A stretch of DNA of 42,560 nucleotides from assembly GCA_947625615.1 (NCBI GenBank), contig CANQPB010000019.1, positions 1-42,560 of the forward strand. Direction: 5' to 3'. Numbering within the stretch: the first letter of the stretch is position 1; every line of letters begins with the position of its first letter. The position numbers and the translations under genes were made by a program. The notes beneath the pieces were generated by a model. That model was not told where the DNA came from and did no database searches. It was given only the letters and a program-made list of their open reading frames with translations. Below, in pieces: positions 1 through 42,560 of this stretch. Origin of the DNA: an uncultured Clostridia bacterium (GTDB taxonomy: Bacteria; Bacillota; Clostridia; Oscillospirales; Ruminococcaceae).

Positions 1-71
1 CGTTGGTCAAGCGGCTAAGACACCGCCCTTTCACGGCGGAGACATGAGTTCGATTCTCGTACGGGTCACCA
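1..71 (+). tRNA. tRNA-Glu (anticodon TTC), 5' end cut by the window edge
   Basis: The anticodon arm is CCGCC-CTTTCAC-GGCGG, so bases 34-36 read TTC (glutamate). The T arm reads ATGAG-TTCGATT-CTCGT. The 3' acceptor strand ACGGGTC is followed by A and an encoded CCA ending at 71. The first acceptor bases (expected GACC before the CGT at position 1) lie outside the window. No neighbouring tRNA follows within the window. Confidence 0.95.
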
Positions 72-73
72 CG

Positions 74-110
74 GCGCCGCAAGCTACATATCGCTTGCGG
101 CGCTTTCTTC
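74..110 (+). terminator. Rho-independent terminator of tRNA-Glu
   Basis: A perfect 11-bp stem, GCGCCGCAAGC (74-84) with GCTTGCGGCGC (93-103), has an 8-base loop and is followed by TTTCTTC. It starts two bases after the CCA of the tRNA. Confidence 0.85.
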
Positions 111-420
111 ATGCTTCGCATTTGAAATCGCCGCTTCACTCATTCCGCTGCTCCGCCTTTTCCCCACAAAATCCACGGATTTTGCGGGGCTCCTGTCGCA
201 TGCTTCATGTAGCTCACAGCGCCTTTTCATGCCAAGAGTCCGGCAAAGCCGGCAGTCTGCGAAGCAGACCTGAGGCGTGTCGCGAAGCGTTATAACTTGC
301 TTTTCGCACTTTGCGGTCATAAATGACCGACCGCTCGTGCTCAAAGAGTTTTAATCGCGTCGCCTGCCCCAAAGGGCTTTGCAATAGCGGTCTTTTAATT
401 ACTTTGCTTCTCCTTTACCA
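111..420. other. Noncoding stretch with a run of hairpins
   Basis: No credible gene is seen; the short open frames here lack ribosome binding sites. The stretch holds several strong inverted repeats: 162-189 (CCCC and CAAAATCC arms around AC), 240-252 (CCGGC-AAA-GCCGG), 255-269 (GTCTGC-GAA-GCAGAC) and 314-329 (CGGTCA-TAAA-TGACCG). Function unknown; it could be a decayed repeat element or a structured RNA. Confidence 0.5.
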
Positions 421-449
421 AAAAAATCCACCTATGCGGTGGATTTTTT
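421..449 (-). terminator. Terminator of the polysaccharide deacetylase gene (bidirectional shape)
   Basis: The stem TCCACC (427-432) pairs with GGTGGA (438-443) and is flanked by A6 and T6. Read on the minus strand it is a stem plus T-run 11 bases past the stop of the deacetylase. Its symmetry would also stop plus-strand transcripts. Confidence 0.8.
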
Positions 450-459
450 AGTCGTTTAT

Positions 460-1302
460 TTACACCCTTACGGTCTCGCCGGGCTTGACGCTTACGGCCT
501 CGGTCTTCATCTCCCACGGCCTACCGGAGGGCTTTTCAAGCCAGATCTCCTTTGCGGTCGGGTTATATACCCATTCGCCGCCGGCGGAGTATTCCAGCTT
601 CTTCGAGGCGAGGTCGTATTCGCAGATCTCGATATTCGTGGCGTACCAGACATCGAGGCGGCGGGCGCACTTTTCAAGCAGCCCTGCGAACATGTCCCAC
701 TTGCCGTCGCGGTTGAATTCCGGGGTGTGTCCCCAGATGTAGAGCATTCTCAGATCCTTAGGGTCTTCCGAGACGAATTTGTCGGCGATCGCCTCAAGCT
801 CGGGATCGTTGTGGTGGGCGGTCGGGCGGAGCCTCAGCCAGTCGGCAGGCATGTTCATCGAATGATCAGACCAAACCGTGCGGCAGTATTTTATTCCGCA
901 GCGGCGCAGGATTTCAACGCTGAGATCGTTAAAGCTCCCGTAAGGATAGGCCGCGCCGCGGACAACCGTTTCAAACCTGCGCTCAATGGCCGCCTTGTCC
1001 GACATTATCTCATAGACAAGCTCGGGCTCGGATATCTTGGTGAAATCGCGGTGTGTCTCGCCGTGAACGGCAACCTCTATCCCCTCTTTTTTATAGTTTT
1101 CGATCTCCGAGGGGGTCATTCTCGGCCAGGGGCCCTCGGGCTTGCTTCCCTCGGGGCGGGTAAGTCCCGAGCTGATATTGAACGTGCCCTTTATACCGAG
1201 ACTTGACATTATACCCATAAGTCTGATATCATCATAACAGCCGTCGTCGTAGCTTAAGGTGAACGCCTTTTTCAGGCCGTTCGGGAACAAAACCTTCAAC
1301 AT
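460..1302 (-). CDS. Polysaccharide deacetylase family protein (NodB-like), cytoplasmic
   Basis: A 280-residue protein of carbohydrate esterase family 4 type. Visible motifs in order are LSYDDG (the two Asp near residues 19-20, motif 1), HGETH with His80 and His84 (metal-binding H-x3-H, motif 2) and RGAAYPYG near residues 115-122 (motif 3). Such enzymes remove N- or O-acetyl groups from glycans using a divalent metal. There is no signal peptide or membrane segment, so the substrate would be intracellular or the enzyme a sugar deacetylase-like hydrolase. The open frame extends upstream into the divergent TatD gene. The ATG at 1302 is chosen because AAAGGCGG lies just upstream, the TTGACT-17-TATAAT promoter lies 55 bases further up, and homology-like sequence starts here. 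The C-terminal 40 residues look like a small beta module. Confidence 0.85.
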   Translation of the reverse strand: MLKVLFPNGLKKAFTLSYDDGCYDDIRLMGIMSSLGIKGTFNISSGLTRPEGSKPEGPWPRMTPSEIENYKKEGIEVAVHGETHRDFTKISEPELVYEIMSDKAAIERRFETVVRGAAYPYGSFNDLSVEILRRCGIKYCRTVWSDHSMNMPADWLRLRPTAHHNDPELEAIADKFVSEDPKDLRMLYIWGHTPEFNRDGKWDMFAGLLEKCARRLDVWYATNIEICEYDLASKKLEYSAGGEWVYNPTAKEIWLEKPSGRPWEMKTEAVSVKPGETVRV

Positions 1303-1356
1303 AATTTTTACCGCCTTTCTCTGCGTCACGCGGCGATGCCGCCCTGCTTTTTTTAA

Positions 1357-1385
1357 ATTATACCATGGCCGCGCGGTCAAGTCAA
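1357..1385 (-). promoter_or_regulatory. Promoter of the polysaccharide deacetylase gene
   Basis: On the minus strand TTGACT (1380-1385) and TATAAT (1357-1362) are separated by exactly 17 bases. It points away from the TatD gene and about 55 bases upstream of the deacetylase start. Confidence 0.85.
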
Positions 1386-1443
1386 TATTTGCGGCGGGAT
1401 TTGCAAAAAACGATCCGCCCAGAATTTTATCAAGGAGGAGAAA

Positions 1444-2226
1444 ATGAAAGATCTCAAAAACATATTCGACACCCATTCCCATTACGACGCCGAGCAGTTC
1501 GGCGGGCAAAAATCCGCCTATGCCCTTATAGGCTCGCTCTTTGAAAACGGCCTTGCGGGGCTGATTCACGCCTCCACCGATTTTGAATCCTTGAAATTCG
1601 GGCTGCGCCTTTCCGAGGACTTCCCCCGAGCGTATGCCTCGGTGGGGCTTCACCCGGAATACGCCTCCTCCTTCGGCCCCGAAGACGTTGATAAGCTGCG
1701 CGGCTATGCCGCTTCTTCGAAAAAGGTGGTGGCAGTGGGGGAGATCGGCCTCGACTACCACTACGAGGGCTACGACCGCGGCGCGCAGATAAGCCTTTTC
1801 CGCGGGCAGGTGGAGCTTGCGAACAGCCTCGGCCTGCCGGTGATAGTTCACTGCCGCAACGCCACGGAGGACTGCCTTGAAATTCTGAAGGAGCTTCGTC
1901 CGCGCGGGGTGATGCACTGCTTTTCCGGCTCCTGGGAGACCGCGAAGGAGATTCTTAACGTAGGTATGTATCTCGGCTTCACCGGGGTGCTCACCTTTAA
2001 AAACGCAAAAAAGGCCGTCGAGACGGTTAAAAACATGCCTGCCGACCGCCTTCTTTTAGAGACCGACTGCCCCTATATGGCTCCCGAGCCGCACCGCGGA
2101 GAGATCTCCCACAGCGGACTGATACCTTATATCGCCGAGCGCGCCGCGCAGATAAGGGGCGTCGACTACGATGAGATCGCATTTCAAACCCTTAAAAACG
2201 CCGAAGAGCTATTCAATATAAAATAA
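1444..2226 (+). CDS. tatD: TatD family metal-dependent hydrolase (DNase)
   Basis: A 260-residue TIM-barrel hydrolase of the TatD/YcfH family, known as 3'-5' exonucleases or deoxyribonucleases acting in DNA repair. The sequence shows DTHSHYD at the start (His11, His13), VGEIGLDY (metal-binding Glu), VIVHCRNA, MHCFSGS and LLETDCPYMAPEPHRG, the full family signature in the usual order. Length matches the family. The ATG follows a strong ribosome binding site, AAGGAGGA at 1432-1439. Upstream lies only 58 bp to the divergent promoter; no clear plus-strand promoter was found. It appears monocistronic, ended by a hairpin directly downstream. Cytoplasmic; no signal peptide. Confidence 0.93.
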   Translation: MKDLKNIFDTHSHYDAEQFGGQKSAYALIGSLFENGLAGLIHASTDFESLKFGLRLSEDFPRAYASVGLHPEYASSFGPEDVDKLRGYAASSKKVVAVGEIGLDYHYEGYDRGAQISLFRGQVELANSLGLPVIVHCRNATEDCLEILKELRPRGVMHCFSGSWETAKEILNVGMYLGFTGVLTFKNAKKAVETVKNMPADRLLLETDCPYMAPEPHRGEISHSGLIPYIAERAAQIRGVDYDEIAFQTLKNAEELFNIK

Positions 2227-2243
2227 CCCCGGGAATTTAATCG

Positions 2244-2288
2244 GCCCGCGTGACATGCCTAAAGCGGCGTGCCTCGCGGGCTTTTTTT
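2244..2288 (+). terminator. Terminator downstream of tatD
   Basis: GCCCGCG (2244-2250) pairs with CGCGGGC (2275-2281), with additional inner pairing (CATGCC with GGCGTG), followed by seven T. It lies between the convergent tatD and Hpt genes. Confidence 0.85.
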
Positions 2289-2293
2289 CGGAT

Positions 2294-2668
2294 CTATTCC
2301 TGCGGCGGGGGCGGCGAGGCGCCGTCTATGGCCGAGACGACTTTTTCATAGGCTGTTTTGACCGACGGCATGAGATTTGCGGCAATATCCGGCCGGTTTG
2401 CGCGGTATGCGCCCGTCTGCCATGTCAGAAGCGCGCAGAGCTCAGTCATCGAAAGGCTTGCCGACACCCCCTTAAGGGTGTGGGCTGCCGCCCTTGCGGC
2501 CTCGACGTCGCCCGAATCCACCGCGCTGCAAAGGTCGTAAAAGCTGCGGTCGCCCGGGAACTTTTTCAGAAGCCGCTCCAAAAGGGCCTCGTTTCCCCTG
2601 AATCTGCGCAGCGCGTCGAAGACGTCTATCCCGGCGCGGGTGAGCTTTTCAAGCCTATCGGGATCCAT
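2294..2668 (-). CDS. Stand-alone Hpt (histidine phosphotransfer) domain protein
   Basis: A 124-residue, all-helical protein. The AAHTLKGVSA motif places the phospho-accepting histidine at residue 63 with the conserved HxLKG pattern, and the rest matches one Hpt four-helix bundle with no kinase or receiver domain. Such proteins pass phosphate between receiver domains in phosphorelays. The C-terminus ends in a short proline run. The start is set at the ATG at 2668, preceded by AGGGAGGGA on the minus strand; a longer open frame has no ribosome site. A TATAAT (2693-2698 on the complement) lies about 25 bases upstream but without a good -35 box. No histidine kinase or response regulator is in the window, so its partners are elsewhere. 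Confidence 0.85.
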   Translation of the reverse strand: MDPDRLEKLTRAGIDVFDALRRFRGNEALLERLLKKFPGDRSFYDLCSAVDSGDVEAARAAAHTLKGVSASLSMTELCALLTWQTGAYRANRPDIAANLMPSVKTAYEKVVSAIDGASPPPPQE

Positions 2669-2820
2669 TTTCTGTCCCTCCCTGTCAGGATTATTATAAG
2701 ACGTTGGCCGAGGATTTTTCCCGGCCGCCTTATGTATCCTGATGCCGCTGCGCGCCTGCACGCAAATTCTGCCGCTTGCCATATTATATGCACGCCCTTT
2801 TCTTGCGGACACCGATCCGC

Positions 2821-2849
2821 AAAAAAATCACCCCTCCCCTATTGGGGAG
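2821..2849 (-). terminator. Terminator of the subtilase gene
   Basis: On the minus strand CTCCCC-AATA-GGGGAG (2834-2849) is followed by GGGTGA and seven T (2821-2827). It lies 37 bases past the subtilase stop codon. Confidence 0.8.
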
Positions 2850-2885
2850 AGGCGATTCATAAACTTTACTTGAGAAGATCAGATA

Positions 2886-5800
2886 TTATCTTCTCTTGGC
2901 GGCCATTGCGACAACCGCTGCCACAGCGAGCGAAAGGGTGCCGAAGGCTATGCCGGTCTTCGGGTTGGATTCCTCTTCGGCGGGAGCTTCGGTGTCGCCG
3001 ACGTCGGTCTCGTCGTCAGAGGTATCGGTGTTCTGAGTGGTGGTATCGGTCGGGGCATCGACGTCGACCTGCTGCTGATCGCCGGTGTCGGTATCAGTAG
3101 TGTAGCCGGGCTCAATGCCTACGAACGGGAAGTTGTAAGTCTCGGCGTAGCCGCAGACGGTGCATCTGCCGTTGTAGAACTGGTGAGGCTCGTTGTTTAT
3201 GTGAAGTCCGCACTCGAAGCAGATCATCGTGTGGGTGAACTCATCGACGGGAACGGGGCGGAAGTTGTGGTAGATGTGCGGCTCGTTCGCGTTGTCGACG
3301 GTTACGTTGTAGACGACCTCGATCTCGGAAACGACCTTGCCGGAAGCGTCGGTGAGGGTTACCTTAGCGGTGACCTTGCCGGGCTGCTGGTAAAGGGTGT
3401 GCTTTACGCCGGTGATGAAGCCGTTTTCATCGACGGTGACATAGTCGGGGTTGGAAGCAGTCCAGCTTACGCTGTAGCTGCCGCCGGTGGCCTCGGCGAT
3501 AGCCGCAAGGTCGGCGATAACTTCCTCGTCGATGCTGAGCTTATCGGTGGCGCCGACAACTATCGAAACATTGTAGGTGTTGCCGCCGGCGGGAGCAACG
3601 GTCTGAGAATTTGCGGTGGTATCGTCGCTGCCGACGATAACAACGGTGAAGGTTACGGTCTCGCCGGTGACGGGATCGGTGGCGGTGATCTCTGCGGTGC
3701 CGGACGAAACGCCGGTTACTGCGCCGGTCTCGGGATCTACGGTGGCGACGGAAGGATCGCTTGAAGACCATTCAAGATCGCCGAGCGTCTTGCCGTCGGG
3801 GCCCTTGGCCGCGAGGGTTAAACCTGCGCCCGCGCCCATGATGTAGACGGGAGTTTCCTTGCCGTCTTCGGTCTCGCCGGTGACGACGCTGTCGTCATCG
3901 GAAGGAGTGAGACCCTGCTCAACGGTGACCTCATAGACGACCGCAACGGTGTCGTAGGTCTTTTCGTAGGGCTCGTCCTCGGGAGTGAGGGCTTCTCTTG
4001 CGGGATTGATGTATTTGAGGGAGATCTCTGCGGTGACGGTGACGGGCTCCTCGATAGCGGCGTCGGCGGTGATGGTGCCGTCGGCGGCAACGGTGAGATC
4101 CTCGCTGTCGGAAGTCCAGACGATGTCGGTGTAAAGCTCGCCGGGAACGTCCTCAAGCTTCTCGAATTCGTTGTAGTATTCGCAGATGGAATCGAGGTAG
4201 TCAAGTCCGGTGGAATCCAAAACGAGCTTGTCGCCGGAACGCGCCTTTACGGTGGTCTTGTTGACATAGTCTTCAAGAGTTACCGCGTTGCCGAGGGCGG
4301 TGGTTTCGTCGGAGCCGAATACGTAGAGAATGAAGTAAACTTCCTGGCCGGTTACCTCGTCGGCGGCGGTGATTATCGCGCAGCCGGGAGCCTTTGCGGT
4401 GATAACGCCCGCGGCGGTATCATCGGCGTCAGCGGCGACGGTGGCTATAGTCTCGTCGCTCGAAGTCCAGGTGAAATCGCATTCGTTCTCGGCGGGTGTA
4501 ACGGTGACGAACAAGGTGTCGATGTCGCCCTCGCCATAGAGGAAGACGGGGCCGTACTTGCCGTCGACTTCGTTGTTCTCAAAGGCGGACTTGTTCTCGG
4601 AGATGTAGTCGGCCTCGATGAACGAATCGATTCCGAAGTCTTCGAAGATGTTGACGACATAATCGGTCTCGTTCAGACCGTAGTCTAAGAGCGCGACAAC
4701 TACGTCGCCCTGCCAATCGTAGAGGCCGTAATAATCGAAATCGCTTTCGATGCAGAATTCGGTTTCCTTTACGCCGGGATCAAATGTATAGTCGCTATAG
4801 AACATGTTGGTGGAGTCAATCTGAACGTCGCCGTTGCTGTCAACGAAGGCAGGATAAACCTCCATGCCGGCATATGCGTGATCGTCGACAATAGTGCCTT
4901 CGATGGTGATAAGGCCGGAATTCTCTCTGTCGTCGGTGATGGTAACATTGCCGCCGTTGCCGAAATCGGGCCCCTCGGTATCAACGGTTACATCAAAGCT
5001 GATGAAATCGGCGTTGACGGTTCTGCTTCCGTCGCCGAAGGTGGGCCAAGTGGTCTCGTCGTCGAGCGAGAAGTTGGCGGGGAGAATTATAGAGCCGTCG
5101 GCGTCATACTGATAGTTGCCGTCGCCGAAAGCAGCGATGGTGTAGACGCATTCGGTGTTGCTGGGCAGAACCTTGCCGCTGGCATCGGTGCCGTCCCAGC
5201 CGTCCTGATCGAAGTAATAGCTGTAGGGGAATACGATTCCGTAGCTCGGATTGACGTAGGTCTGACCGACAGCGGAATAGTAATCCTGATAGTAGATCTC
5301 GCCGGTCTTCTTGTTCTTTACCTGGAGAACGAGAAGCTTCGCGTCGCGGTTCTGAATGATCTGATAGTAGTCTATCAGATCGAAGTAGCCGTCGCCGTTA
5401 GGCGAAAGGGTCATGTTCTCGTTGTAGAACGGAACACCGTATTCGACATAGTTCTGCTCGCCCATGGAGAGCGGGTTGATGCCGAGCGGGAAGATCTGCG
5501 TGGTGCCGGTGATGAACGAATACATCATGGTGACGTTATCGATGGTATCATCATACCAGAAGGAGTTGTACACACCTTCGGAAAGATCCTGAGCCTCGCC
5601 GTTTTCGTCGAGCTCATAAAGATCGTTCCAGACAGCGGTGTCGAAGATCGGGGCAGCAGTCCAGTCGCCCTGATAGCTGAGGAAGGGAAGACCAACCTCG
5701 GGGATCTCTTCGGCCGCGGGAGCCATGGGATCGAAAGCGGCGGCGGAAGCGGTCACGGGAATAAGTCTTACAAAGCCGTCGATGAAGAAGCCGTTCGGGA

Positions 5801-8402
5801 AGATGTGGTCAAGATAGAGCATATCTTCGGGTTCAACGGTATAGGTGAAGGAGGCGTGGGTAGTGCCGGGAACGGCAACAACCTGGCCGAGGCTCTTTTC
5901 GGCTATGGTGATAGGTACATCAAGACCGATGTAGTATTCAGGGGCAATATCGATAAAGCCGGGGGCGTTGACGATTATCTTGGCTTCGTAGGTGATGGGA
6001 GCGGAGCCCATGTTGACGACGTCGAAATCAAGATTGAGCGTGCCGGTGTAATCGGGATCGTCGCCGAGCTCTAACTTAGGAACCTTCTTGCCGGGGACAT
6101 CGAGGTAGACGTCGGAGGTTACCGCCGCACCGATGTTGGCCATTCCGGCGCCCTGCTGGCGAGGAGAATAGTAGGTGATCGCACCGGTTGTCTCGTCGAC
6201 GCTTTCGACTAACGGCTCAGCGGTGGAGATAAGAAGCTTCTCGGCGGTGGTGCGGATAAAGTCGATGCTCGCGCCGGGATTCTTGGCGGCTACGGCCTGA
6301 CGTGCCAGCGCGCTGAGGCCGGATATGTGCGGGGCGGCCATAGAGGTGCCGTTCATAAGGGTGTAGCTGTTGCCGAATGTAGCGGAATAGATGTTTCCGC
6401 CGGGGGCGGCTATCTCGGGCTTGAGCTCGAGGTTAGGAGTCGGGCCCCAAGAGGAGAAATCGCACATGGTGCCACCGCTTGTGGACGGGAACATGCTGAT
6501 CTCGTCGGTAGGAGGAAGCATGGTTACCTCGGTGCCGGCTTCAATGGCTGCGGCAAGCGCATCGCCGTCGGCCATCGAGATGAAGATAGCCGGGAGGGTG
6601 GAAACTATGCCGAGGGTGTCGTCGGAATTGGCCATGTTGATGAGGTCGCCGACGACGTTGTCATAGACGATGACGCCGAGTACGTTGGGATAATTGGCCT
6701 CGGCATTGTAGACCTTGTTGAAGAAGTTCTCGGTGCCGCGCTGAACGAGGGCAATACCGGTGACGGAGGGATCCGCAAAGGCGGAATTCGCGTAATCGTC
6801 AAGCGAGCCTATGCCTGCTCTGTAAAGCGGAATGGGCGCGGTGGCGGTGCCGAAGGTTTCGACCCAGCCCCTGACGGCGTTATCGGTATAGGGGGCGAGA
6901 ACGGCGCCGGTCTGTTCGCCGATGTTGAAGTTTACGGTGGCGTTGGCGCTCATCGTGTTGTTGACAGCGGCGACCGAAATGGTGGAACCGTAGGTAGAGG
7001 GCGAGCCGACCATCGAAACGTCCACGTTGGCGGGATCGAAGGATCCGATAGAGCCGACAAGCGCGCTGATGAAGTAGTCAGTGCCGTAGCCGGTGCCTAT
7101 GTTGTTATAGCCGACGGTGCCGGAGTTGCCGGCGGAAAGAATTGAGGTGACGCCGGCCTTTTCGATGCTTCTGAAGATGCCGGGCTCAACGGTGTCGTCT
7201 TCCGAGAAGCCGTTGTCGGAGCCGAGCGAAAGGTTGATGACGTCGGCGCCGAGGAAAACGGCGTCCTCAATGGCGTTGATGAGCATGTATTCGTCGGTCA
7301 TGGAGCCCTGATCGTTGAAGACCTTGAGGATCATCAGCTGAGCGTCGGGGGCTATGCCGGAATGCTCAACGGCGCCTTCGGCGGTCTTGGCGTAGCCGGC
7401 AACGGTGCCCGCAACGTGGGTGCCGTGGTTGGAATCGGCCGAAAGATCGGGGACGACGTCGGTATCGCCGTTGGCAAGAAGACCGTTCGGCTTCGCGGAA
7501 CCCGCGTAGTCAAAGGCGTAAGGAACCTTCTTGCTCTTGTAGACGTTCTCCATGCTGTCGCCGGCGGCGATTATCTTTTCAGCCTGGAGCTCGTGCTCGG
7601 CGATAAGGGCGGCTATCCTGGCTTCGTCATATTTTACGAAGCTTACGGAATTCGCGCTCTTGAAGGAATTGGCCTGGAATGCCTGGTGGGAAAGATCGAG
7701 GCCGGTATCCAGAATGGCGACTACCATTCCCTGGCCGGTATAGCCGGCCTCCCAAGCCTCGGAAAGGTTGACCATGTCATAGCCGTAGCCGGCGGGGCCG
7801 TAGATGTCCTCAACGGTCTCGGGGGCCTCGAAGGTGTGCGAAACATAGGCGGTCTTGACGCCGGGGATAGCCTTGATTTCGTCAAGCTTGCCGTAGGGAA
7901 CGCGCACTGCCATGGCGTTTACGGTGTTAGTCCACTGAGAAATGACTTTGCCGCCGCCAAAGCTGGCCATCGGGGCGGGAATGCCGCCGTTTTCAACGGG
8001 GATCGCGCTGATCTCGGCCGCAACTTGGTTCTGCTCGGCGGTTATCTGTGCCGCCATGGACTTTGCCGCGGGAGATGCGAGATATTCGGACACTGCCGAA
8101 CCCGCAGACATGAATGACACCGGCGCGACTGCGTTATAGCTGTCCAGAACGGCGGGGCCGTCGAGCTGGACTATGGCCGTAACCATTTCGTCGTCGCTGT
8201 ATCGGGGCGCATTGACTGTCTGGGCGTTCTTTTCGATGTTGATGCTGCTGACGGACGCGCCGGTATAGGGCACGGCCTTTGTGACACGGATCTTCGCGCC
8301 GTTTTCGCTTACAGCGAAGACGGAGGTGGGAAGCATGCCGACAACGAGCATAACAGCGACAGTAACGGCGACAATGCGCTTTAAAGCGTTGATTTTACTC
8401 AT
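2886..8402 (-). CDS. Large cell-wall-anchored subtilisin-like serine protease (S8, lactocepin/C5a-peptidase type)
   Basis: An 1838-residue secreted protease. It has a signal peptide (residues 1-30), then an inhibitor-type propeptide. The S8 catalytic domain shows Asp232 (AILDTG), His326 (NHGTHVAG), oxyanion Asn426 (SAGNSG) and Ser687 (NGTSMAAPH). A protease-associated (PA) insert lies at about 510-630. Downstream come an Fn3-like region (about 760-920), a FlgD-like Ig module with the SPNGDG motif (about 1000-1120) and three or four bacterial Ig-like (Big2-type) repeats with the WTSSDE/WSSSDP signature (about 1300-1710). A four-cysteine mini-module follows (Cys1728, 1731, 1747, 1750), then a Thr/Asp-rich wall spacer. 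The end is a sorting signal, NPKTG near 1813, hydrophobic stretch and KRR tail. It likely digests external proteins for peptide uptake. No sortase is in the window. Start supported by AAGGAGAGA. Confidence 0.93.
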   Translation of the reverse strand: MSKINALKRIVAVTVAVMLVVGMLPTSVFAVSENGAKIRVTKAVPYTGASVSSINIEKNAQTVNAPRYSDDEMVTAIVQLDGPAVLDSYNAVAPVSFMSAGSAVSEYLASPAAKSMAAQITAEQNQVAAEISAIPVENGGIPAPMASFGGGKVISQWTNTVNAMAVRVPYGKLDEIKAIPGVKTAYVSHTFEAPETVEDIYGPAGYGYDMVNLSEAWEAGYTGQGMVVAILDTGLDLSHQAFQANSFKSANSVSFVKYDEARIAALIAEHELQAEKIIAAGDSMENVYKSKKVPYAFDYAGSAKPNGLLANGDTDVVPDLSADSNHGTHVAGTVAGYAKTAEGAVEHSGIAPDAQLMILKVFNDQGSMTDEYMLINAIEDAVFLGADVINLSLGSDNGFSEDDTVEPGIFRSIEKAGVTSILSAGNSGTVGYNNIGTGYGTDYFISALVGSIGSFDPANVDVSMVGSPSTYGSTISVAAVNNTMSANATVNFNIGEQTGAVLAPYTDNAVRGWVETFGTATAPIPLYRAGIGSLDDYANSAFADPSVTGIALVQRGTENFFNKVYNAEANYPNVLGVIVYDNVVGDLINMANSDDTLGIVSTLPAIFISMADGDALAAAIEAGTEVTMLPPTDEISMFPSTSGGTMCDFSSWGPTPNLELKPEIAAPGGNIYSATFGNSYTLMNGTSMAAPHISGLSALARQAVAAKNPGASIDFIRTTAEKLLISTAEPLVESVDETTGAITYYSPRQQGAGMANIGAAVTSDVYLDVPGKKVPKLELGDDPDYTGTLNLDFDVVNMGSAPITYEAKIIVNAPGFIDIAPEYYIGLDVPITIAEKSLGQVVAVPGTTHASFTYTVEPEDMLYLDHIFPNGFFIDGFVRLIPVTASAAAFDPMAPAAEEIPEVGLPFLSYQGDWTAAPIFDTAVWNDLYELDENGEAQDLSEGVYNSFWYDDTIDNVTMMYSFITGTTQIFPLGINPLSMGEQNYVEYGVPFYNENMTLSPNGDGYFDLIDYYQIIQNRDAKLLVLQVKNKKTGEIYYQDYYSAVGQTYVNPSYGIVFPYSYYFDQDGWDGTDASGKVLPSNTECVYTIAAFGDGNYQYDADGSIILPANFSLDDETTWPTFGDGSRTVNADFISFDVTVDTEGPDFGNGGNVTITDDRENSGLITIEGTIVDDHAYAGMEVYPAFVDSNGDVQIDSTNMFYSDYTFDPGVKETEFCIESDFDYYGLYDWQGDVVVALLDYGLNETDYVVNIFEDFGIDSFIEADYISENKSAFENNEVDGKYGPVFLYGEGDIDTLFVTVTPAENECDFTWTSSDETIATVAADADDTAAGVITAKAPGCAIITAADEVTGQEVYFILYVFGSDETTALGNAVTLEDYVNKTTVKARSGDKLVLDSTGLDYLDSICEYYNEFEKLEDVPGELYTDIVWTSDSEDLTVAADGTITADAAIEEPVTVTAEISLKYINPAREALTPEDEPYEKTYDTVAVVYEVTVEQGLTPSDDDSVVTGETEDGKETPVYIMGAGAGLTLAAKGPDGKTLGDLEWSSSDPSVATVDPETGAVTGVSSGTAEITATDPVTGETVTFTVVIVGSDDTTANSQTVAPAGGNTYNVSIVVGATDKLSIDEEVIADLAAIAEATGGSYSVSWTASNPDYVTVDENGFITGVKHTLYQQPGKVTAKVTLTDASGKVVSEIEVVYNVTVDNANEPHIYHNFRPVPVDEFTHTMICFECGLHINNEPHQFYNGRCTVCGYAETYNFPFVGIEPGYTTDTDTGDQQQVDVDAPTDTTTQNTDTSDDETDVGDTEAPAEEESNPKTGIAFGTLSLAVAAVVAMAAKRR

Positions 8403-8484
8403 GATGTCTCTCCTTTTTGTTAATCATTTTTCCACTATATCACCGTTTGGGCACACTGCCCCTGCATAATATAGTACAGTTTAA

Positions 8485-8513
8485 ATTTTACGCTCTTAAG
8501 CACCGATTGTCAA
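8485..8513 (-). promoter_or_regulatory. Promoter of the subtilase gene
   Basis: On the minus strand TTGACA (8508-8513) and TAAAAT (8485-8490) are separated by 17 bases. It is 83 bases upstream of the start codon. The untranslated leader contains a small GGGCA-GTG-TGCCC hairpin near 8450-8462. Confidence 0.85.
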
Positions 8514-8535
8514 CAAAAAATTTCAATTAAAAATG

Positions 8536-8560
8536 TACAATTTTTCCGTCAGAAATTGTA
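8536..8560. promoter_or_regulatory. Inverted repeat upstream of the subtilase promoter, possible operator
   Basis: TACAATTT (8536-8543) and AAATTGTA (8553-8560) form an 8-bp inverted repeat with a 9-base centre, 22 bases upstream of the subtilase -35 box. The rest of the intergenic stretch to 8761 shows only a small TTGCA-AAAA-TGCAA repeat (8641-8654) and a G-rich tract. The regulator is unknown. Confidence 0.35.
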
Positions 8561-8761
8561 ATATATCACAAAAAGTCAAAACACGCTCTTTTTCCGACAG
8601 CTTTTTGCGCGGCTTTTGGGGGAATTCCCGGTAAAAAATCTTGCAAAAATGCAAAGGAAAATGCTTTTTGAGGGTTTAAGGCGGGCGGCGGGGCGGCGGT
8701 CGAAAGGGGGCGAAAAAGGCGGGTATTTAATACATTTTGTGCAAAATTTTCTAAAAATGTC

Positions 8762-8789
8762 TTGACATTTTATTCCTATATGTTATACT
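8762..8789 (+). promoter_or_regulatory. Promoter of the type IV pilus operon
   Basis: TTGACA (8762-8767), a 16-base spacer and TATACT (8784-8789), preceded by TGT as an extended -10. It is 58 bases upstream of pilB, whose ATG has GGAGG at 8836-8840. Confidence 0.85.
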
Positions 8790-8847
8790 TTACTACAGTA
8801 ACTTAAGATTTTAGGGGCGGCGAAAGGCTTTTTACGGAGGTTTAATC

Positions 8848-10545
8848 ATGTCCTACCAGCGTCTTGGGGATCTTCTTGTTTCGGCGGGAATAATCGACGA
8901 AAACAGTCTTGAGCGCGCGCTCAGAATCCAGAAGACGGAAAGAAAGCGTCTCGGCGCCGTTTTGATAGAATCGGGGGAGATCACCGAGCGCCAGCTTATC
9001 GACGCCATGTCGAAGCAGCTGAATATAGGATATATCGACCTGACAAAGGTGTCCGTCCCCGCGCGAATGGCAAAGCTCCTGCCGGAGGGGATTGCAAGGC
9101 GGCACGGGGTGGCGCCGGTGGCTGCCACGCGGGAGGAGATCGTCATCGCGATGTCCGATCCCATGGATTACGTCGCCGTTGAAGAGGTAAGGGCGGCGAC
9201 AAGAAGAAAGGTCGTCCCGAAGATAGCGCAGGCGGCAGCGGTCGAGCGGGTTATCGCCACACTCTACGGAAACGAGGGCGCCGCAAGGGCTATAGAGGAC
9301 ATGCTCAGCGAGGGGCAGACACCGCCGCAATATCCCGACGGCCCGAAGGAGATCGCCGAGGGAGGCACCGACGCCGCGCCGACCGTCAGGCTTGTAAATT
9401 CGATAATAGAGCGAGGGGTGGCGGAACGCGCCTCGGACATTCACATAGAGCCGCGGGCCGGCGACACTGCCGTGAGAATGAGAATAGACGGCATTTTAAG
9501 GAGGATACTCACCGTTCCGCGGGATTTGAGCGGCTCGGTGGTGTCAAGGATAAAGGTGATGTCGAATCTCGACCCCACCGAAAGGCGGCTGCCTCAGGAC
9601 GGCCGCGCCAACGTAAGGGTAAAGGGCGCGGAGATAGACATAAGGGTATCCACCCTGCCGACGATATACGGCGAAAAGGTCTCGCTGAGAATTTTAAACA
9701 AGGGCACCCAGCTTCGCAGCGCGCAGGCGCTCGGGCTTATGGGGAGCGACCTTGAAAAGTACAATATGCTTATGAACAGCGCCGGCGGCATGGTGGTTAT
9801 CGTCGGGCCGACCGGCTCGGGAAAATCCTCTACGATGTATACGATGATAAATTCCCTGAACAGGGAGGGCGTAAACCTCGTCACCCTTGAAGACCCGGTG
9901 GAATACGATATTGACGGCGTGAACCAGGTGCAGATAAACGACAAAGTAGGCATGACCTTTGCAAACGGCCTGCGGGCGGTGCTAAGGCAGGATCCCGACA
10001 TAATCGCCGTCGGGGAGATTCGCGACGGCGAGACCGCAAGGATAGCCCTGAGGGCGGCCATCACCGGGCATCTCGTGCTTTCAACGCTTCACACAAACAG
10101 CGCGGTGTCGCTGCTCGATAGGCTGACCGACATAGGCTGCGAGCCCTATCTCATCGCCGAGGCGCTGAAAGGGGTGATCTCCCAGCGGCTGGTGAGAAGG
10201 ATCTGCCCCGACTGCAAAACCGAATATACGGCGGACGAGGAGGATCTCATCACCCTCGGACTGCCCGCCGGGACGGAAAACTTAAAGCTATACCGGGGCA
10301 GGGGCTGCCCCAACTGCTTCAACACCGGCTACCATGGCAGAATAGCGGCGTTCGAGATTTTGATAATGAGCCGCCGGACTAAAAGAATGGTCGCCGAAAA
10401 CGCCCCGCGAGACCTCTTGGAGGAGCAGTTTGCCCGCGAGGGGCGCTACCGCCCGCTGAAAGAGGGCGTGAGGGAGCTCGTAATGAGCGGGATAACTACG
10501 GTTTCGGAGATGAGAAGGATTTTGAACGCGGCGGAGACGGACTGA
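8848..10545 (+). CDS. pilB: Type IV pilus assembly ATPase PilB
   Basis: A 565-residue GspE/PilB-family secretion ATPase that powers pilus extension at the cytoplasmic face of the membrane. It has an MshEN-like N-terminal domain (about 1-140), then the catalytic core: Walker A GPTGSGKS at 320-327, an Asp box TLEDPVEY at about 346-353, Walker B IIAVGEIRD at 385-393 and the His box (LSTLHTNS) near 411-418. A tetracysteine zinc site (CPDC at 453-456, CPNC at 487-490) is typical of extension ATPases and absent from PilT. Length is normal. First gene of the pilus operon, under a strong promoter, 19 bp before pilC. No retraction ATPase follows. Confidence 0.95.
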   Translation: MSYQRLGDLLVSAGIIDENSLERALRIQKTERKRLGAVLIESGEITERQLIDAMSKQLNIGYIDLTKVSVPARMAKLLPEGIARRHGVAPVAATREEIVIAMSDPMDYVAVEEVRAATRRKVVPKIAQAAAVERVIATLYGNEGAARAIEDMLSEGQTPPQYPDGPKEIAEGGTDAAPTVRLVNSIIERGVAERASDIHIEPRAGDTAVRMRIDGILRRILTVPRDLSGSVVSRIKVMSNLDPTERRLPQDGRANVRVKGAEIDIRVSTLPTIYGEKVSLRILNKGTQLRSAQALGLMGSDLEKYNMLMNSAGGMVVIVGPTGSGKSSTMYTMINSLNREGVNLVTLEDPVEYDIDGVNQVQINDKVGMTFANGLRAVLRQDPDIIAVGEIRDGETARIALRAAITGHLVLSTLHTNSAVSLLDRLTDIGCEPYLIAEALKGVISQRLVRRICPDCKTEYTADEEDLITLGLPAGTENLKLYRGRGCPNCFNTGYHGRIAAFEILIMSRRTKRMVAENAPRDLLEEQFAREGRYRPLKEGVRELVMSGITTVSEMRRILNAAETD

Positions 10546-10564
10546 GCGGCTTAAGAGGTGGAAT

Positions 10565-11779
10565 ATGGCGTATTACAGATATAAGGCCCGAAAAGCCGAC
10601 GGCGGACGCGTGAGCGGTATAGTCGAGGCGGCGGGAGAGCTTGAGGCCATAGGCATTATAAGGCAGAACTGCGCCGTAGTGGATAAAATATCCGAAACGG
10701 GGGCGGCGAAAGGCTTTCGCCTCAGCTTGACCGAGCCGTCCCGAGCGGACGACCGCACCCTCGCCCTTACCGCCGCGAGGTTTTCAATAATGCTCCGCGC
10801 GGGGATACCCGTAGGCAGAGTTGTCGGGCTGATAGCCGATCAGACCGGAGACAGGCTTATGAAAAGAATACTGACGGAATGCGCCGCCGACGTGAACGCG
10901 GGGCTGCCCTTGGCCTCCTGCCTTGAAAAGCAGGGCGGAAAGATACCCGCGGTGTTCGTCGAGACGGTTCGCGCCGGCGAGGAGACCGGCGCCCTTGACG
11001 TCTGCTTCGAGCGGCTGAGGGCTTACTACGAGAAGTCGGACGCCGTGAGAAAAAAGGTGCGCTCGGCGCTCATCTACCCGGTGTTTTTGCTTATCCTTGC
11101 CGCCGCGGTGGTGGGGATAGTCATGGTAAAGCTGGTGCCGGTGATGCTGAGGCTGTACGAGGGCGCGGGCGAAAGTCTGCCCCTGCCGACAAGGCTTTTG
11201 ATGTCGGCGTCGGGCTTTTTGGCGGCATACTGGCCCGTTATCGCGGGTGCAGCCGTCGCCGCGGCGGTTGTTTTCGGGATATGGTCGCGCACGCAAAAAG
11301 GCAGCATGAAGCTTGACGGAATAAAGCTTAAGCTCCCCGTGATAGGAAAGATATCATCTATGAACGCCGCAAGCCAGTTTGCCGGGACGCTGTCGGCGCT
11401 TCTCGGCGCGGGGCTTACGGTGTCGAGGGCGGCGGCTGCCGCCTCGGGAGCCATGGAAAACCGAGCCGCCGCCGAGGAGATCTTAAACGGGATAACCGGC
11501 CTTGAGGCGGGGAAAAGCCTCGGGGACATTCTGAGAAACTGCCGCACTCTCCCGAAAATGCTTGCGGAAATGGCCGACGCCGGCGACGAGTCCGGCTCTT
11601 TGGAGGAAGCCATGAATACCGCCGGGATATTTTACGGAAACGAGGCCGCCGAGGCCTCGGACAGGGCTCTGAAAATGCTCGAGCCCGCTCTCACCGTATT
11701 TCTCGGGGCGTTCATAGGCTTTATTGTTATAGCGATATACATGCCGATGTTCGGAATGTATAACGGAATATCAGCCTGA
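10565..11779 (+). CDS. pilC: Type IV pilus inner-membrane platform protein PilC
   Basis: A 404-residue GspF/PilC-family membrane protein. It has two repeated T2SSF domains (about 65-190 and 265-395), the first with the hallmark GIPVGRVVGLIADQT-like helix pair, and three membrane segments (about 166-190, 210-235 and 375-400). It sits under the growing pilus and couples PilB to pilin insertion. The N-terminal YKARKADGG region is typical. ATG at 10565 follows AGAGGTGG. Length is normal for the family. Second gene of the operon; a 40-bp gap with its own strong ribosome site separates it from the pilin gene. Confidence 0.94.
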   Translation: MAYYRYKARKADGGRVSGIVEAAGELEAIGIIRQNCAVVDKISETGAAKGFRLSLTEPSRADDRTLALTAARFSIMLRAGIPVGRVVGLIADQTGDRLMKRILTECAADVNAGLPLASCLEKQGGKIPAVFVETVRAGEETGALDVCFERLRAYYEKSDAVRKKVRSALIYPVFLLILAAAVVGIVMVKLVPVMLRLYEGAGESLPLPTRLLMSASGFLAAYWPVIAGAAVAAAVVFGIWSRTQKGSMKLDGIKLKLPVIGKISSMNAASQFAGTLSALLGAGLTVSRAAAAASGAMENRAAAEEILNGITGLEAGKSLGDILRNCRTLPKMLAEMADAGDESGSLEEAMNTAGIFYGNEAAEASDRALKMLEPALTVFLGAFIGFIVIAIYMPMFGMYNGISA

Positions 11780-11819
11780 AAATTCGGGCGAAGCGAATCG
11801 GAAAGGAGTATAAAAATCC

Positions 11820-12284
11820 ATGAAAACAACAACACCTGACAAAAGGGGCTTTACGCTTGCGGAAATGCTTATTGTCATCGCTATAATCGCGATCCTGATA
11901 GCCATTGCGATGCCTGTGTTCACCTCGCAGCTTCGCTCGGCCCGCCTTGCCGCCGATCACGCAAATATCCGCGCCGCATATACCTGGGCGCAGTCGGCAA
12001 ACCTTATGGGCTCGGCAGACCTTGACGGGGACGGAGAAATTAAGGCCGGGGAAACGAGCGGAAATTATACATCAACAACTGTTTACTTCCACCGCGACGG
12101 TTCCGTCTCTTCCAGCCCCGACAACTGCTATACTCTACAAGTGACCGCCAAAGGCGACGAATGCGGAGAATCGGCGGGCTGCGGCAAAGATACTCATGTT
12201 CAAGGTAAAAAGATAACCATTGTGTATACCCCGCCGACTGCGGGAAATCAAAATCAGGGTGCATGGGCGGTAGTGCTCGCGTGA
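11820..12284 (+). CDS. pilA: Major type IV prepilin with an EF-hand-like loop
   Basis: A 154-residue prepilin. The leader ends KRG and processing should fall after Gly10 before Phe11 (G/FTLAE), with the conserved Glu at +5, followed by the long hydrophobic N-terminal helix to about residue 33. Behind the helix, residues 67-78 read DLDGDGEIKAGE, an exact match to the canonical 12-residue EF-hand calcium loop (acidic 1, 3, 5; Gly 6; Ile 8; Glu 12). The globular part contains three cysteines (CYTL, CGES, CGKD). It is the only gene here with a full class III signal, so it is the likely major pilin. Strong ribosome site GGAAAGGAG at 11800-11808. Substrate of PilD encoded next. Confidence 0.92.
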   Translation: MKTTTPDKRGFTLAEMLIVIAIIAILIAIAMPVFTSQLRSARLAADHANIRAAYTWAQSANLMGSADLDGDGEIKAGETSGNYTSTTVYFHRDGSVSSSPDNCYTLQVTAKGDECGESAGCGKDTHVQGKKITIVYTPPTAGNQNQGAWAVVLA

Positions 12285-13084
12285 CAAAAATGTCCGTCTT
12301 TGACCTCAGCGTCGCGGGGGCAGCGGCGGCGCTTCTTATGATATTTTTCGCCGGCGCCTGTTTCGGGAGCTTTATCAACTGCGCGGTGATCCGCCTGACG
12401 AAAAGAACCGGCTCCCTCTGGGGGCGGTCGGAATGCCCCGAGTGCGGGCATGCCCTCGGCGCCGCAGATCTGATACCCATTCTGAGCTGGGTCTTTCTTC
12501 GCGGGAAATGCCGCTATTGCCGAAAAAAGATCTCCGCAAGATACCCCTTGGCCGAGCTTCTTTGCGGCGCTGGCTTTTCAGGGATCGCCGCCGCGAGGGG
12601 CTTAAGCCTTACGGCTCTTGAATATGCCGCAGCGTTTTCGATTATCTTTGCCGGGGCGCTCTGCGACATCGACACCCTCTGCGTGCCGAACGGGATACAT
12701 CTGGCGCTTGCGGCGGTGTATCTCATTTTCCTGCCCGCGCAGCCCGATCCGCTAAAATGCCTTTTGAACGGCGTCTTCGGGTTTTTGATATACGGCGCGG
12801 GGCTGCTGATATTTTCGCTCATAGCCGACAGGATTTTAGGGCGGGCGGCGCTCGGCGGCGCGGACATAAAGCTGTTTGCGGTGCTGGGACTATACTTCGG
12901 CCCGGCGGGCACGCTCACGGTGCTGATAATCTCCTGCGCGGCGGGGCTTTTAGGCGCGGCGATCACGAAAAAGGGCTTCGGGCGTGAATTTCCGTTTCTG
13001 CCCTATATCGCGTTTGCCGCCTGGGCGGGCATGCTCTTTGCAGACAGGTTTGCGGAGCGGTATCTCGGCCTGTTTTCGGCGTGA
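12263..13084 (+). CDS. pilD: Prepilin peptidase / N-methylase PilD
   Basis: Membrane aspartic protease that cleaves prepilin leaders and methylates the new N-terminus. It has a first membrane helix with GACFGSFINC, a cytoplasmic zinc-type loop with two CxxC pairs (CPEC and CRYC), and the catalytic aspartates in CDIDTLCVPN and GGADIK (the GxGD-type motif, here with Ala in place of the middle Gly). About seven membrane helices follow. Length is normal (270). The start is uncertain: ATG 12263 has AGGG close upstream, GTG 12281 overlaps the pilin stop as GTGA, and ATG 12290 follows it. All give nearly the same protein, and translational coupling to the pilin gene is likely. Confidence 0.92.
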   Translation: MGGSARVTKMSVFDLSVAGAAAALLMIFFAGACFGSFINCAVIRLTKRTGSLWGRSECPECGHALGAADLIPILSWVFLRGKCRYCRKKISARYPLAELLCGAGFSGIAAARGLSLTALEYAAAFSIIFAGALCDIDTLCVPNGIHLALAAVYLIFLPAQPDPLKCLLNGVFGFLIYGAGLLIFSLIADRILGRAALGGADIKLFAVLGLYFGPAGTLTVLIISCAAGLLGAAITKKGFGREFPFLPYIAFAAWAGMLFADRFAERYLGLFSA

Positions 13085-13107
13085 ATATTTAGGAGGGAGG
13101 GACGGCT

Positions 13108-13992
13108 TTGTCCGCAAGAACGGTCGGGTTCGACATTGGCAGCAAAAATCTTCACGCGGCTGTCGCGCAAAACGGCGCAATCACCCGCTTTATCACCGAG
13201 CCGCTGCCCGAGGGAGCCGTTAAAAACGGCGTTATCTCTTCTTTTGAAGCCGTCGGGGAATTTATCCGCGAGGTGTGCAAAAAGCATTCCGTAAAGGCGA
13301 AAAACGCCGCGGTTGTTCTGCCGCCGGCTGTCTGCCTCTGCCGAAGGTGCGACCTTGAAAAGATGACCCACGAGCAGCTTATGATAAACCTCCCCTATGA
13401 ATTTCGGGACTACATCTCTGGCGGAAGGGATTCCTATATTTTTGACTACGCGGTGATGAATCCCGCCGGGGAGGCCGCGGATAAGCTTGAGCTTTTGGCC
13501 GCCGCAGCGCCCGTTTCCGCAATTTCGGACTATAGGGCTATGTTTCGCCGCGCGGGGCTTCGGCTGAAAACGGCCGTTCCGGCCGAGGCGGCATATTCCC
13601 GCCTGTTTGACAAAAATCCCGCCTGCGGCCCCTGCCACTGCGTCGCCGACATCGGCCTTGCGGCCTCGAGGCTTTATGTTTTCAGCGGCGGAAGGTTTGA
13701 ATCGAAACATGTCCTCGACGTCGGCTGTCAGGCTGTTGAAAGCGGGCTTGAATCAAGCCTGAAAATTGCCGAGGGCTTTCGGCGCGCGCTCCATTATCTC
13801 AGGTATATGGATCCCGGGCTTGAACCGAAAAAGCTGGTTTTGGTCGGCGGAGGTTCGGCCCTGCCGCAGCTTAAAAGCGCAGTAGTCTCGGCTCTCGAAC
13901 CCCTCGGCATAACCGTCTGCGGCCCAGAGGAGATTCTTTCGGGCAGCGAGGGAATCAGCGGCCTTTGCGCGGCGGGCGCCGCGCTTTTATAG
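13108..13992 (+). CDS. pilM: Type IV pilus assembly protein PilM (actin-like)
   Basis: A 294-residue actin-fold cytoplasmic protein. GFDIGSKNLHAAV near the start is the phosphate 1 loop and LVGGGSALPQL near the end the adenosine-binding loop, as in PilM/FtsA relatives. The order M-N-O after pilD matches other Gram-positive type IV pilus loci, where PilM binds the tail of PilN beneath the platform. The start is a TTG at 13108, supported by AGGAGGGA at 13091-13098. It is somewhat shorter than the 340-350 residue Gram-negative PilM. Confidence 0.85.
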   Translation: MSARTVGFDIGSKNLHAAVAQNGAITRFITEPLPEGAVKNGVISSFEAVGEFIREVCKKHSVKAKNAAVVLPPAVCLCRRCDLEKMTHEQLMINLPYEFRDYISGGRDSYIFDYAVMNPAGEAADKLELLAAAAPVSAISDYRAMFRRAGLRLKTAVPAEAAYSRLFDKNPACGPCHCVADIGLAASRLYVFSGGRFESKHVLDVGCQAVESGLESSLKIAEGFRRALHYLRYMDPGLEPKKLVLVGGGSALPQLKSAVVSALEPLGITVCGPEEILSGSEGISGLCAAGAALL

Positions 13993-14002
13993 GAGGATCT
14001 CA

Positions 14003-14569
14003 ATGAAAAAATTCGGAACGGCTTCCAAACGCACCCTCAATATGGCCGCAAAGCCGAGGGCGGATCTTCGGCCGGCTGCTGCGGCGGCGCTGATAATAAT
14101 CGTCGGCGGGGCGCTTTTGGCGCGCTTCGGGGTGATCGCCCGGCTTGAAAGGCTTGAACGCGAGGAGGCGGAGCTCTCGGAAATGACCGAACGGCTTTCG
14201 GCTCTGCGGGAGGAATGCGCCGACTTCGGCGAAATAAAAAGCCTTTATGAGCGCCGCGGCTTCGGGCCGTATGACCGCACGCTATGCGACCGCCTTGAGA
14301 TCCTCGAATTTTTGGAGGAAACCGTATTCCCGGCGGGGCGGGTTGAAAGCCTCGGCATAAACGGCAGGACGGTTTCTTTAAAGGTGTCGGGGCCGACGCT
14401 GAGCGAAACCTCAAAGCTCCTGGACGCCCTTAAAAGCGACGAACGGGTGGAGACGGTAACGATATCCTCCTTTTCAGAGGAGCAAAAAAGCCCGTCGGTC
14501 TCGCTGACGGTCACCCTTGCCGACGCGAGCGGCTTAAGCCGTGAAGCCGAAAAAACGGGAGGCGAATGA
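14003..14569 (+). CDS. pilN: PilN-like pilus alignment protein
   Basis: A 188-residue bitopic protein with a basic cytoplasmic tail (1-22), one membrane helix (about 24-45), a coiled coil (about 46-80) and a C-terminal alpha-beta domain (about 95-170). The pattern DRLEILEFLEE ... GINGRTVSLKVSG is that of the PilN/GspL-C ferredoxin-like fold. Sequence divergence is high, so the call rests on topology and on its position between pilM and pilO. ATG follows AGGAGGATCTCA. The stop codon is one base before the start of the next gene. Confidence 0.75.
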   Translation: MKKFGTASKRTLNMAAKPRADLRPAAAAALIIIVGGALLARFGVIARLERLEREEAELSEMTERLSALREECADFGEIKSLYERRGFGPYDRTLCDRLEILEFLEETVFPAGRVESLGINGRTVSLKVSGPTLSETSKLLDALKSDERVETVTISSFSEEQKSPSVSLTVTLADASGLSREAEKTGGE

Positions 14570-14570
14570 A

Positions 14571-15113
14571 ATGTTTCCAAAACGCCATAAATTCGCCCTG
14601 CTTGCGGCTTTTGCGGCCGTCGCCGCCGCTATATACATCGCCGCGTTTTACATTCCGACGGAGCGAAAGCTTTCGGAAATCTCCGGCAAAAAGGCGGCCG
14701 CCGCGGAGGATCTCGCCCTTGCCGAAGAAGCGGTCAGGGAATACGCCGAGATGAAAAGCGAGCTCTACGAGGCGGCCGCCGCGCCCGGCCTCGGCGAGAT
14801 GCCGGAATATGACAACATCGACGCGCTGACCGGCTATTTAGGCTCGGTATTTTCGGGCTCTACGCCCGAGCTTTACTACGAAACGCCGGTCGCCGAGGGC
14901 AGCGTTGTCATGCGCACCGTAAGCTTCGGATTTTCCGCCGAAAGCTATTCCGAGATGAAAAGCACCCTCTCGCTTCTTACAGGCTCGGGATTCAGGTGTC
15001 AGCTGAAAAGCGTTTCTCTGTCTTCCGAGAGCGGCGACATCTCAAGCGGCGGCCTCAGGGTGTCGGGGAGCATAGTCTTTTACGAATATCTCTCGCCGGA
15101 AAGCGCCGGCTAA
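14571..15113 (+). CDS. pilO: PilO-like pilus alignment protein
   Basis: A 180-residue bitopic protein: a short basic N-terminus, a membrane helix (about 8-28), an Ala/Glu-rich coiled coil (about 33-68) and an alpha-beta C-terminal domain ending in FYEY, typical of PilO/GspM. It is expected to dimerise with the PilN-like protein. The ATG at 14571 is preferred over an in-frame ATG at 14541 inside pilN because GGGAGG (14558-14562) sits 8 bases upstream of 14571. The gap to pilN is one base. Confidence 0.75.
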   Translation: MFPKRHKFALLAAFAAVAAAIYIAAFYIPTERKLSEISGKKAAAAEDLALAEEAVREYAEMKSELYEAAAAPGLGEMPEYDNIDALTGYLGSVFSGSTPELYYETPVAEGSVVMRTVSFGFSAESYSEMKSTLSLLTGSGFRCQLKSVSLSSESGDISSGGLRVSGSIVFYEYLSPESAG

Positions 15114-15129
15114 ACGGAAAGGAGCGGCG

Positions 15130-15768
15130 ATGAATTTTCTGAACGACTGCCGAGGGGCGTCCCTTGCGTGGGCGCTTCTTCTGCTTTTAATATGCGCTCT
15201 TGCGGGCGGCGCGGTCATGAACGCCGCTGCCGCCGGCCTCGGGAGATTCGAGCGCGGCCCCGAATATTACCGCGAATGCCTTTGCGCCGAATCGGCGGCC
15301 GGGCTTGTCGCCGACAGCATAAAATCGGCCGAGAAAATCTCGGCAATCTTCGGCGAGGCGGAAAACTTCTCCTACGGCAGTGCTGTGAGCCCCGACGACG
15401 GCGATTTTATATATCTTATATGGGAGGAGCTTAAAAGCGCCCTCAGGGCGGGATTCTACTCGAGCCCCGACTACCGCGCCGCCCACCCCGGCGAGGCGAT
15501 GCCCGCGGTAAAGATCCCCGAAAAGAAGACCTTCACCGTTGAAGTAAACGGCGACGAAAGATTTTTGCCCGCCGCAATAGAGATCGATTTCGGTGAAAGC
15601 TTTGATGAGATTTCCTTTGCCGTCTCCTGCGGGGACTGCGAAATAACCTTTAAGGCGGGCTGCCGGGTGAAGACCTATGACGTCACCTATTTCGGCGGCG
15701 GGGCGGAGCTTGTTTTTGACGCCGACGGTATAGTCTTCAAGCGGGAAAGCGGGGAGGCGAAGCCGTGA
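15130..15768 (+). CDS. PilX-like minor pilin or pilus accessory protein
   Basis: A 212-residue protein with a prepilin-like N-terminus. CRG is followed by a long hydrophobic helix (about residues 10-33), but the +5 residue is Trp rather than Glu and the +1 residue Ala rather than Phe. This resembles PilX-type minor pilins, whose start often reads RGxxL followed by a Leu-rich helix. The soluble part has six cysteines, including a CGDC pair, suggesting disulfides. AAAGGAGC precedes the ATG. It sits between pilO and a second minor-pilin-like gene with which it overlaps by four bases. I infer a role in priming or stabilising pili; function not established. Confidence 0.6.
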   Translation: MNFLNDCRGASLAWALLLLLICALAGGAVMNAAAAGLGRFERGPEYYRECLCAESAAGLVADSIKSAEKISAIFGEAENFSYGSAVSPDDGDFIYLIWEELKSALRAGFYSSPDYRAAHPGEAMPAVKIPEKKTFTVEVNGDERFLPAAIEIDFGESFDEISFAVSCGDCEITFKAGCRVKTYDVTYFGGGAELVFDADGIVFKRESGEAKP

Positions 15769-16070
15769 AACCTATAGATAAGCTTCGTTCAGACCGCGGC
15801 GAAACTCTTGCCGAAACCCTTGCGGCGCTGGCGCTTTGCGCAATAGCCCTCACAATTCTCGCGACGGCCCTTGCCGCGGCCTCGCAATATGACGCCGCCT
15901 CGCGAAGCGCCGACGAAAGCCTTTATTCCGCCGTTTCGGCGGCCGAACGCGCCGAGGGCGAGGGGGAATATAAAAGCGTAACCGTCAGCGGGAACGGAAA
16001 AACCGCCTTTATCGGCGTGAACGTCTACGGCCCGCAGGACGGCCCCTGCTCCTATAAAATCGGGAAATAA
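15765..16070 (+). CDS. PilV-like minor prepilin, small
   Basis: A 101-residue prepilin-like protein. The signal reads DRG/ETLAE: Glu at +5 is conserved but +1 is also Glu instead of Phe or Met, followed by an Ala/Leu-rich helix of about 22 residues. The globular part is only about 60 residues. Starts with GTG overlapping the previous stop (GTGA), with GGGGAGG upstream, so it is translationally coupled. Last gene of the pilus operon; I see no hairpin terminator between it and the next promoter. Likely a minor pilin at the pilus tip, by position and signal. Confidence 0.65.
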   Translation: MKPIDKLRSDRGETLAETLAALALCAIALTILATALAAASQYDAASRSADESLYSAVSAAERAEGEGEYKSVTVSGNGKTAFIGVNVYGPQDGPCSYKIGK

Positions 16071-16112
16071 GGCAGTGTCAGAAGATTTGGCCGCAAAATT
16101 TTTAATTTGCTC

Positions 16113-16141
16113 TTGACATTTTCGCCGCCTGCTGTTATACT
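16113..16141 (+). promoter_or_regulatory. Promoter of the ParB-like/BMP fusion gene
   Basis: TTGACA (16113-16118), 17 bases, TATACT (16136-16141), with TGT before the -10. Its core shares TCTTGACATTTT and TGTTATACT with the pilus operon promoter. Confidence 0.85.
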
Positions 16142-16153
16142 GTCACTGATGTT

Positions 16154-16168
16154 GTGCATAGTGCACTA
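16154..16168. promoter_or_regulatory. Palindrome just downstream of the promoter, possible operator
   Basis: GTGCA-TAG-TGCAC (16154-16166) overlaps the perfect palindrome TAGTGCACTA (16159-16168). It lies 13-27 bases past the -10 box, where a repressor would block transcription. The cognate regulator is unknown; the downstream protein itself carries ligand- and ParB-like domains. Confidence 0.45.
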
Positions 16169-16217
16169 ACTTCAATCATAATTATTGGATAAATTACCAA
16201 CGAAAGGGGACTATAAA

Positions 16218-18152
16218 ATGCCCGAGACATATTACAGAGACGCCTTGAAGCTTGCCCAGCGCGAGGTAAGGGCCTGTGCGGCGCGCGGCGAACACCCCTA
16301 TCTTCCGCTTTTAGACGATTTCGTTCCCTCAGAAAAGATAAACGGCGGCATAACCCTCGGAACCGATTGGATACCCTCCGAGCTGATAGTCGGCACCCGC
16401 AACGCCGGGAGAGCCAACGCGTTTGCGCGCAACTTCCTGCCTCTTCTCTCGGAGAATTCCGAGTTTGCCGACAAATGGATAAGCCTCTGCCGCGCCCACA
16501 TCGACGAGGGGATAAGAGACCCGATAACCTGCTATGAATATATGAACCGCTATTACGTCGGCGAGGGAAACAAGCGCGTGAGCGTGCTGAAATTCTTCGG
16601 CGCGCCGACGATATACGCTAAGGTCATAAGAATAATGCCGGAGCAGAACGGCTCCAAGGAAGTCGAGCTTTACAACGCGTTTTTGGAGTTCAACAGGTGC
16701 AGCAAGATGCATCTGCCGGAATTTTCAAAGCCGCAGAGCTACGCAAGGCTGCAGCGCCTTTTGGGCAAGGAGCCTGACGAGGTGTGGACGGAGGACGAGC
16801 GCCGCGACTTCATGGCGGCTTACCACTATTTCCGCGAGGCCTATGCGCCCAACGGCAACAAGGCGGATCCCGCCGTCGGCGACGCGCTTTTGGTCTATAT
16901 CGAGGTATACGGCTACGGCGATCTGCGGGGCAAAAACGCCGCCGACATCAAAAAGGCGGTGGCAAAGCTCCAGGAGGAAATAACCCTGAAGCGGGAGAAC
17001 GCGCCGATTGAGGTCAAGCTCGAGCCGGACGACACAGGGTCTGCGGAAAAACCGGCGGGGATACTCTCAAAGGTGCTGCCGAAGGGCGACCCGAAGCCTA
17101 TGAAGGTGGCGTTCATTCACGACAAAACCCCCGACACCTCCGGCTGGACGTATAACCACGAGCGGGGAAGGCTTCACATAGAAAGGGTGTTCGGCGGAGA
17201 GATCGAGACGACGGCCTATTTCAACGTGCTCGACAACGGCGACGCATCGGAGGAGATCGAGCGCGCCATCTCCGACGGCAACACCGTAATCTTTACAACC
17301 TCGCCGAGACTTTTATCGGCAAGCCTGCGCTCGGCGGTGGAGCACCCGAAGGTGACGGTCTTGAACTGCTCGCTCAACACCTCCCACAGATATATAAGAA
17401 CCTATTACGCGAGAATGTACGAGGTGAAATTCATCATCGGGGCGATAGCCGGCACCCTTGCGCAGTCGAACGACGTGGGCTATATCTGCGACTATCCGAT
17501 ATACGGCCAGGTGGCGGGAATCAACGCGTTCGCCTTGGGCGTTCAGATGGTGAACCCGCTTGTTAAGGTAAGGCTTGAATGGTCGTCGGTCGGCGGAGTG
17601 GACGCCGCAACGGCCCGCCTCAGGCAGAGCGGCGTAAAGCTTATATCCACCCAGGATACCCGCTCGTTAAGAGAAAAATCGCAGGCGGGCTTCGGCCTTG
17701 CGATTATAGACGACAACGGCCAGACGCCTCTTGCCCGGCCGGTTTGGAAATGGGGCAGATATTACGAAGCCCTCATAAGGCTTATCCGCGACGGAAAATT
17801 CCGCGCGGAATATGAGGAGAGCAGCCGCGCGCTCAACTATTACTGGGGTCTTTCGGCCGACGTCATCGGCGTGGAATGCTTCAGCGTGCTGCCCGAAAGC
17901 GTAAGGCGGCTTGCCGCAATGCTCCGCGATTCCATCTGCAGCGGGGTGGAGCCCTTCCGCGGGCCACTCTTTAATCAGGAGGGCAAGGAGATCATCGGCG
18001 ATCAGCAGACCCTCAGCCTTGAGCAGATAATCAACATGGACTGGCTTGTCGAAAACGTCGTCGGGAGGATCCCCCTTTACGACGAGCTTGACGACACCGG
18101 CAAGGCCACGGCCGACGTCGTGGGGCTTGAGGCGGTCACGGGAGAAAAATAG
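16218..18152 (+). CDS. Cytoplasmic ParB-like / BMP (PnrA-like) fusion protein
   Basis: A 644-residue two-domain protein. Residues about 1-270 contain a ParB/Srx-like segment: YYVGEGNKRVSVLKFFG near 112-128 resembles the ParB GxxR box, followed by a helical region. Residues about 295-600 are a basic-membrane-protein (BMP/PnrA) periplasmic-binding fold, starting MKVAFIHDKTPDTSGWTYNH and containing GAIAGTLAQSNDVGYI and the late NMDWLVENVVGRIP. PnrA proteins bind purine nucleosides, but those are lipoproteins; this one has no signal peptide or lipobox, so it should be a cytoplasmic sensor or binding protein. The ATG at 16218 follows AAAGGGGA. Cotranscribed with the phosphoesterase 15 bp downstream. 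No transporter gene is adjacent. Confidence 0.8.
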   Translation: MPETYYRDALKLAQREVRACAARGEHPYLPLLDDFVPSEKINGGITLGTDWIPSELIVGTRNAGRANAFARNFLPLLSENSEFADKWISLCRAHIDEGIRDPITCYEYMNRYYVGEGNKRVSVLKFFGAPTIYAKVIRIMPEQNGSKEVELYNAFLEFNRCSKMHLPEFSKPQSYARLQRLLGKEPDEVWTEDERRDFMAAYHYFREAYAPNGNKADPAVGDALLVYIEVYGYGDLRGKNAADIKKAVAKLQEEITLKRENAPIEVKLEPDDTGSAEKPAGILSKVLPKGDPKPMKVAFIHDKTPDTSGWTYNHERGRLHIERVFGGEIETTAYFNVLDNGDASEEIERAISDGNTVIFTTSPRLLSASLRSAVEHPKVTVLNCSLNTSHRYIRTYYARMYEVKFIIGAIAGTLAQSNDVGYICDYPIYGQVAGINAFALGVQMVNPLVKVRLEWSSVGGVDAATARLRQSGVKLISTQDTRSLREKSQAGFGLAIIDDNGQTPLARPVWKWGRYYEALIRLIRDGKFRAEYEESSRALNYYWGLSADVIGVECFSVLPESVRRLAAMLRDSICSGVEPFRGPLFNQEGKEIIGDQQTLSLEQIINMDWLVENVVGRIPLYDELDDTGKATADVVGLEAVTGEK

Positions 18153-18167
18153 AAAAGAGGCGTAAAA

Positions 18168-18758
18168 ATGCGGATTCTGGCGGTTGCCGACACGGTTTCA
18201 AAATATCTTTACGAATACTACACACCCGGCAAGCTTGACGGCTTCGATCTTATTCTCTGCTGCGGGGACTTGAGCCGCAGCTACCTTGAATTTTTGGTCG
18301 ACGCCTCGCACTGCCCCGTTCTGTATGTCAGGGGAAACCATGACGACGACTTTGAAAAGGATCCGCCCGAGGGCTGCGTCTGCGTAGAGGACAGTATATA
18401 CGTCTTCAGGGGCGTGAGGATTCTCGGCATAGGCGGCTCGCACAGATACCGCGACGGCAAAAACATGTTCACCGAAAAGCAGATGCGCCGCCGCGTGTCA
18501 AAGCTGAGGCTTAAAATCTGGCGCCACGGCGGCTTCGACATCTTGATGACCCACTCGCCGGCGCGGCATGTAAACGACTTCGATTCCATTTCCCACCGCG
18601 GCTTTGAGATTTTCACCGAGCTGATAGAAAAATACCGTCCGAAATATTTCGTCCACGGGCACATACATAAAAACTACGGGATAAACATTCCCCAGCGCTC
18701 GGAGCACGGCGAAACGACCGTCATAAACGCCTACGACTACTGCATTTTCGAATATTAA
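18168..18758 (+). CDS. YfcE/MJ0936-like metallophosphoesterase
   Basis: A 196-residue calcineurin-like phosphoesterase. Metal-binding motifs appear in order: the first Asp in VADTVS (the usual D-x-H has Val-Ser instead of His, so this site is atypical), CCGDL, RGNHDDD, MTHSP and HGHIH. Such small enzymes hydrolyse phosphodiesters, cyclic nucleotides or phosphomonoesters in the cytoplasm. It directly follows the ParB-like/BMP gene (15-bp gap, AGAGG site) and is closed by a terminator, so the two form an operon. The pairing with a nucleoside-type binding domain hints at a nucleotide substrate; that is inference. Confidence 0.88.
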   Translation: MRILAVADTVSKYLYEYYTPGKLDGFDLILCCGDLSRSYLEFLVDASHCPVLYVRGNHDDDFEKDPPEGCVCVEDSIYVFRGVRILGIGGSHRYRDGKNMFTEKQMRRRVSKLRLKIWRHGGFDILMTHSPARHVNDFDSISHRGFEIFTELIEKYRPKYFVHGHIHKNYGINIPQRSEHGETTVINAYDYCIFEY

Positions 18759-18763
18759 AATAA

Positions 18764-18800
18764 GCGCCCTTTCCCGGCCGGGAGGGGCGCCTTTGTTTTG
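18764..18800 (+). terminator. Terminator between convergent genes
   Basis: GCGCCC (18764-18769) pairs with GGGCGC (18785-18790) around an inner TCCCGGCCGGGA palindrome, followed by TTTGTTTTGTTTG. The other side is also A/T-rich, so it may work for the HD-domain gene too. Confidence 0.85.
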
Positions 18801-18808
18801 TTTGTCGA

Positions 18809-19387
18809 TTACTCCGGAATGCTGCGGTTTACCTCTTCCTCGCAGCTTCTCATCGCCTCGATGGTGTCGGTGATGAGCTGATCTATGCTTACGCCGAGCA
18901 TCTGCGCGCCCCGCTCGATCACCTCGCGGGAGCAGCCTGCGGCAAAATTCGGGGTCTTGTATTTCTTCTTCACCGATTTCAGCTCGATGTCCGAAACACT
19001 CTTCGAGGGGCGGATAAGCGCCGCCGCCCAGATAAGCCCGGTTAGCTCGTCGACGGCGTAGAGGATCTTTTCCATCTCGTGAACCGGCTCGATGTCTACG
19101 CCGAGGCCGTAGCCGTGGCTCGCCGTCGCCCTGATAAGCCGCTCGTCTATCCCGCGGGATCTCATGATCTCCTGGCTTTTGATGCAGTGCTCCTCGGGGT
19201 ACATCTCAAAGTCTAAATCGTGCAAAAGCCCGACGTTCCCCCAAAAATCGGCCTCGTCGCCGTAGCCTGATTTTTCGGCATACCATTTCATCACGCCCTC
19301 AACCGTCAGCGCGTGCCTGATGTGAAAGGGCTCTTTGTTGTATTCGTTCAGAAGCTCCCAGGCTTCCTGCCTTGTAAGCTCGGCCAT
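18809..19387 (-). CDS. HD-domain protein, predicted phosphohydrolase
   Basis: A 192-residue single HD-domain protein. The metal ligands are visible as HIRHALTVE (first His), LLHDLDFE (the HD pair) and SHGYG, with a later DELTG. This pattern is that of small HDIG-type hydrolases that act on nucleotides or similar phosphate esters in the cytoplasm. The C-terminal 60 residues (KKKYKTPNFAAGCSRE onwards) are family-typical. AAGGAGGA precedes the ATG. It lies 49 bp behind a transglutaminase-dockerin gene and may be partly cotranscribed with it. Exact substrate unknown. Confidence 0.85.
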   Translation of the reverse strand: MAELTRQEAWELLNEYNKEPFHIRHALTVEGVMKWYAEKSGYGDEADFWGNVGLLHDLDFEMYPEEHCIKSQEIMRSRGIDERLIRATASHGYGLGVDIEPVHEMEKILYAVDELTGLIWAAALIRPSKSVSDIELKSVKKKYKTPNFAAGCSREVIERGAQMLGVSIDQLITDTIEAMRSCEEEVNRSIPE

Positions 19388-19409
19388 TACAGCAGTCCTC
19401 CTTTAAAAT

Positions 19410-19430
19410 AAAGCGGAAATATCTCGCTTT
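19410..19430 (-). terminator. Weak hairpin between the dockerin gene and the HD gene
   Basis: AAAGCG (19410-19415) pairs with CGCTTT (19425-19430); on the minus strand it is followed by ATTTT. The short stem suggests a weak terminator with read-through into the HD gene. Confidence 0.35.
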
Positions 19431-19436
19431 TATATC

Positions 19437-20819
19437 CTAAGTATCAAGCCCGGCGAGCATTCTTTGCATGATAACGCCGTCCATGACGTCCGCCTGGCCG
19501 TCAAGGTTGAGGTCTGCAAAGTCGCAAAGCTCTATGCCTCCCTCAATGCCGGAGAGGATTCTTTGCATGATAACGCCGTCCATTACGTCGACGCCGCCGT
19601 CCTCCGTGAGATCCCCTCGCGCCGGCCGAACGCGCTTACACCTTGTGCATACGCCGTCGGAAAAGTCGTGCCCGAGCGCCGGAACAGAATACGCGGTAAG
19701 CCATACCGAGCATTCGGGGCAGAGACCCGAGCCGGTGGAGCCTTCGGCGACGCAGCTTGGGGCTATAGGGCCTAACCTTGCGGCCTCGTGGGTGGCATAG
19801 GCGCAGGGCGGGATATTATACGCCGCTTTGAAATCCTCGGCGTCGAATTGGCTGTCGTTATTGCGCTCCTTAAAACGGGAGGAAGTGCCTAAAAGGAACC
19901 AGGAGTAGGTCTCGCAGCCCTCGTCCCAGGTGGAATCAAGGAGGAAATATTCGCCGTAGAGATTGACTATATTCCAGGCGTGATAGCCGCCGGTGGTGTA
20001 GCCGGTGATGTAGCGGCAGTCTATGCCGAGGGTGAGCATAATTCTGTAGAACAAAAGCGCATAGCCCGAGCATACGCAGGTTCTGTTCTTTATGCCCGCA
20101 TAGGCGGAATGCTTAGTGTGGTAGCTGTCGTCGTTTAAGGTGTCGTAGTCGTAGCGGATATTTTCGGTTATCCAGCCGTATACCGCGGCTATCTTGTCGT
20201 AGTCGGATATCCTGTCGCTGCGCACCCCGAGTTCATCTATGAGCTGATCGACGAGGGGGCCTACCTGCGCCTCCTCCTCGGCGGTGGAGTAATAGTAGCC
20301 CGGCTCATAGGAGATTATGTACTTTGTAATCTCCCGCCTGCCCTCAGTGCCCGAGCGGACGAGATAGGAGAGCGATCCGCCGTAGGTGCCGCCTATCTGC
20401 CTAAGGTAGTCGCCCTTGTCCGGCTCGCCGGTGTGCTTCAAGCCCTCGTATATGATGTCGGTGTAGTATTCGTTCGCGATTTTCTCCCAGTCGACTTCAT
20501 TTTCGTGCTCCCCGTGCGAGGTGATGAGCACGCCGAAGCTCGCCTTTCTGTCGCGGACGCAGTCGCCCCAGTATCTGCCGGCCTCCTCGACGGTGCTGAA
20601 CGTCGGGAAGGACGAGTAGTCGATAGCCATGGGCGCCAAAAGATCGCTTTCGGGAAGCGCGGGAATCACCCGCGGATCCATGCTCGGCTCTAAAGAATAT
20701 TCAAGAACGGGGCCGTCGGGGTAAAAATTGCCCGGCGCATCAAAGTACCAGCCCTCGGCGGGAACGGCGCAAAGCATGAGCGCCGCCGCCAGCGCCGCGC
20801 AAATCAGTCTTTTTAACAT
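19437..20819 (-). CDS. Secreted transglutaminase-like protein with a C-terminal dockerin (paralog 1)
   Basis: A 460-residue exported protein. Signal peptide at about 1-24. The transglutaminase-like domain has the cysteine protease triad: Cys in CVCSGYALLFY, His in YHAWNIV and Asp in LLDSTWD. Next is a CxxC module (SCVAEGSTGSGLCPEC ... LGHDFSDGVCTRC) of a kind often seen in Clostridia surface proteins. The end is a type I dockerin with two duplicated calcium segments (DLTEDGGVDVMDG and DLNLDGQADVMDG, each followed by VIMQRxLxG). Dockerins plug into cohesins of scaffold proteins; no cohesin is in the window. The start is the ATG at 20819 (AAAGGAGTG), not the longer frame. It has its own promoter. 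Confidence 0.9.
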   Translation of the reverse strand: MLKRLICAALAAALMLCAVPAEGWYFDAPGNFYPDGPVLEYSLEPSMDPRVIPALPESDLLAPMAIDYSSFPTFSTVEEAGRYWGDCVRDRKASFGVLITSHGEHENEVDWEKIANEYYTDIIYEGLKHTGEPDKGDYLRQIGGTYGGSLSYLVRSGTEGRREITKYIISYEPGYYYSTAEEEAQVGPLVDQLIDELGVRSDRISDYDKIAAVYGWITENIRYDYDTLNDDSYHTKHSAYAGIKNRTCVCSGYALLFYRIMLTLGIDCRYITGYTTGGYHAWNIVNLYGEYFLLDSTWDEGCETYSWFLLGTSSRFKERNNDSQFDAEDFKAAYNIPPCAYATHEAARLGPIAPSCVAEGSTGSGLCPECSVWLTAYSVPALGHDFSDGVCTRCKRVRPARGDLTEDGGVDVMDGVIMQRILSGIEGGIELCDFADLNLDGQADVMDGVIMQRMLAGLDT

Positions 20820-20840
20820 GTTTATCACTCCTTTCAATAA

Positions 20841-20869
20841 AGTTTAACACCGCCGGGCGGAAATGTCAA
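20841..20869 (-). promoter_or_regulatory. Promoter of transglutaminase-dockerin gene 1
   Basis: On the minus strand TTGACA (20864-20869) and TAAACT (20841-20846) are separated by 17 bases. Interspersed repeat copy A begins 17 bases upstream of the -35 box. Confidence 0.85.
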
Positions 20870-20886
20870 GCCTTATATAAAGATAC

Positions 20887-21006
20887 GATGTGGCCGAAAC
20901 GGCCACATCAGAAAACAGAAATTAGATGTCAGAAGTCAGAATTTCAAGGTGTCGCCTTCCGGCGACGTTTTTAAGCATAGGATAATGCGTGCGGAATGGA
21001 CACTCC
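20887..21006 (+). repeat. Interspersed repeat, copy A (full length)
   Basis: About 120 bp. It opens with a hairpin (GATGTGGCC-GAAAC-GGCCACATC, 20887-20909), then GAAAACAG, ATGTCAGAAGTCAGA, ATTTCAAGGTGTCGCC, an inner hairpin GTCGCC-TTCC-GGCGAC, and ends near GCGTGCGGAATGGACACTCCC. It shares long stretches with copies at 22619 and 28094, all in the same orientation. It lies between a terminator and a promoter. Noncoding, no transposase. Confidence 0.85.
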
Positions 21007-21015
21007 CATAAAGAT

Positions 21016-21043
21016 AAAAGCCCGCTTAAAAAAGCAGGCTTTT
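21016..21043 (-). terminator. Terminator of transglutaminase-dockerin gene 2
   Basis: AAAAGCC-C-GCTT, loop AAAA, AAGC-A-GGCTTTT (one mismatch): an A/T-flanked hairpin 15 bases past the stop codon of the gene at 21058. It would work in both directions. Confidence 0.75.
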
Positions 21044-21057
21044 TGCGGATTCGGTTG

Positions 21058-22554
21058 TTATTCGGCTTGCAGCCCGGCGAGGATCCTCTGCATGATTACT
21101 CCGTCGATGACGGTGACATCGCCGTCAAGGTTGAGGTCTGCCGATTCCAAAAGTTCGGCGTCGGCTTCGAGCCCCGAGAGCACCCGCTGCATAACCACTC
21201 CGTCGCGGACGTTGACGTCGCTGTCGAAGTCGAGATCGCCGAGGGGATAGGCGGGCTTAACCTTGCCGCAGCGGCTGCAGTTGCCGCTTTCGTCGTAATC
21301 GTGGCCGAGCGAGGGAACGGCAAAGTTTTCAAGCGTGACGCCGCAGTCGGGGCAGACGCCGCTGCCGGTGGCGCCGGCTTCGGTGCAGGTGGGGGCAAGC
21401 TTGCCGCTTGTGCGCGCGGCGTCGTGCGCCTCATATGAGCACTGGGAGACGGGGAGGGTATCCATTAAAACCTGCTTGTCTTCGTCGCAGATTCTTTCGC
21501 CGAAGCGGGAATTTTTACCGAGCAGGCACCAGGAGTGTCCGGGGTAGGGATAGCCGCCTTGATCGGCATAGGTGCGGCCGTTGCTGTCCCAGGTGGTATC
21601 GCAGAGGAAATACTGCCCGTAAAGCTCGACGATGTTCCAGCCGTGGCGGCCTCCCTCGGCGCTGACAACTCCGCTGATATATCTGCATTCAATGCCGAGG
21701 GTCAGCATTATTCTGTAGAATAGCGTGCCGAAGCCCTGGCAGACGCAGCATCTTTCGACGATTCCTGCATAGGCAGAATACTGCGTCGGGTAGTCGGAAT
21801 CGTTCTCCTGATGATAAAAATCGTATTCGATGTTCATTACCATCCAGTCGTAGACGGCGCGTATCTTGTCGTAGGTTGATTTGTGGGAGCTGCGAAGGTC
21901 GAGCTCGGATATCAGCTTTTCTATAGCCGGGCCGACTTGGGCTTCCTGCTCGGGGGTGGTGTAATACTTCATGTTTTCGTACCACACAACATAGGAAGAG
22001 ATGTAATAATTACCGTTCTCGTAATAGTACTGCATATGAAGCATGCAGCTGTCGTATCCGCGGTAGGACTTGAGCAGATAGTCGCCGCCGGCGGGGGAAT
22101 TTATATTGTGGGTAAATACTTTTTCCCTTACCTCTGCGCCGAGGGCGCTTACCGTTTCGCTCCAGCTGTCGCTGTACGGATCATTCGCTATTATCTGATA
22201 GCCGAAGTTGGCGTTGCGCATCTCCATCTGCTCAAGCATATATGCGGCGGCCTCATCGGTATTTTGAAACATGGGATAATCGGGATACGCATTTGTGGCA
22301 TAAGGCAGGGGCAGCTCGCCGCCGTCTTCGGGCAGAACGGGCTCGACAACCGTGGGTTCCGGCTCCACGGGCTCCGGCATTTCGCCACCGACCGGCCCGT
22401 ATGCCGTCGGCCACATGGGCTGCGCGGGAGTGCTGGCTTGCGCGGGCTCAAACTGCGCGGGCGCAAATTGCGCGGGCTCATACCACGCCGACAGGGGCAG
22501 CGCGTTAAGGCAGAGCGCGGCGATTATCAGAAGCGAAAACAGACGTTTTAACAT
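21058..22554 (-). CDS. Secreted transglutaminase-like protein with a C-terminal dockerin (paralog 2)
   Basis: A 498-residue paralog of the gene at 19437. Signal peptide at about 1-23, then a Pro/Ala/Gln/Glu-rich linker with repeats of the form PAQFEPAQ. The transglutaminase-like core has Cys in CVCQGFGTLFY, His in RHGWNIV and Asp in LCDTTWD. A CxxC module follows (TCTEAGATGSGVCPDC ... LGHDYDESGNCSRC), then a dockerin with DLDFDSDVNVRDG and DLNLDGDVTVIDG segments. Shared stretches such as LFYRIMLTLGI show recent duplication. Likely exported and attached to a cohesin-bearing surface complex, acting on proteins or peptides; the substrate is unknown. The ATG at 22554 has GGAGGGA upstream; the longer frame crosses the promoter and is rejected. 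Confidence 0.9.
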   Translation of the reverse strand: MLKRLFSLLIIAALCLNALPLSAWYEPAQFAPAQFEPAQASTPAQPMWPTAYGPVGGEMPEPVEPEPTVVEPVLPEDGGELPLPYATNAYPDYPMFQNTDEAAAYMLEQMEMRNANFGYQIIANDPYSDSWSETVSALGAEVREKVFTHNINSPAGGDYLLKSYRGYDSCMLHMQYYYENGNYYISSYVVWYENMKYYTTPEQEAQVGPAIEKLISELDLRSSHKSTYDKIRAVYDWMVMNIEYDFYHQENDSDYPTQYSAYAGIVERCCVCQGFGTLFYRIMLTLGIECRYISGVVSAEGGRHGWNIVELYGQYFLCDTTWDSNGRTYADQGGYPYPGHSWCLLGKNSRFGERICDEDKQVLMDTLPVSQCSYEAHDAARTSGKLAPTCTEAGATGSGVCPDCGVTLENFAVPSLGHDYDESGNCSRCGKVKPAYPLGDLDFDSDVNVRDGVVMQRVLSGLEADAELLESADLNLDGDVTVIDGVIMQRILAGLQAE

Positions 22555-22582
22555 GGAAATCCCTCCGATTCGGTTTTTAATA

Positions 22583-22611
22583 ATTTTACCACAACAAAAA
22601 ACGGGTGTCAA
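22583..22611 (-). promoter_or_regulatory. Promoter of transglutaminase-dockerin gene 2
   Basis: On the minus strand TTGACA (22606-22611) and TAAAAT (22583-22588) are separated by 17 bases. Repeat copy B begins 7 bases upstream of the -35 box. Confidence 0.87.
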
Positions 22612-22618
22612 TAGAAAC

Positions 22619-22722
22619 GCATCAAGAAAACAGATGTCAGAAGTCAGATATCAGAATTTCAAGGTGTCGCCTTCGGCGACATATTTATATTTTTTGAATT
22701 CTGAGTGCAAAACGGACGCTCC
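22619..22722 (+). repeat. Interspersed repeat, copy B (lacks the first hairpin)
   Basis: About 104 bp. It begins GCATCAAGAAAACAGATGTC, corresponding to the end of the first hairpin in the other copies, then matches AGAAGTCAGATATCAGAATT, CAAGGTGTCGCCTTCGGCGAC and the tail GGACGCTCCCGAC. The leading GGCC hairpin arm is missing or overwritten by the promoter of the dockerin gene. Confidence 0.85.
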
Positions 22723-22730
22723 CGACGCGA

Positions 22731-22764
22731 AAAAAGGAAAAATCCGCGCTTTTCGGGCGCGGAT
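22731..22764 (-). terminator. Terminator of pduL
   Basis: On the minus strand ATCCGCGC-CCGAAAA-GCGCGGAT (22742-22764) is followed by TTTTTCCTTTTTTC. It lies 31 bases past the pduL stop codon. Confidence 0.88.
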
Positions 22765-22794
22765 CTATGTATGCGGCGCAAAATGCGCGGCCTG

Positions 22795-23367
22795 TCAGAT
22801 TTTGACGATCTCGCCGGTCTGGTCTTTGCCGGAGCCTATGGCGTTGGATTCGTCGGTGTCGATGTGCATGGCGGTGGCGTAGGAGGAGCTTACGCGGCAA
22901 ACGACGTCGCCCAAAATGGCGCTTCTCTCGGCGGTGTCGCATCTCACCCAAACGACGTCCTTGTCCTTGACGCCGAGGGAGGCGGCGTCCTCGGGGGTCA
23001 GATGAATGTGGCGCTTTGCGATGATAACGCCCTCTTTAAGCTCGATCTCCCCGCAGGGGCCGACAAGCTTGCAGGCGCCCGAGCCGGCAAGATCGCCCGA
23101 TTCGCGGACGGGAGCGGCTATTCCGATGGATCTCGCGTCGGTGGCGGAAAGCTCGACCTGGGTGGCGCTGCGGCAGGGGCCGAGAATGGATACGTTGGCG
23201 AGCTCCTTCTTGGGGCCGACAACGGTCACCCTTTCCTCGCAGGCAAACTGCCCGGGCTGGGAAAGATCCTTCTTTTTGGTGAGCGAGGCGTTTTCGCCGA
23301 AGAGGATCTTAAGATCCTGCTCGGTGACGTGAACGTGGCGCGCAGATGTTTCAACGATGAATTTCAT
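22795..23367 (-). CDS. pduL: Phosphate acyltransferase PduL (phosphotransacylase)
   Basis: A 190-residue PduL-family enzyme that interconverts acyl-CoA and acyl phosphate. It has two beta-barrel halves with zinc-binding histidine motifs, SARHVHVTEQDL near the start and AKRHIHLTPEDA near residue 120. There is no N-terminal microcompartment-targeting peptide and no shell protein gene nearby, so it likely serves as the housekeeping phosphotransacetylase for acetate and ATP formation, as in many Clostridia that lack Pta. The start at the ATG at 23367 follows AGAGG; a longer upstream frame is excluded by the promoter. Own promoter overlapping the end of yfhO. Confidence 0.92.
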   Translation of the reverse strand: MKFIVETSARHVHVTEQDLKILFGENASLTKKKDLSQPGQFACEERVTVVGPKKELANVSILGPCRSATQVELSATDARSIGIAAPVRESGDLAGSGACKLVGPCGEIELKEGVIIAKRHIHLTPEDAASLGVKDKDVVWVRCDTAERSAILGDVVCRVSSSYATAMHIDTDESNAIGSGKDQTGEIVKI

Positions 23368-23442
23368 TTTGATTACCTCTTTTTTAAATTTATTCCGTCG
23401 CGCCGCCCTGCCGGTTTTTTTCGGCGGCGGCCTTACGGATTT

Positions 23443-23471
23443 ATTATACAATGGATAGCTTAAAACGTCAA
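23443..23471 (-). promoter_or_regulatory. Promoter of pduL
   Basis: On the minus strand TTGACG (23466-23471) and TATAAT (23443-23448) are separated by 17 bases. The -35 box overlaps the last codons of yfhO. The leader before pduL contains a GCCGCC/GGCGGC hairpin. Confidence 0.85.
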
Positions 23472-26320
23472 GCCGTTTTTCTTATTATCTTTTTCAGAAG
23501 TGCGCCGTTTCTGACCTCGAACACCGCGACAAGCCCGATAAACGACAGCCCTATCAGCTCGACGATTACGGCAAGGATAAGGTAGTCGGGCATAAAGCGC
23601 ATTTCTATCTCGTGCTCGCCGGCCTTAAGCTCTATTCCGATGAGGGAGTCCAAAAGCGTCACCGTCTCGACCTCCTCGCCGTCCACCTTTACCGTCCAGC
23701 CCGGCTCCTGCGGGATAGTCGTCAGAAGATAGCCGTCCTTTGAGGCGTTCACGCTGCCCTTTAAGTGGGTGTCGGTGTGCTCGGTAAGGTTCCAGCCGCC
23801 GGCGGATATCTCGGAATACGCCTCGGCCAAAGCCTCGCTGTCAAGGCTGTAGAAAAGCACGTCGGAGAATATCGCCTCGCCGTTTGCAAGGGTCATTCTC
23901 AGCCGAATTTTTTCGCCCGGCTCGAAGGAACCCAAATTCAGAATGCTGTAGTTCTCGCCCTTGAAGAAGTAGTCGACAAAGGCGTAGGTATTAAGATCCC
24001 AGGAATCCGCCTTGAGCCACATATTGCACTGGCGCTGGTAAATCGTCGGGAAGAACGCAAAGATCGGCTCGTCGGTGTCTATGTCAAGGGTGAATTCAAC
24101 ATAGCTGTCCTTGCCCTCCACCGCGGTGGTATACATTATGTGATCCCCCGTCGTGGCGGTGTTGCAGTTGGTGGTGTCGGTAAAGCGGGGGTATATCTCG
24201 TCGAAGAGGTCTCTTGTGAGATTTCCCGTTATCGCGCCGACAAGGTTTTCCTGATTCTTGAACGGGTCTACGGAATCAAGCTTTGCGTTTAATATTCTGC
24301 TGTCGGCCATATAGGCTATCGGCAGGGCGTAGGGATTTTCATAAACCTCAATTTCGTCTACGCCGGTGGTTTCGGGGGTCATGATAAGCTGATAGCCGTC
24401 CCAGGGGCGCTTTATCTCGTTTTCATACTTCACGCGGTTGATGTCGTCCTGAGTGAGGGTCTCGCCCTCCTCCGGCTCCTGCGGCTGGTTCTCCTTATAC
24501 ATGAGATATTTTATGCCGAAGAGCATGTCGGTCACCGGGGTCTGGCCGGTATATTTCGTGAAGTGGCCCTGCATGCCGTAGCCGAGGGATTTCAGCATTG
24601 AGAGCACCGGCGAATTCATCGTCGAGCTGGAATGGGAAATTCCGGCGTAGCCCATGCCTATGGGATCGTTTACGGTGCGGTGGAAGGTCTTTTCAACGCG
24701 GTAAAGGCCGTCGTCCCGCTCCTCAAGCTGCCTGACAATCTCCCGCCCGTTGTTGAAATAGGGAACGTAGGAGGAATAGGTGCTGTATACGACGTCGTAG
24801 TCTATCGAATATACCGTCCAGAGGCTGTTTATGAATATCTCAACGCCGACAAACGCCCCGGTGACTATCACCGAAACCCTGCGGGGATATTTCTTGCAGA
24901 TATATAGAAGCCCCGCAAAGACGCATATCGCCAAAACGCAGAACCACACCGTCTCAAAGAGATACATGTGCTCATATTGCAGATGATTTATAAACGCCAA
25001 AAGCGCTATCCAGCCAAAAGCGGTCAGGCATATCTCCTTAAGGGAGACGCCGTCCAGATTCTCAAACGCGCGGAACGCGCAGATTATCATCATGAACGAG
25101 AACGTGAACGAATAGCGGTAGGGCAGCCAGTTAGGCACCTGAAAGCCGTGCCACGCGATGTCTATAGTCGAGACATACATGCTTGCGAACACCGCAAACA
25201 TCAAAAGTGCGTTCGCAATCTTTTCCTTCGGCTTTATTTTCGTGTTCAGGAAAAAGAGCGGCAAGAGCATCATGACAATTGTGCCGCAGGCTATCATCGG
25301 CAGCCCCTCGGGGCGGACGTTGTCGTAGCTGTTTGAATAGAGCTTTGAGAGGAAGCTGAAGATGTCAAACTGATTCTTGGGGGTAAAATCGGGGGTCGAG
25401 AAGCTGAGCTTTCCGAGGCTTAAAGAGCAGTAGACGGGTATCAGCACTATCGCCGCGCTTAAAACGGATATCACCGCCGAGCCGGCAAATTTCACTCCGC
25501 CCGAAAGCCAATGCTTCGCTATCGCCACGCCGGGGCGGGAGAAGATGTAGTATACAAAATAGAGCGCGCAGAAAAAGCCTATCATGTAGCCGATGTAAAA
25601 ATGGGAGATGAACATGACGGTAAGGGGAAGTATGAACGGAAGCATCTTTCCCTCGTCGACAAGCCGCTCGATTCCGTAGAGGATTATCGGGAGCCAAATC
25701 ATGCCGTCTATCCACATGGGATTCATCAGCTCTACCACGATATAGGTCATAAGGGCGTAGCTTAGCGAAAAGATTATCTGGGAGGATTCCTTTGCGTGCT
25801 TGCTCTTTCTGAGATAATAGGCCATCGAGAGGCCGCAGCAGCCCACCTTTGCGAGCTCCATTATCTCGATCGCGCCGAGTATCATCGAGCGAGGCAGCAG
25901 AACAACTATCCACATGAACGGGCTTGCAAGGTAATATCCGAACATGCCGAGCGTTTCACCGGAAAGATTCCGTGACCAGCTGTAGATAAGGCTGCCGTCG
26001 CCCCAGATGGCGTCGCGGAAGGCTTCGTAATAGCTGACGTACTGCCCGTTGAGGTCAAGAACCAGAACGGACATGTCGCCGAACGGGTGCACCCCGAAGC
26101 AGGCGTAGACAAGATACATTATCGCCACAGGCAGCATAAATGCCGCCAGCCCTACGCGATGCTTAAAAAGCCACCGGCCCACCGGGTTTTCCGCGAAGAA
26201 TTTTTTATGCCGCGGCGTGCGGGGGGCCTCGTTTTCCGTGGCCTCGGCATCAGCCGCCGCGCCGGCGTTTTCGGGCGTCATCTCGCCCGGGGCGGTATCC
26301 ATTATATCGTTTTCAGACAC
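23468..26320 (-). CDS. yfhO: YfhO-family membrane glycosyltransferase-like protein
   Basis: A 950-residue multi-spanning protein with a GT-C architecture: about 12-14 membrane helices in residues 45-520, an early extracytoplasmic Asp region (MSVLVLDLNGQYVSYYEAFRD typical of YfhO), a large extracytoplasmic C-terminal domain (about 530-900) and one last membrane helix near the end. In Bacillus, YfhO transfers a sugar from the undecaprenyl-phosphate sugar made by CsbB onto lipoteichoic acid; the CsbB-like gene here overlaps its start by 8 bases. Start chosen as GTG at 26320, with GGAGG 7 bases upstream. The N-terminal 30 residues are acidic and disordered. The exact acceptor polymer is not known. 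Confidence 0.9.
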   Translation of the reverse strand: MSENDIMDTAPGEMTPENAGAAADAEATENEAPRTPRHKKFFAENPVGRWLFKHRVGLAAFMLPVAIMYLVYACFGVHPFGDMSVLVLDLNGQYVSYYEAFRDAIWGDGSLIYSWSRNLSGETLGMFGYYLASPFMWIVVLLPRSMILGAIEIMELAKVGCCGLSMAYYLRKSKHAKESSQIIFSLSYALMTYIVVELMNPMWIDGMIWLPIILYGIERLVDEGKMLPFILPLTVMFISHFYIGYMIGFFCALYFVYYIFSRPGVAIAKHWLSGGVKFAGSAVISVLSAAIVLIPVYCSLSLGKLSFSTPDFTPKNQFDIFSFLSKLYSNSYDNVRPEGLPMIACGTIVMMLLPLFFLNTKIKPKEKIANALLMFAVFASMYVSTIDIAWHGFQVPNWLPYRYSFTFSFMMIICAFRAFENLDGVSLKEICLTAFGWIALLAFINHLQYEHMYLFETVWFCVLAICVFAGLLYICKKYPRRVSVIVTGAFVGVEIFINSLWTVYSIDYDVVYSTYSSYVPYFNNGREIVRQLEERDDGLYRVEKTFHRTVNDPIGMGYAGISHSSSTMNSPVLSMLKSLGYGMQGHFTKYTGQTPVTDMLFGIKYLMYKENQPQEPEEGETLTQDDINRVKYENEIKRPWDGYQLIMTPETTGVDEIEVYENPYALPIAYMADSRILNAKLDSVDPFKNQENLVGAITGNLTRDLFDEIYPRFTDTTNCNTATTGDHIMYTTAVEGKDSYVEFTLDIDTDEPIFAFFPTIYQRQCNMWLKADSWDLNTYAFVDYFFKGENYSILNLGSFEPGEKIRLRMTLANGEAIFSDVLFYSLDSEALAEAYSEISAGGWNLTEHTDTHLKGSVNASKDGYLLTTIPQEPGWTVKVDGEEVETVTLLDSLIGIELKAGEHEIEMRFMPDYLILAVIVELIGLSFIGLVAVFEVRNGALLKKIIRKTA

Positions 26321-27236
26321 TTTTCTGCCTCCCTTCACGCGTGTCGCATGAGATTATATATTTCGGCCTCGATTTGACCTCGCCGTATATCCTTGAAAGA
26401 TAAAAGCCTATAACGCCGAGCGATATGAGAATCAGCCCCGCGAGAAAAATAAGGGTTATTGCCGCGCCGCCGAACGAGCCGAGCGGTATGCCGAAGATTT
26501 TAAGCACCAAAAGCACCGCCGCCGACAGGCAGGATAAAATTCCCGCGAAAAGACTGAGATAAAGCGGGGCGTCGGTGAACGAGGCGATGTTCTTGACGGC
26601 GTATACGAGAAGCTTTTTGAACGTCCACTTGCCGCGGCCGCGTTCGCGGGCGGAGACTTCGTATTCCACCGCCTCGGCCTTAAAGCCTACAAACTGCGCC
26701 AGCGCCCTGAAAAAGCTGCCGTCCTCGCCGTAAAGCCTGACGGCCTCTACAGCCCTGCGGCTTAAAAGCATGAAGTCGGAGGCGCCGGACATGTCAAACC
26801 CGGTGGCGCGGCTCATCATTGAATTGAACACCTTTGCCAAAAAGCCGTAGCTTTTTGCCTCGCTGCCGCGAAAGGCCTTCTTTCCCTCTACGACGTCGGC
26901 ACCTTGGCGCCACTTTTCAATCATCTCCGAAAGCTTTGCGGGAGGGTGCTGCAAATCGCAGTCTATCACCGCGACGGCGTCGCCGGCCGAGGAATCGAGC
27001 CCCGCGCGTATCGCGGCCTCCTTGCCGAAATTGCGGGAAAACCTGAGACCCCGTATCTTCGATCCGGGCCTCTCGGAAACGGAAAGAATTTTCTCCCATG
27101 TGAGATCCCGAGAGCCGTCGTCGACAAAAATAATCTCAAAATCCTCGCCGCAGGTGCTTAAAACCGACGAGACGGCCTCGGCAGCCTCGGCGATGTTTTC
27201 CTCCTCGTTATAGGCGGGTATCACTACTGATATCAT
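26313..27236 (-). CDS. CsbB/GtrB-like family 2 glycosyltransferase
   Basis: A 307-residue GT-A enzyme with two C-terminal membrane helices (about 230-255 and 262-290). It shows VVIPAYNEEENI, FVDDGSRD (Asp39-Asp40) and VIDCDLQHPP (Asp92, Asp94 metal site), with the RGRGKWTFKKL segment before the helices. These enzymes load a sugar onto undecaprenyl phosphate at the cytoplasmic membrane face. AAGGAGA precedes the ATG. It overlaps the PHP gene by four bases (ATGA) and yfhO by eight, so all three are coupled; the CsbB-YfhO pair is conserved in Bacillus. Confidence 0.9.
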   Translation of the reverse strand: MISVVIPAYNEEENIAEAAEAVSSVLSTCGEDFEIIFVDDGSRDLTWEKILSVSERPGSKIRGLRFSRNFGKEAAIRAGLDSSAGDAVAVIDCDLQHPPAKLSEMIEKWRQGADVVEGKKAFRGSEAKSYGFLAKVFNSMMSRATGFDMSGASDFMLLSRRAVEAVRLYGEDGSFFRALAQFVGFKAEAVEYEVSARERGRGKWTFKKLLVYAVKNIASFTDAPLYLSLFAGILSCLSAAVLLVLKIFGIPLGSFGGAAITLIFLAGLILISLGVIGFYLSRIYGEVKSRPKYIISCDTREGRQKSV

Positions 27237-28018
27237 TGTTTCTCCTTATCAGGGCAGCCGTCAGGCAGCAGGCTGACGTTCGGCCTTACGCAGTATTTCC
27301 AGGCGTTCTCGCCGGGGTCACAGTCGGTCGAGTGGTCGCGCTCCATAACCGTGAGCTTGCCCGATCTCATCGCCTCAAGGTAATCAAATGGCGATTCGAA
27401 TTTTTTCTCAACGCATACTCCCCCGTTCGGGTGGCACCAGTGGTGGTGCGAATCGGAGCCGCCGGTTGCGGGCAGGCCGTATGATTCCGCGTACCACTTG
27501 GCGCGGGCGTTGAAGTCGTCGCGGTTGTTGCAGTTATAGATCTCCACGCCGTCCACCTTATGGGGATAGAGGCGTATCGTGCTGATGTAGTCTGCCTCGC
27601 GGAAGGGGTGGGCGTGTACGACGAATCCGCCGTTTTCGTGCACAAGATCCGCAAAGCGGTCTATCGGCATTCTGTCGATCTCGGGGTGATCTATCAAAAA
27701 TTGCATGTCTATCCCGTAGGTCAGAAATTCCGTCGCGAACCAGCCGTATTCCAGCCCGAAGAACACCTGAAAGCCGAGCTCGTCGCCCCGCCTCTTGGCG
27801 TCGTCGTAGCCCTGGCAGAACAGCCTCACACGGGTCTCCCACCCTAACTTTGCAAGGTCGCGGTTCACCGCCGTGTTGCCGCCGAAAAAGTGGTCGGTGA
27901 TAAAGCAGCCGGCGTAGCCCAGAGCGTGAAGGCGCTCCACCATTTTCGCCCCCGAGGTCGACGAGCAGTCCGAGCCCTGCGAGGTGTGCATATGAGTTTC
28001 GTATTTGTATAATGACAT
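27233..28018 (-). CDS. PHP-domain metal-dependent phosphoesterase
   Basis: A 261-residue protein of the polymerase-and-histidinol-phosphatase fold. Metal-ligand motifs are ETHMHTSQGSDCS (His9, His11), TDHFFGG, HAHPFREADY and GSDSHHHW. The family hydrolyses phosphate esters with up to three metal ions. It is the first gene of the PHP-CsbB-YfhO transcript. The ATG at 28018 is chosen because it lies downstream of a clear promoter; the ribosome site is weak (GAAGAG). Its substrate and its link to surface glycosylation are unknown. A His/Cys-rich stretch (HHHWCHPNGG) is notable. Confidence 0.88.
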   Translation of the reverse strand: MSLYKYETHMHTSQGSDCSSTSGAKMVERLHALGYAGCFITDHFFGGNTAVNRDLAKLGWETRVRLFCQGYDDAKRRGDELGFQVFFGLEYGWFATEFLTYGIDMQFLIDHPEIDRMPIDRFADLVHENGGFVVHAHPFREADYISTIRLYPHKVDGVEIYNCNNRDDFNARAKWYAESYGLPATGGSDSHHHWCHPNGGVCVEKKFESPFDYLEAMRSGKLTVMERDHSTDCDPGENAWKYCVRPNVSLLPDGCPDKEKQ

Positions 28019-28050
28019 CGGTTTCACTCTTCTTTTTGGGTATTTACAGT

Positions 28051-28079
28051 ATTGTACCATTTTAAGCGGGAATAGTCAA
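28051..28079 (-). promoter_or_regulatory. Promoter of the PHP-CsbB-YfhO operon
   Basis: On the minus strand TTGACT (28074-28079) and TACAAT (28051-28056) are separated by 17 bases. Repeat copy C begins 14 bases upstream of the -35 box. Confidence 0.85.
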
Positions 28080-28093
28080 GAGCACAAGCGCGA

Positions 28094-28226
28094 GATATGG
28101 CCTAAAAGGCCATATCAAGAAAACAGATGTCAGAAGTCGGATATCAGAATTTCAAGGTGTCGCCTGCGGCGACATATTTAAATTTTTTTAATAATGCGCG
28201 CGGAATGGGCGCTTCCGACAAGAGTT
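28094..28226 (+). repeat. Interspersed repeat, copy C (full length)
   Basis: About 130 bp. It opens with a hairpin (GATATGGCC-TAAAA-GGCCATATC, 28094-28116), then AAGAAAACAGATGTCAGAAG, TCGGATATCAGAATTTCAAG, an inner GTCGCC-TGC-GGCGAC hairpin, an A/T-rich stretch and the tail GCGCGGAATGGGCGCTTCC. The first-hairpin stem differs from copy A by a paired change (TGTGG/CCACA versus TATGG/CCATA), so the pairing is kept. Confidence 0.87.
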
Positions 28227-28262
28227 CGAAAATCGGAGCTGAGAGGGCGGAATTTTACACGG

Positions 28263-28290
28263 AAAATGCCCCCGGGTGCTGTCCGGGGGC
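28263..28290 (-). terminator. Terminator at the end of the opp operon
   Basis: GCCCCCGG (28268-28275) pairs with CCGGGGGC (28283-28290) around a 7-base loop; on the minus strand ATTTTCC follows. The stem is also followed by GGATTTTT on the plus strand. Confidence 0.75.
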
Positions 28291-28358
28291 GGATTTTTAT
28301 ATACAGATTGTAATATTTAAATCAGAATCTACAAAATGTATCTGAAATTTGAGCTTTT

Positions 28359-29606
28359 TTACTCCGCGAGCGTGAATCTTTTGCCGCCGTTTTCGTATAA
28401 AAATCCGAAGGTCGGCGTTTCGCCGGTGGCAACTATCCTCTCCCCATCGAACCGAACGGTGGCGATATCCTTTTCGGCGAGGGCCTCGGCGCTTTCGGGA
28501 GAAAAGCTTTCGCCTACGAATATCGGCGCGAGGGACAGCGCGATATCGGCGCAGCCCGCTTTTTCGGACATGCCGTAAAGCTCGGGCAGCGAGGTGCGGT
28601 TCATGCCGTCCGAGATGTCGAGATAGCGCGAGCGGACGGCGCCGTCAAGGGTGATGTATCTTGTCGAGGCGTCGGAGGAAACGGGATAGGCGTTCAGACT
28701 GACGACGCTTTTCGGCCCAAAATATTTCATCACCGCGGCGGGGTAAAGCTCGCCGCCGTCAGAACAGTACAGCGTCATATCAAAGCTCTCGCCGGTTTTG
28801 TCGAGGCACCTTGTATAGCCGTCGCGGCTTGAGATAACGCAGTTTGTCAGCCCCGCCTCCTCAAACCTGTCGGCGATGAGATCGGCGATAAAGGCGTTTT
28901 TGAGCCAGTAAAAGTCGAAGAGCTCGGTTATCTCCCACTCCTCCAAAAAGTCGAGGTAGTCCTGCGAGGCGTAAAGCTCGGCCTTGCCGCCGCCGTAAAG
29001 CTTTATGTCCACCTTTTCGGGGTCTTTGGCATACTCCGCCGTTTTTTTGAACAGTTCGGCGAGGTCGCCGTTCTGGGCGGGATCGTAGTTAAAGGACTGC
29101 TCCGGCGCGGTTTCGAAGATGTTGTCGTAGACCGAATAGGCCGGGGCGAGATAGGCGCTGCGGTCGCCGCTTTCGACGTATTTTTCAAGGGCGGCGTAAA
29201 GCTCGGGGTCTATCTCGGTTTGCTCGTTGGGGTGAACGCTGAGATATTTGAGGTTGTGCACGTTTTCCATCTCGATCTCGGCGTCAAAAAGCTCATAGCC
29301 CGCCTTGGCGGCGTCGGTGTAAAGCTGGGTGACCGCCCGCTTTTCCTTTGAAACCGAATCGACGCTTCCGAGGTTATAGATAAGAATAAAATCCTGCGAG
29401 CAGGTGGTCTCCGAGCTGTAGGCTTCGATAACGCGCCAGCCCTTTTCGCCGTTAATAAGCCCGGAAATTCCGAAAGCAAGCGCCGAAGCGCCCAATATCA
29501 GGAAGAAAACCGCTGCGGCTATCCGAAGGCCGAGGCGGCTTTCGGACAGCTCGATTTTTTCCACGGGTCTCGGGCGATCCGGCGTGCGAATTCTTGTGCG
29601 TTTCAC
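28359..29606 (-). CDS. Membrane-anchored protein of unknown function, possibly a divergent ApbE-like domain
   Basis: A 415-residue protein with a basic cytoplasmic tail, one membrane helix (about residues 28-50) and a large outside domain. I do not recognise it with certainty. The pattern (NAFIADLIADRFEEAGLTN, then TRYITLDGAVRSRYLD, then TSLPELYGMSEKAGCADIAL) recalls ApbE FAD:protein FMN transferases: the KGYAxD helix, the SGxYxRxxxxDGxxYxHI strand and the SVTVxxxxxxxADAL end. The key ApbE Asp/His positions are not clearly kept, so it may be catalytically dead or a different fold. It starts with GTG directly after the oppF stop (no gap), so it belongs to the opp operon. Confidence 0.6.
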   Translation of the reverse strand: MKRTRIRTPDRPRPVEKIELSESRLGLRIAAAVFFLILGASALAFGISGLINGEKGWRVIEAYSSETTCSQDFILIYNLGSVDSVSKEKRAVTQLYTDAAKAGYELFDAEIEMENVHNLKYLSVHPNEQTEIDPELYAALEKYVESGDRSAYLAPAYSVYDNIFETAPEQSFNYDPAQNGDLAELFKKTAEYAKDPEKVDIKLYGGGKAELYASQDYLDFLEEWEITELFDFYWLKNAFIADLIADRFEEAGLTNCVISSRDGYTRCLDKTGESFDMTLYCSDGGELYPAAVMKYFGPKSVVSLNAYPVSSDASTRYITLDGAVRSRYLDISDGMNRTSLPELYGMSEKAGCADIALSLAPIFVGESFSPESAEALAEKDIATVRFDGERIVATGETPTFGFLYENGGKRFTLAE

Positions 29607-30911
29607 TCAGATAACTGCCAAAAGCAGCATTAGCAGGAAGAGCACTATTATCACGGCGATGACAACAAATCCTGCGATGGCGCCCTTGCGGCACGCCCTG
29701 AAGTTCCGCATGTGTTTGAAGTGCTTGAACAGCAGTCCCAGAAGTATTCCGAGCACAGGCAGCAGGAACGAGAAGACGGTATACCATACCGACCCGGTGT
29801 CGTGTACCGGCGGCTGGGTGATGTTTTCCACCGGGATATCGTCCTCGACCTCGGTGTGATGCTCGGGCTGTGCGCCGTTAGAGATCGTGACCGCCTTAAG
29901 GGGAACGTCGGCGTCGCGAACGGCGCGGTATTCCTCAATCTCCTTCTTGTTGCCGTATACCCAGTGATTGTGGCCTATGCAGACAAATTCCGGCTTTTCG
30001 ACGGAATAGTCGTGAACGGAAGGATCGTAGGTAAAGAGAACCTTGTTCTTTTCAAGCTGCGGGTCGGGTATCGGTATGGCGGAGATTAGCGAGCGGGTGT
30101 AGGGGTGGAGCGGGAAATTGAAGAGCTCCTCCGAATCCGCAACCTCTACTATTCTGCCCTTATAGATAACGCCGATGCGGTCGGAGATGAATCTTACGAC
30201 CGAAAGATCGTGGGCTATAAAGAGATAGGTGAGGTTTTTCTCGCGCTGGAATTTTTTCATCAGGTTCAGAACCTGCGCTCTTACCGAGACGTCGAGGGCC
30301 GAGATAGGCTCGTCGGCGACGACAAGCTCGGGCTCCATTACCATTGCCCTCGCGATGCCTATTCTCTGGCGCTGGCCGCCCGAGAATTCGTGTGGGTAAC
30401 GGGTGAGGTGCTCCGGCAGAAGTCCTACCGCGTTTATCATGTCCTCAACCTTGCGGACTCTGTCCGCCTCGTTTTCAAACAGATGGAAGTTGTAAAGTCC
30501 CTCCGAGATGATATAGTCGACGGTGGCGCGCTCGTTGAGCGAGGCCGCGGGATCCTGGAAGACCATCTGAATGTTTCTTATTACCTCGCGGTCGAGCGAG
30601 TGGGGAATCTTTCCCGAAATTCTGACACCCTTGTAGTCTATCTCGCCCTTTGCAAGCGGATTTACGCGAATTACCGCGCGGCCTATGGTGGTTTTGCCGG
30701 AGCCGGATTCGCCGACGAGCGAGAAGGTCTCGCCGCGGTAGATGTCGAAGCTCGCGTCCTGAACCGCCCTTACGGCGTCCTCGCCCTTGCCGAAGGTGAT
30801 GTCTACGTTTTTAAGCGAAAGCAGGATCTCTCTGCCGTTTTCGTCTGTGGGCCCGTGCTCAGGAAGCTTGTTGGCGCGCACTCCCGCAGTTTTCTTTTCA
30901 TTTTCTGACAT
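29607..30911 (-). CDS. oppF: Oligopeptide ABC transporter ATPase OppF with an extra C-terminal membrane module
   Basis: A 434-residue ATP-binding subunit. The nucleotide-binding domain is complete: Walker A GESGSGKT (67-74), Q-loop MVFQDP (116-121), signature FSGGQRQR (176-183), Walker B VVADEP (197-202) and switch His near 234, followed by the Opp-type end ([14 protein letters not shown]). Usual OppF stops near residue 310-330; this one continues through a linker to two membrane helices (about 375-395 and 411-434), separated by a Lys/Arg/His-rich loop. So it is predicted to be anchored in the membrane by itself. AGGAGG precedes the ATG. It follows oppD by 12 bases. Confidence 0.9.
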
Positions 30912-30923
30912 TATCCCGCCTCC

Positions 30924-32672
30924 TCATATGTTAAATACTTTGCAGAGCGTCTCGTGGATATTGCGGATACCCTCGGGCTTCTCGATCTTGGGGGCGCGGG
31001 GGTCTAAAAGCCACGTCTTGGCATAGTGGGTGTCGCTGATCTTGAACATCGGCGGCTCTGCAAGGGTGTCGATCTTCATGCAGTAGGGATTGCGGGGGGC
31101 AAAGGCGTCGCCCACTATCTGGTTATAGAGAGACGGCGGGGTGCCCGTTATGGAATAGAGCTTGGTATCCTTCTGGGCGAGCTGGGGAAGCGAGCTGAGG
31201 AGCGCCCAGGTATAGGGGTGTCTCGGGTCGTAGAAGACCTCTTCGACGGTGCCGAGCTCTACCACCTGTCCGGCATAGAGCACCGCAACTCTGTCGGCTA
31301 CGTTCGCGACGACGCCGAGATCGTGGGTGATGAAGACGGTGGTATAATTGAATTCCTTCTGCAGGTCTTTTATAAGCTGTAAAATCTGTGCCTGGATCGT
31401 AACGTCAAGGGCGGTGGTAGGCTCGTCGCAGATGAGTATCTTGGGCTGGCAGGAGAGCGCTATGGCTATAACGATTCTCTGGCGCATGCCGCCCGAATAC
31501 TGGAAGGGGTAGTCGTCGAATCTCGCCTGGGGATTGGGTATTCCGACCTTGTGCATGAGATCCAGCGCGCGGCGCCTTGCCTCGACCTCTGAGCAGCCCT
31601 GATGCTTTATGATTATCGAGGTAATCTGCTTGCCGATGGTGATTATCGGGTTGAGCGAGGTCATAGGATCCTGGAAGACGGTGGCTATTCTGCGGCCGCG
31701 GATCTGCATCCAGTCCTTGGAATACTTGACGTTTGCAAGGTTGAGTATGCAGGTGCCGTGAAGCTGATCGGGGGTCTCGTCGAGATATCTTACCCTGAAG
31801 ACGACCTCGTCGAAGACGTGATCCCTGAGTTCGTCGTTTGAAAGGTCAACGCCCATTAGCATGGCCTTTTTCATGCTCTTCAAAAGCTTGAAGATGAGCT
31901 TTATCCTTGAGATCAAGCCGTAGCGGCCGACCGAGAGGTATATCTCCTTTGCGAGGATCTCGTTTCTCTTGACGGTATCTTCGGTTATCTCAACCTTGAT
32001 CTTTTCGGCGTGCTCCGCCTTGAGCTGAGCCTTTCTGGCGGCGTAGTCGGCGTTGAATTTCGTGTCGGCGCTCGCCTTGGCCTTCTTGGCCTTCAGCATT
32101 TCGCCCTCGGCGCTCTCAAGCCGCTTTATCTCCCGCTTGTATTCCTTGAGCTTTGCGGAGGCCTCGCGGATCTTGTCCTTTTCCTTCTTGGGGTCGAAGG
32201 TCTGCCTGAGGTTGAACAGCTCGGTGCTCTCGTGCCTTGTGTCCCTGAGTTTTTTCTCGACGTCGGCCTTTTCCTCGTCGGTGAGCTCGGTGCGGGCGCG
32301 CTTTTCGGCCTCAAGCTCGATAAGCTTGCGGTAATCCTCGGCGCCGGCCTCATACTTAGAATATGTGTTCAGCTTGCCGAGGGTGAAGTTAATAAGCGCT
32401 CTCGCGACGGAATTGAGCGAAACCTTGGTGTCGGCGAGCTCGTCGTCCGAGAAGATTATCTGCCCGTCGGAGATGAAGCCGTTTGAATCGAGCATTCCGG
32501 CAAAGGTCTTTGTGAAGACCGATTTGCCCGAGCCCGATTCGCCGACTATGGCTATCGATTCGTTTTCATAGATGTCCAAAGAGATGCCGCGTATGGCGGT
32601 GAGTATTCTGCCGCGGACGCGGAACTTCACCGATAAGTCCTTAACGGACAAAAGTATCTTTTTATCTTCCAC
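30924..32672 (-). CDS. oppD: Oligopeptide ABC transporter ATPase OppD with a large coiled-coil insertion
   Basis: A 582-residue ATP-binding subunit, against about 330-360 in the family. Walker A GESGSGKS is at 44-51, but the Q-loop (TVFQDPMTSLNP) only comes at residue 331. Signature YSGGMRQR (392-399), Walker B ILICDEP (412-418) and switch His450 are intact, so it should still be an active ATPase. The roughly 240 extra residues (about 80-318) are rich in Lys, Glu and Ala, with long predicted coiled-coil heptads at 110-240. The C-terminal Opp extension keeps only one cysteine of the usual four-cysteine cluster (PRNPYC). Starts with GTG after GGAGGGA. No frameshift is needed. Confidence 0.9.
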   Translation of the reverse strand: MEDKKILLSVKDLSVKFRVRGRILTAIRGISLDIYENESIAIVGESGSGKSVFTKTFAGMLDSNGFISDGQIIFSDDELADTKVSLNSVARALINFTLGKLNTYSKYEAGAEDYRKLIELEAEKRARTELTDEEKADVEKKLRDTRHESTELFNLRQTFDPKKEKDKIREASAKLKEYKREIKRLESAEGEMLKAKKAKASADTKFNADYAARKAQLKAEHAEKIKVEITEDTVKRNEILAKEIYLSVGRYGLISRIKLIFKLLKSMKKAMLMGVDLSNDELRDHVFDEVVFRVRYLDETPDQLHGTCILNLANVKYSKDWMQIRGRRIATVFQDPMTSLNPIITIGKQITSIIIKHQGCSEVEARRRALDLMHKVGIPNPQARFDDYPFQYSGGMRQRIVIAIALSCQPKILICDEPTTALDVTIQAQILQLIKDLQKEFNYTTVFITHDLGVVANVADRVAVLYAGQVVELGTVEEVFYDPRHPYTWALLSSLPQLAQKDTKLYSITGTPPSLYNQIVGDAFAPRNPYCMKIDTLAEPPMFKISDTHYAKTWLLDPRAPKIEKPEGIRNIHETLCKVFNI

Positions 32673-32684
32673 TTTTGTCCCTCC

Positions 32685-33668
32685 TTACATGTGTGTTCTC
32701 GGGTCTGAGGCGTCGCCCAGATTCTGTCCGACAACGTAAAGAACAATGGTGATTATTGAAGCTATGGCGACAGGACTCCAGAATTCCATCTGCCAGCCGG
32801 GGGTGACCATGGCGGGCTCGGCCGCGTAGATAAGGCGTCCGAGGGATCTGTCGCTCATGCCCATTCCTATGTAGGCGAGGAAGACTTCATACGAGATATA
32901 GCTCGGCAGCTCGGTGGCAAGCATGGTGACTATGACCGAGGTCATGAACGGAAGGATATTCTTTAAAGCTATCTTTACCGTTGAGGTGCCGAGGCAGCGG
33001 CTCGCAAGGTTATATTCGCGGTCGCGTATGATGATAACCTGCGTTCTTATGAAGTAGGCTATGCCGAGCCAGCCGATTATAGTCATCGCAAAGACCATAG
33101 TCCAGAAGCTCGGGCTGAAAAGCATGGCCATGACGGAGATTATAAGGATAAGCGGCACGTTGCCGACTATGTTGTAGACCTCGGTCATGATGACGTCGAC
33201 CTTCTTGGAGAAGCCCCAGATGGCGCCGATGAATACGCCGACGGTCATGTTGATAGCCGCGCAGATGAACGCGAGGGAGATGGAAATTCTTGAGCCGTAC
33301 CAGATAGAGTCGAAGGTGGATTCGCCGGAGGAGCCGGCGCCGAGTATCCAGTGGAGATTGTGGCCGAACATATCCATGGCCTTAGCGGGCGAAAGATGCT
33401 TCGATTCGGGATTCATGAGGTTTATAAACGGGTCGACCTCGGAGTCGTAGTGGATTATCGAGGGGTAGACATAGGCGAACACGATTATAAACAGGAAGAG
33501 CACAAGAATAACTATGTTTATTCTGTGGTGGAAGAACACCCTGAAGACCGAGCGCCAGTATGAGTAGCGCGGCGCGGTGATCTTTTCGGATTCAAGCTCG
33601 CTGTGGTCAACGGGGGCGAAGAGCTCCTCGTCGGTCATGTTAAACATTTTGTTCAGATCGTCATTCAT
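32685..33668 (-). CDS. oppC: Oligopeptide ABC transporter permease OppC (AmiD-like)
   Basis: A 327-residue inner-membrane permease of the binding-protein-dependent type. A cytoplasmic tail of about 45 residues precedes the first membrane helix (about 50-72). An outside loop, then five further helices, follow. The EAA-type cytoplasmic loop (residues about 213-240, ASRCLGTSTVKIALKNILP) contacts the ATPases. The N-terminal tail with APRYSYWRSVFRVFFHHR is typical of OppC/AmiD. It lies 5 bp after oppB and 12 bp before oppD. Confidence 0.93.
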   Translation of the reverse strand: MNDDLNKMFNMTDEELFAPVDHSELESEKITAPRYSYWRSVFRVFFHHRINIVILVLFLFIIVFAYVYPSIIHYDSEVDPFINLMNPESKHLSPAKAMDMFGHNLHWILGAGSSGESTFDSIWYGSRISISLAFICAAINMTVGVFIGAIWGFSKKVDVIMTEVYNIVGNVPLILIISVMAMLFSPSFWTMVFAMTIIGWLGIAYFIRTQVIIIRDREYNLASRCLGTSTVKIALKNILPFMTSVIVTMLATELPSYISYEVFLAYIGMGMSDRSLGRLIYAAEPAMVTPGWQMEFWSPVAIASIITIVLYVVGQNLGDASDPRTHM

Positions 33669-33673
33669 TTATG

Positions 33674-35263
33674 TCACCTCGCCTTATCTGAGAAGGATAT
33701 TCTGGGATCTACCATGGACATGAACACGTCGCCCAGAATTATTGATACCACCGACAGCACGGCGTAGAACAGCGTGACGCCGACTATAACGCCGTTGTCG
33801 TATTTGTTGATTGCCTGGGTTAAAAGGTTGCCGGCGCCAGGCACCGAATAGATGCGCTCGGTGATGATGGCGCCCGTCATCGCGAAGATGACGCTTGCCG
33901 GAACGCCGTGGACTATAGGAATCAGCGCGTTCTTCCAGATGTGCTTCGTGAAGATCTCCATTTCGCTGAGACCGCCGGAGCGCGCAAACTTTACATAGTC
34001 CGAATTCATCTGGTCGATCATGTAGCGGCGCATCCACTTCATGAGGTTTGCAATCGAGGGCAGCGCCAGCGAAACGATCGGCAGAATATACATGAGTTTG
34101 TCGTCAGAGTCCATGTTAAACAGCGTCGGCAGATGGAATACCGAGCCGCCTATGGCCTTGAAGAGGAAAATATATGCAAGCGACGGAACGGCGATTATGA
34201 ACATTATGTAAACCGTTCCTACCTTGTCCAGAACTCCCTCCTTGAATCTTGCCATCAGAAGGCCTATCGGAAGTCCGAGGACATAGGCCATGATGACCGA
34301 GAAGATGCCGATAACGAAGGAGTAGCCTATCTTCGACATGCCGTCCTTAAAGGTGAGTACGTTGGTGTAGTCGTCGACAAAGCGCTGCCTGTTTATATCG
34401 GTGGTGAGTGAATTCGGGACGTATGTGGCGGTGTGAAGGTCGTCCGCTCTGTCAAGGACGTTTCCCGTCGGGAAGGTCATCGTAGACAGAATATAGGAGC
34501 CCTGAGTCTCCGTCATGGTGGTAAAGACGTCAACGCCGCGGTTTACCGTATAGGATTCGCCGAGGTTGAGCGTCAGGAAATTCTGATGAATAAAGGGGAA
34601 CCGGCTGTCGAAATATAAAAGATATTTATGCTTGGTGCCGTTTCCCATGATCGCCGGAGAGAATACCTTCTCGGTGCCGGTGGGATTTCTGACGGGATCG
34701 TAGAGGGTAAAGGTAAGCTTGCGCTCGCCGATATCTACGTCGTCGGGAACGTAATGTATGTTGTCAAACTGGAACATCTTGGTGAAATAGGTGATTGCGC
34801 GCATGTAAAGCGGAATATCGCGGGTTGCGAAAAGGACGGGCTGGCCGCCGTCGCGAATCTGACCGTTGCGCTTTAAATCGGCATTAAGACGTGTAACGGT
34901 GTAGCCCATGGATTCATAGTAATCCGTAAACTTTTTGATATATTCCGCTGCAAGTTCCGAATCGTTTTCGGGGGTGTTGCCGATCTTTGCAACCGACACA
35001 CGGTGGTCGTCGGTGAGCTCGCCCGACTTGACAAGACTGTTGATGTAATCCGCGTAGGGAACGTAGTCCAGATATCCGAAGGCCTCGAATCGGGACTGCT
35101 CGTAGGTAACGCGGTTATTGCTTACGGTATGATTATAGTTAGGGTCGCCAGCGAAAATCTTGTTTCTGTCAAGCAGCGAGTATATCAGCACCATGACTAT
35201 AAGCACAACGCAAACCACGGAGAAAAGTCCGTGAAGCAGTCGCTTGAAGATATATTTTCCCAT
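33674..35263 (-). CDS. oppB: Oligopeptide ABC transporter permease OppB (AmiC-like, with large outside domain)
   Basis: A 529-residue permease. The first membrane helix (about 10-31) is followed by a soluble extracytoplasmic domain of about 290 residues before five further helices and the EAA-type loop (ARSGGLSEMEIFTKHIWKN). The length matches the AmiC type of Gram-positive bacteria (about 500 residues) rather than the 310-residue Gram-negative OppB, so the outside domain is a family trait that may help dock the binding protein. It is separated from oppA by 111 bases containing a GC-rich hairpin; AGGTC is a weak ribosome site. Confidence 0.92.
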   Translation of the reverse strand: MGKYIFKRLLHGLFSVVCVVLIVMVLIYSLLDRNKIFAGDPNYNHTVSNNRVTYEQSRFEAFGYLDYVPYADYINSLVKSGELTDDHRVSVAKIGNTPENDSELAAEYIKKFTDYYESMGYTVTRLNADLKRNGQIRDGGQPVLFATRDIPLYMRAITYFTKMFQFDNIHYVPDDVDIGERKLTFTLYDPVRNPTGTEKVFSPAIMGNGTKHKYLLYFDSRFPFIHQNFLTLNLGESYTVNRGVDVFTTMTETQGSYILSTMTFPTGNVLDRADDLHTATYVPNSLTTDINRQRFVDDYTNVLTFKDGMSKIGYSFVIGIFSVIMAYVLGLPIGLLMARFKEGVLDKVGTVYIMFIIAVPSLAYIFLFKAIGGSVFHLPTLFNMDSDDKLMYILPIVSLALPSIANLMKWMRRYMIDQMNSDYVKFARSGGLSEMEIFTKHIWKNALIPIVHGVPASVIFAMTGAIITERIYSVPGAGNLLTQAINKYDNGVIVGVTLFYAVLSVVSIILGDVFMSMVDPRISFSDKAR

Positions 35264-35282
35264 ATAATTTCTGACCTCGCAA

Positions 35283-35333
35283 AGCTTTTAAAATAAATAA
35301 GCGCAAGGGGGTGCGGAAGCCCCCACCCCCTTG
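35283..35333 (-). terminator. Attenuator-like hairpin between oppA and oppB
   Basis: CAAGGGGGTG (35304-35313) and CACCCCCTTG (35324-35333) form a 10-bp stem; on the minus strand it is followed by CGCTTATTTATTTT. It probably ends most oppA transcripts and lets some reach oppBCDF, giving an excess of the binding protein. Confidence 0.7.
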
Positions 35334-35374
35334 TGAGATATGACTGTCGGAAACCGAATCAGAGCTTTTGAAAA

Positions 35375-37642
35375 TCAGAACAGACCGATATTCTTGGCCA
35401 TGTAGCCGTAAGCCTGAATGGTATCGAGATAGGTCTGGGCGTCGCCGTAGTCCGGGCCCCAGCCTGAACCGGTAGAGAGGTCGAAGTTGGCCTCGGCGCC
35501 GGTAGAGAATCTGTAAGTAGCGCTTTCCATCTCGGCGCTGTCTGCCATGGCGACGAGGTTAACAATAACCTTGCCTTCAAGGGCAGCCTCAACGCTCTGC
35601 TTGAGAGAATTAGCCTGGTTGACAGCGATCTCGGCGTCGGTCTCGTAAGGATAGTCGACGTAGATAGGCTTGTCAGCGGAAACCTCAACGCCCTGCTCGG
35701 CGAGCTTCTGGATAGCGATCTCGAGCTGAGCCTTGGCGAAGTCGGGGTTGTACCAACCGTCGAAGCCGTCGCCGGAAGCGGTCTCATCGTTCCAAACGGT
35801 GATGTCTACGCCGTCAGCGTCGAGCTGAGCCTGTTCGATCTTACCGAAGGAAGTGCCGGCCGGGAAGGTGGTAGAGGTGCCGTTGACGTCAACGGTGACA
35901 TCGGAAGCGAGGAACTGGAAGGTGCCGGGAACGTAAGAGTTGCGGAGTCTGTTGTACTTGAGCTCTTCACCGACGGAGCAGGCGTTGTAAGCGCCGCGGT
36001 CGAAGGCGGTGAGGAAGGCAAGACGGAACTCCTTAAGAGCCATAGCCTGCTTGGTGCGGAGCTGCTCTTCTTCGTTCTTGGGAGATACGCCGACGGTAGG
36101 ATCGTCCCAGTTGGCCCAAGTGCCGCGGTTGACGTTCATCCAGCCGCAGTAGGTGGTGCCGGCGCCGTCGGAAACGTAGGCATACTTTTCGAAGATGGTC
36201 TCGGTGTCGCCATCGAGCTTGTCGACCTTGGCGCTCTCGAGGTTAGGACCGGCAATGCCGGCGCCGGCGATGGTACCGGCCTTAGCTTCTTCGTAGGCAC
36301 GGGTTACATCGGAACCGTCGTTGTAGGTGTAGACAAGGGTCTTGATGTTGATGGAATCGGGATTCCAGTAAGTCGGGTTAGCAGAATAGCTGGTGATGTT
36401 TCTTTCGGTGTAGTTGGTGATGAGGTAAGGGCCGCAGTAAGCAATGTTAGCGGGGGTCTTGCCGTAGTCACCGGGAGTGTAGGTATCGCCCTCGGCGCCG
36501 AAGGTACCGCCCTGAGCCTTGTAGAAGTCACGGTTCAGAGGAGCGAAGCAAGCGTAGCCGAGCATGGTGGGGAAGGGCGGGAAGGGATTGATGAGGGTAT
36601 ACTGAAGAGTATAGTCGTCAATAGCCTTAACACCGACATCTTCGAAGGTGGCAGTGCCGGCGAGGTAATCATCGAAACCGACAAGGCCGCAGCCGCCGTC
36701 GGCGCTCATGAGGTAACCTAAAGCGTCAAAGTTGTCGAGAAGGTGCTCCATGGAAGCGACCCAGTCGTCAGCGGTGACTTCGCCGATCTCGGAACCCTGC
36801 TGATCGACCCACTTTACACCCTTGCGAATGTGGAAGGTGTAGGTAAGGCCGTCGTCGGAAACCTCGTAGCTCTCGGCAAGGCCGGGCTGCTGAACACCCT
36901 TGGCGTCATATTCAAGAAGGTTGTCGTAAGTACCGGCAACGAACATGGAGTCAGAGGTGTAGGAGGTGGCGATGGTGTCCCAGATGTTGATGGCGTAACC
37001 GTTGGAGGAGGTGTAGGTATCGGTGAAGGTGTAGCCCTTACCGGTAAGGAACTCCTTAACCTTGGTGCGGTAGTCCTCGGCGCTCTCAGCGGCAGACCAC
37101 AGAGCGATGCACTCGGTTCTGTCGGCAGCGGAGATGAGCTCGTTGGTAACAAGAAGGGTGTGGTAGCGGTATTCATCAAGACCCCAAAGGGTGGTAGCGG
37201 CGTTGGTACGAGGAACAACGCGGCTCATGGTGAAGGCGCCGCCGGAAGTCTGAACAGGAAGGAAGGCGCCGCTCTCGAGGAGCTTGGCCTCAGCAAGAGC
37301 CATCTTGGCCATGCGAAGGTCGCCGGTTTCTTCCTTGGCGTCAGCATAAGCAGCTGCATATTCGCCGAGGACGTAATCGTAAACGATTTCGTCAGCCTCT
37401 TCCTTGTCCATTTCTGCAAGAGCAGTAAAGTCAAGGTAATCGGCAGAGGCTTCGGTGTTGTCGGCGTCAGCGTCGGTATCGGCGTCGGTATCGGCGTCAG
37501 CGTCGACAGGGGTTTCCTCACCGTTGTTGGCAACAACATTGTTGTCATCGTTATTGTCTTCAACGGGAGTGGTGTCGTCGCCGCAGGCTACAAGGCTGAA
37601 GAGCATTGTAAGAGCAAGCAGCAGACTTAAGAACTTTCTCAT
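35375..37642 (-). CDS. oppA: Peptide-binding lipoprotein OppA/AmiA-like, apparently circularly permuted
   Basis: A 755-residue SBP_bac_5-family lipoprotein, lipobox LVAC with Cys20, then an acidic linker (45-62). Residues about 85-200 resemble the C-terminal end of AmiA-type proteins: a charged helix, LAEAKLLESGAFLPVQTSGG, TMSRVVPRTN and LDEYRYHTL. The normal N-terminal start of the fold comes only after residue 215 (SMFVAGTYDNLLEYDAKG, GLTYTFHIRKGVKW). The chain ends at GWGPDYGDAQTYLDT plus 15 residues, where relatives continue for over 100 residues. This is the order expected of a circular permutation. It should capture peptides outside the membrane for OppBCDF. AAGGAGG precedes the ATG. 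Alternative: an unrelated N-terminal domain and a truncated C-terminus. Confidence 0.9.
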   Translation of the reverse strand: MRKFLSLLLALTMLFSLVACGDDTTPVEDNNDDNNVVANNGEETPVDADADTDADTDADADNTEASADYLDFTALAEMDKEEADEIVYDYVLGEYAAAYADAKEETGDLRMAKMALAEAKLLESGAFLPVQTSGGAFTMSRVVPRTNAATTLWGLDEYRYHTLLVTNELISAADRTECIALWSAAESAEDYRTKVKEFLTGKGYTFTDTYTSSNGYAINIWDTIATSYTSDSMFVAGTYDNLLEYDAKGVQQPGLAESYEVSDDGLTYTFHIRKGVKWVDQQGSEIGEVTADDWVASMEHLLDNFDALGYLMSADGGCGLVGFDDYLAGTATFEDVGVKAIDDYTLQYTLINPFPPFPTMLGYACFAPLNRDFYKAQGGTFGAEGDTYTPGDYGKTPANIAYCGPYLITNYTERNITSYSANPTYWNPDSINIKTLVYTYNDGSDVTRAYEEAKAGTIAGAGIAGPNLESAKVDKLDGDTETIFEKYAYVSDGAGTTYCGWMNVNRGTWANWDDPTVGVSPKNEEEQLRTKQAMALKEFRLAFLTAFDRGAYNACSVGEELKYNRLRNSYVPGTFQFLASDVTVDVNGTSTTFPAGTSFGKIEQAQLDADGVDITVWNDETASGDGFDGWYNPDFAKAQLEIAIQKLAEQGVEVSADKPIYVDYPYETDAEIAVNQANSLKQSVEAALEGKVIVNLVAMADSAEMESATYRFSTGAEANFDLSTGSGWGPDYGDAQTYLDTIQAYGYMAKNIGLF

Positions 37643-37744
37643 AGAATGTTTGCCTCCTTTAAGGATTACGGAAAAATTTCCGCATGTGTGCGCTGCAATA
37701 AGCGTATAAGCGTGTATACTTTGCGCTCATCATAGCTTATTTGC

Positions 37745-37774
37745 ATAATAATACAATCGCCCCGCCTTTGTCAA
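37745..37774 (-). promoter_or_regulatory. Promoter of the opp operon
   Basis: On the minus strand TTGACA (37769-37774) is followed by overlapping TATTAT hexamers at spacings of 15 (37748-37753) and 18 (37745-37750). The leader contains a near-direct repeat, TATACACGCT TATACGCTT, near 37705-37720. Confidence 0.7.
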
Positions 37775-37967
37775 TAGCTTTTTTTCACTTTCGTAGTTTT
37801 GCACTGTTTTTTTGCGTTCAGCGCCCGACAATAACAGCATTTTTAATAATGGTTTGACCCATAATTAGGCAAGATTAACCAAAGGACCAAGCTCTCCTTT
37901 TGCCCCTCGCCCGGCGGACGCTTTTCGGCTTTAAATCCGTGCCCCTTTACCGGCGGAGGGAAAAATC

Positions 37968-38009
37968 ATGAAAAAGCACTCGGCAAAAACACAGCCGTGC
38001 GCCGTATAA
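37968..38009 (+). CDS. Possible 13-codon leader peptide upstream of the ABC exporter genes
   Basis: An open frame ATG to TAA encoding MKKHSAKTQPCAV, preceded by GGAGGG (37955-37960) with a 7-base spacer. It lies 180 bases upstream of the exporter genes but also upstream of the best exporter promoter, so it would need another transcript start. Bacillus bmrCD is controlled by a longer translated leader (BmrB); the parallel is inference. Confidence 0.25.
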   Translation: MKKHSAKTQPCAV

Positions 38010-38118
38010 ACACTATCTATACACAATTGTGCAGAAATATACATATTATACAGTTTTGAGTGCATACTCGGAGCAAAGCTGTGCGCCCTGTGCGCACAAA
38101 AGTTTTTAAAAAAGGGGC
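38010..38118. other. Palindrome-rich intergenic stretch before the exporter promoter
   Basis: Holds the perfect palindrome CACAATTGTG (38022-38031) and an inverted repeat TGTGCG-CCCTGTG-CGCACA (38080-38098). The preceding 37775-37967 shows no gene. These are candidate regulator sites or leader structures; nothing identifies their partner. Confidence 0.4.
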
Positions 38119-38147
38119 TTGCATCTTTTGCGAAGATGTTGTATAAT
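38119..38147 (+). promoter_or_regulatory. Promoter of the ABC exporter operon
   Basis: TTGCAT (38119-38124), 17 bases, TATAAT (38142-38147). An inverted repeat CATCTT-TTGCG-AAGATG (38122-38138) fills the spacer. Confidence 0.8.
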
Positions 38148-38191
38148 AGTCAAGTTCACCTATACTATAATAAAAGAAAGGAGAGAGGGAT

Positions 38192-39991
38192 TTGTCACCG
38201 CTGAGGTTTCTGATGGGCTATATTAAGCGGCACAAATGGCACTATATCTTGGGAATAGCCACGCTTTTCATAGTCGACTTCGCAAACCTGTACATACCTC
38301 AGGTAACCGGCGAGATCATCGACGGCCTGACGCTGAACACCCTTGACATGCGCGGAGTGCTCTCCATGGTGGGGATCATTCTGGCGCTCGGGCTGACGCT
38401 TGCCGTCGGGCGTTTTCTCTGGAGATATTTCCTCTTCGGCTCGGCAAGAAGCATTGAAAAGGAGATCCGCGACGACATGTTCGCGCATCTCGAAACGATG
38501 GACGTGGAGTATTACAATTCGCACAAGACCGGCGACCTTATGACCCGCTTCACCTCAGACCTGAACTCTATAAGAATGTCGATAGGCCCCGCGATAATAA
38601 GCATATTCGACGCCACCGTTATGGCGGTAATGGTCATTATGCAGATGATGTTCTATGTCGACGTTAGGCTAACCCTGATGACTCTCGTGCCGATGGGCGT
38701 TATCCTCATAGGGGAGATATTCTACGGAAAGATAATGCACTCGCGCTATAAACAGCGCCAGGAGGCCGTTTCGGATCTCACGGACTTCGTTCAGGAGAGC
38801 TTTTCGGGCATAAGGGTTATAAAGGCGTTCGTCCGCGAGAGGCGCCAGCTGAGGCAGTTTTTAAAGGCCAACCAAAACGCCATGGACAAGAATCTGAACA
38901 TTGTAAGGCTTCAGGCGATAATAATCCCGCTTTTGGACGTCATCATCGGAACCAGCGGACTTATCACGCTCATCTACGGAGGATATCTCGCGCTTGTCGG
39001 GGACATAACCCTCGGAAAATTCTCGGCGTTTCACATGTATGCAAACATGCTCGTCTGGCCGATGATAGCCTGCGGCGACGCGATTAACATGTTCTCGCAG
39101 GGCTTTGCCTCGGCAAGAAGGGTGCAGGAGGTATTTGCCGAAAAGCCGGAGGTTGAGGACAGAAACACCGTTTCGGTCGACGCCCTAAAGGGAAACATCA
39201 AGTTTGATCACCTCACATTTATACATAAGGGAATGAGCGAGCCTACGCTCAAGGATATCTGCCTCGACGTTCCCGCCGGGACTACGCTCGCCATCATAGG
39301 CAGAACGGGCAACGGAAAATCGACGCTTGTGAACCTGCTTTTGCATCTTTATAACACCAAGCCGGGAATGATACTCTTCGACGGCAGGGATATAAACTCT
39401 ATTCCGCTTCACACCCTCAGGGAAAACATAGCCTACGTCCCGCAGGACAACTTCCTGTTTTCCGACACCCTTGCCGCCAACATCGCCTTCGGCGCCCACG
39501 GCGAGGACATGGAAAAAATCGTCGCGGCCTCGCAGATGGCCTGCATTCACGACAACATCATCGACTTCCCGGAGGGATATAAAACCGTGGTCGGCGAAAG
39601 GGGCGTCACCCTTTCGGGCGGGCAGAAGCAGCGCAGCTCGATAGCCCGCGCGCTGATAAAGGACGCGCCTATCCTGATTTTAGACGATGCGCTTTCGGCC
39701 GTTGATACCGACACCGAGGAGCATATCCTTAAAAATCTCAAGCAAAACCGCGCCGGAAAGACGACGATAATAATCGCCCACCGCGTTTCGACTATCCAGA
39801 ACGCCGACGTCATCATGGTTCTTGAGGAGGGCTCGGCGGCCGAGGTGGGCAGCCATAAGGAGCTTATGGCCCTCGGCGGGATCTACAAGGAAATGTTCGA
39901 AAAGCAGCAGTTAGAGGCGGAAATAGGCGAGCAGAAGGCCGCCCTTGAGCGCGACATCGCCTCGGTTTCGGAAAAGGGGGCGGCAAAGTGA
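38192..39991 (+). CDS. ABC exporter half, BmrC/YheI-like, with the degenerate ATPase site
   Basis: A 599-residue half-transporter: six membrane helices (residues about 15-310) then a nucleotide-binding domain with Walker A GRTGNGKS near 370, LSGGQKQR signature and Walker B ILILDDALSAVD. The residue after the Walker B Asp is Asp, not the catalytic Glu, the hallmark of the degenerate site in heterodimeric exporters such as TM287/288 and BmrCD. Start is TTG at 38192 with AAAGGAGAGAGG upstream. Overlaps the partner gene by four bases (GTGA). Such pairs export drugs or lipids. Confidence 0.92.
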   Translation: MSPLRFLMGYIKRHKWHYILGIATLFIVDFANLYIPQVTGEIIDGLTLNTLDMRGVLSMVGIILALGLTLAVGRFLWRYFLFGSARSIEKEIRDDMFAHLETMDVEYYNSHKTGDLMTRFTSDLNSIRMSIGPAIISIFDATVMAVMVIMQMMFYVDVRLTLMTLVPMGVILIGEIFYGKIMHSRYKQRQEAVSDLTDFVQESFSGIRVIKAFVRERRQLRQFLKANQNAMDKNLNIVRLQAIIIPLLDVIIGTSGLITLIYGGYLALVGDITLGKFSAFHMYANMLVWPMIACGDAINMFSQGFASARRVQEVFAEKPEVEDRNTVSVDALKGNIKFDHLTFIHKGMSEPTLKDICLDVPAGTTLAIIGRTGNGKSTLVNLLLHLYNTKPGMILFDGRDINSIPLHTLRENIAYVPQDNFLFSDTLAANIAFGAHGEDMEKIVAASQMACIHDNIIDFPEGYKTVVGERGVTLSGGQKQRSSIARALIKDAPILILDDALSAVDTDTEEHILKNLKQNRAGKTTIIIAHRVSTIQNADVIMVLEEGSAAEVGSHKELMALGGIYKEMFEKQQLEAEIGEQKAALERDIASVSEKGAAK

Positions 39992-41979
39992 AAAGACTTT
40001 TAGGATATTTAAAGCCCCACAAATGGGTTATGCTCGCGGCGACGGTATTGGTGCTCTTTATAATTGTCGTCGAGCTCTACCGCCCGATAATCATAGGCGA
40101 CGCCATTGACGACTACATAAACGGCTACTACGAGCCGTACGTGGAGAGCGACGCAGGCGAGACCGTCTATAACGGCAGGCGGCTTGCGCGGCGCGGCGGC
40201 GAATTTTCGGAGGAGGAGCTTTCAAGCGGCGAGAGAAAATATTACCAGCTTTTGCTCTACGAGGACAGCTACTATATGGCCGAGGGGCTTACCGCCGCGG
40301 AATCCCAGATGCTTATAGACGCCGAGCCGGAGGTCGTCAAGGAATTCATAGACGGCTATTCGAGCGGCGTTCCCCTTGAAAGGGAGGAACTTAAAGTTAT
40401 CCGCCGGCCCGATTTTCACGGGATACTCAAAGCGGCGGCGCTGTATCTTGCCGTGATGGCGGCGGGATTTTTGCTGAACTGGGCAGACACCTGGCTTTTG
40501 CAGAAAATGGGCCAGAAGATCATCTACTCGATGCGCGAGGAGGTGTTCAGCCACATTCAGAGCCTCTCGCTGAACTTTTTCAACACCACCCCCGTCGGAA
40601 AGCTTGTCACACGCGTCTCAAACGACACCGAGGCCATAAACGAGCTGTTCACAACAATTCTTGTGAGGCTCTTTAAAAACGTGGTCATGATATTCGGCTA
40701 CGCGGTGATAATGCTCACAAAAAGCCCCGGAATGACGCTCGTATCCTTCGCGCTGCTGCCGGTAGTCGGCGTGCTGACCTTCTATTTCAGATACGTCTCG
40801 CGAAAGGCATATCAGCTGACGAGAAACAAGATAACCGAAATAAACACGTTTCTCTCGGAGCACATCTCGGGAATGAGGCTTATACAGATCTTCGCCCGCG
40901 AGAAGGAAAAATACGGCGAGTTTGAAAAGAAATCCGACGAGCTTTTCAACGCGAGCTGGCGGGAAATGATGATCTTCGCGATCTTCCGCCCGTCTATCTT
41001 CATGGTCTCGATAATCGCGAGGGCGATAGTTATCGCCGTGGGCAGCTATTTTGTCCTCACCGGCAGGATCACCATAGGCACACTCTACATCTTCATAAGC
41101 TATATAAGCTCCTTCTTTGAGCCGATTCAGGATCTGGCCGAGCAGTTCGGCACCCTGCAATCCTCCCTCGCCTCGGCGGAAAAGGTGTTCTCCGTCCTCG
41201 ACGTCGAGCCGGACATCGTTAACCCCGAGCACCCGAAGACCCCCGCCATGACCGGCAGGATAGAATTCAAAAACGTCTGGTTCGCCTATGAAAACGACGA
41301 CTATATCCTTAAGGACGTAAGCTTCACCATCGAGCCGGGGCAGAAGGTGGCCTTTGTAGGCGCAACCGGCGCGGGCAAAACCTCTATTCTAAACCTTATA
41401 GGCAGATATTTCGATATCCAGAAGGGGCAGATACTCATAGACGGCATAGATATCCGCGAGATCGACACCGACGTACTTCGCGGCGCGATAGGCCAGGTTC
41501 AGCAGGACGTCTTCCTCTTTACCGGCGACGTAAAATCTAACATCTCCCTCGGCAGCGACGATATAAACATCGACGACGTAAAGCGTGCCGCGGAGACGGT
41601 GCGGGCCTCTACCTTCATAGAGAAAATGCCGGAGGGCTACGATTCGGCGGTGACCGAGCGCGGCTCGACCCTTTCGGCGGGTCAGCGCCAGCTTATAAGC
41701 TTCGCGAGAACCCTTGCGCACAAGCCGTCTATACTCGTTTTGGACGAGGCCACGGCGAATATAGACACCGAGACCGAGGGGCTTATCACCGAGGCCCTTG
41801 AAAAGCTGATGGAGGGCCGCACAACCATAATGGTAGCCCACAGGCTTTCCACTATCCAGCATGCCGACAAAATAATCGTCATGCATCATGGCCGGATTCA
41901 GGAGAGCGGCACCCACCAGGAGCTTTTGCATCAGGACGGCCTCTACAAAAAACTCTACGAGCTGCAGCTCGTCGAATAA
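39988..41979 (+). CDS. ABC exporter half, BmrD/YheH-like, with the consensus ATPase site
   Basis: A 663-residue half-transporter. An extra outside domain of about 110 residues (about 35-145) lies between the first two membrane helices, as in BmrD (YheH) and matching its greater length. The nucleotide-binding domain has Walker A GATGAGKT near 460, signature LSAGQRQL (second Gly replaced by Ala) and Walker B ILVLDEATANID with the catalytic Glu. With the upstream half it forms a heterodimer in which only one ATP site is fully active. Starts with GTG inside the previous stop codon. Followed by a strong terminator. Confidence 0.93.
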   Translation: MKRLLGYLKPHKWVMLAATVLVLFIIVVELYRPIIIGDAIDDYINGYYEPYVESDAGETVYNGRRLARRGGEFSEEELSSGERKYYQLLLYEDSYYMAEGLTAAESQMLIDAEPEVVKEFIDGYSSGVPLEREELKVIRRPDFHGILKAAALYLAVMAAGFLLNWADTWLLQKMGQKIIYSMREEVFSHIQSLSLNFFNTTPVGKLVTRVSNDTEAINELFTTILVRLFKNVVMIFGYAVIMLTKSPGMTLVSFALLPVVGVLTFYFRYVSRKAYQLTRNKITEINTFLSEHISGMRLIQIFAREKEKYGEFEKKSDELFNASWREMMIFAIFRPSIFMVSIIARAIVIAVGSYFVLTGRITIGTLYIFISYISSFFEPIQDLAEQFGTLQSSLASAEKVFSVLDVEPDIVNPEHPKTPAMTGRIEFKNVWFAYENDDYILKDVSFTIEPGQKVAFVGATGAGKTSILNLIGRYFDIQKGQILIDGIDIREIDTDVLRGAIGQVQQDVFLFTGDVKSNISLGSDDINIDDVKRAAETVRASTFIEKMPEGYDSAVTERGSTLSAGQRQLISFARTLAHKPSILVLDEATANIDTETEGLITEALEKLMEGRTTIMVAHRLSTIQHADKIIVMHHGRIQESGTHQELLHQDGLYKKLYELQLVE

Positions 41980-41991
41980 CCGTACAACGAC

Positions 41992-42032
41992 ATTCACCCC
42001 TCTCCGAAAACGGAAAAGGGGTGAATTTTTTT
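41992..42032 (+). terminator. Terminator of the ABC exporter operon (bidirectional)
   Basis: ATTCACCCCT (41992-42001) pairs with AGGGGTGAAT (42017-42026), with inner TCCG/CGGA pairing, followed by a T-run. The A-rich opposite flank is short, so it mainly serves the plus strand but lies at the end of the convergent spoVAC as well. Confidence 0.88.
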
Positions 42033-42048
42033 GCTTATGATCCTGCGG

Positions 42049-42498
42049 CTAACCCGCTATCGCCCTGAACGCCCAGTATATAAGCCCGAAAACCATGCTC
42101 GCGGCGGTGCCGTAAAGGATTACAGGCCCGGCGATTGCAAATATCTTCGAGCCCACGCCGAGCACCCAGCCCTCGGTCTTGAATTCTATCGCCGGGGAGA
42201 CAACGGCGTTTGCAAAGCCGGTTATCGGCACAAGCGTGCCGGCGCCGCCCTGCTTCGCGACCTTAGGGTAAAGCCCCACGGCCGTCAGTATAGCCGAGCA
42301 GATTACAAGGGTTATAGAGGTGAATGCGGCGGCCTCGTCCTTTGAAAGGCCGGACGCCCCGAACAGCTCCAAAAGCCCCTGCCCCGCCATGCAGATAAGC
42401 CCGCCGATTATAAACGCCTTGGGTATGTTGAACCACGGCTTCGAGGGCGCGCTCGCCCTTTTCACCATTTCGCCGTACTGCCTGTCGGAAAGATTCAT
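42049..42498 (-). CDS. spoVAC: Stage V sporulation protein AC (SpoVAC)
   Basis: A 149-residue membrane protein matching SpoVAC in length and pattern: FNIPKAFIIGGLICMAGQGL, then GLYPKVAKQGGAGTLVPITGFANAVVSPAIEFKTEGWVLGVGSKIF, with about four membrane helices. SpoVAC is a mechanosensitive channel component that moves dipicolinic acid across the spore inner membrane. GGCGGAG lies upstream of the ATG. CATAAAA about 30 bases upstream loosely resembles a sporulation-sigma -10, not firm. The usual spoVAD and spoVAE genes do not follow; the gene ends at a terminator facing the exporter operon. Confidence 0.93.
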   Translation of the reverse strand: MNLSDRQYGEMVKRASAPSKPWFNIPKAFIIGGLICMAGQGLLELFGASGLSKDEAAAFTSITLVICSAILTAVGLYPKVAKQGGAGTLVPITGFANAVVSPAIEFKTEGWVLGVGSKIFAIAGPVILYGTAASMVFGLIYWAFRAIAG

Positions 42499-42560
42499 AA
42501 CAATTCTCCGCCTTTCTGATGCATTTTTATGTTAGTCTGCCGCAAAAACAGAACTTTATT

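Follow-up and report, generated by a model that had tools for sequence, protein, structure and literature searches.

Few bacterial proteins have been studied as thoroughly as the binding proteins of ABC importers, whose topology is used in classifying them. The window (the whole stretch of 42,560 nucleotides of DNA analysed here, from an uncultured Clostridia bacterium) carries a gene for a 755-residue protein of this kind, which a preliminary description made from the letters alone held to be circularly permuted: the pattern that normally closes the chain of AmiA/OppA proteins was said to stand right behind the lipobox and acidic linker, and the chain to end where its relatives continue. The question raised by this locus is whether the chain of a binding protein has been reordered in this way and, if so, what follows for its lipid anchor. 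Reading of the translation bore out the open reading frame, strand, coordinates and motifs of that description (Table 1): AEAKLLESGAFLPV, SGG, MSRVVP and YRYHTL are all present at residues 85-200 (37043-37390), after the LVAC lipobox with Cys20 and the acidic linker, and the frame stops shortly past GWGPDYGDAQTYLDT, as had been claimed.

Table 1. Binding-protein gene, its parts and its operon partners (positions in the window).
Feature	Position	Strand	Basis
Probable permuted AmiA/Ali-type oligopeptide-binding lipoprotein, 755 aa	35375..37642	-	ORF, SBP_bac_5 match and swapped two-part PDB match
Signal peptide and lipobox LVAC; predicted lipidated Cys20 (from the motif)	37583..37642	-	Translation; family lipobox pattern
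Acidic low-complexity linker, residues 21-78	37409..37582	-	Sequence
Moved segment part 1, residues ~79-133, corresponding to AliD 525-582, Domain III / Lobe 2	37244..37408	-	AliD alignment and limits in PMC11192437 (excerpts); approximate
Moved segment part 2, residues ~134-170, corresponding to AliD 583-617, Domain I / Lobe 1, with MSRVVP	37133..37243	-	AliD alignment and PMC11192437 (excerpts); approximate
Counterpart of helix alpha19 (residues ~171-198), formerly C-terminal and now inside the chain	37049..37132	-	Profile match to AliC; PMC11192437 (excerpts)
New junction, residues ~199-206, old C-terminus to old N-terminus	37025..37048	-	Family and seam alignments
Core (residues 207-755), with the old N-terminus, Domains I, II, I and the greater part of III	35378..37024	-	PDB match, core models, seam alignment
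W728-D731, equivalents of AliD W498 and D501	35450..35461	-	AliD alignment, 44-row alignment, PMC11192437 (excerpts)
GC-rich hairpin followed by T-rich stretch, between binding-protein gene and oppB	35304..35333	-	RNA fold
OppB permease, 529 aa, ~200 aa longer than usual; extra part precedes permease domain (330-523)	33674..35263	-	Domain matches, length comparison
OppC permease	32685..33668	-	Domain matches
OppD ATPase, 582 aa, ~190-aa charged insertion inside ATPase domain	30924..32672	-	Domain matches, length comparison
OppF-like ATPase, 434 aa	29607..30911	-	Domain match; name by operon order

Order of the two homologous parts

The sole Pfam domain above the cut-off in the 755-residue protein is SBP_bac_5 (3.9e-42 at residues 252-743, positions 3-361 of the 368 of the model, nearly the full domain length); because this match covers only the middle of the protein, automatic annotation finds an ordinary family member and nothing odd. 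Searched with phmmer against the PDB, the protein gave 65 matches, of which the 60 listed are all SBP_bac_5-type binding proteins by name, and its best relatives are AliC, AmiA, AliB and AliD. Each of these four aligned as two separate stretches in exchanged order; in AliC, residues 25-505 were matched by residues 221-753 of the query and residues 510-615 by residues 82-184. Taken alone, with a single sequence as query, the second stretch was significant for AliC (i-E 4.5e-4) and AmiA (1.5e-3) but not for AliD (2.1) and AliB (8.2). A profile of the segment, built from 23 rows from family members and searched against the PDB (177,635 distinct sequences) with E up to 10, matched the C-terminal parts of all four (AliC 5.2e-9, AmiA 8.5e-8, AliB 2.9e-7 and AliD 3.2e-7; residues 515-631 of the 633 in AliC) and no other sequence in that set. 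The moved segment of ~120 residues (~79-200), lying between the lipobox with its linker and the core, is thus homologous to the AmiA/Ali C-terminus, and residues 207-755 match the N-terminal and middle parts of these proteins, ending where the segment would follow. The Asp and Trp of the AmiA/Ali type that bind the peptide N-terminus are retained, and the canonical chain order with alpha19 at the C-terminus is absent, the alpha19 equivalent (~171-198) preceding the core. At the level of sequence the two homologous parts occur in exchanged order with none missing or doubled, as expected of a circular permutation. The preliminary description had named the lack of the family's C-terminal elements in this region as an argument against its own reading; by sequence, these elements are there.

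The window protein was rearranged to residues 207-755 followed by residues 76-206 and aligned locally with 24 linear relatives, with 30 segment shuffles for comparison. The rearranged query gained 12 to 79 points over the shuffled-segment mean and outscored all 30 shuffles in 22 of the 24 relatives (the exceptions being loci L133 and L145), so that the rearrangement restored co-linearity with 22 of 24. Core residue 755 and segment residue 76 were both paired with adjacent positions of the linear protein in 20 of 24 cases, and up to nine seam residues were unaligned in L135, L136, L138 and L153. Nothing large is missing or doubled at the seam across the 24 relatives. Since the join residues were hand-picked and gap costs favour a gap-free seam, the test does not fix the exact cut. 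None of 12 classical OppA controls gained from the rearranged order (five scored slightly lower than in the given order), which indicates that homology of the segment is detectable only within the Ami group. At the new junction, the sequence alignment leads from the old C-terminal helix through a short turn into the old first strand; the counterpart of this junction in linear proteins is the lipobox and linker. G203 is invariant in the 44-sequence alignment (44/44), with Y204 and D208 conserved in at least 90% of sequences; D731 is likewise invariant (44/44) and W728 is found in at least 90%.

According to the excerpts of PMC11192437 that deal with AliD, Lobe 1 of this protein comprises Domain I (29-63, 191-296 and 583-617) and Domain II (64-190), Lobe 2 is Domain III (297-582), and helix alpha19 (622-652) is a hallmark of Ali proteins; W498 and D501 hold the peptide N-terminus, and F518 and Y519 lie in the pocket. 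Using 8qlc, for which the chain index equals the residue number minus 25 (derived from the named AliD residues), the cut maps to about AliD 524/525 in Domain III (Lobe 2), a few residues past F518/Y519, and sequence mapping puts the new chain ends in this domain, no more than about eight residues from the aromatics of the peptide pocket; because the similarity of the segment to PDB sequences is modest (profile E 1e-7 to 1e-9), this residue-level mapping is approximate. From the AliD domain map, two inter-lobe chain crossings would be kept in the permuted protein.

We consider it very likely, with a probability of about 0.92, that the 755-residue protein represents an AmiA/Ali fold that was circularly permuted in nature, and that it is an oligopeptide-binding lipoprotein of an Ami/Opp-type ABC importer. 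Such a protein would fold as the usual two-lobed peptide trap, would hold the N-terminus of its peptide through W728/D731, as conservation of the site suggests, and, to judge from the operon, would hand peptides to OppBCDF. With its ends beside the ligand pocket it would also offer a ready-made permuted scaffold for sensors.

Distribution and origin of the permuted family

A near full-length homologue was found in 17 of 30 same-genus genomes and in none of 29 additional ones sampled at family and order level. Among GTDB species genomes, a scan yielded 53 loci with 39-83% identity to the query, mostly named Lachnospiraceae, Oscillospiraceae or other Clostridia, with two in bins named Bacteroidota. 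These 53 loci, the window and eight more, chosen by similarity to the whole query or to the segment, make up the 62 close-family loci to which the segment and core models were applied; the same order had been suggested as something to look for in relatives, and segment precedes core in all 62. The permutation is therefore common to a whole family of related proteins in gut bacteria. As a separate observation, L052 and L057 are contigs of 4-5 kb from bins named Muribaculaceae and Rikenella that lie deep within the Clostridia clade and are probably misbinned.

Wider sampling recovered both orders. The segment was present in 21 of 391 genomes of a class sample (5 before the core and 16 after it, with linear L097 split over two ORFs) and in 19 of 398 genomes of a phylum sample, where 2 of 23 matches stood before the core and 21 after; three genomes (G000, G085 and G122) are common to both samples. 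Within the family of G085, 20 of 299 genomes contained the segment, 14 permuted and 7 linear, G938 having both. Among the segment matches in these three samples there was no segment-core-segment gene. The chain end fell within two residues of the query's end in 69 of the 71 ORFs compared, a number that counts the copy in the window and includes three contigs in duplicate, and a second segment copy after the core was absent in 69 of the 71; the two ORFs without an intact end are L049 (contig edge) and L081 (frame running off past unknown bases).

In core trees that set permuted rows against 22-24 linear relatives, the permuted proteins form one clade, with SH-aLRT support of 100 for 56 permuted rows and 98/99 for 47. 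Trees and counts left out L034, L047 and L074 (contigs of L005, L007 and L020), L001 (the window) and the partial L049, L060 and L081; twelve more rows, near-duplicates or long branches, were dropped from the 47-row tree. The nearest linear group in the 56-row tree consists of the Ami-like proteins of G729 and L130, and the tree of OppC partners also gave G729 and L130 (99/91; flagged for long branches); in the 47-row tree all linear proteins group together with weak support (93/60), and the sister group differs between the two core trees. The OppC tree contains two label changes because the OppC of L080 belongs to another upstream operon (26% identity); the other 52 permuted-locus OppCs lie together, and the long branches of L137 and L130 are possibly falsely joined. 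Overall, the swapped order, the contiguous seam, the monophyletic family and the linear relatives in other genomes uphold, as far as sequence can, the circular permutation first proposed from this window.

Other explanations have to accommodate the same observations. The separate phmmer alignments of segment and core, together with the Pfam detection of the core only, would also suit an independent N-terminal domain in front of a core that works as a C-terminally shortened binding protein; this is very improbable, given that all 62 loci have the segment, with invariant positions in it, and that its profile matches exactly what the core lacks at its end. If instead the N-terminal segment packed in trans, completing the fold of a neighbour in an obligate swapped dimer or chain, no monomer would be truly permuted, and crystallisation of AliC as a domain-swapped dimer (reported in the excerpts of PMC11192437) lends this some plausibility; we nevertheless think it improbable, because only a short turn, in which one Gly is invariant, connects segment and core, and this turn sits where both ends of the linear chain are found. 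An assembly or binning artefact comes to mind since most loci are metagenome-assembled, and its probability is negligible: the 62 loci stem from many assemblies, 53 of them span 39-83% identity, and L066 (Lachnospiraceae bacterium A4) and L054 (Pseudoflavonifractor sp. MSJ-30) are not labelled metagenome-assembled.

The protein could also be a permutant whose moved segment came from another, distant gene and not from a duplicate of the same gene. Such a source was suggested as possible for the moved part of the Treponema pallidum lipoprotein TpMglB-2 (excerpts of PMC4990184), and the similarity of the segment to linear proteins is weaker than that of the core. On the other side, the 24 linear relatives come out in a similar order whether ranked by core score or by segment gain (Spearman 0.72, five of the top six shared; the rows are mutually related and so not independent), which favours one parent gene and leaves a distant source unlikely. 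The permutation most likely goes back to a single origin by tandem duplication of a linear gene, after which the tail of the first copy would have been fused to the body of the second and the outer parts lost. Tandem same-strand linear AmiA-type genes occur in two genomes (L191, with broken frames, and L196, with a second copy lacking its front part) and represent raw material for permutation by duplication; as the known pairs are broken or shortened and no segment-core-segment intermediate was seen among the segment matches of the three samples, the duplication route is one that we infer. The clade also offers a natural test of how a large permuted protein reaches fixation.

Lipid anchor and transporter partners

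The lipid Cys and its linker now lead into Lobe 2 (Domain III), so that the protein would hang by the opposite lobe from its linear relatives. Assuming a canonical fold, the lipid anchor would thus have moved from Lobe 1 to Lobe 2, on a longer tether: in 45 permuted members the median length of the linker from Cys to segment is 45 residues (range 6-248), and in the 18 of 24 linear proteins with a lipobox found, that from Cys to core is 19. The different place of the anchor that the preliminary description had foreseen would follow from the AliD domain map in the excerpts of PMC11192437. Two variations of the front part were seen along the way: in L079 (2552-5419) the permuted binding protein has a ~250-residue TEAPTEA-type repeat linker between lipobox and segment, and the linear relatives L138 and L139 have an extra N-terminal region just before the core, each with a GRTMVPLRFVAE motif.

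The lipobox pattern missed 10 of 55 permuted members, a count that also left out L151; L051 and L075 have a lipobox-like Cys, and the other eight were judged by eye to have an ordinary signal peptide without lipobox (L038, L039, L042, L043, L044, L057, L058 and L080). The lipobox-less members lie on several branches of the 56-row tree, where L079, which has a lipobox, falls among four of them, and the anchor has apparently been lost more than once in the permuted clade. A loss of the basic membrane-facing surface of alpha19 was also considered and set aside as too weak: net charge had a median of -2 in 56 permuted and -1 in 24 linear proteins (p 7e-4, ignoring relatedness).

The window gene has the lipobox Cys and the operon with two permeases and two ATPases that are expected of an ABC-importer binding lipoprotein, and oppB and oppC lie downstream of the permuted gene wherever the locus extends far enough (62 loci). 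By stop-to-stop length, OppB beside permuted genes measured 525-581 residues in 52 of 52 complete frames (56 tree-set loci), and beside linear genes 313-405 in 15 of 17, the remaining two being L130 (498) and L137 (500). With two frames of other operons (L046 and L080) set aside, OppD downstream of permuted genes measured 584-595 residues in 8 of 9 complete frames (357 in L085), with two more of 602 and 606, and OppD beside linear genes 345-514 (15 frames). The enlarged OppB and OppD place the permutation within a transporter type with large forms of both proteins; long OppB also accompanies the linear proteins of L130 and L137. The extra region of OppB (residues ~35-305) matched nothing in Pfam or the PDB with E-values of 1 or below. 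In the window, the charged insertion of OppD (30924-32672; ~190 residues) is probably coiled.

Tentatively, and with considerable doubt, we suggest that a binding protein hung from Lobe 2 meets its transporter reversed or more freely, and that the large outer region of OppB took over its retention, which would account for the repeated loss of the anchor. If true, hanging by Lobe 2 with retention by OppB would mean that an entire clade of gut Clostridia docks its binding protein in a mode of its own. A clade with the chain cut elsewhere constitutes a natural test of whether the anchor-bearing lobe matters for docking.

The 102-nt stretch that contains the hairpin upstream of oppB folds at -34.8 kcal/mol (z -3.15; 2 of 200 shuffles as good), and a terminator scan did not list this hairpin. 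It is possibly an attenuator or mRNA stabiliser and may set the ratio of binding protein to OppB.

Relation to known binding proteins

The AmiA and AliB-D oligopeptide-binding proteins belong to cluster C. The window protein is homologous in both its parts to these proteins of the pneumococcal Ami system (PDB 8a42, 8qlh, 8qlj and 8qlc) and has in common with them the Asp and Trp for the peptide N-terminus, an alpha19 equivalent and an operon of OppB/C/D/F homologues. It differs from them in having the last ~120 residues at the front, new ends in Domain III, a longer linker and, probably, a lipid anchor on Lobe 2.

Outside SBP_bac_5 there is a precedent for a permuted binding lipoprotein, TpMglB-2 (Tp0684), the glucose-binding lipoprotein of Treponema pallidum for which a 'Cluster Bc' was proposed (excerpts of PMC4990184). 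In the same excerpts of PMC4990184 it is likewise described as a naturally permuted ABC-importer binding lipoprotein, within a wider group that includes Gram-positives. However, TpMglB-2 is a cluster B sugar binder in which strands of the N-lobe moved to the C-terminus, whereas in the window protein, an SBP_bac_5 member, the C-terminal part moved to the N-terminus; TpMglB-2 needs a fourth inter-lobe crossing where the window protein would keep two, and its permuted part is poorly conserved in sequence (excerpts of PMC4990184), whereas homology of the moved part is still measurable here. The window protein, whose only Pfam match above the cut-off is SBP_bac_5 and whose 60 listed PDB matches (of 65) are all of that type by name, showed no relation to cluster B sugar binders such as the TpMglB-2-like 'Cluster Bc' proteins. 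Among the matches listed in the open-access literature we found no permuted member of SBP_bac_5, in agreement with the preliminary description, which knew of none.

The OppD of the window scores 724 bits against the mycoplasma OppD model NF043079 (cut-off 740) and so resembles that long form of OppD, which raised the question whether mycoplasma OppA is also a permuted family. This was rejected: the segment of the linear relative G463 falls at 787-883 of the mycoplasma OppA model (NCBIfam NF043077), after the stretch (683-736) to which the window protein's end aligns, so that this OppA, judged from the model alone, appears linear, unlike the window protein. Elsewhere in the window, 2886-8402 encodes an 1838-residue subtilisin-like protease in which Pfam finds a PA domain and Big_2 in three stretches.
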